Assembly: GCF_002924445.1 (NCBI RefSeq)
Contig: NZ_PIGG01000045.1
Location: 1 to 64,000 of the forward strand
Length of the DNA: 64,000 nt
Source: Minwuia thermotolerans
GTDB lineage: Bacteria; Pseudomonadota; Alphaproteobacteria; Minwuiales; Minwuiaceae
Direction of reading: 5' to 3'
The notes beneath the pieces are model-generated. The model was not told the origin of the DNA. It searched no databases and was given only the letters and a program-made list of their open reading frames with translations. Below are positions 1 through 64,000 of the stretch, one piece after another. A program made the position numbers and the translations under genes. Each line of letters begins with the position of its first letter. The first letter of the stretch is position 1.

Positions 1-189
1 GAAGAGCAGCGTCATGGGGTAGTAGCGGACATGGAAGCGCTGCCAGGCATGCGTCTCGGGCGTGCCGCCCCCAAGCCACGGCGCGCGGCCGGGGTCGGTC
101 AGCCCCGCCCGGCCTCCGACCTTCTGCAGCGCCAGCGCCAGACCCACCGCCACGGCGACCAGCACGGCAGGCCCAAGGAGGGTTTCCAT
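1..189 (-). CDS. nuoA: NADH-quinone oxidoreductase subunit A, 5' part only (cut by window edge)
   Basis: The first 63 residues of a small membrane protein start at ATG 189 and run off the left edge. An N-terminal hydrophobic helix (residues about 4-22) is followed by a loop and then HAWQRFHVRYYPMTLLF, which resembles the start of the second helix in the chain-3/NuoA family of proton-pumping complex I. In that family this stretch precedes the conserved FDxE motif, which would lie outside the window. The subunit sits in the inner membrane near the quinone channel. The rest of a nuo operon would be expected to the left of the window on the minus strand. I am fairly sure of the family but cannot exclude another short membrane protein, because only about half the gene is present. 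Confidence 0.65.
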   Translation of the reverse strand, partial: METLLGPAVLVAVAVGLALALQKVGGRAGLTDPGRAPWLGGGTPETHAWQRFHVRYYPMTLLF

Positions 190-341
190 CGGCTTCCCTC
201 GTTATTGGTTGTTGCAGTTACAGCTAGGTGGCGCCCTGCCAAATGCCAACGCTGTCCGGACGAAACGACGCTTGATCGCGGGCCGATCTCGGGTCGCCCA
301 TTGCCCATCCATCAGGACGAGCACGCCCTCGCGCTTGGCCT

Positions 342-1913
342 TCAGACCGCTGGAACGTAGTGATAGAGCCAGGTTTCGGAGAGCGTCCGGTCGCCCAGGC
401 GGAGATGACAGCGGAGATCGACGCCCATGCCGCCGCTCGTCGCGAGGTCGAAGACGGCGCGCCAGATATCGGTGCCGACGACCCTGACGACATAACGCCC
501 GGAAACCTCGCCGCGCGAGGCGCTGACCACGGCCTCGACATCATAGCGCGGCTCCATTTCCGAGATCGGTCCGCCGCGGAAATCGATGACGAACTTCCTG
601 ACCGCGCTGGCGTCGGGCCGCGCCTGTCCCGGCCTCCCACCCCGGCCGGTCCGCGTGGCGACGACGCTGGCCACCGCGTCCGGCGGATAGGGCTGGCGGT
701 CACGCCAGTGCAGCCGATAGGCGAACCGCATCGCATCGCCGGCGGTGACCGCTCCGGCGGGCGACCAGAAGGCGGCGATATTGTCATGGATTTCGTCGTC
801 GGTCGGAATCTCGAGCAGCTGCACCGAGCCCGGCCCCCAATCGCCTTTCGGCTCCACCCAGAGGCTCGGCCGCCTGTCGTAGAAGGCGCCGTCATCCTGA
901 TAGCTGGCAAAATCGCGGTCGCGCTGGACCAGGCCGAATCCCTTGGGGTTGCGGTCCTCGAAGCTGTGAAGACGGACCGTCGGAGGATTGGTCAGAGGAC
1001 GGAAGATGCGCTCGCCTGCGCCGGTCCAGAGGGCCAAGCCGTCACTGTCGTGGACCTCCGGACGCCAGTCGACCGCCCGGCGGGGCTCGTTCTCGCCGAA
1101 CCAGTACATGCTGGTGAGCGGTGCAAGGCCCAGGCGTCGAACCGCGCGCCGGAAGAACAGAGACGTCTCCACGTCCATGATCACGCCCTCTCCGGGACGC
1201 GCGTCGAAGCGATAGGCGCCGGTGACGCTCGGGCCGTCGAGCAGCGCATGAATGCGCACGCCCCCGGCCACATCTGCGAGATCTTCCAGCCAGAACTCGG
1301 TAAAGGCAGGAAACTCCTCGGCACCCTCCACCGCCGTGTCGATGGCGACGCCGCGGGCGGAGAGACCGTACTGATCCGATTGTCCGGCGCTGCGGAAATA
1401 GCTCGCGCCCTGGAAGGCCAGCCAGTCGGACGGGCCGTCTGCCGGGTCCATGACACGGAACCCGGCGAACCCGAGATCCTCGGGCAGTTCGTCGGCGAGA
1501 CCCGGGACGTCCCGTTCGAACATGCCGGGCCGGTAGACGATCTCGCGCGCCTCACCGCCTTCCACCCGATGAATGCGCACCGGGGACGGCGCAAAGCGAT
1601 GCAGATGGAAGAACCGGATCGGCGCCCCGCCCGGGCGAACGGCCCATGGCGCGGCGTCCGGCCGGAAACGGATTTTCTGCACCGCATCGAAATCGATACG
1701 TTGAACGATATCGGGTGCCGGGGTCGGACGCGGCCTGAAGGCGTCTTCCGCCATCCGGCGGGCGCGGCTCCGGAGCCGGTCATAGCTGAAGGGAACCGCC
1801 CGGCCCGAAGACGACCGTGCAAGTGCGCCCCCGTAACCTGCGAGCCAGGCGGAACCCGTCAGCGCCGCCAGAGCCAGGAAGCTCCGGCGTGTGGCTCCTC
1901 TCGAACCGTCCAT
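342..1913 (-). CDS. opgG: Periplasmic glucan biosynthesis protein, OpgG/OpgD (MdoG) family
   Basis: A 523-residue exported protein acting on the beta-glucan backbone of osmoregulated periplasmic glucans. The start at 1913 was chosen because it lies just after the opgH stop and puts a twin-arginine signal at the N terminus (TRRSFLALAALTG, residues 8-20, with an ALA cleavage site near 30-32). The body has typical MdoG features: an acidic and aromatic beta-sandwich with stretches such as GASYFRSAGQSDQYGLSARG and SMYWFGENEP, and a C-terminal immunoglobulin-like part. A Tat signal is more typical of the OpgD paralogue than of Sec-exported OpgG, so the symbol is by operon position. The gene is the last of a three-gene minus-strand operon (small protein, opgH, opgG). 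Confidence 0.9.
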   Translation of the reverse strand: MDGSRGATRRSFLALAALTGSAWLAGYGGALARSSSGRAVPFSYDRLRSRARRMAEDAFRPRPTPAPDIVQRIDFDAVQKIRFRPDAAPWAVRPGGAPIRFFHLHRFAPSPVRIHRVEGGEAREIVYRPGMFERDVPGLADELPEDLGFAGFRVMDPADGPSDWLAFQGASYFRSAGQSDQYGLSARGVAIDTAVEGAEEFPAFTEFWLEDLADVAGGVRIHALLDGPSVTGAYRFDARPGEGVIMDVETSLFFRRAVRRLGLAPLTSMYWFGENEPRRAVDWRPEVHDSDGLALWTGAGERIFRPLTNPPTVRLHSFEDRNPKGFGLVQRDRDFASYQDDGAFYDRRPSLWVEPKGDWGPGSVQLLEIPTDDEIHDNIAAFWSPAGAVTAGDAMRFAYRLHWRDRQPYPPDAVASVVATRTGRGGRPGQARPDASAVRKFVIDFRGGPISEMEPRYDVEAVVSASRGEVSGRYVVRVVGTDIWRAVFDLATSGGMGVDLRCHLRLGDRTLSETWLYHYVPAV

Positions 1914-1914
1914 G

Positions 1915-3654
1915 TCAATGTCGACGCGCCAGCGCGCCGAATATTCCATCGCCGCGCGCGCGGTCTGCGTGACCGCGCGGCTCGTGCGGCACAAGGAACA
2001 GACCGAGTCGCGCCGTCGCCCGCCCCGAGGCGGCGCGGCCGGAAAGGACATCGATCGGCGCCGCCAGCAGCAGACCGGCCAGAACGGGCGCGAGCCACAG
2101 GAAATGGACCGGCGCGAAAACCGACAGCAGGGCGGCGCCGCCCAGCGCCGCCGCAATCTCCCACCTGTACTGACGCAGCGCTTCGGACCATCGCATGCGG
2201 TCCGCTTCCCGCCTTTGCGGATTCCACGCGACCGAGCGGCCGGTCAGAACCTCGATGACGAAACGCGTATACAGGATCATGAGGATCGGCGCCAGCAACG
2301 CCGAGAAGATCATCTCCAGCAGAACGCTTGCGCTCATGCGCAGGCCCCCGCCATGACCGTTCCGGATCCGCCGGTCGACCAGGCCATGGGCAAGAGCCAG
2401 AAGCTTCGGACCCACCAGATAGAAGACGGTCAGCGCCAGTACGGCGACATCGCCGGCGACCGGCAGATCCACGAGCGCCGCCCGCCGCGGCAGCGCGTCG
2501 GCCAGCGCCGCGGCCGTCATCGTGGCAAGCAGCAGGAACCAAAGCGGCCCGGCGACATAGCCCATGATGCCGAGAACGAAGTTCGCCCGGCTGATCCAGT
2601 TCAGACCGGCCACCGGGAGCAGCCGCGCGTGCTGCAGATTGCCCTGACACCACCGCCGGTCGCGGGTGGCAAAGTCGGTCAGGCTGGGCGGCCCTTCCTC
2701 ATAGCTGCCGTCAATGTCCGTCTCGATGCGGACCTTCCAGCCGCGCCGGCGCAGCAGTGCAGCTTCAACGAAGTCGTGGCTCATGATGGGTCCGCCAAGT
2801 GGCGGCTGTCCCGGCAGTTCCGGCAGACCGCACGCGCCGGCGAATGCCTCCGTGCGCATGATCGCGTTATGGCCCCAGTAGAAGGCGGCGTCCCCCTGCG
2901 CCGCGGCTAGTCCGGGGGTAAACACCGCCCCGTAGACCGAGTTGGCGAACTGCCGGATCCGGGCGAAGAGCGTCACGCCATCACGCTCCAGGGGCCGGGT
3001 CTGCAGCAGGCCGAGCGCCGGATCGGCCTCCATCCGCTCGACCATCTCGGCCATCGCGCCGCCGGTCATCAGACTGTCGGCGTCGAGCACGATCATGTAG
3101 CGGTAGCGGCCGCCCCAGCGTTGGCAGAACTCGGCGATATTGCCGCTCTTCTTGCCCCGGTTGTCGGGCCGGCGGCGGTAGAATATCCGCCCGTGTCCCG
3201 AAACCTCGGCGCACAGCCCTCGCCACGCGCGTTCCTCGGCCGCCGCCACCTCGGGCCGGCGCGAATCGCTGAGGATGAAGAACTCGAAACCACCCAGCCG
3301 TCCCTCGCGACGCAGCGATTCATACATGGTCCGGATCCGGGCGAAGACCTCTGCAGGGTCCTCGTGGAAAACAGGCACGGCGATGACAGTCAGGAATCCG
3401 GCCTCGCAGGGCGTGCCGGTCGACTCGGTGGGGCACTCCGCCGATGGCCGCTTGCGCGCAGATTCGACCTGCCACAATCCCAGACAGGCAAAAACGAACC
3501 CCGCCGCCAGCATGGCATGCAGGGGAAGGATCAGAAGGAGAATCAGCGCCTCGATCGCGCTGACGCCGTCGCCCCCAAAAGCGGCGACAAGCGCGGCGCT
3601 CACCGCCAGAGACGAGACGGCGACGAAGGAAACGGCAAGCGGCGCGGCCGACAT
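1915..3654 (-). CDS. opgH: Glucans biosynthesis glucosyltransferase H
   Basis: A 579-residue inner-membrane family-2 glycosyltransferase that polymerises beta-glucose from UDP-glucose and passes the glucan to the periplasm. Two N-terminal helices (about 5-27 and 35-60) precede the cytosolic catalytic domain, with FHED near 97, the DAD metal site at 191-193, HDFVEA near 293-298 and the product-binding RDRRWCQGN at 331-339. At least four further hydrophobic helices follow. The protein is much shorter than the E. coli enzyme (about 850 residues), lacking most of its N- and C-terminal extensions. No strong ribosome binding site precedes ATG 3654. The stop of the upstream small gene is 6 bases away, so translational coupling is likely. 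It is followed after one base by opgG. Confidence 0.93.
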   Translation of the reverse strand: MSAAPLAVSFVAVSSLAVSAALVAAFGGDGVSAIEALILLLILPLHAMLAAGFVFACLGLWQVESARKRPSAECPTESTGTPCEAGFLTVIAVPVFHEDPAEVFARIRTMYESLRREGRLGGFEFFILSDSRRPEVAAAEERAWRGLCAEVSGHGRIFYRRRPDNRGKKSGNIAEFCQRWGGRYRYMIVLDADSLMTGGAMAEMVERMEADPALGLLQTRPLERDGVTLFARIRQFANSVYGAVFTPGLAAAQGDAAFYWGHNAIMRTEAFAGACGLPELPGQPPLGGPIMSHDFVEAALLRRRGWKVRIETDIDGSYEEGPPSLTDFATRDRRWCQGNLQHARLLPVAGLNWISRANFVLGIMGYVAGPLWFLLLATMTAAALADALPRRAALVDLPVAGDVAVLALTVFYLVGPKLLALAHGLVDRRIRNGHGGGLRMSASVLLEMIFSALLAPILMILYTRFVIEVLTGRSVAWNPQRREADRMRWSEALRQYRWEIAAALGGAALLSVFAPVHFLWLAPVLAGLLLAAPIDVLSGRAASGRATARLGLFLVPHEPRGHADRARGDGIFGALARRH

Positions 3655-3660
3655 GGCCGT

Positions 3661-4011
3661 CTAGCCGCGGACAGCGGGCAAGCCGCGTCGCCGGAAGGCG
3701 GCGAACCGCCGAAGCCCGGCCAGCGGAGCGCGGATCGCCACAGCGACGGCCGTCCAGGCTGCGAAGGCGCTCAGATCCTGCTCGGGCATGTCCAGCGGCG
3801 CGGCGGGCGGGGATTGCGCCAGACGGTGACGCGGGGCCCGGGCAGCCAACGCGTCCAGCCGGTCGGCGGTGCGTCTGAGCCGTCTGCCGGCGGCGTCCAC
3901 CGGCGCGTTATTGTAACCGGGCGCGAGCGCGCGACGGAGCGCCCGCGCCACCTCGCCATGACCGCGAGCGCTCCCGAACCGGGCGTCCAATGCTCTTTTT
4001 GCTTCAGGCAT
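3661..4011 (-). CDS. Small protein of unknown function, first gene of the opg operon
   Basis: A 116-residue basic, Ala/Arg/Leu-rich protein that I do not recognise. ATG 4011 is preceded by a perfect GGAGGT (plus-strand 4019-4024) at 7 bases, the best ribosome binding site in the operon, and codon third positions are GC-rich as in its neighbours, so it is probably expressed. No signal peptide is visible; a short hydrophobic stretch lies near residues 80-95. It ends 6 bases before opgH. E. coli OpgH carries a long N-terminal cytoplasmic extension missing here, and this protein starts MPEAKR, a string that also occurs in that extension. A separate gene replacing part of the extension is therefore possible, but the similarity is too short to rely on. 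Confidence 0.55.
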   Translation of the reverse strand: MPEAKRALDARFGSARGHGEVARALRRALAPGYNNAPVDAAGRRLRRTADRLDALAARAPRHRLAQSPPAAPLDMPEQDLSAFAAWTAVAVAIRAPLAGLRRFAAFRRRGLPAVRG

Positions 4012-4131
4012 CTTGCCGACCTCCGATATCCCCGGTCCTGATCCGGCGTCGGGAAAGACGCCGTGACCGCCGGCGGCATGGGTTCCTGAAGCTGTCGACT
4101 GATTTGGTCCCCGGTTATTCCGCGCCGTGCT

Positions 4132-4503
4132 TCATTCCTTCGAGAGGTCCCCGCCGGACGACACCGTCGCCGATGCCGAAGAGGAGGCTTCGCACCCCTC
4201 GCCGTCTCCCCTGGCGCTGTCCTCGTCATGATCGACCACGCTGCGTTCGCCATCGTCGGCGCGCGCGCTGGAGCTGGCCCTAGATTCGCACTCGCCATCG
4301 CCTGACCGATTCGTCGAGCTGGATGCTCTGGCGGACGCAGAGGCCGACGACGAAGAGGTGGCCGAAGACGTGGCATTGGCGCCCGTCTTCTCGCCCGATC
4401 CAGCGACAGCCATCGAGACGCCTGTGACGGCGCCAAGCGCCAGGATCCCGATCGTGGCCAGGGCAGGCAGGGTCACGAGGTTGGATGGAGTGGGATTGAA
4501 CAT
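4132..4503 (-). CDS. Secreted or anchored Ser/Ala/Asp-rich low-complexity protein
   Basis: A 123-residue protein with no recognised family. ATG 4503 has AGGAGA 9 bases upstream. A hydrophobic segment (residues about 9-32, ending AVAG) looks like a signal peptide or an N-terminal anchor. The rest is dominated by Ser, Ala, Asp, Glu and Gly, with runs such as SSSSASASARASSS and only two cysteines (in GECES and EGCEAS). Its composition resembles the Ser/Ala/Asp part of the large repeat protein encoded divergently from 4866, and the two share one AT-rich intergenic region, which suggests they belong together, perhaps at the cell surface. The low-complexity composition makes similarity searches unreliable, so the call rests on the start signals and context. 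Confidence 0.6.
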   Translation of the reverse strand: MFNPTPSNLVTLPALATIGILALGAVTGVSMAVAGSGEKTGANATSSATSSSSASASARASSSTNRSGDGECESRASSSARADDGERSVVDHDEDSARGDGEGCEASSSASATVSSGGDLSKE

Positions 4504-4865
4504 GAAACCATATCTCCTGAAACGGTGATGGCCCGGCGTGCGGTCGCCAGGCTCCTTCTCTCTCCGACTCACTCAACCCGGTCCTATTCCGAAGGCGCAG
4601 CCAATTCGCCGACCGAATGTCGAAACGCCGCAGCTCAATTGGATTTCGCGGTATTCTATTACTTACTTTATCCCCTTCAATTCGTAAGAGACGTCTCACA
4701 TCGCATTTTATTTCTTTTGAATCCCTCTATCTGCGATATTTTTATTTATCTGGAATGATCCCGATCAGGTCCCGTCAACCCGAATGAGCGACCTCGAAGC
4801 CCGGTCGATGGACCGACGCCGGATGGGCCGTTCAACGAGTGCAATTCTATTTGGGAGACGGACTG
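4504..4865. promoter_or_regulatory. AT-rich divergent promoter region with a perfect 10-bp palindrome
   Basis: This stretch separates the divergent Ser-rich gene and the large repeat-protein gene. About 4640-4760 is strikingly AT-rich compared with its surroundings, with runs such as TTTTATTTCTTTTGAA and TATTTTTATTTAT. It contains the perfect palindrome GAGACGTCTC at 4688-4697. I see no convincing open reading frame here. The likely contents are promoters for both flanking genes plus a regulator site. Regions of this kind are often targets of silencing proteins such as the alphaproteobacterial MucR family, but that is inference only. Confidence 0.5.
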
Positions 4866-7007
4866 ATGAAGAACGCATCGATCCGAAAACAACTGCTGGG
4901 CTCGGCAAGCGCCGTTGCTCTTCTGGTCGTGGGAACGGCCAGCATGGCGCAGCCTGCAGCCGTGGCCGACAACAACTGGAACGATCTCATCCAGTCTCAG
5001 AAACTGACGGCGTCGGATCCTGAAGGCCGCGCCGTGCTCCATCTCGCCCAGGCGGGTGGCGATGCCGGTGGTGACGCTGGCGGCGATGCTGGTGCTGGCG
5101 GCGATGCCGGTGGTGACGCTGGTGGCGATGCTGGTGCTGGCGGCGATGCTGGTGCTGGCGGCGATGCCGGTGGTGACGCTGGCGGCGATGCCGGCGCTGG
5201 CGGTGATGCTGGCGCGGATGCCGGCGGCGATGCTGGCGCTGGCGCGGATGCCGGCGGCGACGCGGGCGCGGATGCCAGCGGCGATGCGGGCGCGGATGCT
5301 GGCGGCGACGCCAGCGCGGACGCGTCCGGCGAGGCCGGTGCGTCGGCGGGCGATGCCGGTGTCTCGGCTTCCGCCTCCTCCGGATCGTCGGCAAGCGCGT
5401 CCGGTGACGGCTCCGCGAGCGCTTCTTCGAGCGCCGGCTCGTCGGTGAGCGTCGGGGATGATGGCGCGAGCGCGAGCGGCGAGTCCGTATCGAGCGGCAC
5501 CGCCAGCGGCGATTCGGCCAGCGTGGACACCAGCGCCGGCGTCTCGGTTGACGCGGGCGATGGCGATTCGGCCGGCTCCTCCGCGGCCGCGGACGGCTCG
5601 GTCGACGGCGAAGGTTCGGTTGGCGCGGCTTCCGGCGCTTCGGCCGGGGTGGCCGTCGACGGCACCAACGGCAGCTCGCAGTCGACCGGATCGGCGGCGG
5701 CGAGCGTTGATGGCGATGGCACGGGTTCGGCCTCGACCGACAGCAGCGCCGATGTCTCCGTCGACGGCGCGGGCGTGGCCAGCTCCGACGCCGATGCCGC
5801 TGCGGACATCGACGGCAGCGGTGCGGCAAGCGCCGGCACCACCGCCTCCGCGGACGTCAGCCTGGGCGAGGACGGCTCGTCCGTGGCGGATGCGGACTCC
5901 ACGTCCACGGCCAGCGCGACCGGCGAAATCTCCGACTCTGCGGAAGGCGACACCGCCGCGAGCGTCGATCTGGACGGCAGCGCTTCCGGTGACAGCGCCG
6001 CTTCGGCGAGCACCACCGGCGGTTCCGCCAACGCTTCGAGCGGCGCCACCGCGTCGATCGACGTCGGCGAGGACGGCATCGCAGCCGATGCGGGCACGAC
6101 CGCTGCGGCTGATGTCACCGGCGAGGGCGACACGTCGGCTTCGGGCGAGACCTCGATCGACATCTCCCTCGGCGATGATGCCAACGCCACCGCCACCGCC
6201 AATGGCGCGGCCGACGCCATCTCCGACACCGCGGCTTCGGCCGAGACCGGCGCGAGCGGCAGCGTCTCGCTGGGCGATGACGGCGCCGAGGCGAACGCCG
6301 GCGCAACCGCGGACGCCAACGCCGAGGGCAATGGCGAAGCCAACGCCTCGGTGAACGGCGAGTCCGGGATCGACCTGGGTGAGCTCGGCAACGCCAATGG
6401 CGCGGCTGAAGCCAACGCCGCCACCGAGAACGGTGCGGCCAGCGCGGCGGTCGATACAGCGGCCCGCGGCGAAGTCGACGGCACGGACGTCGGCGTCGAC
6501 GCACAGGCGAACGGCGCCGCCGACGTGACCGGTGACGGCACTGCGACGGTCGATACCGATACGTCGGGCACCGCCAACGCCAACACCGAGGCCCCGGACG
6601 ATGGCGTCGACGAGGGCGAAGAGTCCGAGACCGGCGCGCTCGACGAGAACGCCACCGAGCTCGACGACGAAACCGCGGCCACCGAGCCGACGGCGAAGGC
6701 CCGGTCGTTCTCGCGCACGCACAGCGTCGTCACGCCGAACATGGCGCTGAGCCTGTCGAAGTCGCACAGCAACGCGATGTCCCTCGACGATGAAGGCGGC
6801 GCAAACGTTGCCGTCAGCAACGCGATGGGCAGGTCGATGGCGCTGGACACGCCGGGCAAGACCATGGCGAAGGCGGACACGAAGACGAACACCAACGTCA
6901 TCGGTGACGCCGACGCCGACAGCGATGCGGTCGCCGACGCCTCCGTGGATCCGGATGGGGATATGAACGCCTCCTCCGGTGCGGAGACCAGCGCGACGGC
7001 CGACTGA
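4866..7007 (+). CDS. Large secreted acidic repeat protein (GGDAG block plus degenerate DxSLGDDG repeats)
   Basis: A 713-residue protein with no recognised family. ATG 4866 was chosen because GGGAG lies 8 bases upstream and the protein then starts with a signal peptide (basic MKNASIRK, hydrophobic core, cleavage near SMAQPAA, residues 26-32). After a short linker, residues about 63-165 are almost pure Gly, Asp and Ala in GGDAG/GDAGAG units. Residues about 165-600 are Ala/Ser/Asp-rich with a loose repeat of roughly 20-35 residues carrying cores such as DVSLGEDG, DISLGDD, SVSLGDDG and SIDVGEDG. The last 100 residues lose the repeat and include SFSRTHSVV and LSLSKSHSNAMSL. Nearly all charge is acidic and no cysteine was noticed. 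It is not an RTX protein (no GGxGxDxUx). A surface or matrix polymer, possibly cation-binding, is the simplest guess. Confidence 0.8.
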   Translation: MKNASIRKQLLGSASAVALLVVGTASMAQPAAVADNNWNDLIQSQKLTASDPEGRAVLHLAQAGGDAGGDAGGDAGAGGDAGGDAGGDAGAGGDAGAGGDAGGDAGGDAGAGGDAGADAGGDAGAGADAGGDAGADASGDAGADAGGDASADASGEAGASAGDAGVSASASSGSSASASGDGSASASSSAGSSVSVGDDGASASGESVSSGTASGDSASVDTSAGVSVDAGDGDSAGSSAAADGSVDGEGSVGAASGASAGVAVDGTNGSSQSTGSAAASVDGDGTGSASTDSSADVSVDGAGVASSDADAAADIDGSGAASAGTTASADVSLGEDGSSVADADSTSTASATGEISDSAEGDTAASVDLDGSASGDSAASASTTGGSANASSGATASIDVGEDGIAADAGTTAAADVTGEGDTSASGETSIDISLGDDANATATANGAADAISDTAASAETGASGSVSLGDDGAEANAGATADANAEGNGEANASVNGESGIDLGELGNANGAAEANAATENGAASAAVDTAARGEVDGTDVGVDAQANGAADVTGDGTATVDTDTSGTANANTEAPDDGVDEGEESETGALDENATELDDETAATEPTAKARSFSRTHSVVTPNMALSLSKSHSNAMSLDDEGGANVAVSNAMGRSMALDTPGKTMAKADTKTNTNVIGDADADSDAVADASVDPDGDMNASSGAETSATAD
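5058..5201 (+). repeat. 42-bp tandem repeat inside the repeat-protein gene
   Basis: Three near-identical 42-base units encoding GDAGGDAGGDAGAG occupy 5058-5099, 5100-5141 and 5160-5201. An 18-base partial unit (GDAGAG) lies at 5142-5159 between the second and third. The units differ mainly at third codon positions (for example GGC versus GGT). More degenerate copies continue to about 5340. Because units and partial units are whole codons, gain or loss by slippage or recombination would keep the reading frame and change only protein length. Confidence 0.85.
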
Positions 7008-7032
7008 TCGGCCGAAACGCGACGGCCGGCCT

Positions 7033-7060
7033 GGGCTCGGAACCTTCGGGTTCCGGGCCC
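7033..7060 (+). terminator. Strong hairpin after the repeat-protein gene
   Basis: A 12-bp stem (GGGCTCGGAACC with GGTTCCGGGCCC, one G-U pair) closes a TTCG tetraloop 25 bases after the stop at 7007. No T-run follows, so it may act as an RNA-stabilising or rho-assisted end rather than a classical terminator. Confidence 0.6.
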
Positions 7061-7140
7061 TTGGCGTGTCGGAACGTCCGTTCTCTCGCGCTACCACCAT
7101 CGAGCATCGGAATATTTCGGGACCGCGACGGGTCATGAAG

Positions 7141-7180
7141 GACAGCGCGGGGCGTCCATGCCGGAACGCCCCGTTCTGTC
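7141..7180 (+). other. Dyad in the leader of the lipoprotein gene
   Basis: GACAG plus CGGGGCGT (7141-7155) pair with ACGCCCCG plus CTGTC (7166-7180) around a 10-base loop, giving a two-part stem. It lies 42 bases before the lipoprotein start. It could be a leader structure or a second terminator of the preceding gene; the sequence alone does not decide. Confidence 0.45.
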
Positions 7181-7221
7181 GCGCATCACCACCGAAACCA
7201 GCCGACCATCGGAGTACAAGA

Positions 7222-8121
7222 ATGAAAACGACGGCTCAACGCCTTGGCCTGATTGCTGTTTTTTCCGGAATCCTGGCCGCGTGCGGCACCAGTCAGAACG
7301 CGTTCCAGAAGCAGACGGGCGTGGAACTGCCCGAGGAGACGGGCGTCTTCGCCATTCGCGGAGACGAACTCCAGCGCCTGGACGGCAGCCCCGAATGGGA
7401 GAACGAGACCTGGGCCGAGCGGTCCGACCTGTCGCCCAATGTCCGTTTCGTCATCCATGACCCGGCGGCGACCGGCGCCGGCGTCAGATTGTGGCGGGTC
7501 GCCTGGGCGCGAAGCGAAGTCAACGGTCCGGCTGCGGTGATGCCCCTGGAAGGATCCCGCTGGGTGGTGGCCCGCCTCTCCGAGTTCGAGACACCCGTCT
7601 CCGTGAACCGCTTCCCCGACCATCCGGGTTATCTGCTGGTCGAGCCGGTGCAGCGGGTCGAACCCGGCCTATACCAGCTCGAGGTCGGCCCCACAGGTGA
7701 AGTCCGCCGCGCGCGGGTCGGCGTGAACTGGCCGGGAGTAGAGCGCCGGCGCTACTCCTCGCGGAACTGCGTCGACCGCTACAGCGATCTCTCGCCGGCC
7801 TATCGCCCGTGCCGCAGCCAGGGCGAGGTATTCAATGAGATGGCGCGCCGCGGACTGGCCATCGAACTGACGGACACGCAGGTTCAGGACGGCACGCTGA
7901 CCCTCCGGGGAAGAATCGTGAACCAGGCTCGTCGGCTCCGTACGATACCACCTCTGGAAGCGGAACTTGTCGACGCCGAGGGCAATGTCCTGCAGCGCTG
8001 GCTGTTCGAGCCTTCGTCCCGCAGCATCGAAGCCGGGGACGACGTCTCCTTCACGACCTCGACCGCCAACCCGCCCCGCGGCACGAAAAAAGCCAACATC
8101 CGCTTCCTCGACGCAGGGTGA
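7222..8121 (+). CDS. Lipoprotein with a C-terminal DUF3426/FxLYD-like domain
   Basis: A 299-residue protein starting at ATG 7222. Residues 1-21 form a lipoprotein signal with lipobox LAAC and lipidated Cys21. The middle (about 60-180) is a beta-rich region without a recognised family. The last 80 residues contain LRGRIVN..RRLRTIPPLEAEL..AEGNVLQRW, ending in an extracellular beta-sandwich pattern like the DUF3426/FxLYD domains found in envelope proteins. It is probably anchored to a periplasmic face. The gene lies between the repeat-protein gene and ecfG. Its stop overlaps an alternative GTG of the ecfG frame (8118), so the two may share a transcript. Confidence 0.75.
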   Translation: MKTTAQRLGLIAVFSGILAACGTSQNAFQKQTGVELPEETGVFAIRGDELQRLDGSPEWENETWAERSDLSPNVRFVIHDPAATGAGVRLWRVAWARSEVNGPAAVMPLEGSRWVVARLSEFETPVSVNRFPDHPGYLLVEPVQRVEPGLYQLEVGPTGEVRRARVGVNWPGVERRRYSSRNCVDRYSDLSPAYRPCRSQGEVFNEMARRGLAIELTDTQVQDGTLTLRGRIVNQARRLRTIPPLEAELVDAEGNVLQRWLFEPSSRSIEAGDDVSFTTSTANPPRGTKKANIRFLDAG

Positions 8122-8231
8122 GGCGGCTGGCGGGCCTGCCGGCCACAGGATTGTCATCGCGAGGACAGCGATGGGTCATCGGATCCACCCGATGTCCGGA
8201 ACGGGCGCACTTCAACCATGGGAACCCGGCC

Positions 8232-8822
8232 GTGACAGATGGCGCGACAGAGGATTCGGACGGCGCTGAAGGCGCCGTTCCGGATCCCGAAGATCTTGAA
8301 ACTCATGTCCGCGTGCTGCGGCGCTACGCCCGGGCACTGATGGGCAACCCCGCCGGCGCCGATGACCTGGTTCAGGAGACCCTCAAACGGGCACTGATCC
8401 ACATCGGCAAGGGCCGTCAGGTCCGCAATCTGAGATCCTATCTGCTGACCATTCTGCACAACGTTCGCATGGATCAGATCCGCAAGGAGAAGAACCACGG
8501 TCAGCAGGTGCCGCTGGACGAGGCGATGACCGTTGCCGAGCCCGCCGCCCAGCCGCACCGGCTGGAATACAATCGGCTGCTGGCGGCCCTGTCCGAGCTT
8601 TCCGAAGACCAGCGCGCGGTGCTGCTGCTCGCGGGCCTGGAAGGCCGCAAGTACCGTGAAGTCGCCGAGATTCTGGGTCAGCCCATCGGCACGGTGATGT
8701 CGCGGCTGAACCGGGGACGCGCGGCGCTCAGGCGCCGTCTGGATGACGAAGCACCGGCGCAAGCGGCCGAGACCGCGTACGGCAAGCGGGACAAGCCGGT
8801 CCGTCGGCGCCACGCACGCTGA
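8232..8822 (+). CDS. ecfG: EcfG-type RNA polymerase sigma factor of the general stress response
   Basis: About 196 residues. Sigma region 2 is seen in LRRYARALMGNPAGADDLV and RSYLLTILHNVRMDQIRKEK. Region 4 is seen in LSELSEDQRAVLLLAGLEG followed by YREVAEILGQPIGTVMSRLN. In the alphaproteobacterial general stress response such a factor is held by NepR and released when phosphorylated PhyR captures NepR. Both partners are encoded 3 kb away on the opposite strand, which supports EcfG rather than another ECF group. The GTG at 8232 was taken as start because the N-terminal tail then has a usual length. The frame is open upstream to GTG 8118, so the start is uncertain. It runs convergently into the kinase gene with a 17-base gap. 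Confidence 0.85.
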   Translation: MTDGATEDSDGAEGAVPDPEDLETHVRVLRRYARALMGNPAGADDLVQETLKRALIHIGKGRQVRNLRSYLLTILHNVRMDQIRKEKNHGQQVPLDEAMTVAEPAAQPHRLEYNRLLAALSELSEDQRAVLLLAGLEGRKYREVAEILGQPIGTVMSRLNRGRAALRRRLDDEAPAQAAETAYGKRDKPVRRRHAR

Positions 8823-8839
8823 GCCCTCGTCCCGGCCGC

Positions 8840-10669
8840 CTACTCCGCCGCTTCGGGCAGCGCGCCGGGCTCTGCCCCGTCACCTTCGTCATCCTGTCCC
8901 CGGCCGGCGCCGCCGACCAGGCTGGCGATCGGCACGTCCATCACGATACGGGTGCCATCGCTGCCCTTGATCGAAAGCACGCCGCCGATCTGCTTGGCGA
9001 ATGCGTGCATCAGGTGCACGCCGAGTCCCTCCCGCGCGGCCTCGACATCGAATCCGATGCCGTCGTCGGTCAGGATCAGTCGGCCCGTACCGTCGTCCCG
9101 GATCGCGAAGGACAGCCCGATATGGCCGGCCCGCCCGTCGGGAAAGGCATGTTTCAACGCGTTGGTGATCGCCTCGGTCACAAGCAGCGCGATCGGCACC
9201 GCCCGGTCCGAAAGGATTGGCAGGTCGGGAATATCGCACTGGAACGCGATCCGTATGCGGTCGTCGCCGCTGCTGGCCAGCACCGCCTGCCCCAGTTCAG
9301 AGACGAAGGAATTGAGATCCACGAGTTGAAGGTCATCGCTCTCGTAGAGATAGCGGTGGACCAGGGTCAGGGCGCGTACGCGCAGCTTCACCTCGTCCAA
9401 CGCGCTGCGCGCCGACGTCTCGGTGACCGATTTGCCGTGGATGTTCAGCAGGCTGGTGACAATCTGAAGATTGTTCTTCACCCGGTGATGGATCTCCCGC
9501 AACAGCAGATCCTTCTGGGCCAGGGAGTCGCGCAGCTCCGCCTCCCGCGACTGGATGCGGAGGGCCATGACCTCCAATGTATCGCCCAATTGCCGGAGCT
9601 CCGCCGGCGCTTGTGTGAAATCCCGGCTGACCGAATAGTCGCCCCGGCCATAGGCCTGGCTCATCGCCCGCAGATCGGAGGTCCAGTGGATGACCAGCCG
9701 CTGGATGGCGAGCCACGCGGCTGCGACCGCCGTCAGCCAGATCACCGCCAGGCTCACGAGGCGGGTGATCATGTCCTTCTCCACCCAGCCGAGAGCGCTC
9801 GCCTTGGGCACGCCGAACAGCAGGCTCACGTCTCCGTGCGGCAGGGCGACGCTGCTGTAGAAGCGCGGCACGCCGTCGCTGCCGACCGCCTCGAAATCCG
9901 CGCTGCCACGGGCCACGATCCGCTCGCGCAGGTCCGCGTCGACCGTCTCGGAAAATGGCGACGAACCGGCCCGTTCCGCCTCCGCGTTCCATCGCGCCAG
10001 GGCGGCGTCCGTATCGTCCATAGAGAGGTCGGATCCGGCGAGCACCCGCCCGCGGCTATCGAGCAGGAAGGCGACGCCCTCCGCCGGCAATTGCGCCTGC
10101 CGGAGAAAGGAACTCAGCCAGTGAAGGCGCAGCGATGCCGCCAGGACACCGCGGAAGCGTCCCTCGTCATCATAGACGGCGTGAGCAACGACGATCACCG
10201 GATCGTTCGAATCCGGCACGAAGGTGTAGTCGCTGATCGTGAAACCGCGGTAACGCCGGACGTCGGCGAACCATGACCGCCCGGAGGCGTCGCTCATGCT
10301 CATTTCCCGGCCGCAGATCCGCCCGCCCGTTGGCGAGAAGAAGCCGAGACCGGCAAACTCGGGCGTGTTCTCGAGCGCCCGCGAAAAGACCTCTTCACAG
10401 ACATAATCCGGGGCATCGAGCGGCGTTTCCCGAATGACGCGCTGCAAGGCCGAACGGGTGTCTTCGAACGACTTCCTCTCATAGGTCGCCGCGAGCAGGG
10501 CGAACTGCTTGACCGACAGCTGCGCCCGCCGGGTGTGTTCGTCATAGGCGTCCCAGGCAAGATAGACGCTGAGCGTCACCGGGGGCAGCAGCACGAGAGC
10601 CAGGACGACGGCCAGCCGCTGACGCAATGCGCCGCGCAGCCACCAGGACGACAGCCGCGAACCGATCAC
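8840..10669 (-). CDS. Membrane sensor histidine kinase, HisKA_2 (PhyK-like) type
   Basis: A 609-residue kinase translated from GTG 10669. Transmembrane helices lie at about 17-38 and 301-325, enclosing a periplasmic sensor of about 260 residues of Cache-like size and pattern ([29 protein letters not shown]). A HAMP-like linker follows, then the HisKA_2 H-box [12 protein letters not shown] (His394/395), an N-box [11 protein letters not shown] near 499-509 and the glycine motif LTDDGIGF. This H-box is typical of kinases that control PhyR. The gene is the third of the nepR-phyR-kinase operon, 24 bases after phyR, so it is the probable cognate input to PhyR. A role as phosphatase is also possible. 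The extracellular signal is unknown. Confidence 0.85.
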
Positions 10670-10693
10670 TGATCCCGGCCTCGCGATGGCGGA

Positions 10694-11494
10694 CTAGGCC
10701 GCCTGCCTGCCGGCGGGCGCGGCCATCAGCGCGTGATAGATGGTCACCCTGAGCGTCTCCGGCTCGAAGGGCTTGGTGACGAGAAAGGCCGGCTCCCGCC
10801 CCTGCCCGCTCAGCAGACGCTCGGGATAGGCGGTCACGAAGATCACCGGCACATCCAGGGCGTCCAGAATATCTTCCACGGCGTCGATGCCTGAACTGCC
10901 GTCGCCCAGTTCGATGTCGGCCATGACGATGCCGGGATTGGTCCGCCGGGCGATAGCCACGGCCTCGTCCCGGGTGGCTGCGGTGCCCACGACCCTGTGG
11001 CCCATTTCCTCGACGATGCCGACGATGTCGACCGCGATGATGGGTTCGTCCTCGATCACCAGAGCCGTCGTCGCCGTCTGGTTCTGCAGATCGTCGTAGG
11101 CGAGTTGCAGCAGCCGGCCCACATCCTCCTCCGGGCGGTCGAGGATGCGCGCGGTCTCCTCGGTCGAAAAGCCGTCGATCGCCGTCAGCAGCAGAGCCTG
11201 GCGCTTGTGTTCGGCGAGGGCCTGAAGATAGGCGTCGGCTCCCCGGCCCGCCGGTTCCCCGCCCGAACCCGGTTCCGCGTGGATCGGGCCCGTCCGCTCC
11301 CACGCATTGTGGAAGCGTCTGTAGAGTTCAACGCGGCTTGCGGGCGGCGGCGTGCCGGCTTCGGCGTCGCAGAGCATGGCCTCCAGGCAGAGAACGACAT
11401 AACGGTCGCCGCGCGTCTGCGAGCCGGTCAGGGCGCGCGCGTAGCGGCGCAGATAGGGCAGGTTGCGCGCAACCAGCCGGTTCTCATTGTTCAT
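10694..11494 (-). CDS. phyR: PhyR-type response regulator with sigma-like domain
   Basis: 266 residues, the usual PhyR length. The N-terminal half mimics an EcfG sigma factor (YLRRYARALTG near 14-23; HKRQALLLTAIDGFSTEETA near 96-115). The C-terminal half is a receiver domain with acidic pocket EDE at 148-150, phospho-acceptor Asp193 (MADIELGDG) and Lys241 (TKPF). In the known pathway, phosphorylation exposes the sigma-like domain so that it binds NepR and frees EcfG. ATG 11494 was chosen because it gives the canonical N terminus. It lies 47 bases after nepR, and the kinase gene follows, so the three form one transcription unit. Confidence 0.95.
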   Translation of the reverse strand: MNNENRLVARNLPYLRRYARALTGSQTRGDRYVVLCLEAMLCDAEAGTPPPASRVELYRRFHNAWERTGPIHAEPGSGGEPAGRGADAYLQALAEHKRQALLLTAIDGFSTEETARILDRPEEDVGRLLQLAYDDLQNQTATTALVIEDEPIIAVDIVGIVEEMGHRVVGTAATRDEAVAIARRTNPGIVMADIELGDGSSGIDAVEDILDALDVPVIFVTAYPERLLSGQGREPAFLVTKPFEPETLRVTIYHALMAAPAGRQAA

Positions 11495-11541
11495 TTTTCT
11501 GTTGTACTCCCTTGCAACGCAACTTGGCGTTCGGGCCGGCG

Positions 11542-11730
11542 TCAGGCATCCGCGTCGCTGCCGCCTGATCCGCCCCCGCGCCTCTTCTTCTCGATCTGAG
11601 CCAGGAGCTCCGCCATCTGCGGCGGCAGGGGATCCTCCAGAACGTCGTTGTAGAGCGCCTCGAGTTCCGTCCGCATCCACAGCTCGAGATCGTCCTGGGC
11701 TTCCCGGTTCCTGTCCGGCTGTTGCGACAC
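11542..11730 (-). CDS. nepR: NepR anti-sigma factor
   Basis: A 62-residue protein with the NepR core ELEALYNDVLEDPLPPQM followed by AELLAQIEKKR, the helix pair that clamps EcfG or the sigma-like domain of PhyR. The frame is open further upstream (ATG at 11751 and beyond), but GTG 11730 has GGAGGA 6 bases upstream and gives the normal NepR size, so it is preferred. It is the first gene of the nepR-phyR-kinase operon. The C terminus is a Gly/Ser/Asp tail. No good GGAAC-N16/17-GTT promoter of the EcfG type was found upstream. Confidence 0.9.
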   Translation of the reverse strand: MSQQPDRNREAQDDLELWMRTELEALYNDVLEDPLPPQMAELLAQIEKKRRGGGSGGSDADA

Positions 11731-11880
11731 GTCCACTCCTCCGAAGGCCATCCGATGCGATACAGCGTGGCGTCCACCGGCAAGGCGCCGCGATCGGGTC
11801 CACCCGCGCAAGCGCCGCCGGCTGGGCGATATCTGCGCCGCCCGACCATTTCCGGAAAGTTTCAATCGATTCATCGAATG

Positions 11881-11932
11881 CCCTTCGTCATCCCCGCAAC
11901 GGGGACACCACTTCTGTACGTACGACGAAGGG
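11881..11932. promoter_or_regulatory. Nested inverted repeats upstream of nepR
   Basis: CCCTTCGTC (11881-11889) and GACGAAGGG (11924-11932) form a perfect 9-bp dyad. Inside it CCCCG-CAA-CGGGG (11892-11904) forms a second dyad and GTACGTAC (11917-11924) is a palindrome. The element lies about 150 bases before nepR and about 50 bases beyond the end of the ACT-domain gene at 11980. It could therefore be a terminator for that gene or part of the nepR control region. Confidence 0.4.
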
Positions 11933-11979
11933 GGCCTCGAATTATTCCATGAGAATGCCGCTACATGCTGAGAACGGCG

Positions 11980-12237
11980 TCAGGCCGCTTCGGCCGCGTC
12001 GCGGGCGAGCGAGCAGAGACTCACGTCGACGACGCCCGGCATGCCGGCGACCCGCTCCCGCAAGGTCTCCGCCGCGCCCGCCTTGCCGCCAGAGAACATG
12101 AACCGGACCCGCGCACGTTCCGTCATCGCATCCGCGATGACCGCCCGGCGCAAATCGAATCCCATCCGGCGCAGCTGGTCGAGGGCGCGCGGGAATGTGT
12201 CCATCGGCCGATCAGTGGTGAAACGAAGCGCGTGCAT
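11980..12237 (-). CDS. Small ACT-domain protein resembling acetolactate synthase regulatory subunit (IlvM-like)
   Basis: 85 residues covering one ACT fold: a strand with MHALRFTTDRP, a helix with FPRALDQLRRMGFDLRRA, a strand with RVRFMFSG, a second helix, and the final strand VVDVSLC. ACT domains of this size bind small ligands, often amino acids, and IlvM uses one to regulate acetolactate synthase. No synthase catalytic gene lies nearby. ATG 12237 has GAGGAGGAG just upstream. It is divergent from an Lrp/AsnC regulator across 146 AT-rich bases, suggesting that the Lrp protein controls it in response to an amino acid. Confidence 0.6.
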   Translation of the reverse strand: MHALRFTTDRPMDTFPRALDQLRRMGFDLRRAVIADAMTERARVRFMFSGGKAGAAETLRERVAGMPGVVDVSLCSLARDAAEAA

Positions 12238-12383
12238 GGTCTCCTCCTCAGGGAATGCACACAGACCATAGGCCCGAAGCTCCGGAATGAGTTTTTAAAT
12301 TTGCGGAAATATTGCTTGAATTAAAAATTTTCGGTCGTGTTAGAAAGCTACGTCAAAAAATTAATTCGATCCGGAGCAATATC
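12238..12383. promoter_or_regulatory. AT-rich divergent promoter with imperfect dyad, likely Lrp operator
   Basis: Between the ACT-domain gene and the Lrp-type gene lies an AT-rich stretch (about 12290-12370). TTTTTAAATTT (12292-12302) and AATTAAAAA (12319-12327) form an imperfect dyad, with another run AAAAAATTAATTCG close to the regulator start. AT-rich dyads of this kind suit Lrp/AsnC proteins, which commonly control their own gene and a divergent one. Confidence 0.5.
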
Positions 12384-12872
12384 ATGAAATCGGCGAAAGC
12401 CCGCCCGCTGGACGATATCGACCGCCGCATTCTCCGCGAGCTCGCCCTGAATGGCCGGCTGACCAGCGCGCAGCTCGGCGAACGGGTGGGGCTGTCGGCC
12501 AGCCCCTGCTGGCAGCGGGTCCGGCGCATGGAGGACGAAGGCGTCATCGAGGGCTACGCCGCGGTTCTCGACGCGCGGAAGCTGGGATTGCACCAGACCA
12601 TCATCATCGAGGTCACGCTGGAGCGGCACGACGACGACATCATCGAGCGTTTCGGCCAGGCTCTCGCCGAATGCCCGGAGGTCATCGAGGCCTATCTGAC
12701 CACGGGCGAGTATGACTATTTCATCCGCGTCGCGGTCGACAGCACAGAGGGTTACGAGAAATTCCTGAGAGAAAGGCTCTACCGCATTCCCGGCATCCGC
12801 CACACCCGCTCCTGCTTCGCGCTGCGCTGCCTGAAGCGGCTGGTCTCGCCCCTGCCCGACCCCGCGGGCTGA
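12384..12872 (+). CDS. Lrp/AsnC family transcriptional regulator
   Basis: 162 residues. The N-terminal winged helix-turn-helix (LDDIDRRILRELALNGRLTS, then LGERVGLSASPCWQRVRRME) is followed by the RAM/ACT-like effector domain (GYAAVLDARKLGL, then VIEAYLTTGEYDYFIRVAV). The family binds DNA as dimers or octamers and senses amino acids. ATG 12384 has GGAG about 8 bases upstream; the frame is open further up to 12312 without a good signal. It is divergent from the ACT-domain gene, which is the obvious candidate target along with autoregulation. Confidence 0.93.
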   Translation: MKSAKARPLDDIDRRILRELALNGRLTSAQLGERVGLSASPCWQRVRRMEDEGVIEGYAAVLDARKLGLHQTIIIEVTLERHDDDIIERFGQALAECPEVIEAYLTTGEYDYFIRVAVDSTEGYEKFLRERLYRIPGIRHTRSCFALRCLKRLVSPLPDPAG

Positions 12873-12879
12873 GCCGGAC

Positions 12880-13284
12880 CTAGCCCGCCCGCCGTTCGAA
12901 TTGCGGCAGGCCGTCAGGAATGTGATGGAAGGGCTGGCGGTCGATGGTGAAGATCGCCGCCTGTGGCTTGTAGATCGACGGATCGTCCAGGGTGCCGATC
13001 TTGATGATGAAGGAGTCTGGACGGTTCGGCGTCCGGGTGCCGATGGCGGTGCCGCAGGTCGGGCAGAACAGCCGCGTGACGGGCCGTTCCAGATCACTGC
13101 GGGCGAATGCCTTCGGCTCGCCTTTCGTGAAGCGGAATCCGTCCGCGGGCACGATCATGATCGCGTTGGGATTGCCGCCGGTGATGTACTGGCACTCGCG
13201 GCAGTGGCACTGGATCGCCGCCGTCGGCTCGCCGGTCGATTCGTAGCGCACGTCACCGCAATAACATCCGCCCTCGATCTTCAT
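12880..13284 (-). CDS. GFA family protein (glutathione-dependent formaldehyde-activating enzyme-like)
   Basis: 134 residues with the zinc-binding cysteine pattern of the GFA/CENP-V fold: GGCYCGDVRY near the start, QCHCRECQ in the middle and LFCPTCGTAIG in the second half. Members are small zinc proteins; only a few act on S-hydroxymethylglutathione, so substrate assignment would be a guess. ATG 13284 was preferred because GGAGGAG lies upstream and the cysteine motif then starts at residue 7. It is convergent with the Lrp gene, 7 bases apart. A second GFA protein of the same length is encoded at 58813. Confidence 0.88.
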   Translation of the reverse strand: MKIEGGCYCGDVRYESTGEPTAAIQCHCRECQYITGGNPNAIMIVPADGFRFTKGEPKAFARSDLERPVTRLFCPTCGTAIGTRTPNRPDSFIIKIGTLDDPSIYKPQAAIFTIDRQPFHHIPDGLPQFERRAG

Positions 13285-13410
13285 GGTCCACGCTCCTCCG
13301 CTCCGGCCATGGCCTGGGGGACGGAGACCCGAGGTCCCGCCCCTTTTTTCAGGCAGCCATGGTAACCGATCCGGCGCCAAGCGCGAGTCCGACGCCGGCG
13401 ATGCCGGTGA

Positions 13411-15099
13411 TCAGGCGGCCCGGATCCGTTCCAGGAAAGTGGAGACCTGACCGTTCAGGGAATCGAACTGGCCATTCAGGTTGGCCGCCGCATCGGAGAC
13501 GATCCGGACCGAAGCCCCGGTCTCGTCGATCCGGGCATGAATCGATCGGATGGTCTGCACGGTCTCCTGCACCGCCGACGCAGCCTCCTGCGCGCTCCGT
13601 GAGATCTCGTGGGTGGCCGCCCCCTGTTCCTCGACAGCCGCGGCAATGGAGGAGGTCACCGAATCCACTTCGCGGGTGGTCTCGGCGATGCGGGCGATGG
13701 CGGCCACAGCCTCGTTGGTCGCGCCCTGGATGGCGGCAATCTGCTCGCCGATGTCCTCGGTCGCCCGCGCGGTCTGGTTGGCCAGGGTCTTGACCTCGGC
13801 GGCGACGACGGCAAAGCCCTTCCCCGCCTCGCCCGCTCGGGCGGCCTCGATGGTGGCATTCAGCGCCAGCAGATTGGTCTGGCCGGCGATGTCCTGGATC
13901 AGGCCGACGACAGCGCCGATGCGATCGGCGGCCTCGGCCAGCGACCTGACCCGATGGCTGGTGTTCTGCGCGGTTTCGGTCGCGCCCTTGGTCATCTGCA
14001 CCGAATCCGCCAGCCGGCGATTGATCTCGGAGATCGAGCTGCTCAGTTCCTCCGCCGCGGCCGCGACGGCTTCGACCGCCGAGCTTGTGCGCTCCGACGA
14101 CTCGGTCACTGCACCGGCTTCGTCGAGCGCCTGGCTGGCAACGTCGACAAGCTGCATGGACGTGCCCCGCATCTCGGTCACCGCGCCGGTCACGTTGTCG
14201 ACTACCACCCTGACCGAGGAATCGAACTCGCCGGACAGGCTGAGGCGCGCCTGGCGGCGCTCCTCCGAGGCGGCGCGCAGCTGGCGCTCCTGATCGGCAT
14301 GCAATCGCTTCACTTCAAGGGCGTTTTCCTTGAAGACCAGCACCGCATCGGCCATCCGGCCCAGTTCGTCGGCGCGGCCCGTGCGCGGCACTTCGACGTC
14401 CAGATCGCCGTCGGCCAACCGCCTCATCGTCACCGACAGCGCCTCCAGAGCGCGGACGATCCCGGTCGTGATGAAGGCCGCCAGCGGCAGGATGATCAGC
14501 ATCGCGGCGAGCGCGGTCACGATGGATTCCGTCAGGGAGCCGTCGATCGCGCTGCCGGCCTCGGACAGCCGTTGGTTCAGCAAGGCCTGGCCCCTGGCCT
14601 CGATCGTGGCGAGGGACGCGCCCAGGCGGTCGCCGGCCTGATCGACGACATCGTCGATGCGCGCGAATTCGGCCTCGCTGGCGCCGCTTTCGATCGCCTG
14701 CCGCAGATCGGTCCGGATCGCCGTCGTCACATCCTCGAAGTCTGCCGCCAGTGTGCCCGCCGCGTCCTCGGCGCCCAACTCGCGTCCAAGGGATTCGATC
14801 GCCGGCAGGTTCTCGCCGAGATGGGCGACGGCCGCGTCGATGACCTCGGCCCGTTCGGGCCGGACCTGGCCTTCGGTCTTGTCGATGATCGAGTCCATCG
14901 CCGCCAGCAGCATGGCGCCGTTCTCCAGCCGCGCCTGGCTGACCATGGCGATGGAACGGCTGAGTTCGGCGGCCTGGCGCGTCTTCGTCTGTACCGAAGA
15001 TGAGGCGAAATAATGGTTCGCGCCAAGTACCGCAATGGCCATCACCGCCGCCATCGACAACAGTAGCATCCTGTTCCTGATGGTCCATCTGATCTTCAT
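13411..15099 (-). CDS. Methyl-accepting chemotaxis protein with four-helix-type sensor
   Basis: 562 residues. ATG 15099 has GGAGG 8 bases upstream. The first helix is at about 9-29. A periplasmic helical segment follows (about 30-190, of the size of a four-helix-bundle sensor), then a second helix near 193-215, a HAMP domain ([20 protein letters not shown]) and the signalling domain with the hairpin core [20 protein letters not shown]. It ends in FLERIRAA, like the three tandem receptors at 26-33 kb, but its sensor is unrelated to their NIT domain. No pentapeptide tether for CheR is visible. The ligand cannot be inferred. Confidence 0.93.
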
Positions 15100-15209
15100 G
15101 AAACTCGCCTCCGGATCAATGTTCCGGATCGTCAATAACCGCCAAATCTTGCCTGATTGTTAAGTGACCGACGGAAAGATTGCGGCGTGACGAGTGGGAC
15201 CGGGGCGGA

Positions 15210-15635
15210 TCAGAGTTCGGCGAAGACCCGTGCGCCGACGCGGCCGATTTCCTGGTCCTGTTCGGGCGTGCCGCCACTCTCGCCCAGGGCGCCCAGGACC
15301 TCGCCGGCGGCGGATTTCAGCAGGATACCGCCCCAGACGGGCGTGTACATGGGATCGCCGAACCAGGCGATGTCGCGGCGTTCCTCCCCCAGCCCCATGT
15401 CGAACAGCCGCTCCTTCAGCACCTTGGTGTCGCGCCGCCATTTCACGGCCGTATAGGCCTTGTTGTGGCTCATCCGCGCGTTCAGCGCCGAGCCGCCGTC
15501 CATGCGCGAGAGATGGATCAGGTCGCCCCCGGCGTCGACCACCGCCGCCGCCATCACCAGCCCGCGCTCCGCCGCCGCCGCCAGCATGGCGTCCACCACC
15601 TTGCGCGCCTCGGTCAGTCCCAGCCGTTCCGCCAT
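15210..15635 (-). CDS. GlcG/HbpS family (DUF336) protein
   Basis: 141 residues. Typical family features are seen: LTEARKVVDAMLAAAAERGL, AAVVDAGGDLIHLSRMDG, SHNKAYTAV and WGGILL. Proteins of this fold include haem-degrading HbpS, and many sit beside catabolic operons as GlcG without a defined activity. ATG 15635 has GGAGG at about 8 bases. It is divergent from the small lipoprotein gene at 15750 and may belong to the catabolic region that follows. Confidence 0.88.
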   Translation of the reverse strand: MAERLGLTEARKVVDAMLAAAAERGLVMAAAVVDAGGDLIHLSRMDGGSALNARMSHNKAYTAVKWRRDTKVLKERLFDMGLGEERRDIAWFGDPMYTPVWGGILLKSAAGEVLGALGESGGTPEQDQEIGRVGARVFAEL

Positions 15636-15749
15636 TCACCTGCCTCCCTCTTCGCCTGCTCTCATCGGCGCGTTTCCATCCTACCCCTTCGCTGGCCGCC
15701 GGAAATGCCCATGTGGTCCGGTAACGACGCAACAAGAGGAGACAATCCC

Positions 15750-15998
15750 ATGCGTATCGCCGCCCTCACCGCCCTGATCCTGAGCCTCGCCGCCTGCGCG
15801 TCGGCCGAGCGCGACTGGAATCATCCGACGGCCACCGCAGCGCAATTCGAGAACGACCAGGCCCATTGCCGCAACGAGGGCCTGCTGACCATCGGCGAGC
15901 GGTCGGAACTGCCCATGGACGCCGACGCTTTCGGCTTCGCCCGCGAGCGCGCCTATGAGGACTGCATGGCGGCGCTCGGCTACCGTTTCGGGGCCTGA
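15750..15998 (+). CDS. Small lipoprotein of unknown function
   Basis: 82 residues starting at ATG 15750 after AAGAGGAGA. A lipoprotein signal with lipobox LAAC (Cys16) is followed by a short globular part of about 65 residues with two more cysteines (in AHCRNEG and EDCMAALGY) that could form a disulphide. The pattern, with cysteines flanking a helix and a C-terminal ALGYRF, is common in small proteobacterial envelope lipoproteins of unknown role. It is convergent with the SDR gene, 8 bases apart. Confidence 0.75.
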   Translation: MRIAALTALILSLAACASAERDWNHPTATAAQFENDQAHCRNEGLLTIGERSELPMDADAFGFARERAYEDCMAALGYRFGA

Positions 15999-16006
15999 GC
16001 GCGCTA

Positions 16007-16780
16007 TCAACGCGGGTGCTGGCCGTCGTCCACCCGGACATAAGTGCCGGTCACGAAGTCCGACGATGGCGAGCAGAAATAGAGCAGCGAACTGTCGAGC
16101 TGTGACGGATCGCCCAGCCGCCCGCGCGGGAAGCCCTTGGTGATGTCGCCCATGCGCGAAAGCATGCCGTCCATCATCTCGGAGGCGAAGGCGCCGGGCG
16201 CGATGGCGTTGACGTTGATGTTGAAGCGCGCCCATTCCACGGCCAGCGCCTCGGTCATGCGGATCACCGCCGCCTTGCTGACCGAATAGAGGGCCGCGCC
16301 CTGGCCGCGGTAGTTGAACGCCCCGGCCGAGGAAATGTTCACGATGCGGCCGGGCGAATTCACCTCGATCAGACGCCGCGCGACCTCGCAGGACAGGATC
16401 CACGGCGCCCGAACGTTGGTGTCCAGCACCCCGTCGATCAGGTCCGTGGACATCTTCGTCGCCCACTGGGCGTCGGGAATGCCGGCATTGTTCACCAGGA
16501 TCGTCGGCACGCCGAGTTCGGCCTCAACCTGCGGCACGATGGCCTTGAGCTGCCCGGCGTCCGTGACGTCCAGGGCGAACGGCGCAGCCGTCCCGCCGGC
16601 CTTGCGGATTTCGGCCGCCAGTTCCTCCAGCCGTTCGACCCGGCGCGCGGTCAGCGCCACCTTCGCGCCGGCGGCCGCCAGCACCTTCGCGAAACGCAGT
16701 CCGAGGCCGGAGGATGCGCCGGTCACGATCGCGGTCTGGCCGGTCAGGTCGATCGAGAAATTGGGCAACGGAGCGGTCAT
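16007..16780 (-). CDS. Short-chain dehydrogenase/reductase
   Basis: 257 residues, classical SDR. The nucleotide-binding TGASSGLG is near 20-27, NNAG near 95, the catalytic Ser in NISSAGAF and the YSVSK Tyr/Lys pair near 163-167. NAD(P)-dependent oxidation or reduction of a hydroxy/keto group is expected; the substrate is not evident. ATG 16780 has a GAGGAG-like signal upstream. A second SDR gene precedes it by 14 bases, so both are probably co-transcribed within this catabolic stretch, possibly in beta-oxidation-like or alcohol metabolism with the crotonase upstream. Confidence 0.92.
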   Translation of the reverse strand: MTAPLPNFSIDLTGQTAIVTGASSGLGLRFAKVLAAAGAKVALTARRVERLEELAAEIRKAGGTAAPFALDVTDAGQLKAIVPQVEAELGVPTILVNNAGIPDAQWATKMSTDLIDGVLDTNVRAPWILSCEVARRLIEVNSPGRIVNISSAGAFNYRGQGAALYSVSKAAVIRMTEALAVEWARFNINVNAIAPGAFASEMMDGMLSRMGDITKGFPRGRLGDPSQLDSSLLYFCSPSSDFVTGTYVRVDDGQHPR

Positions 16781-16794
16781 GTCGTTCGATCTCC

Positions 16795-17496
16795 TCAGAA
16801 GCGGCCATAGACGGGCACCAGCCCGCCGCGGGTCACGCGGTTTTCGGGGCCGGCCAGGAAGACGATGGTCCGCGCCACCTCCTCCAGCTTCGGCCACTGG
16901 CGGTGATCGGCTTTCGGCATCGCCGAGCGGTTCGCCGGCGTGTCCAGGATCGACGGCGCCACGGCGTTGATCAGGATGTCTTCCTTCGCCGTCTCCTCGG
17001 CCAGCGCCTCGGTCAGCGCCGCCACGGCCGCCTTCGCCGCCGTGTAGGCGGCCATGCTCGCGCCCTGCCTCGGTTCCAGACCGGGCCGCGCCGTCACGTT
17101 GACGATCCGCCCGCCCCCGTCCTGGCCGCGGAAGGCCGCGATCGCCGCCTGGCAGCAGTGAAAGCAGGTCTGGGCGTTCATGCGCCACTGCTTCTCGAAA
17201 TCCGCCGCGCTGGTCTCCGCCACCGGCGCAAACAGGAAACCGCCGGCCAGATGGATGGATGCGCCGATCGGCGGCAGTCGCTCATAGAATGCCGCGACCT
17301 GGCCGGCGTCGGTCAGGTCCACGCCCTCGGCAATGCGCACACGTTCATGACCGCGATGGGCGAAGCCCTCCAGTTCGGCGGCGACCAGATTCGGAATGTG
17401 ACAGGTCGCGCCCTGCTCCAGCAGCAGGCCGACGACGGCCTGCCCCAGATCGCCAGTGCCGCCGGTCACGACGACGTCGATGTTCTCGAAGCTCAC
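16795..17496 (-). CDS. Short-chain dehydrogenase/reductase
   Basis: 233 residues from GTG 17496, which has GGGGAGGGG just upstream. The cofactor motif is TGGTGDLG (about 11-18). The central strand reads HLAGGF in place of the usual NNAG, and the active site YTAAK is near 150-154, preceded by NVTARPG where many SDRs have a catalytic Ser. The Ser is replaced by Thr/Ala here, which may alter activity. It lies 14 bases upstream of the other SDR and likely shares its transcript. Substrate unknown. Confidence 0.88.
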   Translation of the reverse strand: MSFENIDVVVTGGTGDLGQAVVGLLLEQGATCHIPNLVAAELEGFAHRGHERVRIAEGVDLTDAGQVAAFYERLPPIGASIHLAGGFLFAPVAETSAADFEKQWRMNAQTCFHCCQAAIAAFRGQDGGGRIVNVTARPGLEPRQGASMAAYTAAKAAVAALTEALAEETAKEDILINAVAPSILDTPANRSAMPKADHRQWPKLEEVARTIVFLAGPENRVTRGGLVPVYGRF

Positions 17497-17559
17497 TCGG
17501 CCCCTCCCCTAAGGTGCTGGCGTCATACTAACCGCCACCGCGCGGCGGACAACCGGGGC

Positions 17560-18471
17560 TCAGACCAGACGCCCGTCCTTGTCACGAACCTCGGGCCCGC
17601 GCACCCGCGCGCGGCCGTCGCCGAACTGGCCGTCGCGTTCCTTCAGCGCCGCCTTGAGGCCTTTCGCCCTGGCGTTGTCGCGGAAGGCGCGCGTGCCGGG
17701 CGCCAGATGGCCGCGGGCATCGTTCTCGGCGGCGATCCGCTGCAGCGTGCGCCCGCCCATCAGCTCGATGCCCAGATTGACGATACGCTTGTTGGCGGCC
17801 AGCAGATCGGGATCGATCTTCGCCATCCGGTCGGCCAGCCCCTCGACTTCCGCTTCCAGCATGTCCGCCGGCACCGCCTTCAGCACCAGCCCGATCAGCG
17901 CCGCTTCCTCGCCCGTTACCGTATCGCCGGTCAGCAGCAATCGCTTCGCCCATTGCGGCCCGCAGTTGTAGAGCCACATCTGGTTGGGCGGCGAACCGAG
18001 ATCGCGTACCGGCGGAAAGCCGATGGTTGCGTCCTCGGCGGCGATGATGATGTCGCAGAGCAGCGCCAGGTCCGAACCGCCGGCCAGGCAGTGGCCGTGC
18101 ACCTGGGCGATGACCGGCTTGTGCATGTCGAAAAGCGCCATGCGCAGACGCTGGCCCAGTTCCAGGCGCCAGATGTCGTCATCGATGGTGGGGTCGGCAT
18201 AGATGCCGCCGTCACGGTAGCTGCCCGCCCCCTCGCCGGGCGTCGCGGACACGTTGGTGCCGGGCGTCAGGTCGTACCCCGCCGAGAACGACGTGCCGGC
18301 CCCGCGCAGGATGACGCAATGCACCGCCTTGTCGTTGTCGGCTTCCCAGAGCGCCTCGTTCATCTCCTTCTGCAACGGTACGGAAAGCGCGTTGCGTTTT
18401 TCCGGCTTGTTCAGCGTGATGCGCGCGCGCCCGTCCGCGGCCTCGTAGATGATGTGTTCGAATCCGGTCAT
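17560..18471 (-). CDS. Crotonase (enoyl-CoA hydratase/isomerase) family protein with altered catalytic acids
   Basis: 303 residues. ATG 18471 has GGGGAG 6 bases upstream. The crotonase fold is clear: RITLNKPEKRNALS, the oxyanion region SFSAGYDL and HGHCLAGGSDLALLCD. In classical hydratases the two acids sit in GGCEL and PEI. Here the first is Asp (GGSDL) and the second position reads FPP, so the usual two-Glu mechanism is absent. Some family members of this kind act on other CoA thioesters or lack hydratase activity. It sits between the SDR pair and the TRAP genes on the same strand, probably in one catabolic cluster. Confidence 0.88.
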   Translation of the reverse strand: MTGFEHIIYEAADGRARITLNKPEKRNALSVPLQKEMNEALWEADNDKAVHCVILRGAGTSFSAGYDLTPGTNVSATPGEGAGSYRDGGIYADPTIDDDIWRLELGQRLRMALFDMHKPVIAQVHGHCLAGGSDLALLCDIIIAAEDATIGFPPVRDLGSPPNQMWLYNCGPQWAKRLLLTGDTVTGEEAALIGLVLKAVPADMLEAEVEGLADRMAKIDPDLLAANKRIVNLGIELMGGRTLQRIAAENDARGHLAPGTRAFRDNARAKGLKAALKERDGQFGDGRARVRGPEVRDKDGRLV

Positions 18472-18565
18472 CCTGATCTCCCCTTTCAAGATGCGCGCAT
18501 TCTGTCCGTCCGGGCGGCCCCGCGCAAAGCCTGTGCGCGCATGGCCACCGTGACGGCGGCCGGAG

Positions 18566-19864
18566 TCAGCCGAAGATCACGCCGGGGAGGAAGGTCGAAA
18601 GGCCGGGCAGGGCGACAAGCAGCGTCAGCACCCCGAGTTCCGTCGCGACGAAGGGCCAGACGCCGCGATAGATCTCGGCGACCGGCACCCTGGTGACGCC
18701 GCTGACCACGAAGACGTTCATACCCATGGGCGGGGTCACCAGACCGATCTCCGCGGTCTTGACGAACACCACACCCATCCAGATCGGATCGAAGCCGAGT
18801 TCGGTCAGCAACGGAAAGGTAAGCGGCAGCGTCAGCAGCAATATGGCGAGCTGGTCCAGGAAGAACCCGAGTACGAGCAGCAACAGCAGGACCATCACCA
18901 GCACCAGCCAGCGGTTGACCCCTGCGCTGCGGATTGCCTCGATCAGGTCCGCAGTCACGCCGGTCATGGTCAGAAAGACGCCGAACACGGCGGCGAAGGC
19001 GACGATGGTCATGACCATGGCGCTCACCCGCGCGCCGCGCATCGTCGCCGCGGCAAGTTCGCGAAAGCCGCACCGCCCGGCGGCCACGGCGACCAGCAGC
19101 GCCATGAGCGCGCCCACCGCACCCACTTCCGTCGGCGTGATGATGCCCGAATAGAGCGCGAAGACCATCGCCCCCAGCAGCAGCAGGACCGGCCAGACGG
19201 CGCGCGCCGCCGAAAGCCGCGCTGCAGCGGACGCCGGTTCCGGCGCGGTCGGCGCAATGTCCGGCTTCCGGCGCACCATGACATGGATCGTCAGCACATA
19301 GCCCAGGCCCGTCACCACGCCCGGCAGCAGGCCGGCGACAAGCAGGCGGCCCACCGATGTCTCGGTGAACAGGCCGTAGAGCACCAGCCCCAGGCTGGGA
19401 GGGATCATGATGGCGAGCGTGCCGACGACGGCCAGCGTGGCCGTGGCGAAGCCCCGCTGGTAGCCATAGCGCCGCATCTCGGGATAGGCCGCGCCGGCAA
19501 GCGTGCTGGCCGCCGCCGTGCTGGAGCCGGAGATCGCCGCGAGGATCACCCCACCGGCAACCGCCGCGTAGCTGACGCCGCCGCGCAGATGACCCATCCA
19601 GGTATAGGCGAGGTTGAAGATGTCGCGCGTGAACCGGCCCGCCGTCAGATACTCGGCCATGAGAATGAACATGGGCAGCGTCGAGAGCGTGTAGCTGGCG
19701 ACGTGTTCGTAGGGGGCGGACTTGAGCACGCCCATCAGCGGGGCAGATCCCACGGCCAGCCAGATCCCGACGGTGCCCGCGGCCAGCAGCGCGAAGGCGA
19801 CCGGCAGCCCGAACAGCAGCAGCGCGAACAGCAGGCCGATGCCGGCCAGAGCCTCGGCGATCAT
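18566..19864 (-). CDS. dctM: TRAP transporter large permease (DctM family)
   Basis: 432 residues, almost entirely hydrophobic, with about 11-12 helices. Conserved TRAP stretches are visible: LSTLPMFILMAEYLTAG, GGVILAAISGSSTAAASTLA, TLAIMIPPSLGLVLYGL and VTPPMGMNVFVV. It is the ion-coupled channel subunit for a carboxylate or similar solute. Its start overlaps the stop of the small permease gene (ATGA at 19861-19864). The substrate is unknown, but the surrounding CoA-ester enzymes suggest an organic acid. Confidence 0.95.
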   Translation of the reverse strand: MIAEALAGIGLLFALLLFGLPVAFALLAAGTVGIWLAVGSAPLMGVLKSAPYEHVASYTLSTLPMFILMAEYLTAGRFTRDIFNLAYTWMGHLRGGVSYAAVAGGVILAAISGSSTAAASTLAGAAYPEMRRYGYQRGFATATLAVVGTLAIMIPPSLGLVLYGLFTETSVGRLLVAGLLPGVVTGLGYVLTIHVMVRRKPDIAPTAPEPASAAARLSAARAVWPVLLLLGAMVFALYSGIITPTEVGAVGALMALLVAVAAGRCGFRELAAATMRGARVSAMVMTIVAFAAVFGVFLTMTGVTADLIEAIRSAGVNRWLVLVMVLLLLLVLGFFLDQLAILLLTLPLTFPLLTELGFDPIWMGVVFVKTAEIGLVTPPMGMNVFVVSGVTRVPVAEIYRGVWPFVATELGVLTLLVALPGLSTFLPGVIFG

Positions 19865-20361
19865 TCGGCCTCTTTCCCGTCTTCCGGCGGCTGGGCCAGG
19901 TCGAGCGTCAGTCTGAGCACGAGCGCCAGCACGCCGATCGGCATCCAGATGTAGCTGAGATACAGCGGGAAGGCGATCGGCCCGAATGTGAGATCCTGAG
20001 CCAGCAGGCGCTCGACGCCTTCCTCCGTCGCCGCCCAGGCCAGCGGCAGGAACGCTGCCAGAGCGGCCAGCGCCAGCAGGCGGTCATAGGTCCGCCCCAG
20101 CTTCCGCCGGAGCCAGCCCGCGGCAGCGTCGAGACGCACGTGATGATTGCCCGCGTGGTTGGCCGAGAGCAGCAGGAAAACCGCCATCACCATGAAGTAG
20201 AGGCCGGTCATCTCATAGGCGCCCTGCACCGGCCGGTCGAAAAGATAGCGGCCGGCGGCGTCCGCCGAGATCGACAGCATCATCAGCACAAGCGACAGTC
20301 CGGCAAGGGCGGCCATGACGGCCTCCACCCTCGCCAGCCCGGCGCGCAGACGTCTCAGCAC
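19861..20361 (-). CDS. dctQ: TRAP transporter small permease (DctQ family)
   Basis: 166 residues with four helices, including LSLVLMMLSISADAAGRYLF and MTGLYFMVMAVFLLLSANHA, the typical DctQ pattern with the conserved Asp/Gly/Arg near the end of helix 1. The start is taken at GTG 20361 because the N terminus then matches the usual amphipathic lead-in; an internal ATG 15 codons later is an alternative. It follows the binding-protein gene by 34 bases and overlaps dctM. Confidence 0.92.
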   Translation of the reverse strand: MLRRLRAGLARVEAVMAALAGLSLVLMMLSISADAAGRYLFDRPVQGAYEMTGLYFMVMAVFLLLSANHAGNHHVRLDAAAGWLRRKLGRTYDRLLALAALAAFLPLAWAATEEGVERLLAQDLTFGPIAFPLYLSYIWMPIGVLALVLRLTLDLAQPPEDGKEAE

Positions 20362-20395
20362 CGGACCGCCTGGCCGTACGGCGCCGGGACCGCGG

Positions 20396-21406
20396 TCATT
20401 CGGCGAGCAGCGCCTTGAACCGCTTCAGGATTTCGCCGGCCGCCGGATTGCGGGCGCCGACGTCTTCCAGCCACTTGGTCTCGACGGCCTTCAGGCGCCC
20501 GTTCAGTTCGGCAACCATCGGATCGGGCATGGCGACCACGTTCATCCCGGCATCGCCCAGCGCCTTGTAGGCCTTGTCGACCACACCATCCATGACCGCC
20601 GCGCCCTTTGCGCCGACGGCCGTGCCCACTTCCTGCACCGCGGCGCGCTGGCTTTCGCTCAGTTCCTCCCAGACGTCGCTGTTGACGAACAGGACGAAGG
20701 CCACCGTACCCATGGCGGCGTTGGTCGTGATCAGGTCGGTCACCTCGTTGAGCTTCAGCGAGTTGACGGAGGCAGAGGTCGATATCGCGCCGTCGACCGT
20801 GCCGCGATCGAGACCGACATAGAGGTCGGAACTGGGGATCTGCACGGCGACACCGCCCACGGATTCGACCGCCAGAGCGCCGGTCGCGCCGGGCACGCGA
20901 AGTTTCTTGCCGGCGAGCTGATCGACGGAGTCCAGCGTTTCGGTGTCGCGCAGCACGAACTGGTAGGGTGGCGTCAGCGCGACAAAGATCGGCTTCACGC
21001 CCTGGGGCTGGTGCTCCAGTTCGGCGATCCGCTCCTGCGTCACGGTCTGGAAGGCATGGTAACCGCGGGCGACGTTGTTCACGAGTCCCGGCAGTTCGAC
21101 GACGCTGGTCAGCGGCATCTTCTCGGTCACATAGGTGACGCCGACGAAGGCGACGTCCGCCACGCGGTTGCGCACTGCGTCCAGCAGTCCGGAGGCCTTG
21201 GCGAGCTGCTCCGCGGGGAAGATCTTCATGGTGAGTTCGCCGCCGGTCTTCTCGGCAACGCCCGCGGCAAAAGGATCGATGACCAGCTTGACCGCGAAAT
21301 GCGAGGTCGGGAACTGGTGAGCGAAGCGCAGCTCCTTGGCTGCGGCCACACTGACGGACAGGGCCAATACGGCTCCGATCGCAGGCATCAGAAATCTGGT
21401 CAGCAT
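20396..21406 (-). CDS. dctP: TRAP transporter periplasmic solute-binding protein (DctP family)
   Basis: 336 residues. Signal peptide at 1-23 (ending SVAAAKE), then KELRFAHQFPTSHFAV, the middle GKKLRVPGATGALAVESVGG with the Arg that usually salt-bridges a carboxylate ligand, and SSDLYVGLDRGTVDGAIST. ATG 21406 has GGGGAG 7 bases upstream. It is first in the dctPQM operon and divergent from the thiolase gene across 147 bases, which should hold both promoters. A carboxylate ligand is likely, identity unknown. Confidence 0.95.
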   Translation of the reverse strand: MLTRFLMPAIGAVLALSVSVAAAKELRFAHQFPTSHFAVKLVIDPFAAGVAEKTGGELTMKIFPAEQLAKASGLLDAVRNRVADVAFVGVTYVTEKMPLTSVVELPGLVNNVARGYHAFQTVTQERIAELEHQPQGVKPIFVALTPPYQFVLRDTETLDSVDQLAGKKLRVPGATGALAVESVGGVAVQIPSSDLYVGLDRGTVDGAISTSASVNSLKLNEVTDLITTNAAMGTVAFVLFVNSDVWEELSESQRAAVQEVGTAVGAKGAAVMDGVVDKAYKALGDAGMNVVAMPDPMVAELNGRLKAVETKWLEDVGARNPAAGEILKRFKALLAE

Positions 21407-21553
21407 ATGATCTCTCCCCTCTTGTCAAGGACCGCCCGGCAATGTGCCCGCCGGGAATGACGATTTCGCGAAACTCATGACAGCCTCCCGAACCGCAGCC
21501 TTCCCGTTCGCCGTCCCTCAGGTACTCTGCCCGCACCTTTGAGGGGAGGCAAC

Positions 21554-22726
21554 ATGAACGCCAGCAAGCGCCGCCCGGCCATCGTCGGCACGGGCCAGAG
21601 CGAATACACGAAATGGGGCGGGATCCAGGACCGCAGTCAGTTCCGCATCACCGCCGAGGCGATCCTTGCCGCGCTGGCGGACGCCGGCCTGACCGCGGAC
21701 GACGTCGACGGCTTCGCCTCGTTCTCCAACGACGGCAACGAGGCGCCGGTGATGCAGGCGGCGCTTGGCGTGCCCGAACTGCGCTGGTCGTCGATGGTCT
21801 GGGGCGGCGGCGGCGGCGGCTCCTGCGCCGCGGTGGCACAGGCGGTCGCGGCGGTGGACTCCGGCCATGCGGACGTCGTGGTGGTCTATCGCGGGCTCTG
21901 TCAGGGTCAGGGCCGGCGTTTCGGCCAGGCGGGCGCGCATCGCACCCATGGCAGTTTCACCGCGCCCTTCGGCCTGTTCGCGCCGTCGCAGATGCTGGCG
22001 CTGATGGTGCAGCGTTTCATGTTCGAGACCCCGGCGACCTCGGATCATCTCTGCGAGATCGCCCTGTCCAGCCGGGCCAACGCCAACCGCAACCCGAATG
22101 CCGTGATGCGCGACCGCACGCTGAGCCGCGAGGAATACTTCGCCTCGCGCTGGATCGCCGAACCGCTACGGCTGTTCGACTGCTGCCTGGAGACGGACGG
22201 CGCCGCGGCGGTGGTGATCACCACGGCGGAGCGGGCGCGCGATCTCGACCGCCAATCCGTCGACATTCTGGCGGCCGCCCATGGCAGCGGTCCGGGCTGG
22301 AACACCGGACCTCTCGGTGCGCACAACATGCCGGACGCGGATTACGCCTCCACCAACAACCGCCGAATAGCCCGCGAACTGTTCGCCAGGGCGGGCCTCG
22401 CCCCCGGCGAAATCGACACCGTCCAGATCTACGATCACTTCTCCGGCCTCGTGCTGATGGCGCTGGAGGATTTCGGCTTCTGCGGCCGCGGCGAGAGCGG
22501 TGACTTCGTGGCCTCCGGCGCGATCCGCCGCGACGGGTCGCTGCCCCTCAACACCTCCGGCGGCCAGCTTTCGGAGGCCTATGTCCACGGCGTCAACCTG
22601 ATCATCGAGGGCGTGCGGCAACTGCGCGGCGAGTCCTGCAACCAAGTGGCGGACGCACGAACCTGTCTCGTCACCGGCGGGCTCGGCGTTTCGCCGACCA
22701 GCGCCATCATCCTGGGGAGAAGCTGA
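21554..22726 (+). CDS. Thiolase-fold acyl-CoA acetyltransferase / SCP2-type lipid-transfer protein
   Basis: 390 residues. Thiolase-like motifs: RRPAIVGTGQSEYTKWG at the start, then GGGGGSCAAVAQAVAAV (likely nucleophile Cys), YDHFSGLVLMALEDFG and NTSGGQLSEAYVHG. It matches the SCP2/non-specific lipid-transfer thiolase subgroup that partners DUF35 OB-fold proteins in steroid and acyl-CoA breakdown. ATG 21554 has GGGGAGG close upstream. The DUF35 partner starts one base after the stop, which strongly suggests a two-subunit enzyme. Confidence 0.9.
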   Translation: MNASKRRPAIVGTGQSEYTKWGGIQDRSQFRITAEAILAALADAGLTADDVDGFASFSNDGNEAPVMQAALGVPELRWSSMVWGGGGGGSCAAVAQAVAAVDSGHADVVVVYRGLCQGQGRRFGQAGAHRTHGSFTAPFGLFAPSQMLALMVQRFMFETPATSDHLCEIALSSRANANRNPNAVMRDRTLSREEYFASRWIAEPLRLFDCCLETDGAAAVVITTAERARDLDRQSVDILAAAHGSGPGWNTGPLGAHNMPDADYASTNNRRIARELFARAGLAPGEIDTVQIYDHFSGLVLMALEDFGFCGRGESGDFVASGAIRRDGSLPLNTSGGQLSEAYVHGVNLIIEGVRQLRGESCNQVADARTCLVTGGLGVSPTSAIILGRS

Positions 22727-22727
22727 G

Positions 22728-23150
22728 ATGGCCCTGTTTCCCGACATCATGCCCCGCCCCGAGCCCAACATGGACGACGCGGCGTTCTGGGAGAACTGCG
22801 CGGCGCGGCGCCTCGCCTTCCAGGCCTGTGCGGCCTGTGGCGTGTTCCGTCATCCGCCCTCGCCGCTCTGCCCGGCCTGCCACGCACCGGAGACGAGATG
22901 GGTCGACGCGCCCGGGACGGCGGAGATCTACAGCTTCACGGTGGTCCACTATCCCAGTCATCCGGCAGTGCGGGAGCATCTGCCCTACGTCGTCGCCGTG
23001 CTGCGTTTCGACGGCATCGAGGGCGTGAAGTTTGTCAGCAACGTCACCGGCGTCAGCGCCGAAAAACTCCGGATCGGCATGAAGGTCCGGCTCTGGTGGG
23101 ACGATATCGGCGAAGGCATGCATCTGCCCCGCTTCCGCCCCGCGCAATAG
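22728..23150 (+). CDS. DUF35 Zn-ribbon/OB-fold protein, partner of the thiolase
   Basis: 140 residues. The N terminus has the rubredoxin-like zinc ribbon FQACAACGV...PLCPACHAPE, and the OB-fold follows (AEIYSFTVVHYPSHP, YVVAVLRFDG, KVRLWW). Such proteins form complexes with SCP2-type thiolases and help hold acyl-CoA for thiolysis, aldol cleavage or hydration. Direct abutment to the thiolase gene supports this. Zinc ligands appear intact. Confidence 0.92.
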   Translation: MALFPDIMPRPEPNMDDAAFWENCAARRLAFQACAACGVFRHPPSPLCPACHAPETRWVDAPGTAEIYSFTVVHYPSHPAVREHLPYVVAVLRFDGIEGVKFVSNVTGVSAEKLRIGMKVRLWWDDIGEGMHLPRFRPAQ

Positions 23151-23213
23151 GCGATTGCATCTCGTCTCGCCCGAATTAATCTAAGCGCATTAGATTGTCG
23201 GGGGAGAGACGCC

Positions 23214-24479
23214 ATGCACGAGAACAGCACCGCCACGGACAAGAACGTCCTGTCGGGCGCAGAAGGCCTGCGCGAACTGAACGACCATGTCCTGATCCTG
23301 CCGGCCCAGGGCAACGCACTCGCGGTCCGCACGGATATCGGGCTGGTGCTGGTGGATTCCGGCCCCGGGCGGGGTGCGACGGCGCGCATGATCAAGGCGC
23401 TGCGCGACTGGTGCGATGATCCCGTTCATGCCATCTGCTACAGCCACGGCCATGTGGGCTACAATGACGGCGTCGCGGACTGGATGGCCCACGCGGCCGA
23501 ACGCGGCGACCCGAAGCCGCGCCTGATCGCCCAGGAGAACGCCGTCCGCCGCTACAACCGCTACCGGGAGACAGCCGGTCTGCAGGGTACGCTCAACAGC
23601 ATGCAGTTCCCGCAGCTCAAGCTGGCGCCGGCCGGCGAGAAGCTGGTCAATCCGAACGTCACCTTCCGGGAGCGGATGGTCCTCGCCTGCTCGCCCCCGA
23701 TCGAGCTGATCGCGGCGCCTTCGGAGACCGACGACGTGATGTCGCTGTGGCTGCCGGAAGACGGCATCCTCTATGCGGGCGCGGCCTTCCCCGGCACCAC
23801 CATCGCCAATGTCGGCACGCCGCTCCGCAGCCTGCGGCTCACCATCCGCTGGGCGGAAACGCTGGAGATGCTGGCGGGCCTCAACGCCACCACCCTGATC
23901 CAGGAGTTCGGCCGCATCGTCGAGGGTGAGGAGAAGGTCCGCCACCGCCTGCTGACCACCGCGAAGGCGCTGCGATGGATGCGGCGCGAGGTGGTGGAGC
24001 GTATGAACCGCGGCATGACCGATGTCGAGATCATGCACGACATCGACTACCCGGACGAGCTGTTCGATCACGGCTTCATGCGGGAGCGCTATGGCGCGCG
24101 CGACTACATCGTGCGCGATATCTACCGCGAGGAGAATGGCTGGTGGACGGACCGCAACGCCACCAACCTGCACCCCGCCCACCCCGACGAGGCCGCCGCG
24201 GCGGTGCTTTCCGCGATCACCGACCGCAAGGCGGTGCTGGACCGCGCCCGCGCCCTGGCTGACGAAGGCAAGTCGCAGCAGGCGCTCCATGTCGTGGATC
24301 TGCTGGCGCTGGCGCCCGGCGACGAACCGGAACTGGTCGAGGCGCGCCATCTCAAGGCGGAGATATGCCGCAAGCGCGCCGAGGAAATCGCCCCTTACGT
24401 CTCCAAGGCGCTCTACAGCTCCACGGCGACCCTCCTGGAAAGCGGCCGGCGGCGCTGGTCGGAACCCGCGCCGGACTGA
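23214..24479 (+). CDS. Metallo-beta-lactamase-fold protein, alkylsulfatase-like, with altered metal motif
   Basis: 421 residues. The N-terminal half has the MBL fold (VRTDIGLVLVDSGPG; the metal loop reads YSHGHVGYND at 77-86). The C-terminal half carries the helical dimerisation domain of the linear alkylsulfatase group (YPDELFDHGFMRERYGARDY, then ALADEGKSQQALHVVDLL). The canonical HxHxDH is degraded to HGHVGY, losing Asp and the last His, so the second metal site is probably lost. It follows the thiolase/DUF35 pair and may belong to its transcription unit. It could act on a CoA ester or sulfate ester, or be non-catalytic. Confidence 0.85.
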   Translation: MHENSTATDKNVLSGAEGLRELNDHVLILPAQGNALAVRTDIGLVLVDSGPGRGATARMIKALRDWCDDPVHAICYSHGHVGYNDGVADWMAHAAERGDPKPRLIAQENAVRRYNRYRETAGLQGTLNSMQFPQLKLAPAGEKLVNPNVTFRERMVLACSPPIELIAAPSETDDVMSLWLPEDGILYAGAAFPGTTIANVGTPLRSLRLTIRWAETLEMLAGLNATTLIQEFGRIVEGEEKVRHRLLTTAKALRWMRREVVERMNRGMTDVEIMHDIDYPDELFDHGFMRERYGARDYIVRDIYREENGWWTDRNATNLHPAHPDEAAAAVLSAITDRKAVLDRARALADEGKSQQALHVVDLLALAPGDEPELVEARHLKAEICRKRAEEIAPYVSKALYSSTATLLESGRRRWSEPAPD

Positions 24480-24506
24480 AGTCTGATGTCTCGCTAACGC
24501 AGCCGG

Positions 24507-24588
24507 CCCCGTCTGCGGACGGGGTATCGCGGGCCGCACCTTCGCGCGCGACGCAAGCCCCGGACCGACACGCGCCCCGGGGCTTGCG
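24507..24588 (+). terminator. Two consecutive GC-rich hairpins after the MBL gene
   Basis: CCCCGTC-TGCG-GACGGGG (24507-24524) is a perfect 7-bp stem. CGCAAGCCCCGG with CCGGGGCTTGCG (24552-24588) is a perfect 12-bp stem with a 13-base loop. Neither is followed by a T-run. Together they fill the gap before the next small gene and probably end the thiolase-MBL transcript. Confidence 0.55.
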
Positions 24589-24661
24589 CATGTCCGAAGC
24601 GCCCCTACGTGCCCATGCGTGGACATCCGCCATCAACAAGAAACGTCAAGGGATCCGCGCC

Positions 24662-25018
24662 ATGTATTACCTGCTGATCGCCGTCGCCGCGACCGTCGTG
24701 CTGCCGACGACCGGCGAAAAACTGGAAACCGTCACCAGCGACGGGCTCCCCCATGCAGTCCTGACCGACTATGACGAACGCCGCATCGCCTACAAGGCGC
24801 GGGAATGGAGCGACGATCTGGGCGAGGAGACCCGCCTGCACGTCGGCGTATTCGACAATCTGGAGTCCTGCAAGTCCTACCGCGCCGATCTGCGCCTCGC
24901 ATTGCGCGATGCGAAACTGGCGGATCGGATCCGCTCCAACTGTTTCGAGAGCCGCCCCGAGGTCGAGACCCGCACCGCCGGCGACGACGAGGAAGCGAAC
25001 GGCGAAGGCGCAGACTGA
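24662..25018 (+). CDS. Small exported protein of unknown function
   Basis: 118 residues, no recognised family. It starts MYYLLIAVAATVVLPTTG, a hydrophobic stretch of about 16 residues that could be a signal or anchor. An acidic soluble part follows with two cysteines (LESCKSY, SNCFES), ending in an Asp/Glu-rich tail. AAGGGAT lies 8 bases before ATG 24662. It is convergent with the phosphoesterase gene, 10 bases apart. Nothing indicates function. Confidence 0.55.
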   Translation: MYYLLIAVAATVVLPTTGEKLETVTSDGLPHAVLTDYDERRIAYKAREWSDDLGEETRLHVGVFDNLESCKSYRADLRLALRDAKLADRIRSNCFESRPEVETRTAGDDEEANGEGAD

Positions 25019-25028
25019 CCGCCCCGCT

Positions 25029-25943
25029 TCAGGTTCCCCCGTCCTTCAGAAAGGCTTCGCGCTTGCGCCGGAGCCATTCCGGAGCCGGCGGCGGCTTCGG
25101 CGCGTGATCGCGGGTCCGGCTGGTCCAGTGCGCCGCCGGATCCCGCCAGGGCAGCACGAAGCGGACAGGGTCGCGCCCGAAGACCTGAATGTCGATCGTC
25201 TCGCCGATCTCGGCCACGCCCCAGGCCCCGGTCGGTTTGCCGGCGGTGGTGAAGCTCTCTGTCAGCGAATGGACGGTGACATAGGGAATGCCGTCGATCA
25301 CGTGCAGCGCGTTCCAGTGCGTGTGGCCCGCCAGACACAGCACGACCTTGCCGCTGCGCTCGATCACCTGGCGCACCGCCGCGCCCTCGCCCGCCTGTTC
25401 GTAGAAGGCGAAGTGCCGGTGCCGCTCGAAATAGAGGTTCCCTTCCATGGAGCCATTGTCGAGCGGCACATGGGAGCAGATCACGGTCGGCAGCTCCGTC
25501 GCCGCCAGATCGGCCTCGAGCCAGGCCAGATCGCCCTCCCCCAGCCGGAAGCCCTCGCCGGGCCGCACATGTGTATCGGCGTTCCAGATGACGATGTGAA
25601 AGCCGTTCCGGTCGAAGCTGCGGCTGGCGAAACTGGCTTGGAAGGCGTTCTCGGATTCGGCGCGGGTGATCTCGTGATTGTCGTGATTGCCGAGCAGGTG
25701 CGCCGCCTGCAGGCCCGCCGCGCCGAACGCGCCGGCGACGTCGGCGGTCAGCTTCAGATCCTCGTCATGGTCGACGTCGTTGATCCGGTCGCCCAGTTCG
25801 ATCACCGCGTCGGCGTTGAGGGCCTTCAGTTCCGGCAGCACATCTCGCATCAGCGGCAGCGCGGCGCTGCCTATCTTGGTTCCCAGGTCGGGCCCGTGGT
25901 GGATGTCGGCGATCAGGCCGAGCCGCAGCGATGATCCTTGCAT
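25029..25943 (-). CDS. Calcineurin-like metallophosphoesterase
   Basis: 304 residues with all five metallophosphoesterase blocks in order: DIHHG near 13-17, GDR near 51, GNHDN near 84-88, CSHVPL near 160 and AGHTHW near 205. The family is a two-metal hydrolase of phosphomonoesters or diesters. No signal peptide is seen, so it is probably cytoplasmic. The start is the only plausible ATG, with a weak ribosome binding site. It stands alone on its strand, divergent from the chemoreceptor array across an AT-rich region. Confidence 0.9.
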   Translation of the reverse strand: MQGSSLRLGLIADIHHGPDLGTKIGSAALPLMRDVLPELKALNADAVIELGDRINDVDHDEDLKLTADVAGAFGAAGLQAAHLLGNHDNHEITRAESENAFQASFASRSFDRNGFHIVIWNADTHVRPGEGFRLGEGDLAWLEADLAATELPTVICSHVPLDNGSMEGNLYFERHRHFAFYEQAGEGAAVRQVIERSGKVVLCLAGHTHWNALHVIDGIPYVTVHSLTESFTTAGKPTGAWGVAEIGETIDIQVFGRDPVRFVLPWRDPAAHWTSRTRDHAPKPPPAPEWLRRKREAFLKDGGT

Positions 25944-26060
25944 CTGGCGTCCGCCCTCACCTCTGTTCCGGATGAGCGATGCTAGCGGCCCCTGCGGCCC
26001 CTGACCATTGGCCGATGCGCATTTTCACGTCCGCGGCTGATCCGACGTCGTCTCCCGCAC

Positions 26061-26155
26061 GTACAAGACAGTTATCCAAATAAAAAATCAAGTTACTTCG
26101 CAATTTTTACTTCTTTATATTTGTCCTTCAAGAATTGATTCAGTGTTTTTTCATA
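26061..26155. promoter_or_regulatory. AT-rich region upstream of the chemoreceptor array
   Basis: The stretch contains long A/T runs (AATAAAAAATCAAG, AATTTTTACTTCTTTATATTTG) and lies within the 289-base divergent gap between the phosphoesterase and the first tandem receptor gene. It is the best candidate for the promoter of the array. I could not fit a confident flagellar sigma-28 promoter. Confidence 0.45.
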
Positions 26156-26232
26156 ACTCCCGGCTGATCATTGTGAGGTTCGCCGTCCTCCGGTTCCGGA
26201 GTCGGCTTGTCGCATCGCTGGGGAACCACACC

Positions 26233-28293
26233 ATGCTTCGTTTCGTCGACGACCTTTCGATCACCACCAAGGTCGCCCTCCTCTCGCTCCTGCCATTGCT
26301 GACGGCGCTCGTCTTCGCCGGCCTGGAACTGCGCACCCTGCGCCTGGCTGCGGCGGACGCCCATGTGCTGGCCGCCGCGGTGGACGCAACGCCACCGGTC
26401 CTGGTCCTGGTGCACGAACTTCAGTCGGAACGCGGCCGCTCCGCCGGTTACGCGGTTTCCGAGGGCAAGGCCTTCGGCGCGGGTCTGGCGGCCTCCCGGG
26501 CGCGCGCCGACAGCGCGGCAACGGCCCTGCGTCGCCATATGGAGGAGGACCCGCGTATCCTGGCGGTCGACGGCTTCGCGACGCCCTTTCGCAAGGGTCT
26601 GGCCGCGTTGGAGGAACTGCCGCGGGTCCGCGCGGGAATCGACAGCGGACGACTGGATGACGCCGCGATCGGCGCAGCCTATACCGGCGCGATCACACAC
26701 CTCATGACCGCCGTGGAAAGCGTCCACAAACTGGCCAACAACGGCCGGGCGGCTGAAGGCCTGTTCGCCTTCGGGGCGCTCATTGAAGGCAAGGAGGCCG
26801 CAGGACAGGAGCGCGCCGGTGGCGCTGCCGCGATCGCAAACGGCACGCTCGACAAGGCTGCGTTCCGCAAGCTGGCCCGGCTGGAAGGCAAGCAGATCGC
26901 CGACTGGGAAGAGTTCGTCCGCTACGCCGACCCTGTAAATGGCGAGCGGCTGCGCGCGGCGCTGAATGGCGAGCGGGTAACGGAGTTCCAGGCCCTGCGG
27001 GAGCGTCTGCATGCGACGCCGATGAACGGGACGATCACGGGCCTCGACGCCGAAACCTGGTTCGAATCGGCCAGCCGCCGCATCGACGCCCTGGAGGATG
27101 TCGCCGCCGCCGCAGCCGCGGATCTGATGGCGGCGGCCCACCGCGACGAGGACCGGGCCGAGCAGGCGTTCCGCCTCATTGCCGGCCTTGCCGCGGGTCT
27201 TCTGTTGCTGGTGATCGCCAGTTCCCTTCTGGTTGTCCGCTCGCTGCGCGGCGCGACCCGGCGCCTGGAAGGCACCATGTCCCGGCTCGCCGGCGGCGAC
27301 ACCTCGGTGGAGGTGCCTGACAGCCAGCGCCGCGACGAGATCGGCCGCATGGCCCGCGCCGTCCAGGTGTTCAGGGAGAACGCCATCGAGCGCATGCGGC
27401 TCGAGGCGGCGCAGGAGGAAGCCGAAAGACGGGCCGAAGCCGAACGCAGGCAGGCCATGCTCGAACTCGCCGACCAGTTCGAACAGGCGGTGGGCGCCAT
27501 CGTCCAGACCGTCTCCAGCGCGGCGACGGAACTGCAGGCCGCTGCCGAGACGATGACCGGGACGGTCGACGAGACCAACAGCCGTTCGGCCGCCGTGGCC
27601 AGCGCCTCGGAACAGGCTTCGGTGAATGTCCAGACCGTGGCCTCCGCGGCCGAGCAGATGTCGGCCTCGATCCGTGAGATCGGGCGGCAGGTCAGCGAGT
27701 CCTCGGACCGGGCGGGCAGCGCGGAGAAGGAGGCCGACGAGACGGTGGTGACCGTCCAGCAGCTTTCGGAGACGGCCGAACGCATTGGCCAAGTCGTGGC
27801 CCTGATCCGCGAGATCGCCGAGCAGACCAACCTTCTGGCGCTGAACGCGACCATCGAAGCGGCGCGCGCGGGCGATGCCGGCAAGGGCTTCGCCGTCGTT
27901 GCCTCGGAGGTCAAGTCGCTGGCCAACCAGACGGCGAAGGCGACGACCGACATCGCCGGCCAGATCCAGGCCATCCAGGCCGCGACCGGATCCTCGGTCT
28001 CGGCCATCCGGAAGGTGACCGGCGCGGTGAAGGAACTGAACGGCATTGCGTCCACCATCGCCTCGGCCGTCGAGGAGCAGACCGCCGTGACCCGGGACAT
28101 CGCCCGGAACGTGCAGCAGGCCGCGGCCGGGACTCAGGATGTTTCCGCCAACATCACCAACGTCACCGAAGCGGCGAGCCAGTCCAGCTCGGCGGCGGCT
28201 CAGGTGCTGTCGTCGGCCGGCGAACTGGCGCGGCAGGCGGCGAACCTCAACGACGAGATGAACAGCTTCCTCGCCCGCGTCCGCGCCGCCTGA
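26233..28293 (+). CDS. NIT-domain methyl-accepting chemotaxis protein, array copy 1
   Basis: 686 residues, start at ATG 26233. Helix 1 lies at about 13-35. A large periplasmic sensor (about 36-310) has the nitrate/nitrite-sensing (NIT) pattern [15 protein letters not shown] near its start and [15 protein letters not shown] in the middle. Helix 2 is at about 313-335 and the HAMP contains [14 protein letters not shown]. The signalling domain has [20 protein letters not shown]. It ends in FLARVRAA. The NIT family is known for nitrate/nitrite sensing in NasR-like proteins; the ligand here is open. It is the most divergent of the three copies in the sensor. Confidence 0.93.
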
Positions 28294-28318
28294 CCGGGCG
28301 GCCGCACAGCCGACGCGG

Positions 28319-28350
28319 AGGGGCTGCCGGCCGGCGGCCCCTTCCCTTTT
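28319..28350 (+). terminator. Terminator after receptor copy 1
   Basis: AGGGGCTGCC and GGCGGCCCCT (one G-U pair) form a 10-bp stem around GGCC, followed by TTCCCTTTT. This is a good intrinsic terminator 25 bases after the stop. Confidence 0.75.
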
Positions 28351-28583
28351 GACACGCAGCCCCGCCATGCGTCGGGTGCGGGGGCGATTTACGCTTTCTT
28401 CACCCGCCAAGCCCGATTTCTGTGCCGTCGCCGCAGCCGCCTGCCAGCCCGGTTCCGGAAGCCTTCCCCCTGACATGGTTTCACGAGTCCGGCGGCGAAC
28501 ACGGTCTCTGAAGACCTGAGTGCAATCGACGGCCGGATCGGCCCGGGAACGGGCGTCCTGCCGTACAGAAAACGAGTTCGCGT

Positions 28584-30644
28584 ATGAAACGATTCATTGA
28601 TCACCTTTCCATCACCATCAAGGTCGCCCTTCTCGCCCTGCCGCCCGTGCTGGCGGCTCTCGGGATGGTCGCCTCGGAACTGCTGCAGGAGCAGGAGCGC
28701 GCCGACAACGCACAGGCGATGAAGCGCATCGTCGAGATCGCCCCGCTGGTCTCGGACCTGGTCCACGAACTGCAGACGGAACGCGGCTTCTCCGCGGCCT
28801 ATCTCGGTTCCGGCGGTCAGGCCTTCGCCCAGACTCTCGATCCGGCGCGTCAGAAGACCGATCAGGCCCTGGCCTCGTTGCGGGCCGCAATCGAAACCGA
28901 TGACGCGGTACTCGGCAACGCGGCCTTCGCCGCGCCCTTCGAACAGGCCATGGCTGCACTGACCGGAATCGAGGACACGCGCCTCGGGGTCGGACGGATG
29001 ACGCTGTCGAGCGACGGCATGGCGGACTACTACTCCAAAGCGACCGACCACCTGCTGACAGCGGTCGAGAGCCTTACGGAAATGCCTCGGGAAGCGGACC
29101 TGACCCGTCAACTCACGGCCTATGTCGCGCTGATGCACGGCAAGGAAGCTGCAGGCGTGGAACGCGGCAAGGGCGTCGCCGCCTTCACCGCTGGCGGCTT
29201 CTGGGGCCCGCTTTTCAACGACTTTGTAGCCGCCGGCGCACGCCAGCGCGTGCACTGGAACACCTTTGCCCTGCTTTCCGACTCCGACAGTGTGAAATCG
29301 CTGCATTCGGTCGAGAATGGCCCGCTCGGCGCCGAGATCGGGCACATGCGCGACGTCGGGCGCGGCTACGTCGCCGGCGAGGACATCACCTCGGTCACCG
29401 GCAAGGCCTGGTTCGAAGCCGCCTCGGCGCGGATCGATGCGCTCAAGGCCGTGGAAGACGAGAAGGCCGGCTATCTGCTCGCCCAGGTCGACCAGGCCGC
29501 CGATGCGGCCAACAACGCCTTCACCACACTGGCGGTCGCCGCGGCGGCGCTGCTCGCGCTCGGTGTCGGCATCATGTTCCTGGTGTCGGGCTCGATCCGC
29601 GCCGGCGTGCGTGCGCTGACGGCGACCATGGGCGTTCTGGCGGATGGCCGGACCGACGTCGAAGTCGACGGCCAGAACCGCCGCGACGAGATCGGCCGCA
29701 TGGCCCGCGCGGTTCAGGTGTTCAAGGAAAACGCCATCGAACGCATGCGCCTGGAAGCCGAACAGGAGAAGGCCGAACAGCGCGCCGAAGCGAAGCGCAA
29801 GCAGGCCATGCTCGAACTCGCCGACCAGTTCGAACAGGCCGTGGGCGCCATCGTCCAGACCGTCTCCAGCGCGGCGACGGAACTGCAGGCCGCGGCCGAA
29901 ACCATGACAGGCACGGTCGACGAGACCAACAGCCGCTCCACCGCGGTGGCCAGCGCCTCCGAACAGGCGTCGATGAACGTCCAGACCGTGGCGTCGGCCG
30001 CCGAGGAGATGTCGTCATCGATCCGGGAGATCGGCCGCCAGGTCTCCCAGTCATCAAGCCGCGCCAATGCGGCCCAGCAGGACGCCGACGAGACGGTCCT
30101 CACCGTCCAGCAGCTCTCCGAGACCGCGGAGCGGATCGGCCAGGTGGTGGCCCTGATCCAGGAGATCGCCGAGCAGACCAACCTGCTGGCGCTCAACGCC
30201 ACCATCGAAGCGGCGCGCGCCGGCGACGCCGGCAAGGGCTTCGCTGTGGTGGCGGCCGAGGTCAAGTCGCTGGCCAACCAGACGGCGAAGGCGACGACCG
30301 ACATCGCCGGTCAGATCCAGGCCATCCAGGCCGCGACCGGAACGTCGGTCTCGGCGATCCAGAAGGTCACCAGCGCGGTCAAGGAGCTGAACGGCATCGC
30401 CTCGACCATCGCCTCGGCTGTGGAGGAGCAGACCGCCGTGACCCAGGACATCGCCCGCAACGTCCAGCAGGCAGCAGCCGGCACCCAGGACGTCTCGGTC
30501 AACATCTCGGGGGTCACCGAGGCCGCCACCCAGTCCAGCTCGGCGGCGGCGCAGGTACTGTCCTCGGCGGGCGAGCTGGCCCGTCAGTCGGCCAACCTGA
30601 ACGAGGAGATGCACGGCTTCCTCGCCCGCGTCCGCGCCGCCTGA
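28584..30644 (+). CDS. NIT-domain methyl-accepting chemotaxis protein, array copy 2
   Basis: 686 residues, identical in length to its two neighbours. It starts [19 protein letters not shown]. The periplasmic NIT-type sensor has [17 protein letters not shown] and [15 protein letters not shown]. Helix 2 is near 312-335. The HAMP is [19 protein letters not shown], then [20 protein letters not shown]. The signalling domain has [20 protein letters not shown], ending FLARVRAA. Its cytoplasmic half is nearly the same as copy 1, and the sensor differs more. No strong ribosome binding site precedes ATG 28584. A 290-base gap with its own terminator separates it from copy 1, so it is probably transcribed independently. 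Confidence 0.93.
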
Positions 30645-30675
30645 ACCGCGAAGGCAGCGCCTGAATACATCGTCG

Positions 30676-30703
30676 GGGCCGCCGGATGGAGATCCGGCGG
30701 CCC
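30676..30703 (+). terminator. Terminator-like hairpin after receptor copy 2
   Basis: GGGCCGCCGGAT and ATCCGGCGGCCC form a perfect 12-bp stem with a 4-base loop, followed by TTGTCGTTT. It lies 32 bases after the stop. Confidence 0.75.
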
Positions 30704-30978
30704 TTGTCGTTTGCGGTCAGGGACAAACCGGATTCCGGGGCCGTCCCGGGGCACCTCCCGACGATTTACCCAAAATTTACAGCCCCCGGCAAGGATACCT
30801 AATCAACCGGAGGGCCGTTCGCATCGATCGCCCCCGGAAGCACGCCCGGTCGGCCTGCAATGGTCGAAGCCGGGCAACGAAGGAGGCGTCGCGCGTCCGG
30901 GCATCCCGGCCGGAGGCCGGCGGATAACAAGAAGCGGCGGCCTGCCGGCCGGCGCCATTGCGAGGGGACTGGACAAAC
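30704..30978. other. Gap between receptor copies 2 and 3, no gene seen
   Basis: The 334 bases between stop 30644 and start 30979 hold the hairpin above, then a less GC-rich patch (CGATTTACCCAAAATTTAC, 30760-30780) that may contain the promoter of copy 3. Several GC-rich dyads follow, such as CCGGCC-GGA-GGCCGG near 30910. I found no convincing coding region or known riboswitch pattern. Confidence 0.4.
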
Positions 30979-33039
30979 ATGAAACGCCTGATCGATCACC
31001 TGCCCATCGTCGCGAAGCTGGCGCTGCTGGCGCTGCTGCCGCTCATCGGCGCACTGGCGCTGGTCACGATGGAACTGCTTCAGCAACGCCACACGGCAGA
31101 CCAGGCGAACAGGATCGCGAACATCGTCGAGGTCGCGCCACTGATCTCGGAGGTCGTGCACGAACTGCAGAAGGAGCGCGGCTACTCCGCCGGGTTCATC
31201 AGTTCCTACGGCGAGAAGTTCGCCGGTGAAGTCACCACGGTACGGGCCAGCACCGACAAGCAACTGAAGGCGCTCGAGACCGGACTGCCGGAGGACGATC
31301 CGGCCCTGCAGAACGAGAATTTCGCGCGGAACTACGCCCTCGCCCGGGAAGCGCTTGCCGAGCTGAAGAACACCCGCCGCGCCGTCGACGAGCAGATGCT
31401 CGGCACCGGCGAGATGGCGGCCTACTACACCGGCACCATCGACAAGCTGGTCTCTGCGCTCCAGAGCGTCACCCAGATTCCCGAGGAAGGCCATCTGACC
31501 CGCAACCTTACCGCCTTCTCCGCGTTGCTGCGCGGCAAGGAGGCCGCCGGCCAGGAGCGCGCCATGGGCGCTGCCGGCTTCAGCGGCGGCGCCTTCTCCC
31601 AGCAGGGCTACACCAGCTTCGTCAGCCTGCAGGGCAAGCAGGAGGTCGAATGGGAGACCTTCCGCATGACGGCCGAGCCGGCGATGACCGAGGCGCTGGA
31701 CGCGATGCTGGCCGGCGACACCAGCATGACGGTCGAGCAGATGCGGGAACTGGCGCGGGGCTGGCCCTTCGGCGCCTCGCTCGCCGATGTGAGCGACGCC
31801 GACTGGTTCCAGGCTTCCACCAGGCGGATCGACGACCTGAAGGCGATCGAGGATCGGCTCGCCGCCAACCTCATGGAACAGGTCAACAGCGCCGAGAGCG
31901 CGGCCTCCGGCTACTTCTGGCTGCTCGCCGCGGTCGCGGCCGGCCTGCTGGCGCTCTGCGTGGGTTCCGCGGCGCTGGTCGCCGTCTCCCTGATCACCGG
32001 CATCCGCAGCCTGACAGACACCATGACGCGCCTCGCCGACGGCGACACGTCGGTTCACGTCTCCGGCCAGAAACGCCGCGACGAGATCGGCCGCATGGCC
32101 CGAGCGGTTCAGGTGTTCAAGGAGAACGCCCTGGAAAAGGCGCGGCTGGAAGCGGCCCAGGAAGAGACCGAGAAGCGCGCCGAGGCCGAACGCAAGCAGG
32201 CCATGCAGGAACTGGCCGACCAGTTCGAGGCCGCCGTCGGTCAGATCGTCCAGACCGTCTCCGCCGCGGCGACCGAACTGCAGGTCGCCGCCGAGACCAT
32301 GACCGGCACCATCGAGGAGACCAACACCCGCTCCACCGCTGTGGCCAGCGCCTCGGAACAGGCGACGATGAATGTCCAGACCGTAGCCTCGGCCGCGGAG
32401 GAGATGTCGTCGTCCATCCGGGAGATCGGCCGTCAGGCCGCCGAATCGTCGACCCGGGCCAAGACGGCGGAAACCGAAGCCGACGAGACAGTGCTCACGG
32501 TCCAGCAGCTCTCCCAGACGGCCGAGAAGATCGGCGACGTCATCTCGCTGATCCAGGAGATCGCCGAGCAGACCAACCTGCTGGCGCTCAACGCCACGAT
32601 CGAGGCCGCCCGCGCCGGCGACGCCGGCAAGGGCTTCGCCGTGGTGGCCTCCGAGGTGAAATCGCTGGCCAATCAGACGGCGAAGGCGACGACCGACATC
32701 GCCGAGCAGATCCAGGCCATCCAGGCCGCCACCGGTACCTCGGTCTCGGCGATCCAGAAGGTCACCGGCGCGGTCAAGGAGCTGAACGGCATCGCCTCGA
32801 CCATCGCTTCGGCGGTGGAGGAGCAGACCGCCGTGACCCAGGACATCGCCAAGAACGTGCAGCAGGCCGCCACCGGCACGCAGGACGTCTCGTCGAACAT
32901 CTCCGGGGTCAGCGAAGCGGCCACCCAGTCCAGCTCGGCCGCCGCCCAGGTACTGTCCTCGGCGGGCGAACTGGCCCGTCAGGCCGCCAATCTCAACACC
33001 GAGATGAACAGCTTCCTGGAGCGTGTCCGCGCCGCCTGA
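30979..33039 (+). CDS. NIT-domain methyl-accepting chemotaxis protein, array copy 3
   Basis: 686 residues from ATG 30979 (GAGGGGA about 11 bases upstream; the frame is open 7 codons further without support). It starts [19 protein letters not shown]. The sensor has [17 protein letters not shown] and [15 protein letters not shown], the [21 protein letters not shown], and the signalling core [20 protein letters not shown]. It ends FLERVRAA. The cytoplasmic part closely matches copies 1 and 2; the sensors have drifted most, suggesting duplication followed by ligand diversification. Confidence 0.93.
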
Positions 33040-33067
33040 ACGGACGCCTTCATCGACGGAATGAATC

Positions 33068-33096
33068 GGGGCCGTCGGCAGCATGCCGGCGGCCCC
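33068..33096. terminator. Hairpin between receptor copy 3 and the convergent hydrolase gene
   Basis: GGGGCCGTCGGCA and TGCCGGCGGCCCC form a 13-bp stem (one G-U pair) around a 3-base loop. The position between convergent genes (stops at 33039 and 33106) suits a bidirectional terminator. Confidence 0.65.
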
Positions 33097-33105
33097 TGCT
33101 TCGCC

Positions 33106-33987
33106 CTATCGTTCCACGAATTCCTTCACCGTCGTGCAGAAATCGTCCAGGCGGTCGTGCTGCACCCAGTGGCCGGCGCCCTCGAAGGTGACGATCTCCG
33201 CCGTCTTGAAGTGCTTCGCGCGGCCGTCCTCTTCCGGGTTCGAGGCCCAGCTTTCGGAGCCGTAGACCAGCAGCGTCGGACACGCGATCCGCGACCAGAG
33301 CTCCTGCACGCCCCGGCCCGGCATGTCGTAGGGCGGCCAGACGCGGACATAGTTGTCGAATTTCCACGAATAGGTGCCGTCCTCGTTCTGGATGACGCCC
33401 TGCTCGGTCAGGTGCCGCGCCTGCTCGGGCGAGAGGTGCTTGTTCTCCTCCTGCATGCGGCTGAAGGCCTCCTCGATGGAGGCGTAGCGGCGAGGCATGC
33501 GGCCGGCCAGCTTGCGCGTGCCCTCGATCCATTCGCGCATGCGTCCGGCGAAGGACGTCTCGCCCCGCTCCTTGAGGATCTTCGGCGACGGGCCCAGCCC
33601 CTCGATCGCCACCAGGCGGCGGACGTTCTCCGGATAGATGCCGGCATAGCGCAGCGCGATGTTGCCGCCCAGCGAGTGCGCCACGATGGTCACCGGCGCC
33701 AGATCCTGCTGATGGATCAGCTGCGCCAGGTCGTAGACGTAGTTTTCCATGCCGTAGCTGCCATCCGCCGACCACTGGCTGTCGCCATGGCCGCGCAGGT
33801 CGGGCGCGATGACGTGCCAGTCGTCGCGGAAGCGCTCGGCCACCCAGTCCCAGTTGCGGCAATGGTCGCGCCCGCCATGGACGAGCAGCAGCGGCGGCGC
33901 CTCCGGATTGCCCCAGTCGACATAGTGGAGCCGGAGACGCTGGGAGAAATAGGTCCGTGAAATCGGGCCGGATGCGATGGCGGGCAT
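33106..33987 (-). CDS. Alpha/beta hydrolase
   Basis: 293 residues. Fold markers: LLLVHGGRDHCRNWDWVAE (oxyanion loop HGGRD), VIAPDLRGHGDSQW, the nucleophile elbow VAHSLGGN, and the catalytic His in FEGAGHWVQHD near the C terminus. A serine hydrolase acting on an ester or similar bond is likely; no substrate can be named. ATG 33987 was preferred because AGGA lies 8 bases upstream; ATGs at 34029 and 34071 extend the frame. It is divergent from the luciferase-like gene, 138 bases apart. Confidence 0.9.
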   Translation of the reverse strand: MPAIASGPISRTYFSQRLRLHYVDWGNPEAPPLLLVHGGRDHCRNWDWVAERFRDDWHVIAPDLRGHGDSQWSADGSYGMENYVYDLAQLIHQQDLAPVTIVAHSLGGNIALRYAGIYPENVRRLVAIEGLGPSPKILKERGETSFAGRMREWIEGTRKLAGRMPRRYASIEEAFSRMQEENKHLSPEQARHLTEQGVIQNEDGTYSWKFDNYVRVWPPYDMPGRGVQELWSRIACPTLLVYGSESWASNPEEDGRAKHFKTAEIVTFEGAGHWVQHDRLDDFCTTVKEFVER

Positions 33988-34125
33988 GAAACGATCCTGC
34001 GGCGGTGAATCCGATGCTGGGCGGGACATTAGCGCCAATTCCGCCGCCTTGCATGGCCCCATGTTCGACAATTCCGCGCCGAGGGGTCAGGATTCGGCGC
34101 GACGGCCATCAGGGAGGACGAGGGC

Positions 34126-35061
34126 ATGGCGAAGATCGGCTATCTGCTGCCGACGCGGGAACGGGTCATGGAAGGGCGGCACGAGACGGCTCCGCTGCTG
34201 GCGCTGGCGGAGCGCGCCGAGGGTCTCGGTTTCGATTCGCTCTGGGCCGGGGACAGCCTGCTGGCGCGGCCCCGCCATGAACCGCTGACCCTGCTTGCCG
34301 CCGTTGCGGCACGGACGGCGAAGGCCGAGCTGGGCACCGCCGTGCTGCTGCCGGCGCTGCGCAACCCGGTGATCCTGGCGCACATGGCGGCCACCGTGGA
34401 CCGCATCAGCGAGGGCCGGCTGATCCTGGGCGTCGGCATCGCCACGGACGTGCCCAATGTCCGCGCCGAGTTCGCCGCCGCCGGCGTGCCGTTCGAGAAA
34501 CGCGTCGGCCGCATGATGGAAGGGCTCCGGCTCTGCCGCGCGCTCTGGTCGGGCGAGGACACGAAATGGGAGGGCCGCTGGGACGTCGCCGGCGGCGCGC
34601 TCGGGCCGACGCCCCACCGCGAGGGCGGCCCGCCGATCTGGGGCGCGGCCTCGGCGCCGGCCGGACTGAAGCGCACGGCCCGCGGTTTCGATGGCTGGTT
34701 CCCCATCGGTCCGACGCCCGATGTGCTGGCCGAGCGCTGGGCGGACGTCCGCGGACTGGCCCGGGAAGCCGGGCGGAACCCGGACGACATCACCTTCGCC
34801 GTCTACCTGACGCTGGCCATCGACGAGGACCCGGCCGCCGCCGACCGGCGGATCGACGCCTATCTGGAGAACTACTATGGCCAGCCGGGTCCGGTAATGC
34901 GCCGGCTCCAGGCCTGCTTCGGCGGCGACGCAGCCGGCGCGGCGGACTGGCTGCGATCCTATGCCGACGCCGGCGCGAGCCACATCGTGCTGCGGCTGGT
35001 CGGCGACCACGAATGCCAGATGGATCAGGTCGCCGCCATCCGCCAGCGGCTGGGCTGGTAG
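34126..35061 (+). CDS. Luciferase-like (LLM class) flavin-dependent oxidoreductase
   Basis: 311 residues with the bacterial luciferase TIM-barrel pattern: MAKIGYLLPTRE, LAERAEGLGFDSLWAGDSLL, LGTAVLLPALRNPVILA, ISEGRLILGVGIA and PPIWGAASAPAGLKRTARGF. Members use FMN or F420 for oxidation or monooxygenation, and the sequence does not settle which. AGGACGAGGG precedes ATG 34126. It is convergent with the acyl-CoA ligase gene, with only 9 bases between stops. Confidence 0.9.
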   Translation: MAKIGYLLPTRERVMEGRHETAPLLALAERAEGLGFDSLWAGDSLLARPRHEPLTLLAAVAARTAKAELGTAVLLPALRNPVILAHMAATVDRISEGRLILGVGIATDVPNVRAEFAAAGVPFEKRVGRMMEGLRLCRALWSGEDTKWEGRWDVAGGALGPTPHREGGPPIWGAASAPAGLKRTARGFDGWFPIGPTPDVLAERWADVRGLAREAGRNPDDITFAVYLTLAIDEDPAAADRRIDAYLENYYGQPGPVMRRLQACFGGDAAGAADWLRSYADAGASHIVLRLVGDHECQMDQVAAIRQRLGW

Positions 35062-35070
35062 TCCCTCCCC

Positions 35071-36681
35071 TCAGGCGTCGAGCTGGGCGCGGAGCTTGAA
35101 TTTCTGGATCTTGCCCGACGGCGTCATCGGCAGGCCGTCAGTGAAGATCACCCGCCGCGGGATCTTGTAGCTGGCGATCCGGCCCTTGCAGTGCTCGATC
35201 ACCGACGTCTCGGTCAGGTTGGCCCCCCGTTCGGGGACGATGAAGGCGACCGGCACCTCCGCCAGCCGCGGATCGGGCTGGCCGACGACCGCCGCCTGCT
35301 CGACGCCCGAAAGCTCCATCAGATAGGCCTCGACCTCGGCCGGGGAGACGTTTTCCCCGCCGACCTTCAGCATGTCCTTGTAGCGGCCCATGAAGCGCAT
35401 GTAGCCGTCGCCGCGCATCAGCGCCATGTCGCCGGTGCAGAACCGCCCGTCGGCGTCGTAGGACTCCGCCGTCGCCTCGGGCTTGTTGTAGTAGCCCATC
35501 ATGACCGAGTAGCCGCGCACCCGGATCTCGCCGGGGGCGTCGATGGCGCTCGGCTCGCCCGTCTCCGGGTCGACGATGTCGACCTGAATGTCCGGCATGG
35601 GCACGCCGGAAGCGTCGGTGCGCATCGCCATCGGGTCCATCAGCCGCGAGGACGTGATGTAGGCCCAGGTTTCGCTCATGCCGTAGCCGCTGACCACGTG
35701 GCAAAGCTCCTTCTCGGTGCGCCGCGCGACGGGAATCGAGTTCTCGACACCGCTCGGGAACGTGGCGAGCCGCAGGCTGGAAGTGTCGGCGCCCGTCCGC
35801 TTCTTCGCCGCCAGCAGGTCGGCGTAATGAGTGTCGAAGCCGTGCAGCACCGTGACTCGCTCGCTCTCCACCAGGCCGATGGCCTCGTCGGGATCGAAGG
35901 CCGTGGTCATCACCATGGCCGCGCCGGTCATGATCGCGACGAGGGCCGCCTCGCTCAGCCCGTAGAGGTGAAACAGCGGCAGGTAGCAGAGGTGGATGTC
36001 GCGCTCGGCGTAGCTCCAGAGCAGTGCGCGCTCCTGAATCATGCGCAGGCAGATGTGGTTGTGCAGCACGCCCTTCGGATTGCCGGTGGTGCCGGAGGTG
36101 TAGGCGATGACCCAGGGCGCGTCCGGGTCGACGGCCGCCGCACGGGCGGAAAGCTGTTCGTCGCTCACCGCCTCCCCGGCCGCGATCAGATCGTCCCAGC
36201 CGAGTCCGTGCTCCAGCGGCGCGCCCAGCATCACCGTCTGGCGCAGCTTCGGGTATTCGGGATGGCTGATCCGGTCGCCGTCGCGGCTGTAGCCGGCGAG
36301 GCAGGCCGCCATCATCTCGCGATAGTCGACCGGCCCCGAACGCTCCACCGCGATCATCATCACGCTGTCGGACTGTCCCACCGCATAGCCCAGATCGGCC
36401 GTGCGGTAGCGGGTGTTGAGCGGCACCAGCACGGCGCCGACCTTCGTCACCGCGTAGGTCAGGAACATGAACTCCGGACAGTTGGTCATCCAGACCGCGA
36501 CCTTCTCGCCGGCCTGGACGCCGAGACCCATCAGTCCCTTCGCGACCCGGTCGACCTCCCGGTCGAATTCCCCGTAGGTGAAGCGCCGGCCTTCGTGAAC
36601 CAGCGCGAGACGCCCGCCCCAGAGCGCCGCGGCGCGTTTCGGCAGATCGCCGATGCGCCGCTTCGCGAACCATTCGCCCAT
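35071..36681 (-). CDS. AMP-dependent acyl-CoA synthetase/ligase
   Basis: 536 residues of the ANL superfamily. The P-loop is IAYTSGTTGNPKGV (about 191-204), the adenine motif is GYGMSETWAY, and the core Asp is in FCTGDMAL. The hinge region is GRYKDMLKVGGENVSP and the catalytic Lys of the C-terminal domain is in MTPSGKIQKFKLR. It activates a carboxylic acid to the AMP ester and then the CoA thioester. ATG 36681 has GGGGAGGA 9 bases upstream. Substrate unknown; the neighbouring hydrolase and flavin monooxygenase fit catabolism of an unusual acid. Confidence 0.93.
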   Translation of the reverse strand: MGEWFAKRRIGDLPKRAAALWGGRLALVHEGRRFTYGEFDREVDRVAKGLMGLGVQAGEKVAVWMTNCPEFMFLTYAVTKVGAVLVPLNTRYRTADLGYAVGQSDSVMMIAVERSGPVDYREMMAACLAGYSRDGDRISHPEYPKLRQTVMLGAPLEHGLGWDDLIAAGEAVSDEQLSARAAAVDPDAPWVIAYTSGTTGNPKGVLHNHICLRMIQERALLWSYAERDIHLCYLPLFHLYGLSEAALVAIMTGAAMVMTTAFDPDEAIGLVESERVTVLHGFDTHYADLLAAKKRTGADTSSLRLATFPSGVENSIPVARRTEKELCHVVSGYGMSETWAYITSSRLMDPMAMRTDASGVPMPDIQVDIVDPETGEPSAIDAPGEIRVRGYSVMMGYYNKPEATAESYDADGRFCTGDMALMRGDGYMRFMGRYKDMLKVGGENVSPAEVEAYLMELSGVEQAAVVGQPDPRLAEVPVAFIVPERGANLTETSVIEHCKGRIASYKIPRRVIFTDGLPMTPSGKIQKFKLRAQLDA

Positions 36682-36746
36682 GTCGTCAATTCCTCCCCAG
36701 AAATCGTCGGCCCCATCCTAGCGAAGGCGGCGCGGCGCACAAGAAA

Positions 36747-36779
36747 TGCGCCCCCGGACGGGGAGGGTCCGGGGGCGCA
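36747..36779 (-). terminator. Terminator of the OsmC-like gene
   Basis: A perfect 13-bp stem (TGCGCCCCCGGAC with GTCCGGGGGCGCA, 7-base loop) is followed, on the minus strand, by TTTCTTGT. It ends the transcript of the OsmC-like/AurF-like genes before the acyl-CoA ligase gene. Confidence 0.85.
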
Positions 36780-36805
36780 GCTTCGCCGTGGTGACTGGGA
36801 GGGGG

Positions 36806-37375
36806 TCAGCCGGCGATTTCCAGGGTGGCCTCGACCGGGACAGGACGGGTCACATTGAAGTAGTTGGGCGAGGTCGCCAGCACGTTCTCGTGGATCTCCC
36901 GGAACTGCTCCGGGGTGCCGTCGCCCTTGATCCGGACCGTGTAGCGCAAGACCTCGTAGCCGGCCGGCACCTGGGGATCGAGACCGAGGAAGCCGCGCAG
37001 GTCGAGTTCGCCGGTCGTCTCGATCTCGACGCTGTCGAGACGGATGCCCCGCATCGAGGCGCCGGCGATGTAGCCGACCATGATGCAGGCGTTCAAGGCG
37101 GTCATCAGATACTCCTGCGGGTTCGGCGCGCTGTCGCCGCCCAGCAGTTCCGTCGGCTCGTCGACGCGAACGGTGAAGTTCCGCGGCACATGCTTGCCGG
37201 CCAGCTCGAAGCCCTCGATACGGGTCTCGCTCGCCGTGGCGCCGCACCAGTCGGTGGTGACGCGGAAGCCCACCTTGCCCTCCGCGGGGTCGGCGGCGAC
37301 GGCCTCGGCGACCCCGGCCAGGGCCGCGATGTCGATGCCGTTGATCAGGTCCATGCTCTGTGTGGTGTCAGCCAT
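36806..37375 (-). CDS. OsmC family protein lacking the second redox cysteine
   Basis: 189 residues. The conserved block SAPNPQEYLMTALNACIMVG contains the first OsmC/Ohr cysteine. The second, usually in a HExCP-like motif, is replaced in ENVLATSPNYFNVTR, so a normal two-cysteine peroxidase cycle is unlikely. Known OsmC/Ohr proteins reduce organic hydroperoxides; this one may bind thiols or have another role. ATG 37375 has AAGGAAAA upstream. It follows the AurF-like gene by 50 bases and ends in a strong terminator, so the two should be co-expressed. Confidence 0.85.
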   Translation of the reverse strand: MADTTQSMDLINGIDIAALAGVAEAVAADPAEGKVGFRVTTDWCGATASETRIEGFELAGKHVPRNFTVRVDEPTELLGGDSAPNPQEYLMTALNACIMVGYIAGASMRGIRLDSVEIETTGELDLRGFLGLDPQVPAGYEVLRYTVRIKGDGTPEQFREIHENVLATSPNYFNVTRPVPVEATLEIAG

Positions 37376-37425
37376 TGTCTTTTCCTTCATGTCAATGGGT
37401 TGTTGGGTGTTGCTTGCCGTGTGGT

Positions 37426-38340
37426 TCAGCAGAAGGTCGGGGCCATTTCCTCGATCTGCTCGCGCGCCGCCGGGCTCAGATGGCCGACCGTGGCGAGGAA
37501 GTTCGGGTGGCTCATGCCGGAGCCGAGATAGGTCCAGCGGTTGGCCTGATGCTGCTGCTCGGCGATCTCCTCGCGCTCGGGCCATTCCAGCTTGCGGCCG
37601 CTGGCGCGTTCGAAGGCGTCCAGGTCGAAGACCGTCTGCTGACGCAGCCCTTCGTCCAGGAAGGCGCCGATGGCGGCGTAGCCCTGCACGCCCGCCTCGA
37701 TACCCGCCTCGTCGAGGCCGGCGGCGATGGTTTCGACCATCAGCGTGTCGAGCTTCGCGTGCTGGGCCTCTTCCATCCAGTGATGGCGCAGCAGGCTGCG
37801 GAACAGCGGATCGAGATCCAGGTCGTCGCGCACGCTCTCGACGTAGTGGCGCTGGGTCATCCACTCGATATGCAGGATGGTCAGCGCCACCGCGAGCGGC
37901 GGGTGACCGAAGACGAACTCGGCGACTGCCGAGGGCGGGCCGATGAGGTCGCAGCGCGTCCCGAAGCCGGCCTCGAAGGCCGCGGCGAAGCGCTTGAACA
38001 GGTGGATGTGCTTCGCCTCCTCGGTGGCGAACTGCAGCATCGCGCGGGTCTGGTGGTCGTCGACGTCGAGCTGCGGACGAGCGTGGTCCATCACGAAGGG
38101 CAGGATGAACTCCTCGACCAGGCCGAAGATGCCGAGATACGCATTGCCCCGGACCTGGTTGAGGATGCGCCGCTCGTCGTCGCTCAGCATGGTCAGCGGT
38201 TCGACCCGCGCCAGCGCCTCCGGCATGAAACGGCGCGAAAAGTCGAGGCGCTTGCCGTCATTGATGATGTCCTCGACCTGCCAGTTCACGCGCGCCGAGG
38301 CGGCCAGCGTGTCGGCGTAGGTGTAGTTGTGGTAGTACAT
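37426..38340 (-). CDS. AurF-type non-haem diiron oxygenase
   Basis: 304 residues, helical ferritin-like fold. All seven ligands expected from p-aminobenzoate N-oxygenase AurF can be placed: Glu76 or Glu77 (GLVEEFIL), Glu108 and His111 (EEAKH), Glu159 (HIEW), and His187, Glu191 and His194 (HHWMEEAQH). The spacing within each pair equals that of AurF. AurF oxidises an aryl amine to a nitro group, but many relatives have unknown substrates. ATG 38340 has AAGGAG 8 bases upstream. It lies downstream of the SARP-type regulator gene and upstream of the OsmC-like gene. Confidence 0.85.
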   Translation of the reverse strand: MYYHNYTYADTLAASARVNWQVEDIINDGKRLDFSRRFMPEALARVEPLTMLSDDERRILNQVRGNAYLGIFGLVEEFILPFVMDHARPQLDVDDHQTRAMLQFATEEAKHIHLFKRFAAAFEAGFGTRCDLIGPPSAVAEFVFGHPPLAVALTILHIEWMTQRHYVESVRDDLDLDPLFRSLLRHHWMEEAQHAKLDTLMVETIAAGLDEAGIEAGVQGYAAIGAFLDEGLRQQTVFDLDAFERASGRKLEWPEREEIAEQQHQANRWTYLGSGMSHPNFLATVGHLSPAAREQIEEMAPTFC

Positions 38341-38422
38341 GATCGTTTCTCCTTCCCGGTGGCTACGGGGCGTCGCGCCTCCGTCGCTGGAAAGGAGATT
38401 GCGGGCGGCCCGTTGGCTTTCG

Positions 38423-38463
38423 CGTGGCAGCGCCCGTGGGTTTGTCGCGTTCAGTCGTGGAAA
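38423..38463 (-). promoter_or_regulatory. Candidate operator upstream of the AurF-like gene
   Basis: Read on the minus strand, TTTCCACG (38456-38463) is followed 21 bases later by AACCCACG (38435-38442) and then TGCCACG (38423-38429). A similar 21-base repeat occurs upstream of the DUF1127 gene (41490-41518) and a partial one upstream of the globin gene (41027-41058). SARP-type activators usually bind direct repeats, and such a regulator is encoded next door. Confidence 0.4.
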
Positions 38464-38494
38464 TACGGACGGGTCAGCATGTGAACCGCCGTGG

Positions 38495-40609
38495 TCAGAG
38501 CGTCAGGCCTGCTTCGGAAAGGCCGCCCAGCAGCCTGTCGCGGTGCTCGTCCGTGCGGAAGGGATAGGTCGTGGTGAAATATTCGGGGCCCGGCATGCCG
38601 CCCCGGCCGACGATCTGCTGGAAGGCTTCGGCCGCCTCCGCCGTGCGCCCCTGGAGGCCGAGCGCCGCCGCCAGCCGCTCCCAGGCGCGGGTGTTGCCCC
38701 AGTAGCGGCTGATCGCCCGCCGGGCATAGGTGACGGACTGGTCGAGGTCGCCGACCAGCAAATGCGAAAGCGACATGTCGGCCAGCAGCAGCGTGGCCGA
38801 GCTGGGCCCCGGATTGAGCTTCAACGACGAGGCCAGATGCGGCAGCGCCTCGGCCGGACGGCCATCGAAATTGCGCACGCAGCCCAGGAACTGATGCGCC
38901 AGCGGCGCGGTTGGGTTGAGCGCGAGCGCCCGCTCCTCGGCCGCGCTCGCCCCGTCGTAATCGCGCAACCGCCACATCGTCGAAATGCCGAGCAGGGCGT
39001 GACCCAGCCAGTTCTTGTCGTCCAGCTCCACCGCCTGCCGGGCCGCATCCATGACCCGACCGGCGGCGCTGACCGGATCGTCAGTCCAGTTGATCAGGGA
39101 GCGGTTGTAGAGCGCATAGGCCCGGAGCGCGTGCGTGTAGCTGCTGTGCGGCTCGATCTCCAGACTGCGGTCCAGCGTCTCGAGCGCGCGCTGCAGGTCG
39201 CGCGGTCCGCCACGGTCGATGCTGGCCAGCGCCCGGAGGTTCAGATCCCAGACGTCGAGCGACTCCGGCTTGCGGCGCTCCGCGCGCTTGCGTTCCGCCC
39301 GGGCGACCTCGGGCTCGATCTCGACCACGATCTGCGTGGCGATATCGTCCTGCAGTTCGAAGATGTCGCTGATCTCCCGGTCGTAGCGCTGGCCCCAGAT
39401 CGAAAGGCCCGACTCGGCGTCGATGAGCTGCGCCACGACCCGGACGCGTGCGCCGGCGCGGCGGACGCTGCCCTGGACCACATAGCGCGCGCCGAGTTGC
39501 CGCCCGACATCCTCGACCGGCAGGTTCCGCCCGCGATAGGCGAAGGTCGAGGTGCGGGCAATGACGGGGAACCACCGCCACTGCGACAGGGCGGTGATGA
39601 TCTCCTCGGTGATGCCATCGGCGAAATACGCCTTGTCGGGATCGCCGGACATGTCGTCGAAGGGCAGCACGGCGACGGCGGGCCGGCGCAGGATGGACGC
39701 AGCCTCCTCGGCCGCGGGGGGCTCGGCGACGCCGACAACCTCAGCCGGCCCGGCACGCGATGCCGCTTCCGGCGCATCGGAGGCGGCAGGCGACGCAGCA
39801 ATGATCCGGCGGGCGTTCCGGTCGTTCCAGGCGTTCCGCAGAGCGGCAGCGTCGATACCCTCCTGCTCCAGTTCCCGCAGGATCTGCCGGTACTGCGCCT
39901 CCGCGCGCGCCGTCTCGCCCATCCGCCATAGCGCCGAGATCAACGCTCCCTGCGCCTCCTGGTCATAGGGATCGAAATCGACCAGCGCCCGCGCGTGCGG
40001 CAGCCCGCAGGCCGGGTCGTCGGCGAAACGCCGCAGCAGTTCGCGGTCGAGCTTCGCGCGGATGCCCGCGGCGCTTTCCCGCGCCGAAACCAGCCAGAAC
40101 TGGAACTCGTGCGAATCCGGCAGGTCGAGCCCCGCGAACAGCTCGCCTTCGAAGGCTTCCACCGCCGCCAGCAACGTCTCCGTCTTCACGTCGCCCAGTC
40201 CGGCATCGACCAGGTCACGCAGCCGGATGACATCGACATCCGCATCGGAAAGGTCGAGCGCGACCGTGTCGCGGTCGGCCAGAACCCGCCGGCGGTCGGG
40301 CTCGTCGAGAGCGACACGAAGCTTGCTGAGACTCCAGCGCAGCGCGCCTCTGGGGTCATCGGGAACGGACCAGAAGAGCGAAACCAGCCGGTCGCGGCTG
40401 TAACGCCGGTCGGTCAGCGCCAGATAGCCGAGCAACGCCCGGGTCTTGCGCGAACGCGGCAGTGGCAATACCTCTCCGTCGCGCCTGAGTTCCAGACGCC
40501 CGAGACACTGCAGTTCCAATCCCCTGCTCATGGCCGCTGAAGATACAGCGGCAGCGTCCGCTTCAGAAGCGTCAAGAACCCCGGCCACTTGAATGCTAGC
40601 CGTCTTCAT
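38495..40609 (-). CDS. SARP-type regulator with BTAD, TolB-like and TPR domains
   Basis: 704 residues. An OmpR-like winged helix (about 29-130, LELQCLGRLELRRDGEVLPL, then SRKTRALLGYLAL) is followed by a bacterial transcriptional activator domain (about 133-240). A TolB/FlgO-like domain comes next (about 310-440, AVAVLPFDDMSGDPDKAYFA and GQRYDREISDIFELQDD), then TPR repeats to the C terminus. Such regulators are cytoplasmic activators of adjacent genes; the TPR part is thought to sense a partner or ligand. The start at 40609 overlaps the end of the globin gene by 14 bases, so translation is probably coupled. ATG 40531 is an alternative. Targets are likely the flanking globin, AurF-like and DUF1127 units. 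Confidence 0.88.
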   Translation of the reverse strand: MKTASIQVAGVLDASEADAAAVSSAAMSRGLELQCLGRLELRRDGEVLPLPRSRKTRALLGYLALTDRRYSRDRLVSLFWSVPDDPRGALRWSLSKLRVALDEPDRRRVLADRDTVALDLSDADVDVIRLRDLVDAGLGDVKTETLLAAVEAFEGELFAGLDLPDSHEFQFWLVSARESAAGIRAKLDRELLRRFADDPACGLPHARALVDFDPYDQEAQGALISALWRMGETARAEAQYRQILRELEQEGIDAAALRNAWNDRNARRIIAASPAASDAPEAASRAGPAEVVGVAEPPAAEEAASILRRPAVAVLPFDDMSGDPDKAYFADGITEEIITALSQWRWFPVIARTSTFAYRGRNLPVEDVGRQLGARYVVQGSVRRAGARVRVVAQLIDAESGLSIWGQRYDREISDIFELQDDIATQIVVEIEPEVARAERKRAERRKPESLDVWDLNLRALASIDRGGPRDLQRALETLDRSLEIEPHSSYTHALRAYALYNRSLINWTDDPVSAAGRVMDAARQAVELDDKNWLGHALLGISTMWRLRDYDGASAAEERALALNPTAPLAHQFLGCVRNFDGRPAEALPHLASSLKLNPGPSSATLLLADMSLSHLLVGDLDQSVTYARRAISRYWGNTRAWERLAAALGLQGRTAEAAEAFQQIVGRGGMPGPEYFTTTYPFRTDEHRDRLLGGLSEAGLTL

Positions 40610-40967
40610 CGTCGGGATTCACGATCAGCGGCTCTCGGCGTTGGACCGCCCGCATCACATGCTCGATGTCGGCGGAGCCGCCGAGATGGCGGTCGAGAAC
40701 GCTGCGCAGCACGCTCATGGCACCATCGAACGCCTCCGGCGGCAGCCGGCGTTCGGCGACCCGGCGGCGGTCCTCGGCACTGTCAAACGCCGCGGGGCCA
40801 TCGAGAACCCAGGTGAGGAAGCGCCGGTGACGATCCGCCAGTTCCTCCATGTCGGTGTTCTCGAAGCGTGAGCTGAAATACGGAACCCCACTTAGTCCCT
40901 CGTGATACTCGGCGACGATGCGTTTGACGGTCGCAGCGCCGCCGACGCGCTTGTACATGCTTGGCAT
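40596..40967 (-). CDS. Truncated globin-like protein without a recognisable proximal histidine
   Basis: 123 residues with the truncated-haemoglobin pattern: MYKRVGGAATVKRIVAEYHE (A and B helices), VPYFSSRF, ELADRHRRFLTWVLDGP (E helix) and PPEAFDGAMSVLRSVLDRHL (G helix). In group-1 globins the F-helix His lies ten residues before the conserved Phe. Here that stretch is RRVAERRLPPEAF and holds no His, so haem ligation is doubtful unless His in the E-helix HRRFL takes over. Either ATG 40967 or 40958 may start it. The gene overlaps the SARP-type regulator by 14 bases, suggesting that the globin supplies a signal (haem, NO, O2 or redox) to that regulator. Confidence 0.75.
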   Translation of the reverse strand: MPSMYKRVGGAATVKRIVAEYHEGLSGVPYFSSRFENTDMEELADRHRRFLTWVLDGPAAFDSAEDRRRVAERRLPPEAFDGAMSVLRSVLDRHLGGSADIEHVMRAVQRREPLIVNPDDEDG

Positions 40968-41026
40968 TCGATACTGATCTTTCCTTTCAGTGACTTGCCC
41001 TCTCGGAGGACGCTCTACCGGACGCC

Positions 41027-41058
41027 GGTGGGGAACATCGTGTGAAGCACCGTGGAAA
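41027..41058 (-). promoter_or_regulatory. Candidate operator upstream of the globin-regulator operon
   Basis: Minus-strand TTTCCACG (41051-41058) is followed after about 22 bases by TTCCCCACC (41027-41035). It lies 60-90 bases before the globin start and resembles the clearer repeats at 41490-41518 and 38435-38463. The second half is a weak match. Confidence 0.3.
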
Positions 41059-41156
41059 CGGCGCGGCCGGACGGGAGCGGTGAACAGCCGCTCTCCGCCC
41101 GACCTGCATCCCTCACGCGCGTGCCGGATCGTCCGCCTCCGGCCGGGGCGCGGCGC

Positions 41157-41396
41157 CTACCAGTCCCGCCGGAAGACCAGGCCCGCGTCCAGATGCATCC
41201 GGTCCAGCCCCAGATCCCGCAGCTGGTGGGCCGGCAGCGACAGCAGTTCATGGCGCTCGCTGCGCCGGGCAGCGGCCCGTTTCAGGCGCTCGCGCAACCG
41301 CTCGAGGGCGCTGCAGGCCGCACCGGCGATTTCGGACAGCAGGAAGGCGCCGCGGGCGCTCGCGCCCAGCCGTTCGGTCATCAGTTCGTAAGTCAT
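41157..41396 (-). CDS. DUF1127 small protein
   Basis: 79 residues ending in the DUF1127 motif (RRSERHELLSLPAHQLRDLG, then LDRMHLDAG) with an Arg-rich amphipathic helix before it. Small DUF1127 proteins in alphaproteobacteria have been linked to RNA turnover and phosphate or stress responses. ATG 41396 has AAGGAG 6 bases upstream. It stands alone, 189 bases before the globin gene on the same strand, with its own candidate operator upstream. A weak stem-loop (GAGCGG...CCGCTC, 41075-41093) lies downstream. Confidence 0.85.
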   Translation of the reverse strand: MTYELMTERLGASARGAFLLSEIAGAACSALERLRERLKRAAARRSERHELLSLPAHQLRDLGLDRMHLDAGLVFRRDW

Positions 41397-41489
41397 CTTC
41401 AGCTCCTTTCTCCCGCCGGCGGCCTCGATCGGCCCGCTGGACGGAGCGGAAGATGACTTCGCTACATGGTTAAGCGCGTGTTGACGTTC

Positions 41490-41518
41490 ATGGAAACCGC
41501 CGCGAAACACGTGGAAAA
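41490..41518 (-). promoter_or_regulatory. Direct repeat TTTCCACG-N13-TTTCCATG upstream of the DUF1127 gene
   Basis: On the minus strand TTTCCACG (41511-41518) and TTTCCATG (41490-41497) are spaced exactly 21 bases, two helical turns, about 95-120 bases before the DUF1127 start. It is the best copy of a motif also found upstream of the AurF-like gene and partly upstream of the globin gene. Confidence 0.45.
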
Positions 41519-41570
41519 GCGCGGCTTCCGGCGTGGGAAGCGTGACCGCCGCCACAGTGCCGCGCCGCAG

Positions 41571-44051
41571 TTAGAAGATCCAGCGATCCCAGGACCCGAA
41601 GCTGTCGCGGATATGGCCGCGGCGAATGCTGAATGCCGTGAGCGCGAGCGCACTGCCGATGCATGACGCCCAGCCGGCCATGCCAGCGCCGATCATGAAC
41701 GGCGTCGCCAGCAGGCAGGCCGCCAGGACCAGGTTGAGGAACCGCACCGCGCGCAGCGGCGCGGCCAGCGCAGTGACGGTCACTGTGATGGCGACGGAGC
41801 CGACCAGGTGACTGACATTGGCCATGGTTCCCTCGAATCCCAGCACCAGCGGCGTGAACATCAGCCAGACGCCGGCCAGCAGGCAGAGCGCCAGATTCCA
41901 CGGCAGCGAAACGCCGCCGATCACCATCTCGCGGACGATGCCCCACGGGCTCCGCTCGAAGTCGTCGGTGACCTCCTCCCACGCGCCCTCATCAGTGTCG
42001 CCGGTGAAGAAGATGCGCAGCACGGGCCGCCCCGCCCGGTGACGCCGTGCCAGGAACTGCCCGGTTGCGACCAGTTCGTCCACCGAATAGGGGATCTGGA
42101 TCAGCATGGCGGCGGCCGCGATCAGGCAGAGCGTGCAGTAGGTGCCGATCATGATCGGCTGGATCACGATGAAGAAGATCGAGATCGCGCCCAGCGGCAC
42201 GATCATGATGCCGAAGATGGTCACCAGCCACGGCATGGTCCGCCAGCGCCGGGCCGAACCGATCAGCCCGACGATGATTTCCAGCGCATAGGTGAGCGCG
42301 CCCAGGCCGGCGTCCGGCACGGGCCAGGCTTCGGAGACGCTTGACGTGATGATCTCCTCGGTCCCGTTCTTCCCCGCCTCGTTGCCCGGAAAGAACGGCT
42401 CCCAGACGCCCGGAATGGCCTCGAGCTGGTAGGCCGCAAGATAGCGGGAGATCAGCAGTCCGACCACGGCCAGCACGATGATCGGCACGCGCTGGTACCA
42501 GCTCGACGGGGAGAACGGCCAGCCCTTCGGAATGGTCGGTCCGGTCTGCGAAGCGACGGCGGTGACGCCGGGCGGCGGGCGCACGGCGACCGCGAAGCAG
42601 ATCACCAGCATGCCGACCAGGGTGCCGTTCAGATAGGCCACGCCGGAGGGCGCCCAGAAGACCAGTGGCGCGGCCATCACCCAGATACCGACGGCGGCCG
42701 TGACCCAGCGCGCCCAGGCGTGGCGCCAGGACAGCGAAATGAATGCGAAGACCAGAAGGGCGACACCCGAGGCGACATCGCTCCATACCATCCACGGGTC
42801 CTGGTAATCCAGCAGCGGCGGCGACGTCATGAGCCAGAAGGCCAGCCCCATGTTCGTCCAGTGGCCCCAGAGATTGTTGCGGTGCTCGCGGCGGAACTGC
42901 GCCTCGTGGCGGGCGCGGACGTCCTCGGCGTTGTCGACCTTCTGCTCGGCAGCCTGCATCCAGTACGGCTGGACGATGCCGTTGCGGTCGTACCATGCGG
43001 CCGGGTCGGTCTTCAGGCTATCGACCAGCCCGGGCAGTTCCTCGCGCAGACGCCGGCGGGGCTCCCAGCCCAGCAGATCCCGGGCCTTGCGCGTGTTGAG
43101 CATGAAATGGTCGCTGGCCATGTCGACCATGAAGGGCCGGATGAAAGGCGGTTCGCCATGGTCGAAGTCGTCGGGAATGACCGGCTCGCCCTTGACCTCG
43201 GCCCAGGCGCCGGCCTTCGCCACCGGTGCGGGTACGGTCACTGTCGTCCAGTCACCCTCTCCATGGATCAGGCGGCCGATCTCGTCCTGCAACTCGGCAT
43301 AGCTCATCACCGCCTCTTCGCCGGCGAGGATCGGACACCATTCGGGCAGATCCTTGCGGCGTTCCACGGTTCGGCGGAACAGTTCGACGACATCATCCTG
43401 ATGGATTACCGCCTGCCCCGCGCGCTGATCGCCGGCGTAGAGATGGCTCTTCGGGTCGCGCTCGTAGATGCGCGCAATCTGCTGCGACAATGTCGGGATG
43501 GCGCTTTCGCCGTCGTACATCCCGGCCAGACGCAGCATTGCGACGGGTATGTCGCCGTGTTCTTCGGCAATCACCCTCTCGGACTCGGCCTTGGATTTCG
43601 GATAGGCCCATTTCGGCCCGATCGGCGAGTCCTCGTCGATCATGGCCCCCAGCTCGCAGGGCTCGTGCACCAGCATGGTGCTGGAATAGACGAACTGCTC
43701 GACCTCGAAGTCCTGCAGCCGCCGCAGCACCCGGCGCGTACCCTCGACATTGACCGCGTCGTAGAGCGGATGATCCTCGCCGGTGAAGTCGAAATAGGCC
43801 GCCAGATGAACGACGGAAGCGATGCGCCCGCCATGGCGGGCGCGAAACTTCTCGAATGCCTCCGCGACCGAGGCGTCATCGGTCAGGTCGAACTCGATCA
43901 GCTCGCAGTCGGCTTCGAGCCCCGGCATGTCCATGCCGACGATGTGGAAACGGTCGGACAACGCTTCGGCGAGCGCCGTTCCGATACCGCCCGCAGCGCC
44001 GGTGATGAGGACGATGGGCCTGCCGTCGTTCTTCTTGTTGTTCCTGGCCAT
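41571..44051 (-). CDS. Fusion of NAD-dependent epimerase, SPW-repeat membrane segments and VKOR-like domain
   Basis: 826 residues. Residues 10-350 are a cytosolic extended SDR/epimerase ([10 protein letters not shown] at 15-24, catalytic YPKSK at 150-154, [11 protein letters not shown]). Residues about 395-490 contain SPW-type membrane repeats ([19 protein letters not shown]). Residues about 520-670 resemble the vitamin K epoxide reductase family, with [20 protein letters not shown] and the redox motif Cys639-Thr-Leu-Cys642 in TYCTLCL; no loop cysteine pair is seen. Another SPW-like segment occupies about 705-820. The protein probably couples a soluble NAD(P) site to a membrane quinone or thiol reaction; the substrate is unknown. 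It is divergent from fumC. Confidence 0.85.
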
Positions 44052-44243
44052 AGGCTCTTTCTTGTTTCCCCTGCTGCCCGGGCGGCTGGAGACACGTCCT
44101 CCCTAGATGCGGTCGTCCCCGCCGATCTGGATGCGCGGAACCGACGCAGCCGCCGGCGCGGCCCGGTGAATGGCGGTATCTTGCGCATGATCGGCCGAGT
44201 CCCGATTTCATTGAAGGAACGTCTACAGGCGGGGGAACCAGCA

Positions 44244-45647
44244 ATGTCCAGCGGCACGCGTCAGGAATCCGACTCCTTCGGCATCATCGAAGTGCCCTCC
44301 GAGCGCTACTGGGGCGCGCAGACGCAGCGCAGTCTGGGTAATTTCCGCATCGGCGCCGACCGCTTTCCGCCCTCGTTCATCCGCGCCCTGGGCCTGGTGA
44401 AATGGGCCGCCGCCATGGCCAACATGGATTTCAATCTTCTCGACAGGAAGATCGGCGAAGCCATTGTATCTGCAGCGAAAGAGGTCGCCGAGAACCGGCT
44501 GGACGATCACTTTCCGCTGGTCGTCTGGCAGACCGGTTCGGGCACCCAGACGAACATGAACGCCAACGAAGTGATCGCCAACCGCGCGATCGAAATCCTG
44601 GGCGGCAAGATGGGCGCCAAGGATCCCGTCCACCCCAACGATCACGTCAACCGCTCCCAGTCCTCCAACGACACCTTCCCGACGGCAATGCACGTCGCCG
44701 TGGTGGAACAGCTTCGCAATGCCCTCGTTCCGTCGCTGCGGCACCTGCAGGAAGCGCTCTCGGCGAAGGCCGAGAGCTTCGAGGACATCGTCAAGATCGG
44801 CCGCACCCATCTGCAGGATGCGACGCCGCTCACCCTCGGCCAGGAATTCTCCGGCTATGCCCGGCAGGTGGAACTGGGGATGGACCGCATCCGCGCCGCC
44901 ATGCCCCGTCTCCACCCGCTGGCCCAGGGCGGCACCGCCGTCGGTACCGGCCTGAACAGCCCCGCAGGGTTCTCGGAGACGTTCGTGGAGCGGATCGCGG
45001 AAATCACCCACCTGCCCTTCGAATCGGCCACCAACAAGTTCGAGGCGCTGGCGGCGCATGACGCCATGGTGGAGATCTCCGGCGTGCTCAACACCATCGC
45101 CGCCAGCCTGTTCAAGATCGCCCAGGACATCCGCTTCCTGGGCTCCGGCCCGCGATCCGGTCTGGGCGAACTGAAGCTGCCGCAGAACGAGCCCGGTTCC
45201 TCGATCATGCCCGGCAAGGTGAACCCGACCCAGGCGGAGGCGCTGACCATGGTCTGCGTCCAGATCATGGGCAACCACACCGCAGTCACCGTGGCCGGCA
45301 GCCAGGGCAATTTCGAACTCAACGTCTTCAAGCCGGTGATCGCCCACAACGTGCTGCACTCCATCCGCCTTCTGGCGGACGCGGCGCAGAGCTTCACGGA
45401 CAACTGCATCGCCGGCATCGAGCCCGACCGGGAGCGCATCGCCGAGCTGATGGAGCGTTCGCTGATGCTGGTGACGGCGCTCGCCCCGCATATCGGCTAC
45501 GACGCGGCCGCGAAGATCGCCAAGTCGGCACACGACAAGGGCGTCACCCTGCGGGAGGCGGCGCTGGAGAGCGGCGCGGTCAGCGCCGAGGATTACGACC
45601 GCTGGATCGATCCGAAGGCGATGACGGAACCCGATCCGGGGGATTGA
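44244..45647 (+). CDS. fumC: Fumarate hydratase class II
   Basis: 467 residues, the usual class II length. Conserved blocks are complete: [55 protein letters not shown] and the signature [13 protein letters not shown]. It interconverts fumarate and malate in the citric acid cycle without an iron-sulfur cluster. ATG 44244 was chosen because the N terminus then matches the family; the frame is open far upstream by chance. It is divergent from the fusion gene. Confidence 0.97.
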
Positions 45648-45694
45648 GACGAACGACGCTTGCCGCAGCGTCAGGTGCGGCTTAGCGTCTTCCC

Positions 45695-46894
45695 ATGCGC
45701 ATTGCCAAGGTCGACACGCTCCGGCTGGGTGAATTCCCAAATCTGTTCTGGGTCCGGCTGACGGCCGATGACGGAACGGAGGGCGTGGGCGAGGCCTTCT
45801 TCGGCTCGCGCGCCGCCGTCGCCTACATCCACGAGTCCGCCGCGGACATTCTGATCGGGCGGGATCCCCGGCAGATCAACGCGCTGAACCGAGATCTCAC
45901 GCCCTATGTCGGCTATTCCGGCTCGGGGGCAGAAATGCGCGGGCGCTCCGCCATCGACATGGCGCTGCACGACCTCATCGGCCGGGCGACGGGACTGCCG
46001 GTCCATGATCTGCTGGGCGGCCTCGCGCGCCCCTCGATCCGCGTCTACAACACCTGCGCCGGCTATCGCTATGTCCGCGAGGCGCCGCGCCAGGTGACGG
46101 CCAACTGGGGCCTCGGCGCCGGCGCCGAAGGGCCCTACGAGGATCTCGACGCATTTCTCAACGAGGCCGGCGACCTGGCCGAGAGCCTGCTGGAAATGGG
46201 CGTCACGGGGATGAAGATCTGGCCCTTCGACTTCGCCGCGGAACGCAGCCGCGGCTTCGACATCTCCCCGGCGGAGCTGGAGACAGCGCTGGAGCCGTTC
46301 CGCAAGATCCGCCGGGCAGTCGGCCATCGAATGGATATCATGGCCGAGCTTCATGGCCACTGGTCGCCGCCGGCGGCTGCGCGCATCGCCGAGGCGCTGA
46401 CGGACGCCCGCCCCTTCTGGATCGAGGACGCAATCCGGCCTGACAACTGGGAAGGTTTCCAGCGCCTCAGGCAAGCGACCAATGCCCAGATCACCGCTTC
46501 CGAGACCGTCGGCGGCCTGCGCGACTGGACGCGGCTGATCAACTCCGGCTTCGTCGATGTCGTCATGCCCGACCTGGGCTGGTGCGGCGGCCTCAGCGAG
46601 GCGCGCAAGATCGCCGCCGTGGCCGAGGCCCGCGGCCTGCCTGTCGCGCCGCACGACTGCACGGGGCCGCTGCAGTTCGCCGCCTCGGTCCATTTCGTGC
46701 TGGCGATGCCGAACGCGCTGATCCAGGAGTTCGTCCGCGCTTTCTATTTCGGCTGGTACAACGAGATCGCCGAAAACCTGCCAGAGGTGGCGGACGGACG
46801 CGTCACGGCCCCCGCCGGACCGGGCTTCGGCACGCGGCTGAAAACCGGCGTGTTCGACCGGGCGGACGCCGAGACGGTCAGCAGCACCGCCTGA
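45695..46894 (+). CDS. Mandelate racemase/muconate lactonizing (enolase superfamily) enzyme
   Basis: 399 residues. The N-terminal capping domain is followed by the barrel with Lys174 (GMKIWPFD), the metal ligands Glu218 (MAELHGHW), Glu244 (FWIEDAI) and Glu270 (ASETVGG), and His320 (APHDCTG). The Lys plus His pair and the ELHGHW block resemble sugar-acid dehydratases of the mandelate racemase subgroup. The exact acid cannot be named. It lies 47 bases after fumC and may share its transcript. Confidence 0.92.
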   Translation: MRIAKVDTLRLGEFPNLFWVRLTADDGTEGVGEAFFGSRAAVAYIHESAADILIGRDPRQINALNRDLTPYVGYSGSGAEMRGRSAIDMALHDLIGRATGLPVHDLLGGLARPSIRVYNTCAGYRYVREAPRQVTANWGLGAGAEGPYEDLDAFLNEAGDLAESLLEMGVTGMKIWPFDFAAERSRGFDISPAELETALEPFRKIRRAVGHRMDIMAELHGHWSPPAAARIAEALTDARPFWIEDAIRPDNWEGFQRLRQATNAQITASETVGGLRDWTRLINSGFVDVVMPDLGWCGGLSEARKIAAVAEARGLPVAPHDCTGPLQFAASVHFVLAMPNALIQEFVRAFYFGWYNEIAENLPEVADGRVTAPAGPGFGTRLKTGVFDRADAETVSSTA

Positions 46895-46898
46895 AGCC

Positions 46899-47363
46899 TC
46901 AGAGCACGAAGACCACAGCCCCCATCAGCACGTCCACATTCTCGCCGTCGCTGGCCAGCGGCAGCAGCAGGCGGCGGTAGACCTTGCGCAGACGCGCGGG
47001 CTTGAGGACCACATCGTTGACGGTCAGGCAGGGTCGGCGATCCTGAATCACGAACTCGTAGTCCTTGCGCACCTCGTTCCAGTCGGGTCCGGCATAGGCG
47101 CGGGAGACAAGCTGCCCGGTCATGTCATAGCCCATGCCCGCCACGACGTCGGTGCCTACCAGACGATAGCGGTAGCCGCCCGGCGCCAGCACGTCGATCA
47201 GGAACATCACGGGCAACACCGGTACGAGATCGGCCGGATCGACCTGATCGCGGGACGGCAGACGCCCGTCCTGCCGCAGGCCGTGCCAGTACCGCCGCAG
47301 CCGCAGCAGGCGCGGATCCTTCAGATCCCGGTCACTGGGATCGCGGTAGACCTCGAGGCTCAT
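46899..47363 (-). CDS. Small PAS-fold protein (PAS_5 type)
   Basis: 154 residues. The motif LRRYWHGLRQDGRLPSRDQV, then DPADLVPVLPVMFLIDV, followed by YRYRLVGTDVVAGMGYDMTG, is the pattern of the alphaproteobacterial single-domain PAS_5 family. These have no output domain and unknown partners. ATG 47363 is used; a TTG one codon upstream is the only extension of note. It is convergent with the enolase-superfamily gene (4 bases between stops) and divergent from the PadR regulator. Confidence 0.85.
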   Translation of the reverse strand: MSLEVYRDPSDRDLKDPRLLRLRRYWHGLRQDGRLPSRDQVDPADLVPVLPVMFLIDVLAPGGYRYRLVGTDVVAGMGYDMTGQLVSRAYAGPDWNEVRKDYEFVIQDRRPCLTVNDVVLKPARLRKVYRRLLLPLASDGENVDVLMGAVVFVL

Positions 47364-47475
47364 CAACCTGTCCGCAGGCGTTGTGGAACCGGCGCACGAT
47401 ACACGCCAGACGTTGAAACAATCCTAACCTTCCGGCAGAGAACAGGGGAATCGCACAGGGTCGTGATTGCAATTT

Positions 47476-47500
47476 TATATCGATCCTATATATATCGGTC
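47476..47500. promoter_or_regulatory. AT-rich direct repeat upstream of the padR-RND operon
   Basis: TATATCGATC (47476-47485) and TATATCGGTC (47491-47500) are direct repeats 15 bases apart, in an AT-rich patch 33-57 bases before the PadR-type gene. The position suits an operator or promoter controlled by the PadR protein itself. Confidence 0.45.
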
Positions 47501-47532
47501 TGAATTAAATTACCATCAGGCGTTGAGCGTAC

Positions 47533-48069
47533 ATGGATATCCGCACCCTTTGCCTCGGCATCCTCACATTCGGGGACGCCACCGGCTATGAAATCAAGAA
47601 GACCTTCGAGGATGATCTGAGCCACTTCTACGAGGCCAGTTTCGGCTCGATCTATCCGGCCCTGACCAGGATGACCGAGGAAGGTCTGGTGACCTGCACC
47701 GAACAGGCGCAGGACGGCCGCCCCGACAAGAAGATCTACACCATCACGTCCGCCGGCCGCATGGTCTTCCTGGACGCGCTTTCCGAACCGCCGCGCAAGG
47801 ATCGGATCCGCTCCGAGTTCCTGGCGATGCTGATGTTCTCCGACCTGATGTCGACCGCCCGGGTCTCCCGGCTGATCGACGACCGGCTGGGCGAACTGCA
47901 GTCGAAGATCGACGGTCTCGCCGAATGTCACGGCAACGCAACGTCGAACGTCGACAAGTTCATGCGGGGCTTCGGCGCCGCCATCTACCGGGCGGAACGC
48001 GACTATCTGAACGACAACCGCCACCTGCTCGAAGCCGAAGCGCTGCTCGCCCGCTCCGCGGGCGACTGA
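47533..48069 (+). CDS. PadR family transcriptional regulator
   Basis: 178 residues. The winged helix is typical: LCLGILTFGDATGYEIKKTF, FGSIYPALTRMTEEGLVT and a beta wing with GRPDKKIYTITSAGRMVFLD. The C-terminal half is the helical dimerisation region. PadR proteins usually repress efflux or detoxification genes until a phenolic or drug-like ligand binds. It starts 32 bases before the adaptor gene of an RND pump, so local control of that pump is likely. Confidence 0.93.
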   Translation: MDIRTLCLGILTFGDATGYEIKKTFEDDLSHFYEASFGSIYPALTRMTEEGLVTCTEQAQDGRPDKKIYTITSAGRMVFLDALSEPPRKDRIRSEFLAMLMFSDLMSTARVSRLIDDRLGELQSKIDGLAECHGNATSNVDKFMRGFGAAIYRAERDYLNDNRHLLEAEALLARSAGD

Positions 48070-48101
48070 AGGCGTGACACCCTGCCAGGGGAGTAACCGA
48101 T

Positions 48102-49271
48102 TTGAACCGCTCCTTCATCATCGCCATCGTGATCGCAGTGCTGGCGGTCGGGTGGCTCGCCACCGGCGTATTCCGGGACGAGATCGCCCAGGCCATCGAG
48201 CAGCCATCAGGCGACGGCGCCGCGGAAGCGCAGGCTGCCGGTGAGGGCGATGCCGGCGACGACCGGGCCGAACGCGCCACCGCGGCACTGACTGCCCCTG
48301 CGGAAGACCGCGAGATCATGCGCGTGCAGACCGAAGTCTTCGAGGCCCGTCCCCACGCCATGGAGATCGGCGTGCGCGGCCGCACGGAGTCGGTCCGCAC
48401 CGTCGACCTCCGTGCAGAGGCCGAGGGCAAGGTGGTCAAGCTCTACAAGGCCAAGGGCGAGACCGTGAAGGCCGGCGACCCCATCGCCCGCCTCAGCACC
48501 GAGGACCGCGAGGCCCGCCGCCTCGAAGCGCTGGCCCTGATCGAACAGCGTGAAATCGAGTACAACGCCGCCGTGAAGCTGGCCGCCAAGGGCTACAAGT
48601 CCGAGACCTCGGTCGCCACGGCCAGGGCGCTGCTGGATGCGGCCCGCGCGGCACAGAAGCGCGTCGCCGTCGAGATCGAGCAACTCACGATCCGCGCGCC
48701 ATTCGACGGCGTTATCGCCGTCCGGCCGATTCAGCTCGGCGCCTTCCTGCGGATAGGCGATCCGGTGGCCACCATCGTCGACCGCGATCCGATTCTGATC
48801 GTCGGCAACATCTCCGAGCGCGAGGTCGGCCTGGTCGAAGTTGGCGCGCCCGCCACGGCGCGGCTGGTCGACGGCGCCACGGTCCAGGGCACGGTCCGCT
48901 TCATCTCGCCGACCGCGGACGCCAGCACGCGGACCTTCCGCATCGAGGTCGAGGCCGACAATGCAGAGCGACGCATCCGCGACGGGGTCACCGCCGAGAT
49001 ACAGCTCGCCGCCGGCGAGGCGCCGGCGCACCGCCTGACGCCCGCGATCCTGACGCTCAACGACCAGGGCGATGTCGGCGTGCGGACGGTGGACCGGGAG
49101 CGCCGGGTGCGCTTCCGGCCGGTTGAGATCATCGCTGACGACGCCGATGGAGTCTGGGTCGCCGGCCTGCCGCAGACGGCCGAAATCATCACCGTTGGGC
49201 AGGAATACGTGCGCGAGGGCCAGACCGTGGAAGTGGCCCGGGCGGCGGGCAGCCAGGACCAGCGCCCATGA
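48102..49271 (+). CDS. RND efflux periplasmic adaptor (membrane fusion protein)
   Basis: 389 residues from a TTG start with AGGGGAG about 9 bases upstream. The N-terminal membrane anchor (about 4-23) is followed by an acidic Ala-rich linker (30-65), then the lipoyl/hairpin/barrel order of adaptors: VDLRAEAEGKVVKLYKAKGE, IRAPFDGVIAVRPIQLGAFL, and GVTAEIQLAAGEAP. It connects the pump to an outer-membrane channel, which is not encoded here. Its stop overlaps the pump start by ATGA. Confidence 0.93.
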   Translation: MNRSFIIAIVIAVLAVGWLATGVFRDEIAQAIEQPSGDGAAEAQAAGEGDAGDDRAERATAALTAPAEDREIMRVQTEVFEARPHAMEIGVRGRTESVRTVDLRAEAEGKVVKLYKAKGETVKAGDPIARLSTEDREARRLEALALIEQREIEYNAAVKLAAKGYKSETSVATARALLDAARAAQKRVAVEIEQLTIRAPFDGVIAVRPIQLGAFLRIGDPVATIVDRDPILIVGNISEREVGLVEVGAPATARLVDGATVQGTVRFISPTADASTRTFRIEVEADNAERRIRDGVTAEIQLAAGEAPAHRLTPAILTLNDQGDVGVRTVDRERRVRFRPVEIIADDADGVWVAGLPQTAEIITVGQEYVREGQTVEVARAAGSQDQRP

Positions 49272-52200
49272 TGAGCACCCTGATCGACGCGGCCATCAGC
49301 CGCGCGCGGACCGTCATCGCCACCCTGCTGCTGATCCTGACGGCCGGCGCCGCCGCCTACATCGCGATTCCCAAGGAGTCCGATCCCGACATCAACATCC
49401 CCATCCTCTACGTCTCCATGACCCATGAGGGCATCAGCCCCGAGGACGCGTCGCGTCTGCTGGTGCGTCCGATGGAGCAGGAACTTCAGGGTATCGAGGG
49501 GCTGAAGGAGATGCGCTCCATCGCCGCCGACGGCTTCGGTTCGGTGGTGCTGGAGTTCGATGCCGGTTTCAACGCCGACCAGGCGATGGACGACGTCCGC
49601 GAGAAAGTCGACCTGGCCAAGAGCGAACTGCCCGACGACACCGACGAACCACAGGTCCACGAGGTCAATTTCAGCCTGTTCCCGGTCATCGTGGTCACGC
49701 TGTCCGGCGACATCCCCGAGCGCGCGCTGTTCAAGGTCGCGCGCGACCTGCAGGACCGTATCGAGGGCCTGCCCAACGTCCTCGGCGTCGACATGGCCGG
49801 CGACCGGGAAGAGCTGCTCGAAGTGATCATCGATCCGGCCAGGCTGGAAAGCTACCAGATCGACCAGCAGCAGCTCGTCCAGACCATGAACCTGAACAAC
49901 CGTCTGGTGGCCGCCGGCGCGCTGGACACCGGCAATGGCCGTTTCGCGATTAAGGTGCCGGCGCTGTTCAAGACCGCGAAGGACGTGCTGACGCTGCCGA
50001 TCAAGACCGATGGCGACGCCGTGGTCACGCTGGCGGACGTCACCACCATTCGCCGCACCTTCAAGGACGTGGAGAACTTCGCCCGCCTGGACGGCAAGCC
50101 GGCAGTGGCGCTGGAGGTCAAGAAGCGCCTCGGCGCCAACATCATCGACACCATCGACCAGGTGAAGGCCATGGTCGGCGCGACCGCCACGCAATGGCCG
50201 GCAGGCGTCGAGGTCTCCTTCAGCCAGGACCGCTCCCAGCAGATCCGCACCATGCTGACGGACCTGCAGAACAACGTCATCAGCGCCATCCTGCTGGTGA
50301 TGATCGTGGTCGTCGCCGCGCTGGGCCTGCGCTCCGCCCTGCTGGTCGGCGTCGCCATCCCGGGCTCGTTCCTGATCGGCATCCTCTACCTGTTCCTGTT
50401 CGGCTTCACCATCAACATCGTGGTGCTGTTCTCGCTGATCCTGGCCGTCGGCATGCTGGTCGACGGCGCCATCGTGGTCACCGAATTCGCTGACCGGAAG
50501 ATGGCCGAGGGCGAGCACCGCCGGACCGCCTACGCCCTGGCGGCGAAGCGCATGGCCTGGCCGATCATCGCCTCCACGGCGACCACGCTGGCCGCCTTCA
50601 TGCCGCTGCTGTTCTGGCCCGGCGTGGTCGGCGAGTTCATGCAGTTCCTGCCGTTGACGCTCATCACCACGCTCTCGGGTTCGCTGCTCATGGCGCTGAT
50701 CTTCGTGCCGACGCTGGGTTCGATCTTCGGCAAGAGCCCGACCGGCGAGAACAGCGCGGTCGCCATGGCGGAATCCGGATCGATCCGGGAAATTCCCGGT
50801 TTTACAGGCATGTACGCCAGGTTCCTCTCAGGCGTGATGAAGCGACCGGCGCTCTGGCCCTCGGTCATCGTCGCGCTGGCCGTGGCGACACTGATCGGCG
50901 TCAACGTGGCCTACGGGACCTTCGGCAAGGGGGTCGAGTTCTTCCCCGACGTCGAGCCTGAACAGGCGCTGGTCTACGTTCATGCCAGGGGCAATCTGTC
51001 GGTCCGCGAGCAGGATGCGCTGGTGCGCCAGGTGGAGGACCGGATCCTGACGCTGGACGACTTCTCGTCGGTCTACACGCGCGCCGGCAAGCGCAACGAG
51101 GACGGCTCCGACATATCCGAGGACGTCATCGGCATCATCAACCTGGAACTCAAGGACTGGGAAGACCGCCGCTCCGTCGACGAGATCTTCCCGCATATCC
51201 GCCGCCTGACATCCGACATCGCCGGCATCGTGGTCGAGCCGCGCGAGCCCGAGGCCGGTCCGCCCACCGGCAAGGACGTCCAGGTCCAGATCACCTCCAT
51301 CTACCGTGAGAGCCTGGACCCGGTGGCCGCGCGGATCCGCAACTATCTGGAGAACGAGGTCGCCGACCTGCAGGACATCGAGGACTCGCGCCCCCTCCCC
51401 GGCATTCAGTGGGAACTGGAGGTCGACCGCGCCATGGCCGGCCGCTTCGGCGTCGACGTCGCCACCATCGGCGCCTATGTCCAGTTCGTCACCAACGGCG
51501 TGCTCGCGGACGACTACCTGCCCGACGACGCCGAGGAAGATGTCGACATCCGCATCCGCTTCCCCGTCGAGTACCGCAATCTCGACATGCTGGACAATCT
51601 CAACATCAACACGCCCCAAGGTTCGGTGCCGCTGTCGAACTTCGTCAAGCGCGAGGCCCGACCGAAGGTCGGCAAGATCGAGCGCATCGACGGCAAGTTC
51701 CGGCTGATGGTGAAGGCGAACGTCGCCGAGGGCGTGCTGGTCGACGACAAGGTGCAGGAGATCAAGGCCTGGCTGGACACCCAGGATATCCCGGAAAGCG
51801 TGGAGATCACCTTCCGCGGCGCCGACGAGGAACAGGCCAGGTCGATGCAGTTCCTGATGCAGGCCTTCGTCATCGCCCTGTTCATCATGGCGATCATCCT
51901 GGTCACGCAGTTCAACAGCTTCTACCGCGCCTTCCTGATCCTGACCGCGGTGATCATGTCCACCATCGGCGTGATGATCGGGCTTCTGGTGATGGATCAG
52001 CCCTTCGGCATCGTCATGACGGGCGTCGGCGTGATCTCGCTGGCGGGCATCGTCGTCAACAACAACATCGTCCTGATCGATACCTATGCCCATCTGGAGA
52101 AGCAGGGCATGGACCGCTACGAGGCGATCGTGCGCACCGGCGCCCAGCGTCTCCGACCGGTGCTGCTGACCACCATCACGACGATCTGCGGCCTGATGCC

Positions 52201-52456
52201 GATGGTCTTCCAGGCCAATATCGATTTCTTCACCCGCACCATCGCGATCGGCGCGCCGTCGACCCAGTGGTGGGTGCAGCTCGCCAGCGCCGTCGCCTTC
52301 GGTCTCGGCTTCGCGACCATTCTCACGCTGGTGGTGACGCCCTGCCTGCTGGCGCTCGGCGTCCGCGTCGGCCAGGCGGTGCACGGCCGCCGGAAGGGCG
52401 ACGGCTCCGGCCGTGGCGACCACACGCCCGAACTGGACCTGGCGCCGGCGGAGTAG
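49268..52456 (+). CDS. RND family efflux permease
   Basis: 1062 residues, the usual RND size. Twelve helices and two large periplasmic loops are apparent. Conserved features include AYIAIPKESDPDINIPILY, the proton-relay helix LFSLILAVGMLVDGAIVVTE, and the second half VGVISLAGIVVNNNIVLIDT and RLRPVLLTTITTICGLMPM. The Lys-Glu-x-Asp-Pro-Asp-Ile opening places it near the heavy-metal or multidrug VexF/AcrB-like bacterial group. The substrate is unknown. It is the last gene of the padR-adaptor-pump unit. Confidence 0.95.
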   Translation: MMSTLIDAAISRARTVIATLLLILTAGAAAYIAIPKESDPDINIPILYVSMTHEGISPEDASRLLVRPMEQELQGIEGLKEMRSIAADGFGSVVLEFDAGFNADQAMDDVREKVDLAKSELPDDTDEPQVHEVNFSLFPVIVVTLSGDIPERALFKVARDLQDRIEGLPNVLGVDMAGDREELLEVIIDPARLESYQIDQQQLVQTMNLNNRLVAAGALDTGNGRFAIKVPALFKTAKDVLTLPIKTDGDAVVTLADVTTIRRTFKDVENFARLDGKPAVALEVKKRLGANIIDTIDQVKAMVGATATQWPAGVEVSFSQDRSQQIRTMLTDLQNNVISAILLVMIVVVAALGLRSALLVGVAIPGSFLIGILYLFLFGFTINIVVLFSLILAVGMLVDGAIVVTEFADRKMAEGEHRRTAYALAAKRMAWPIIASTATTLAAFMPLLFWPGVVGEFMQFLPLTLITTLSGSLLMALIFVPTLGSIFGKSPTGENSAVAMAESGSIREIPGFTGMYARFLSGVMKRPALWPSVIVALAVATLIGVNVAYGTFGKGVEFFPDVEPEQALVYVHARGNLSVREQDALVRQVEDRILTLDDFSSVYTRAGKRNEDGSDISEDVIGIINLELKDWEDRRSVDEIFPHIRRLTSDIAGIVVEPREPEAGPPTGKDVQVQITSIYRESLDPVAARIRNYLENEVADLQDIEDSRPLPGIQWELEVDRAMAGRFGVDVATIGAYVQFVTNGVLADDYLPDDAEEDVDIRIRFPVEYRNLDMLDNLNINTPQGSVPLSNFVKREARPKVGKIERIDGKFRLMVKANVAEGVLVDDKVQEIKAWLDTQDIPESVEITFRGADEEQARSMQFLMQAFVIALFIMAIILVTQFNSFYRAFLILTAVIMSTIGVMIGLLVMDQPFGIVMTGVGVISLAGIVVNNNIVLIDTYAHLEKQGMDRYEAIVRTGAQRLRPVLLTTITTICGLMPMVFQANIDFFTRTIAIGAPSTQWWVQLASAVAFGLGFATILTLVVTPCLLALGVRVGQAVHGRRKGDGSGRGDHTPELDLAPAE

Positions 52457-52488
52457 GACAGACCGGCGCCCCGGGATTCGAGTAGCCC

Positions 52489-53805
<1,317 letters not shown>

Positions 53806-54942
53806 TCAGTCCAGGGAGACGGGTCCGCCGTCCCCGAGCACATGGCTGCAGCCGAGGCGACGCGCCTCGGCCTCGGTATCGTCAGCGGCGTCCAGGCCGT
53901 GCAGCACCGTCCAGCCCTCCGCCTTCAGGTCCCGCGCCGCGCCGCGCGGCGTGCCGGCCGGCAGGTAGAGCCGCCGCGGCGGCTGGCGCCTGGGAAGCGC
54001 GCGCAGCACGGAATCGAGATAGACCGTGGCGCCGACCGCCGTTTCGCCCGCCTCGCCGCGATAACGTCCGCCACGGGCGATCTCGCCCCGGACCCCGCGG
54101 GCGAAGACGGCGAAGGCGATGCCGCTCTGATACTCGAAGCCGCGATACTCGCCGGGGTCGATCGTGACCGCGAGTTCCGGATCGGCGGCCGTAACTTCGC
54201 CGACAAGCGCCGAAAGCCGGTCCACCAGCATCCCCGCCTCGCCGTCGATGGCGAGGCGCTTCAGCCGTGCGATCGCTTCGCGGGCCTCGCCCACGGCCTC
54301 CAGAAGACCGAAAACCGTCTCGTCACCGTTCACCAGCGCACGGAGTTCGCCTGCATCCTTGGCGTCCAGCGCGCGGCGCGCCGCGGCGACGGCGGCATCG
54401 TCGAGCCCCCTGCCCTTCAGCACCATCGGCGCCAGCGCCGGCAAGGTGAGATCGACCGTGATCCCCCGCACCCCCGCGGCTCTGAGCGCCTCCACCACCA
54501 GCAACACGATCTCCGCCTCCGCGGCGACGGCGTCGGTCCCGAAGATCTCGATGCCCGCCTGGGTGAACTGCCGCTCAGGCCGCAGCTGGTCGCCGCGCAC
54601 ACGCAGCACCTGACCTGAATAGCAGAGCCTGAGCGGCCGCGGCGCGGAGGCGAGACGGGTCGTCGCCAGGCGCGCGATCTGCGGCGTCATGTCGGCGCGC
54701 AGGCCCATCATCTTCTGCGAGATCGGGTCCATCAGCCGGAAGACCTGCGCCGACAGCTGCTGGCCGGGACCGGTAAGCAGGCTGCTCTCGAATTCGAGCA
54801 GCGGCGGCTTCACGCGCCGGTAGCCCTGACGCCCGAAGGCCGTCATAAGGCAATGGACCGCCGCCGCCTCCATCTCCGCTTCCTCGGGGAGGGCGTCGCG
54901 CAGTCCGGCCGGCAGCAGCGCCGTGTGCATCGCTTTCTTCAT
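53806..54942 (-). CDS. hisZ: ATP phosphoribosyltransferase regulatory subunit HisZ
   Basis: 378 residues, a class II histidyl-tRNA-synthetase-like protein without the anticodon-binding part. Motif 2-like sequence is seen in RLCYSGQVLRVRGDQLRPER and QFTQAGIEIFG; motif 3-like GEIARGGRYRG is partial, as expected for a paralogue without aminoacylation. HisZ joins short HisG to start histidine synthesis. ATG 54942 is used; the internal ATG at 54930 is close. No hisG is in the window. The gene is upstream of purA with a 24-base gap. Confidence 0.9.
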   Translation of the reverse strand: MKKAMHTALLPAGLRDALPEEAEMEAAAVHCLMTAFGRQGYRRVKPPLLEFESSLLTGPGQQLSAQVFRLMDPISQKMMGLRADMTPQIARLATTRLASAPRPLRLCYSGQVLRVRGDQLRPERQFTQAGIEIFGTDAVAAEAEIVLLVVEALRAAGVRGITVDLTLPALAPMVLKGRGLDDAAVAAARRALDAKDAGELRALVNGDETVFGLLEAVGEAREAIARLKRLAIDGEAGMLVDRLSALVGEVTAADPELAVTIDPGEYRGFEYQSGIAFAVFARGVRGEIARGGRYRGEAGETAVGATVYLDSVLRALPRRQPPRRLYLPAGTPRGAARDLKAEGWTVLHGLDAADDTEAEARRLGCSHVLGDGGPVSLD

Positions 54943-55160
54943 GGCGCGCTTCTGGTATCCAAGTCCCCCCGCCCATGCAACGACAATCGGGGAACGCGTC
55001 GCCGCAGGCCCGCCAGCCACGGGCCAGGCGCATGGCGATTCGCCGGATTTGACCGTTCCGTCATGCAAATGACACACTATGTCGGCGCAAACCTGTTGGA
55101 ATTGTTGAGTTTTGCCACATGCCCCTTGCCACGCCGCCCGGCTGCTCCGAGAGTCACGAC

Positions 55161-57680
55161 ATGACCTTCATGGGTTCCGCATCGGTCAAGGGACGCACGG
55201 TCGCCCTGCTTGGCCCGACGAACACCGGCAAGACTCATCTTGCGGTGGAAACCATGCTCTGCCACGCCAGCGGCATCATCGGCTTTCCGCTCCGCCTGCT
55301 CGCGCGGGAGGTCTACGACCGGGTCGTGGAGCGGGTCGGCCGCTCCAATGTCGCCCTGGTGACGGGCGAGGAGAAGATCGTCCCGCCCAACCCGCACTAC
55401 TTCCTCTGCACGGTGGAGGCAATGCCCCTCGGGCGCAGCTTCGACTTCGTGGCGGTGGACGAGATCCAGCTTGCCGCCGACCCGGAACGCGGCCACGTCT
55501 TCACCGACCGGCTGATCCACGCCCGGGGCATCGAGACCACGATGTTCCTGGGATCGGAGACCGCAAGGCCGCTGATTGCGCGCATGCTGCCCGACGCGAT
55601 GATGACGTCCAGGCCGAGGCTTTCGACGCTGCGCTATGACGGCCGCACCAAGCTGTCCCGCCTGCCCCGGCGCAGCGCCGTCGTCGCCTTCTCCGCCAAC
55701 GACGTCTATGCCATCGCGGAGCTGATGCGCCGTCAGCGCGGCGGCGCGGCCGTGGTGCTCGGCGCGCTCAGCCCGCGCACCCGCAACGCGCAGGTGGCGA
55801 TGTACCAGGCCGGCGAGGTCGATTTCCTGGTCGCGACCGACGCCATCGGCATGGGCCTGAACATGGACATCGACCATGTCGCCTTCGCCGGCACACACAA
55901 GTTCGACGGCCATCGCCGCCGCGTGCTCGGCCCGGCCGAGTACGGCCAGATCGCCGGCCGCGCCGGCCGCTTCATGCGCGACGGCACCTTCGGCGTCACC
56001 GCCGATGTGGACGAACTGGACGAGGAGCTGGTCGCGGCGATCGAGAACCACCATTTCGAGCCGCAGAATCAGTTCCGCTGGCGTTCGGCGCGGCTGGACT
56101 ACGACAGCCCGAAGGCGTTGCTGCGGGCGCTGGAGGCGCCGCCGCCCTATCCCTGGCTGGTCCCGCCCCGGCAGCCGGACGACCTGCGCAGCCTGAAGGC
56201 GCTGCTCAAGGACGAGACGATCCGCCAGCGCGCCGAAGCCACGCGCGAGAACCTGATCACGCTCTGGGACATCTGCCAGATTCCGGATTTCCGGAAGACC
56301 ATGCACGACAGCCATGTCCGGCTGATCGGCCAGATCTACACCCAGGTCACCTCGGCGGGCGCCATCCACCGGGACTGGATGGCGCGCCAGCTCGACCATC
56401 TGAACCGGGTCGAGGGCGATATCGACACGCTGCAGTCCCGCCTCGCCCATGTCCGTACCTGGACCTACATCTCCCACCGCGGCGTCTGGCTGGACGACCC
56501 GGTCGAATGGCAGGCCCGGGCGCGGGCCATCGAGGATCGTCTGTCGGACGCACTGCACGACAAGCTGACCCAGCGTTTCGTCGACCGCCGCACCGGCACG
56601 CTGGTCAAGCGCCTCCGGGACGCCGAGAACGTGGAGGCCGCGGTCGACAACGAAGGCGGTGTTTCTGTCGAAGGCCAGTATGTCGGCCATCTGGACGGAC
56701 TCCTGTTCGTCGCCGACCGGTCCGCGATGGACAACAAGGCCATGAAGGCCGCGGTGAACCACGTCCTGGCCGGCGCGCTAAACGCCCGCGCACGGCGCAT
56801 CGCCGATTGCCCCGACGAGGATCTGGAACTGCTGGACGACGGCGTGCTGGCCTGGCGCTCGGAGCGCATCGCGCGGCTGCATCGCGGCGGGCACGTGCTG
56901 AAGCCCGAGGTTCGCCTGATTGCCGGCAACCAGCTTGCCCCGCAGCGAACCGAGGCCCTGATCGGCCGCCTGCAGCAGTGGATCGCCGGCCGCGTGGCGC
57001 AGCTGATGCGGCCAATCATGGGACTGGAGGAAGCCGAGTTCTCTCCCGCCGCCCGCGGCGTCGCCTTCCAGCTCGTCGAACGGCTCGGCGTCTTGCCCCG
57101 GGCCGCCGTGGAGCCGCAGCTCCGGCAGCTCGAGCCCAAGGACTACGGCCGGTTCAAGTATCGCGGGGTGCAGCTCGGCCGCTTCGCCATCTTCTGTCCC
57201 GCGCTGCTGAAGCCGGAGGCGACGCGCTGGCGCACCATCCTGCACAACCTGGGCGAACGGACCTTCGATCCCGCCGAAGACCAGGGCCGCGTCTCCTTCG
57301 AGGCGCCCGGCGGCATGCAGCGCGACGCCCTGCTGCTGGCCGGCTACGAGCGCTTCGGCCGCATCGCCGTGCGCGTCGACATGGTGGAGCGTATCGCCAG
57401 CCATGCGCACAGGGCCACGCGTGAAGGGGAGGCGGAAGCCGATCACGCACTGATGTCGATGCTGGGCGGCGGGGCTGAACGCCTGCAGCCCGTTCTCGCC
57501 GGCCTCGGCTACATGACCCAGAGGCCGCAGGAAGACGGCCCGCTGCTCTACAGGCCGCGCAAGCGCGGCGAGAAGCCGTCCGGACGCAAGAGCGCAAACG
57601 CCGGCCGCCGTGGCCGCAAGCCGGTCCCGCCGGACCCCGATTCACCTTTCGCAGCCCTGTTGGAGTTGAGGAAGACATGA
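55161..57680 (+). CDS. Suv3-like superfamily 2 RNA helicase
   Basis: 839 residues. The Walker A is LLGPTNTGKTH (18-26), motif II is Asp-Glu-Ile-Gln (100-103), and the helicase C part has FLVATDAIGMGLNMDIDHVA and YGQIAGRAGRFMRDG. This DEIQ plus GPTNTGKT combination is typical of the Suv3/mitochondrial degradosome helicase family found in alphaproteobacteria. A long C-terminal region and a basic Arg/Lys/Gly tail follow. The start was set at ATG 55161; the frame is open 14 codons more. It overlaps the S4-domain gene by ATGA. Confidence 0.92.
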   Translation: MTFMGSASVKGRTVALLGPTNTGKTHLAVETMLCHASGIIGFPLRLLAREVYDRVVERVGRSNVALVTGEEKIVPPNPHYFLCTVEAMPLGRSFDFVAVDEIQLAADPERGHVFTDRLIHARGIETTMFLGSETARPLIARMLPDAMMTSRPRLSTLRYDGRTKLSRLPRRSAVVAFSANDVYAIAELMRRQRGGAAVVLGALSPRTRNAQVAMYQAGEVDFLVATDAIGMGLNMDIDHVAFAGTHKFDGHRRRVLGPAEYGQIAGRAGRFMRDGTFGVTADVDELDEELVAAIENHHFEPQNQFRWRSARLDYDSPKALLRALEAPPPYPWLVPPRQPDDLRSLKALLKDETIRQRAEATRENLITLWDICQIPDFRKTMHDSHVRLIGQIYTQVTSAGAIHRDWMARQLDHLNRVEGDIDTLQSRLAHVRTWTYISHRGVWLDDPVEWQARARAIEDRLSDALHDKLTQRFVDRRTGTLVKRLRDAENVEAAVDNEGGVSVEGQYVGHLDGLLFVADRSAMDNKAMKAAVNHVLAGALNARARRIADCPDEDLELLDDGVLAWRSERIARLHRGGHVLKPEVRLIAGNQLAPQRTEALIGRLQQWIAGRVAQLMRPIMGLEEAEFSPAARGVAFQLVERLGVLPRAAVEPQLRQLEPKDYGRFKYRGVQLGRFAIFCPALLKPEATRWRTILHNLGERTFDPAEDQGRVSFEAPGGMQRDALLLAGYERFGRIAVRVDMVERIASHAHRATREGEAEADHALMSMLGGGAERLQPVLAGLGYMTQRPQEDGPLLYRPRKRGEKPSGRKSANAGRRGRKPVPPDPDSPFAALLELRKT

Positions 57681-57955
57681 CAGAAAGCGCCATCCGCATC
57701 GATCTCTGGCTCTGGTACGCCCGCCTCTTCAAAAGCCGCTCGCTCGCGGCGAAGGCCGTCAAGGGAACCCGGTTCAGGATCAACAAGCGGGTGGTGACCA
57801 AACCAAGCCAGACAATCCGGCCCGGCGATGTCCTGACCTTCCCGAGAGGCGACGACGTCTGCGTCATCGAGGTCGTGCAGATCGGCGCACGGCGCGGTCC
57901 CACTTCGGAAGCCCGCGGCCTCTACCGCGACCTGGCGGCGCACGACGCGGGATAG
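57677..57955 (+). CDS. S4-domain RNA-binding protein (Hsp15-like)
   Basis: 92 residues. The S4 fold is seen in IRIDLWLWYARLFKSRSLAA, VKGTRFRINKRVVTKPSQTI and RPGDVLTFP. Hsp15 binds stalled 50S subunits carrying nascent chains and frees them. Four-base overlap with the helicase gene suggests coupled translation and a shared role in RNA or ribosome handling. Confidence 0.92.
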   Translation: MTESAIRIDLWLWYARLFKSRSLAAKAVKGTRFRINKRVVTKPSQTIRPGDVLTFPRGDDVCVIEVVQIGARRGPTSEARGLYRDLAAHDAG

Positions 57956-58036
57956 CGGAAGCTTTCTTCGCGACTTGCAATCCGGCCCCCGAGAGCCGAG
58001 AAATTCCCCTGCCCGAGCGAGAATCGAGGGGACGTC

Positions 58037-58816
58037 ATGCGCATCGCCACCTGGAACGTGAACTCCATCAAGGCCCGCCTGCCCCGCGTGGTGGAATGGC
58101 TGGGCGCCGCGGCGCCGGACGTGGTCTGCCTGCAGGAGACCAAGTGCGAGGACCAGAACTTCCCGGCGATGGAAATCGAGGATCTCGGCTACAACATCGC
58201 GATCCACGGGCAGAAGTCCTACAACGGCGTCGCCATCCTGTCGAAACGGCCGATCGAGGACGTACAGACCGGCCTGCCCGGCGATGACGGCGACGAACAG
58301 GCGCGCTACATCGAAGCCACCGTGGACGGCGTCCGCATCTGCGGGCTCTACCTGCCCAACGGCAATCCCGTACCGGGGCCGAAGTTCGACTACAAGCTGG
58401 GATGGATGGACCGGCTGATCGGGCGCGCGCAGGAACTGCTGTCGCTCGAGGAGACCTTCATCATGGCCGGCGACTACAATGTCTGTCCAACCGACGACGA
58501 CGTCTTCGATCCCGCCGGTTTCGCCGACGACGCGCTCTGCCAGCCGGAAAGCCGCAACCGGTTCCGCCAGCTCCTGAATCTCGGTCTGACGGATGGCGTG
58601 CACGTGTTCAATCCGCAGCCGCATTTCTACACCTACTGGGACTATCAGCGCGGCGCCTGGCAGAAGGATCACGGGCTGCGCATCGATCACCTGCTGCTCT
58701 CGCCACAGGCGACGGACCGGCTGGTGGCCAGCGGCGTCGACAAGGCTCCGCGCGGGGAGCCAAAGGCCTCCGACCACACGCCGGCGTGGATCGAACTCTC
58801 GGAACCGGACGCATGA
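58037..58816 (+). CDS. xthA: Exodeoxyribonuclease III
   Basis: 259 residues, endonuclease/exonuclease/phosphatase fold. MRIATWNVNSIKARLPRVVE starts the protein, the metal ligand Glu is in LQETKCED (about 34), and IMAGDYNVCPTDDDVFDP, FYTYWDYQRGAWQKDHGLRI and SDHTPAWIEL complete the AP-endonuclease active site. It repairs abasic sites and removes 3' blocks. Its stop overlaps the following GFA gene by ATGA. Confidence 0.96.
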   Translation: MRIATWNVNSIKARLPRVVEWLGAAAPDVVCLQETKCEDQNFPAMEIEDLGYNIAIHGQKSYNGVAILSKRPIEDVQTGLPGDDGDEQARYIEATVDGVRICGLYLPNGNPVPGPKFDYKLGWMDRLIGRAQELLSLEETFIMAGDYNVCPTDDDVFDPAGFADDALCQPESRNRFRQLLNLGLTDGVHVFNPQPHFYTYWDYQRGAWQKDHGLRIDHLLLSPQATDRLVASGVDKAPRGEPKASDHTPAWIELSEPDA

Positions 58817-59217
58817 AGGTTCTGGAGGGCGGATGTCTTTGCGGCGCGGTGCGCTACCGCCTGTTCGCCGCGCCCAGCGCTGTCTTCTACTGCCATTGCC
58901 GCATGTGCCAGAAGCACGCCGGCGGGCCGTTTCTCGCCTTCCTGACCCTAGCCGCCGATGCGGTGCAGTGGGCCGGCGAGCCGGCGGTATGGCGGTCATC
59001 CGACATCGCGGTCCGCGCCCATTGCGGCGCCTGCGGAACGCCGCTCTACTGGCAGGGCGATGACCTGAAGGACGAATTCGACATCGCGCTGGCGACGCTG
59101 GACGAGCCCGACGCCTTCCCGCCGCGCGAACACCTCTGGACCGAAAGCGCCCGCGCCTGGCCCGTGATCGAAGACGGCCTGCCGCGCCACGCGCGCGAAC
59201 GCGACGGATCGGGCTGA
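58813..59217 (+). CDS. GFA family protein
   Basis: 134 residues, the same length as the GFA protein at 12880. Cysteine motifs are complete: LEGGCLCGAVRY, FYCHCRMCQKHAGGPF and AHCGACGTPLYW. It should be a small zinc protein, with the exact substrate unknown. ATG overlaps the xthA stop, so it is in the same operon, which continues with two more tightly packed genes. Confidence 0.9.
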   Translation: MKVLEGGCLCGAVRYRLFAAPSAVFYCHCRMCQKHAGGPFLAFLTLAADAVQWAGEPAVWRSSDIAVRAHCGACGTPLYWQGDDLKDEFDIALATLDEPDAFPPREHLWTESARAWPVIEDGLPRHARERDGSG

Positions 59218-59229
59218 GCAGGCGCGGCC

Positions 59230-59658
59230 ATGGACCCCACCGCCTTCATTCTGCCGCTGGCCGGCATTGCGCTGATCGTCGTGCTCGTCTGGCTGTTGCG
59301 CGGGGGGCGATCGGTCGACCTGGACGAGGGCAATGTGAGCCGCGCGCTGGCGGACGAGGGACTCTCCGCCGTCCGCACGGCGATTTCCGCCGACCGCAAG
59401 AGCGGGCTCGCCTGGCTCGCCGGCGAGGACCGTCTCGCCGTCATCCGCTCGATGGGCGATGACGTCGGCGTCAGCGTGCTTGCCCCGGACGATGTCAGCC
59501 GGCTCACCATCCGTGGCGCCCCGCCCCTCCTGACGGTTCATTTCCGCACGCTGGGGCAGTCGCGGCTGGCGATGCGCTTCGCCGGCGACGCCGAGCTCGA
59601 CCGCTGGCGTCCGGTCCTTGCGCTCTATGGCGATCTCGGGGAAAAGTCTGTCTCATGA
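59230..59658 (+). CDS. Single-pass membrane protein of unknown function
   Basis: 142 residues. One N-terminal helix (about 6-24, FILPLAGIALIVVLVWLL) is followed by a soluble domain with GLAWLAGEDRLAVIRSMGDD and LLTVHFRTLGQSRLAM, which I do not recognise. It lies between the GFA and desaturase-like genes with a 12-base gap before it and a four-base overlap after it. Function unknown; a cytoplasm-facing accessory to the desaturase-like enzyme is possible. Confidence 0.75.
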   Translation: MDPTAFILPLAGIALIVVLVWLLRGGRSVDLDEGNVSRALADEGLSAVRTAISADRKSGLAWLAGEDRLAVIRSMGDDVGVSVLAPDDVSRLTIRGAPPLLTVHFRTLGQSRLAMRFAGDAELDRWRPVLALYGDLGEKSVS

Positions 59659-60536
59659 CGCTACCGGATCCAGTCGCCATCGCCATTCCGGCCTTCATCG
59701 TACTGATCGTGCTGGAACTCGCGATCGGCCGTCTCGGGCTGGCGCGCGGCCGCTACGAGCTGCGCGACACCACGGCCAGCCTGGTGATGGGACTCGGCAA
59801 TCTGGCGCTCGGCATCCCCTTCGCGATCCTGATCTACGGCCTGACCGTCTGGGCGCACCGGTTCGCGCTGTTCGACATCGGTTTCCAGTGGTGGGCCTTC
59901 GCGCTGATCCTGTTCGCCGAGGATTTCGTCTACTACTGGTTCCACAGGCTCAGCCACGAACACCGCTTCTGGTGGGCGGCCCACGTGAACCATCATTCCA
60001 GCCGCCACTACAACCTGTCGACGGCGCTGCGCCAGACGTGGACCGGAAACGCTGCCGGCACCTTCGTGCTCTGGCTGCCGCTGGCGCTGATCGGTTTTCC
60101 GCCGGCGCTGATCGTCTTCCAGAAGGGCGTCAGCCTCGTCTACCAGTTCTGGATCCATACCGAGAGCGTGGGCCGCCTGCCCCGCCCCATCGAGTGGATC
60201 TTCAACACGCCCTCCCATCACCGGGTCCATCACGCCGTCAATCCGCGCTATCTGGACCGCAACTATGCCGGCATCCTGATCATCTGGGATCGCCTGTTCG
60301 GCACGTTCGTGCCGGAGGACGACGCCGAGCCCTGCCGCTACGGCATCGTGAAGCAACTCGGCACCTTCAACCCCCTGCGCATCGCCTTCCACGAATGGGC
60401 CGACATGATCGGCGACCTGCGCCGGGCCAGGAACCTGCGGGAAGCGGCGGGCTACCTGTTCGGCCCGCCCGGCTGGTCTCCCGACGGCAGCCGCCGCACC
60501 TCCGCCCAGATCCGCGCCGGCGCCGCGAAGGCGTAG
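59655..60536 (+). CDS. Sterol desaturase/fatty acid hydroxylase family protein
   Basis: 293 residues with several helices and the eight-His diiron motif of the family: WFHRLSHEH, HVNHHSSRHYN and SHHRVHHAVNP. The iron site and topology imply an O2-dependent hydroxylase or desaturase of a membrane lipid; hopanoid, carotenoid and ornithine-lipid enzymes share this fold. The last gene of the xthA-GFA-unknown run, it is convergent with chvG (3 bases apart). Confidence 0.92.
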   Translation: MTLPDPVAIAIPAFIVLIVLELAIGRLGLARGRYELRDTTASLVMGLGNLALGIPFAILIYGLTVWAHRFALFDIGFQWWAFALILFAEDFVYYWFHRLSHEHRFWWAAHVNHHSSRHYNLSTALRQTWTGNAAGTFVLWLPLALIGFPPALIVFQKGVSLVYQFWIHTESVGRLPRPIEWIFNTPSHHRVHHAVNPRYLDRNYAGILIIWDRLFGTFVPEDDAEPCRYGIVKQLGTFNPLRIAFHEWADMIGDLRRARNLREAAGYLFGPPGWSPDGSRRTSAQIRAGAAKA

Positions 60537-60539
60537 GCC

Positions 60540-62138
60540 CTAACCTTCTCCGCCCCGGGCGAGAGCGGGTATGCGGATCGTGAAGCGGGCGCCGCGGATA
60601 CCGACCAGCAGGCCGTGCTTGCCCACCTCGCGGATGTTCTCCACCTCGATGGTGCCGCCGTGCGCCTCGATGATCTGGCGGCAGATGTTCAGCCCCAGAC
60701 CCGAATGGCTGCCGAAATCCTCGCCGCTGGGCCGTTCGGAGTAGAAGCGTTCGAAGATCTTGGCGCGCGCTTCCTCCGGCACGCCGGGGCCCTGATCCTC
60801 GACGGACATGACCACGTCCGCCCGGTCCCGCCGCACCGTCACCAGAACGCGACCGCCCGCCGGACTGAACGAAACCGCATTGTCGACGAGGTTGCGCAGC
60901 ACCTGGCCCAGCCGGTGTTCGGCGCCCAGCACCATCAGGCTGCGGTCCCGTTCGACCTCGATGTCGATGCGGATGTCGGGCCGGGGCGACTGCAGCACCT
61001 CCTGCAGGTCGACGACCATGCGCCCGATATCGACGGGTTCGCGTTCGATGCGTCCCATCTCCGCGTCGATGCGGCTGGCGTCGGAGATTTCGCTGATCAG
61101 CCGGTTCATCCGCGCCAGATCCTGCAGGATGATCCGGCTGAGCTGCTCGCGGTGCTCGGGCTTCTCCGCACGCTCGAGAGTTTCGACGGCGCTGCGCAGG
61201 CTGGTCAGCGGATTCTTCAGTTCGTGAGCCACATCGGCCGCGAAGGTCTCGATGGCGCCGACGCGGGCGTTCAGCGCCGAGGTCATCTCCCGCAACGAGA
61301 CCGAGAGATCGCCGATCTCGTCGTGGCGATTCCTGAGATCGGGAATATCGGCGGACTGACCGCCCTGGTTGCGGACCTTGTCGGCGGCCTGTGAGAGACG
61401 CTGGACGGGGCGGATGATGGAGCGCGAGAGGAAGACCGACAGCAGGAACGTGATCAGCGCGGCCACGGCGAAGACAGCCAGCGTGCCGACCTGTTCGCGG
61501 CGCACGGCGGCGTCGATTTCGGCGCTGTCGACAGTCAGAACCACCGCGCCCAGCACGCGCTTCAGCGCCTGGACCGGCACCGCCGTCCCGATGAGCAGCC
61601 GGCCGTCCGGCAGCGTCCATACCTGGCGCGCGTCGCCGCCCTGCAGGGCCGTGGCAATGCCCGGCCAGGTCCAGTCCGACGACAGGCTCACTTCGTCATA
61701 GGCCGGGTACTCGCCCCGCCGGGGCAGCCAGTTCATCGCCCGGTCCCAGAGGTCGCGCGCCAGCGACAGCGGCCAGATCGACCGGTCCGGATCGAACAGG
61801 CGGCGGGCCTCGACGTCCCTGTCGCTGGCCGGCAGGCGGCGGCTGTCGACCATCAGCCGGCCGTTCGAATCGAACAGCCGCGCGCGGGCGTTGGTCGTGA
61901 CCACGGCGCGGCGGAGAATATAGGGCGCGAGCGTCGCGTCGATGCGCAGATCCTCGATCGGCCCGGCCAGCGCCGCTTCGCCCAGTGCGCCCGCGATCAG
62001 GTGGGCTTCCTTCTCCAGCGCCTGCTGGCGCGCCTCAAGCAGGCCGGCGCGGTACTGGTCCAGGTAGAACCAGGCGCCGACCAGCACCAGAAAGGCCGGC
62101 AGGTTGATGGTCAGGATACGGCGTGCAAGGGGCGACAT
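60540..62138 (-). CDS. chvG: Sensor histidine kinase, ChvG family
   Basis: 532 residues. Helix 1 is at about 10-30. The periplasmic sensor has the ChvG features TLAPYILRRAVVTTNARARL and FDSNGRLMVDSR, helix 2 lies near 230-250, and a HAMP follows. The H-box is FAADVAHELKNPLTSLRSAV, with N, G1 (EDQGPGVPEEA) and G2 (SGLGLNICRQI) boxes. ChvG senses acid or cell-wall/periplasmic stress and is kept off by ExoR in rhizobia; no exoR is seen here. ATG 62138 lies 11 bases after the chvI stop, so the pair is one operon. Confidence 0.9.
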   Translation of the reverse strand: MSPLARRILTINLPAFLVLVGAWFYLDQYRAGLLEARQQALEKEAHLIAGALGEAALAGPIEDLRIDATLAPYILRRAVVTTNARARLFDSNGRLMVDSRRLPASDRDVEARRLFDPDRSIWPLSLARDLWDRAMNWLPRRGEYPAYDEVSLSSDWTWPGIATALQGGDARQVWTLPDGRLLIGTAVPVQALKRVLGAVVLTVDSAEIDAAVRREQVGTLAVFAVAALITFLLSVFLSRSIIRPVQRLSQAADKVRNQGGQSADIPDLRNRHDEIGDLSVSLREMTSALNARVGAIETFAADVAHELKNPLTSLRSAVETLERAEKPEHREQLSRIILQDLARMNRLISEISDASRIDAEMGRIEREPVDIGRMVVDLQEVLQSPRPDIRIDIEVERDRSLMVLGAEHRLGQVLRNLVDNAVSFSPAGGRVLVTVRRDRADVVMSVEDQGPGVPEEARAKIFERFYSERPSGEDFGSHSGLGLNICRQIIEAHGGTIEVENIREVGKHGLLVGIRGARFTIRIPALARGGEG

Positions 62139-62149
62139 CGACGCCCGGT

Positions 62150-62845
62150 TCAGTTTTCGCGGAACCGGTAGCCCACGCCATAGAGCGTATCGATCGCGGT
62201 GAAGCCTTCGTCGACGGCCTTGAACTTCTTGCGCAGCCGCTTGATGTGGCTGTCGATGGTGCGGTCGTCGACATAGACGTTCTCCTCGTAGGCGGCGTCC
62301 ATCAGTTGGTCGCGGGTCTTCACGTGGCCCGGCCGGATTGCGAGCGATTCGAGGATCAGGAACTCGGTCACCGTCAGCTTGATCTCGCGGCCGCGCCATT
62401 CGCAGTGATGGCGGTTCGGATCCAGCATCAGATCGCCGCGGATGATGATCTTCCGCTCCCCCTCGCCGCCGGCGCCGGCCGCTTCGCGGCGGCGCAGCAC
62501 TGCGCGGATGCGTTCCACCAGCAGGCGCATGGAGAACGGCTTGGTGATGTAGTCGTCGGCGCCCATCTTCAGGCCGAGCACCTCGTCGACCTCGTCGTCC
62601 TTCGAGGTGAGGAAGATCACCGGCACGTCGGAATTTCGCCTCAGCTTGGTCAGCGCCTCCATGCCGTCCATGCGCGGCATCTTGATGTCGAGGACGACCA
62701 GGTCCGCGGGCTGGGTCTGCAGTCCGCGCAGGGCCTCGATACCGTCGCCGAAGCTGCGTACGCGAAACCCTTCGCCCTCCAGGGCGATGGTTACCGATGT
62801 CCTGATGTTCTGATCGTCATCGACCAGTGCAATTGTCTCGCTCAC
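62150..62845 (-). CDS. chvI: OmpR-family response regulator, ChvI family
   Basis: 231 residues. The receiver has the acidic pocket VDDD near 8-11, phospho-acceptor Asp53 ([12 protein letters not shown]) and ITKPF near 100-104. The winged-helix output has [20 protein letters not shown] and [15 protein letters not shown]. The opening [20 protein letters not shown] is characteristic of ChvI. It is transcribed before chvG. A 35-base dyad lies in its leader. Confidence 0.93.
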
Positions 62846-62871
62846 CCCTCGTCACTCCCTGAACGGCGTGT

Positions 62872-62906
62872 TGTTCCTGCAGGTATCCAGACACCTGACT
62901 GGAACA
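62872..62906. promoter_or_regulatory. Long imperfect dyad just upstream of chvI
   Basis: TGTTCC (62872-62877) plus CAGGT (62880-62884) mirror ACCTG (62893-62897) plus GGAACA (62901-62906). The element lies 27-61 bases before the chvI start. It may be an operator (ChvI itself or another dimeric regulator) or a leader hairpin. The sequence alone does not decide. Confidence 0.45.
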
Positions 62907-62980
62907 CAAGCGGGCCCGTCATTTGTCCAAGATGAGGCCGAATTGGGGCGGTTACAACGTCCGGCGCGCCGCCGGGCGCT

Positions 62981-64000
62981 TCAGGCGCGGCGCAACGGGC
63001 GGTGAGACATGCGCCGGAAGCGCCAGCCATTGACCGCCGTCGCAGCGACCACGCCGATGTAGATTCCGCCCATCAGGCCGGCCGTCCCGAGCTCCAGATG
63101 GAAGGCCATGATCCAGGCTGCAGGGATCGCCAGCACCCAGAAGGACAGAATCTGCGCCATCATCGGGAACCAGACGTCGCCCAGGGCGCGCAGCGCATTG
63201 ATCAGCACCGCCTGGGAGCCGTCGAAGATCATCATGGTTCCCGCCACAGCCAGCGCCGGCAGGGCGAAGGCGACGACACCGGCGTCGGCGGTGTAGACCG
63301 CGACCAGCGTCTCGGGGATGGCGAGGAAGCTGCCGCCCAGCACGGTCATCGCGGCGACAACGAGCCCCAGTCCGGCCGCGAGAGCGCTGCGCACGCCCTG
63401 CGGGTCGGCGCGGCCCACGGCGTTGCCCACCCTGACTCCCGTCGCCGCGCCCAGCCCGATGGCCGACATGAACACCAGCGCTACCAGGTTATGGGCGATC
63501 TGGTAGCCGGCGATGCCATCGCCGCCGAGAAAGCCGGCAAGCTGGATCATCGTGGTGAAGGCCGCGACTTCCACGAACATCGCCAGCCCCATGGGATAGC
63601 CCAGTCGCCGCATCCGGCGGCCGACGCGCGCCTCCGGCAGGCTCGCGCGCCGGATGCCGAAGCGGTCGCGGTCCGGCAGCCACCAGATATAGGTCAGAAT
63701 GGCGAAGGCGGTGAGCCAGCGGGCGATCGTCGTGGCCAGGGCCGCGCCCTCGGCGCCCATGCCGGAGAAGCCCAGATTGCCGTAGATCATCACCCAGTTG
63801 AGGCCGAAATTGACCACGTTGGCCGCCATCATGATGACCATGCCGGGCAGCGGCCGGCTCAATCCCTCGAGAAAGAACGAGCTGGCGACGAAGACCATCA
63901 CCGCCGGCAGGCCGTAGCCCAGCATACGCATCACCTCGCCGCCGCCAGCGGCAAGCGCCGGGTCGTGACCCACGGCGCCGAGCAGGAATTCGCCGAACTG
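62981..64000 (-). CDS. MATE family efflux transporter, 5' end outside the window
   Basis: At least 339 residues, open at the right edge; the frame continues past the GTG at 63973, so the start is beyond the window. At least eight helices remain. MATE features include MLGYGLPAVMVFVASSFFLE, NFGLNWVMIYGNLGF, GAEGAALATTIARW and GLGAATGVRVGNAVGRADP. It exports drugs or metabolites in exchange for Na+ or H+. It is upstream of chvI on the same strand with a 135-base gap. Confidence 0.9.
   Translation of the reverse strand, partial: QFGEFLLGAVGHDPALAAGGGEVMRMLGYGLPAVMVFVASSFFLEGLSRPLPGMVIMMAANVVNFGLNWVMIYGNLGFSGMGAEGAALATTIARWLTAFAILTYIWWLPDRDRFGIRRASLPEARVGRRMRRLGYPMGLAMFVEVAAFTTMIQLAGFLGGDGIAGYQIAHNLVALVFMSAIGLGAATGVRVGNAVGRADPQGVRSALAAGLGLVVAAMTVLGGSFLAIPETLVAVYTADAGVVAFALPALAVAGTMMIFDGSQAVLINALRALGDVWFPMMAQILSFWVLAIPAAWIMAFHLELGTAGLMGGIYIGVVAATAVNGWRFRRMSHRPLRRA

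Follow-up and report, generated by a model that had tools for sequence, protein, structure and literature searches.

The window, a 64,000-nucleotide stretch of contig NZ_PIGG01000045.1 from Minwuia thermotolerans, contains three neighbouring chemoreceptor genes, here A, B, and C, all on the plus strand and each 2061 nucleotides long with its stop (Table 1). In each of the three proteins Pfam recognises a NIT domain, then HAMP, then MCPsignal, and on both counts the preliminary description of the locus was accurate. The NIT sensors score 146–191 bits against a Pfam cut-off of 24.9, and the HAMP and MCP signalling domains also exceed the Pfam cut-off. With sensor, HAMP, and signalling domains all recognised, A, B, and C are NIT-type methyl-accepting chemotaxis proteins (MCPs). 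MCP signalling domains number eight in the genome as a whole (G000), and its only NIT domains are the three within the array. A fourth MCP gene in the window, at 13411–15135 on the minus strand, has a HAMP domain without a NIT domain.

Table 1. Features of the chemoreceptor array, in window coordinates
Feature	Position	Strand	Remarks
Chemoreceptor gene A	26233..28293	+	2061 nt with stop = 686 aa; NIT - HAMP - MCP signalling
NIT sensor domain of A	26407..27126	+	E 2.8e-43
MCP signalling domain of A	27691..28185	+	domain search
GC-rich hairpin after A	28319..28342	+	likely terminator; sequence unchanged in sister species
Chemoreceptor gene B	28584..30644	+	2061 nt with stop = 686 aa; NIT - HAMP - MCP signalling
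NIT sensor domain of B	28755..29462	+	E 3.3e-47
MCP signalling domain of B	30042..30530	+	domain search
Hairpin after B	30675..30704	+	terminator-like, 13 pairs; stem kept in sister species
Chemoreceptor gene C	30979..33039	+	2061 nt with stop = 686 aa; NIT - HAMP - MCP signalling
NIT sensor domain of C	31150..31872	+	AlphaFold model; best PDB match NasR 4akk
MCP signalling domain of C	32434..32931	+	domain search
Hairpin after C	33068..33096	+	sister species: stem kept, bases changed

Aligned with MAFFT, the three proteins fill 686 columns with zero gaps, and their gap state is identical throughout an alignment of 52 NIT sensors. The sensors do differ, as first described, with protein identity of 34–39% over residues 36–305. 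Close to residue 360 identity climbs, reaching 86–90% at the protein level and 83–87% at the DNA level over the signalling part (residues 421–686). The signalling halves are therefore alike, but the earlier wording, "nearly identical", overstates the resemblance. The identical length had been taken as pointing to recency. We counted lengths in 56 rows with a NIT score above 150 bits and a signalling score above 190 bits, excluding weaker rows; ten of these are the array rows or their copies, leaving 46 non-array NIT-MCPs. The core from the NIT start to the C terminus is exactly 646 residues, as in the array, in 23 of the 46, and the 60-residue link is the same as in the array in 41, with domain ends projected from an array-derived model. 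Thirteen of the 46 are closely related to a single Roseomonas-type receptor, and without them 10/33 share the 646-residue core. The shared length of 686 largely reflects how receptors of this type are normally built; it is real but uninformative on age, and equal length is ruled out as a mark of recency.

A second species of the genus (the sister species, G003) carries the same three genes in the same order, of the same length and with the same flanks. Among the nine family genomes, NIT domains occur in four and the array in two, G000 and G003, and its age is read from these two array-bearing genomes. Close orthologues of the flanking hydrolase exist in the five other genomes of the genus, where, unlike in G003, the other tested array neighbours do not adjoin it; the sequence pieces of G005 and G007 end close by. 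Gain and loss could equally account for the absence of the array from these five genomes. CheW was found in three of the seven genus genomes (G000, G003, and G005), and chemotaxis seems patchy across the genus. In the other four (G004, G006, G007, and G008) we found neither CheW nor any receptor matching those of the array. Between C and an alpha/beta hydrolase, the sister species has a gene of metallo-beta-lactamase fold (L012 12695–13444, minus strand), and the window has just 66 bases at that position. No triple NIT array in a distant taxon, which would have indicated an ancient arrangement, was found among the matches listed for 385 class genomes, with no more than five candidates scored per genome; the evidence against recency comes from the sister species. 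Desertibaculum subflavum (L034 500–7209) has three tandem MCPs whose signalling halves are 82–89% identical and whose sensors differ (NIT, 4HB/TarH, and none recognised).

Folding predicts strong stems for the GC-rich hairpins past all three stops, in agreement with the preliminary description, and all three stems are conserved in G003. Fold z-scores for the stretches after A, B, and C are -1.29, -3.82, and -2.73; the stretch after A is unexceptional for its composition, and those after B and C clearly beat shuffled sequence. Among the three, the post-B hairpin alone passed a terminator scan. A sigma-70 scan for promoters found none. The regions upstream of A, B, and C are well conserved gene by gene between G000 and G003, and a short-word comparison among the regions of the three genes gave matches of at most 13 bases. 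Because these regions are kept between species but unlike among the genes, it is plausible that A, B, and C each have their own control. Upstream of A, positions 26070–26160 are AT-rich within a region of about 68% GC, and most of this stretch is conserved in the sister species.

The array had been read as a recent expansion, a view that its presence in a second species and the silent sites contradict. Orthologue dS between G000 and G003 is 0.09–0.21 overall (sensor 0.13–0.21, signalling part 0.09–0.14), against 0.39–1.22 for paralogues; with paralogue pairs across both genomes included, paralogue dS is 0.76–1.22 in the sensor and 0.35–0.61 in the signalling part. The high values are near saturation and rough only. 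At fourfold sites, counted at conserved residues of the signalling part, identity is 94/155 for A–B, 82/145 for A–C, and 103/149 for B–C, pooled 279/449 (0.62), with B and C sharing more bases than A shares with either. As yardsticks, 11 pairs of old MCP paralogues involving E, F, H, and I share 454/897 (0.51), eight orthologue pairs share 0.83–0.93, and about 0.46 is expected from codon usage. The silent sites of the A, B, and C signalling halves are much nearer saturation than the orthologue level. Silent divergence so far above that of orthologues puts the triplication at several times the age of the split between the two species.

We then consider how the three genes are related. In separate phylogenies of the two halves, as the preliminary description had proposed, the A, B, and C sensors group in a single clade among 52 NIT-MCPs with support of 99/96, and their nearest relative is a receptor of a Stappia-labelled metagenome assembly (L025). 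Separate origins were not found; with one sensor clade set against outside relatives, the locus is a tandem paralogue array formed by duplication, and the claim of a common origin by expansion holds. It is very unlikely that the array was instead assembled by fusing three unrelated NIT sensors to one signalling module. Sensor exchange does seem to occur, because a further receptor, D, has no NIT sensor and yet a signalling half 80–82% identical to those of A, B, and C, and the Desertibaculum triple joins closely alike signalling halves to different sensor families. However, the three array sensors group together against 46 other NIT sensors and align gap-free. Receptor D (L016 989–2731; G000:C31 near 480609–481727) is unlinked to the array and is without a recognised sensor domain. 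The signalling tree, whose bootstrap had not settled, comprises 34 rows after 28 near-copies and very long branches were dropped from a 62-row quick tree; A, B, C, and D form one clade (100/100), within which D pairs with C (97/80). In an AU test on 18 rows, unity of the array without D was not rejected (p 0.137). The position of D with C hints at an old module exchange. It is possible, though doubtful, that the signalling half of D derives from gene C and was acquired before the species split, which would make the array a donor of signalling modules; if so, the locus would be a small workshop in which new sensors are fitted to a single proven output module.

The preliminary description also suggested ongoing gene conversion of the signalling part. 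Exchange after the species split should leave sites alike within a genome and different between genomes. In the signalling half, the numbers of such genome-grouping sites for A–B, A–C, and B–C are 0, 0, and 0, against 104, 138, and 109 gene-grouping sites; the N-terminal half gives 1, 1, and 0 against 441, 437, and 390. Paralogues within a genome are not closer to each other than orthologues are, as concerted evolution would have it. With no genome-grouping sites in the signalling half, this species pair gives no indication that gene conversion took place after the split. A permutation run test for older tracts compared A, B, C, and D, leaving out codons for different residues among the four; on the 123 silent polymorphic sites kept, of which 69 are the same in the two species, it gave nothing convincing, the lowest p being 0.04 (B–D) in one of 12 tests, uncorrected. 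Gene conversion is thus unsupported by the ortholog/paralog site patterns, the fourfold yardsticks, and the run test alike. That ongoing or recent conversion homogenises the signalling halves is extremely unlikely, despite the jump in protein identity near residue 360 and some identical DNA runs of 50–53 nucleotides in the pairs A–B or B–C. The site counts refute it for the time since the split, silent divergence of the paralogous signalling halves is several times the between-species value, and orthologues show the same protein-level contrast between halves.

An older event that predates the species split, with the signalling halves partly reset by conversion or recombination (B with C being the likeliest pair), would be consistent with B–C fourfold identity of 0.69 in the signalling half vs 0.55 in the sensor, and with the lengths of the maximum-likelihood (ML) trees of the two halves. 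We consider it unlikely, since the run test yielded no convincing tract, the silent quartet counts of 10, 10, and 7 for A, B, C, and D form a star-like pattern, and both trees place B, though weakly, with A rather than C. Selection offers another account of the contrast between halves. Summed residue differences between orthologues are 42/810 in the sensor vs 7/963 in residues 366–686, and between paralogues 520/810 vs 121/963. The Poisson-corrected sensor-to-signalling ratio is about 7 for both, although the orthologue ratio depends on seven signalling changes only. Because the two ratios are about the same, no more than present-day constraint is needed to explain the contrast. The array part of the ML trees measures about 3.7 for sensors vs about 0.19 for signalling, a roughly 20-fold difference, and this larger contrast leaves room for old partial homogenisation or for sensors that changed rapidly early on. 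The protein similarity of the signalling halves is best read as purifying selection, the probable cause of the observed rate pattern. The sensors are themselves now under purifying selection (orthologue omega 0.10–0.16, G000 vs G003), and 83/270 sensor positions have three different residues among A, B, and C, each fixed between species. Divergence of the sensing parts, as originally proposed, is upheld for sensors of common origin.

An AlphaFold model of the C sensor (residues 36–305), the gene for which the fold was tested, is all-helical with a mean pLDDT of 90, and its top PDB match is NasR (4akk, TM 0.90). The NIT domain of NasR also matches the array sensors in sequence (E 2e-31); NasR, however, is an RNA-binding antiterminator, whereas the array proteins are chemoreceptors with HAMP and MCP domains. 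The NasR pocket residues E175/R176, as named in PMC7496416, align with E193/R194, which are invariant in A, B, and C, the NasR chain numbering having been matched to the alignment by count. As candidate pocket residues, E193/R194 would suit a nitrate/nitrite receptor, but their presence does not prove binding. The residues beside them vary among paralogues and are fixed between species, which fits one pocket that may have three tunings. In Pseudomonas aeruginosa PA4520, which like A, B, and C has its NIT domain on a chemoreceptor, that domain bound neither nitrate nor nitrite (PMC6381276). Therefore, nitrate sensing cannot be assumed for the array.

The overall pattern has known counterparts. 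PctA, PctB, and PctC of P. aeruginosa are likewise three close paralogous genes with selection-kept signalling domains (>96% alike) and sensors that diverged after duplication (<56%; PMC6974571), but theirs are dCache amino-acid sensors, with less divergence in both halves, and those of the array are NIT sensors. Campylobacter jejuni Tlp2, Tlp3, and Tlp4 are also paralogous receptors with divergent, ~30% identical sensors and shared signalling domains (PMC9769880, PMC6433261). In these receptors identical signalling domains make up large repeats mediating chromosomal inversion (PMC6433261), whereas the silent sites of the array indicate no exchange since the split. Among the papers listed in literature searches on NIT receptors and MCP gene conversion, none dealt with this array.

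Taken together, our results make it highly probable that the array arose by old tandem duplication, followed by sensor divergence, with signalling kept by selection and no conversion since the split. One NIT-type receptor would have become three long before the two sampled species separated. Each all-helical NIT domain presumably senses a small ligand, perhaps anionic, and would signal via HAMP to a shared CheA/CheW pathway, CheW being present in the genome. A need for every receptor to fit one common receptor array and kinase may have kept the signalling halves alike. After duplication the sensors moved apart; because they are now themselves conserved, A, B, and C probably have distinct, fixed ligand preferences. 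The array is genuine but unremarkable as a group of long-established tandem paralogues, a pattern already known from PctA/B/C-like receptors, and it shows how chemoreceptors gain senses: the gene is duplicated, the output half is kept, and the sensor drifts and is then fixed. For tandem receptors with equal lengths and alike signalling halves, silent-site data are needed before recency or conversion is inferred. The A, B, and C sensors could also help define NIT ligands beyond nitrate. A tandem pair of NIT chemoreceptors lies in a Kordiimonadaceae assembly (L038 5455–10115), its two members identical at 118/259 sensor and 174/293 signalling positions.
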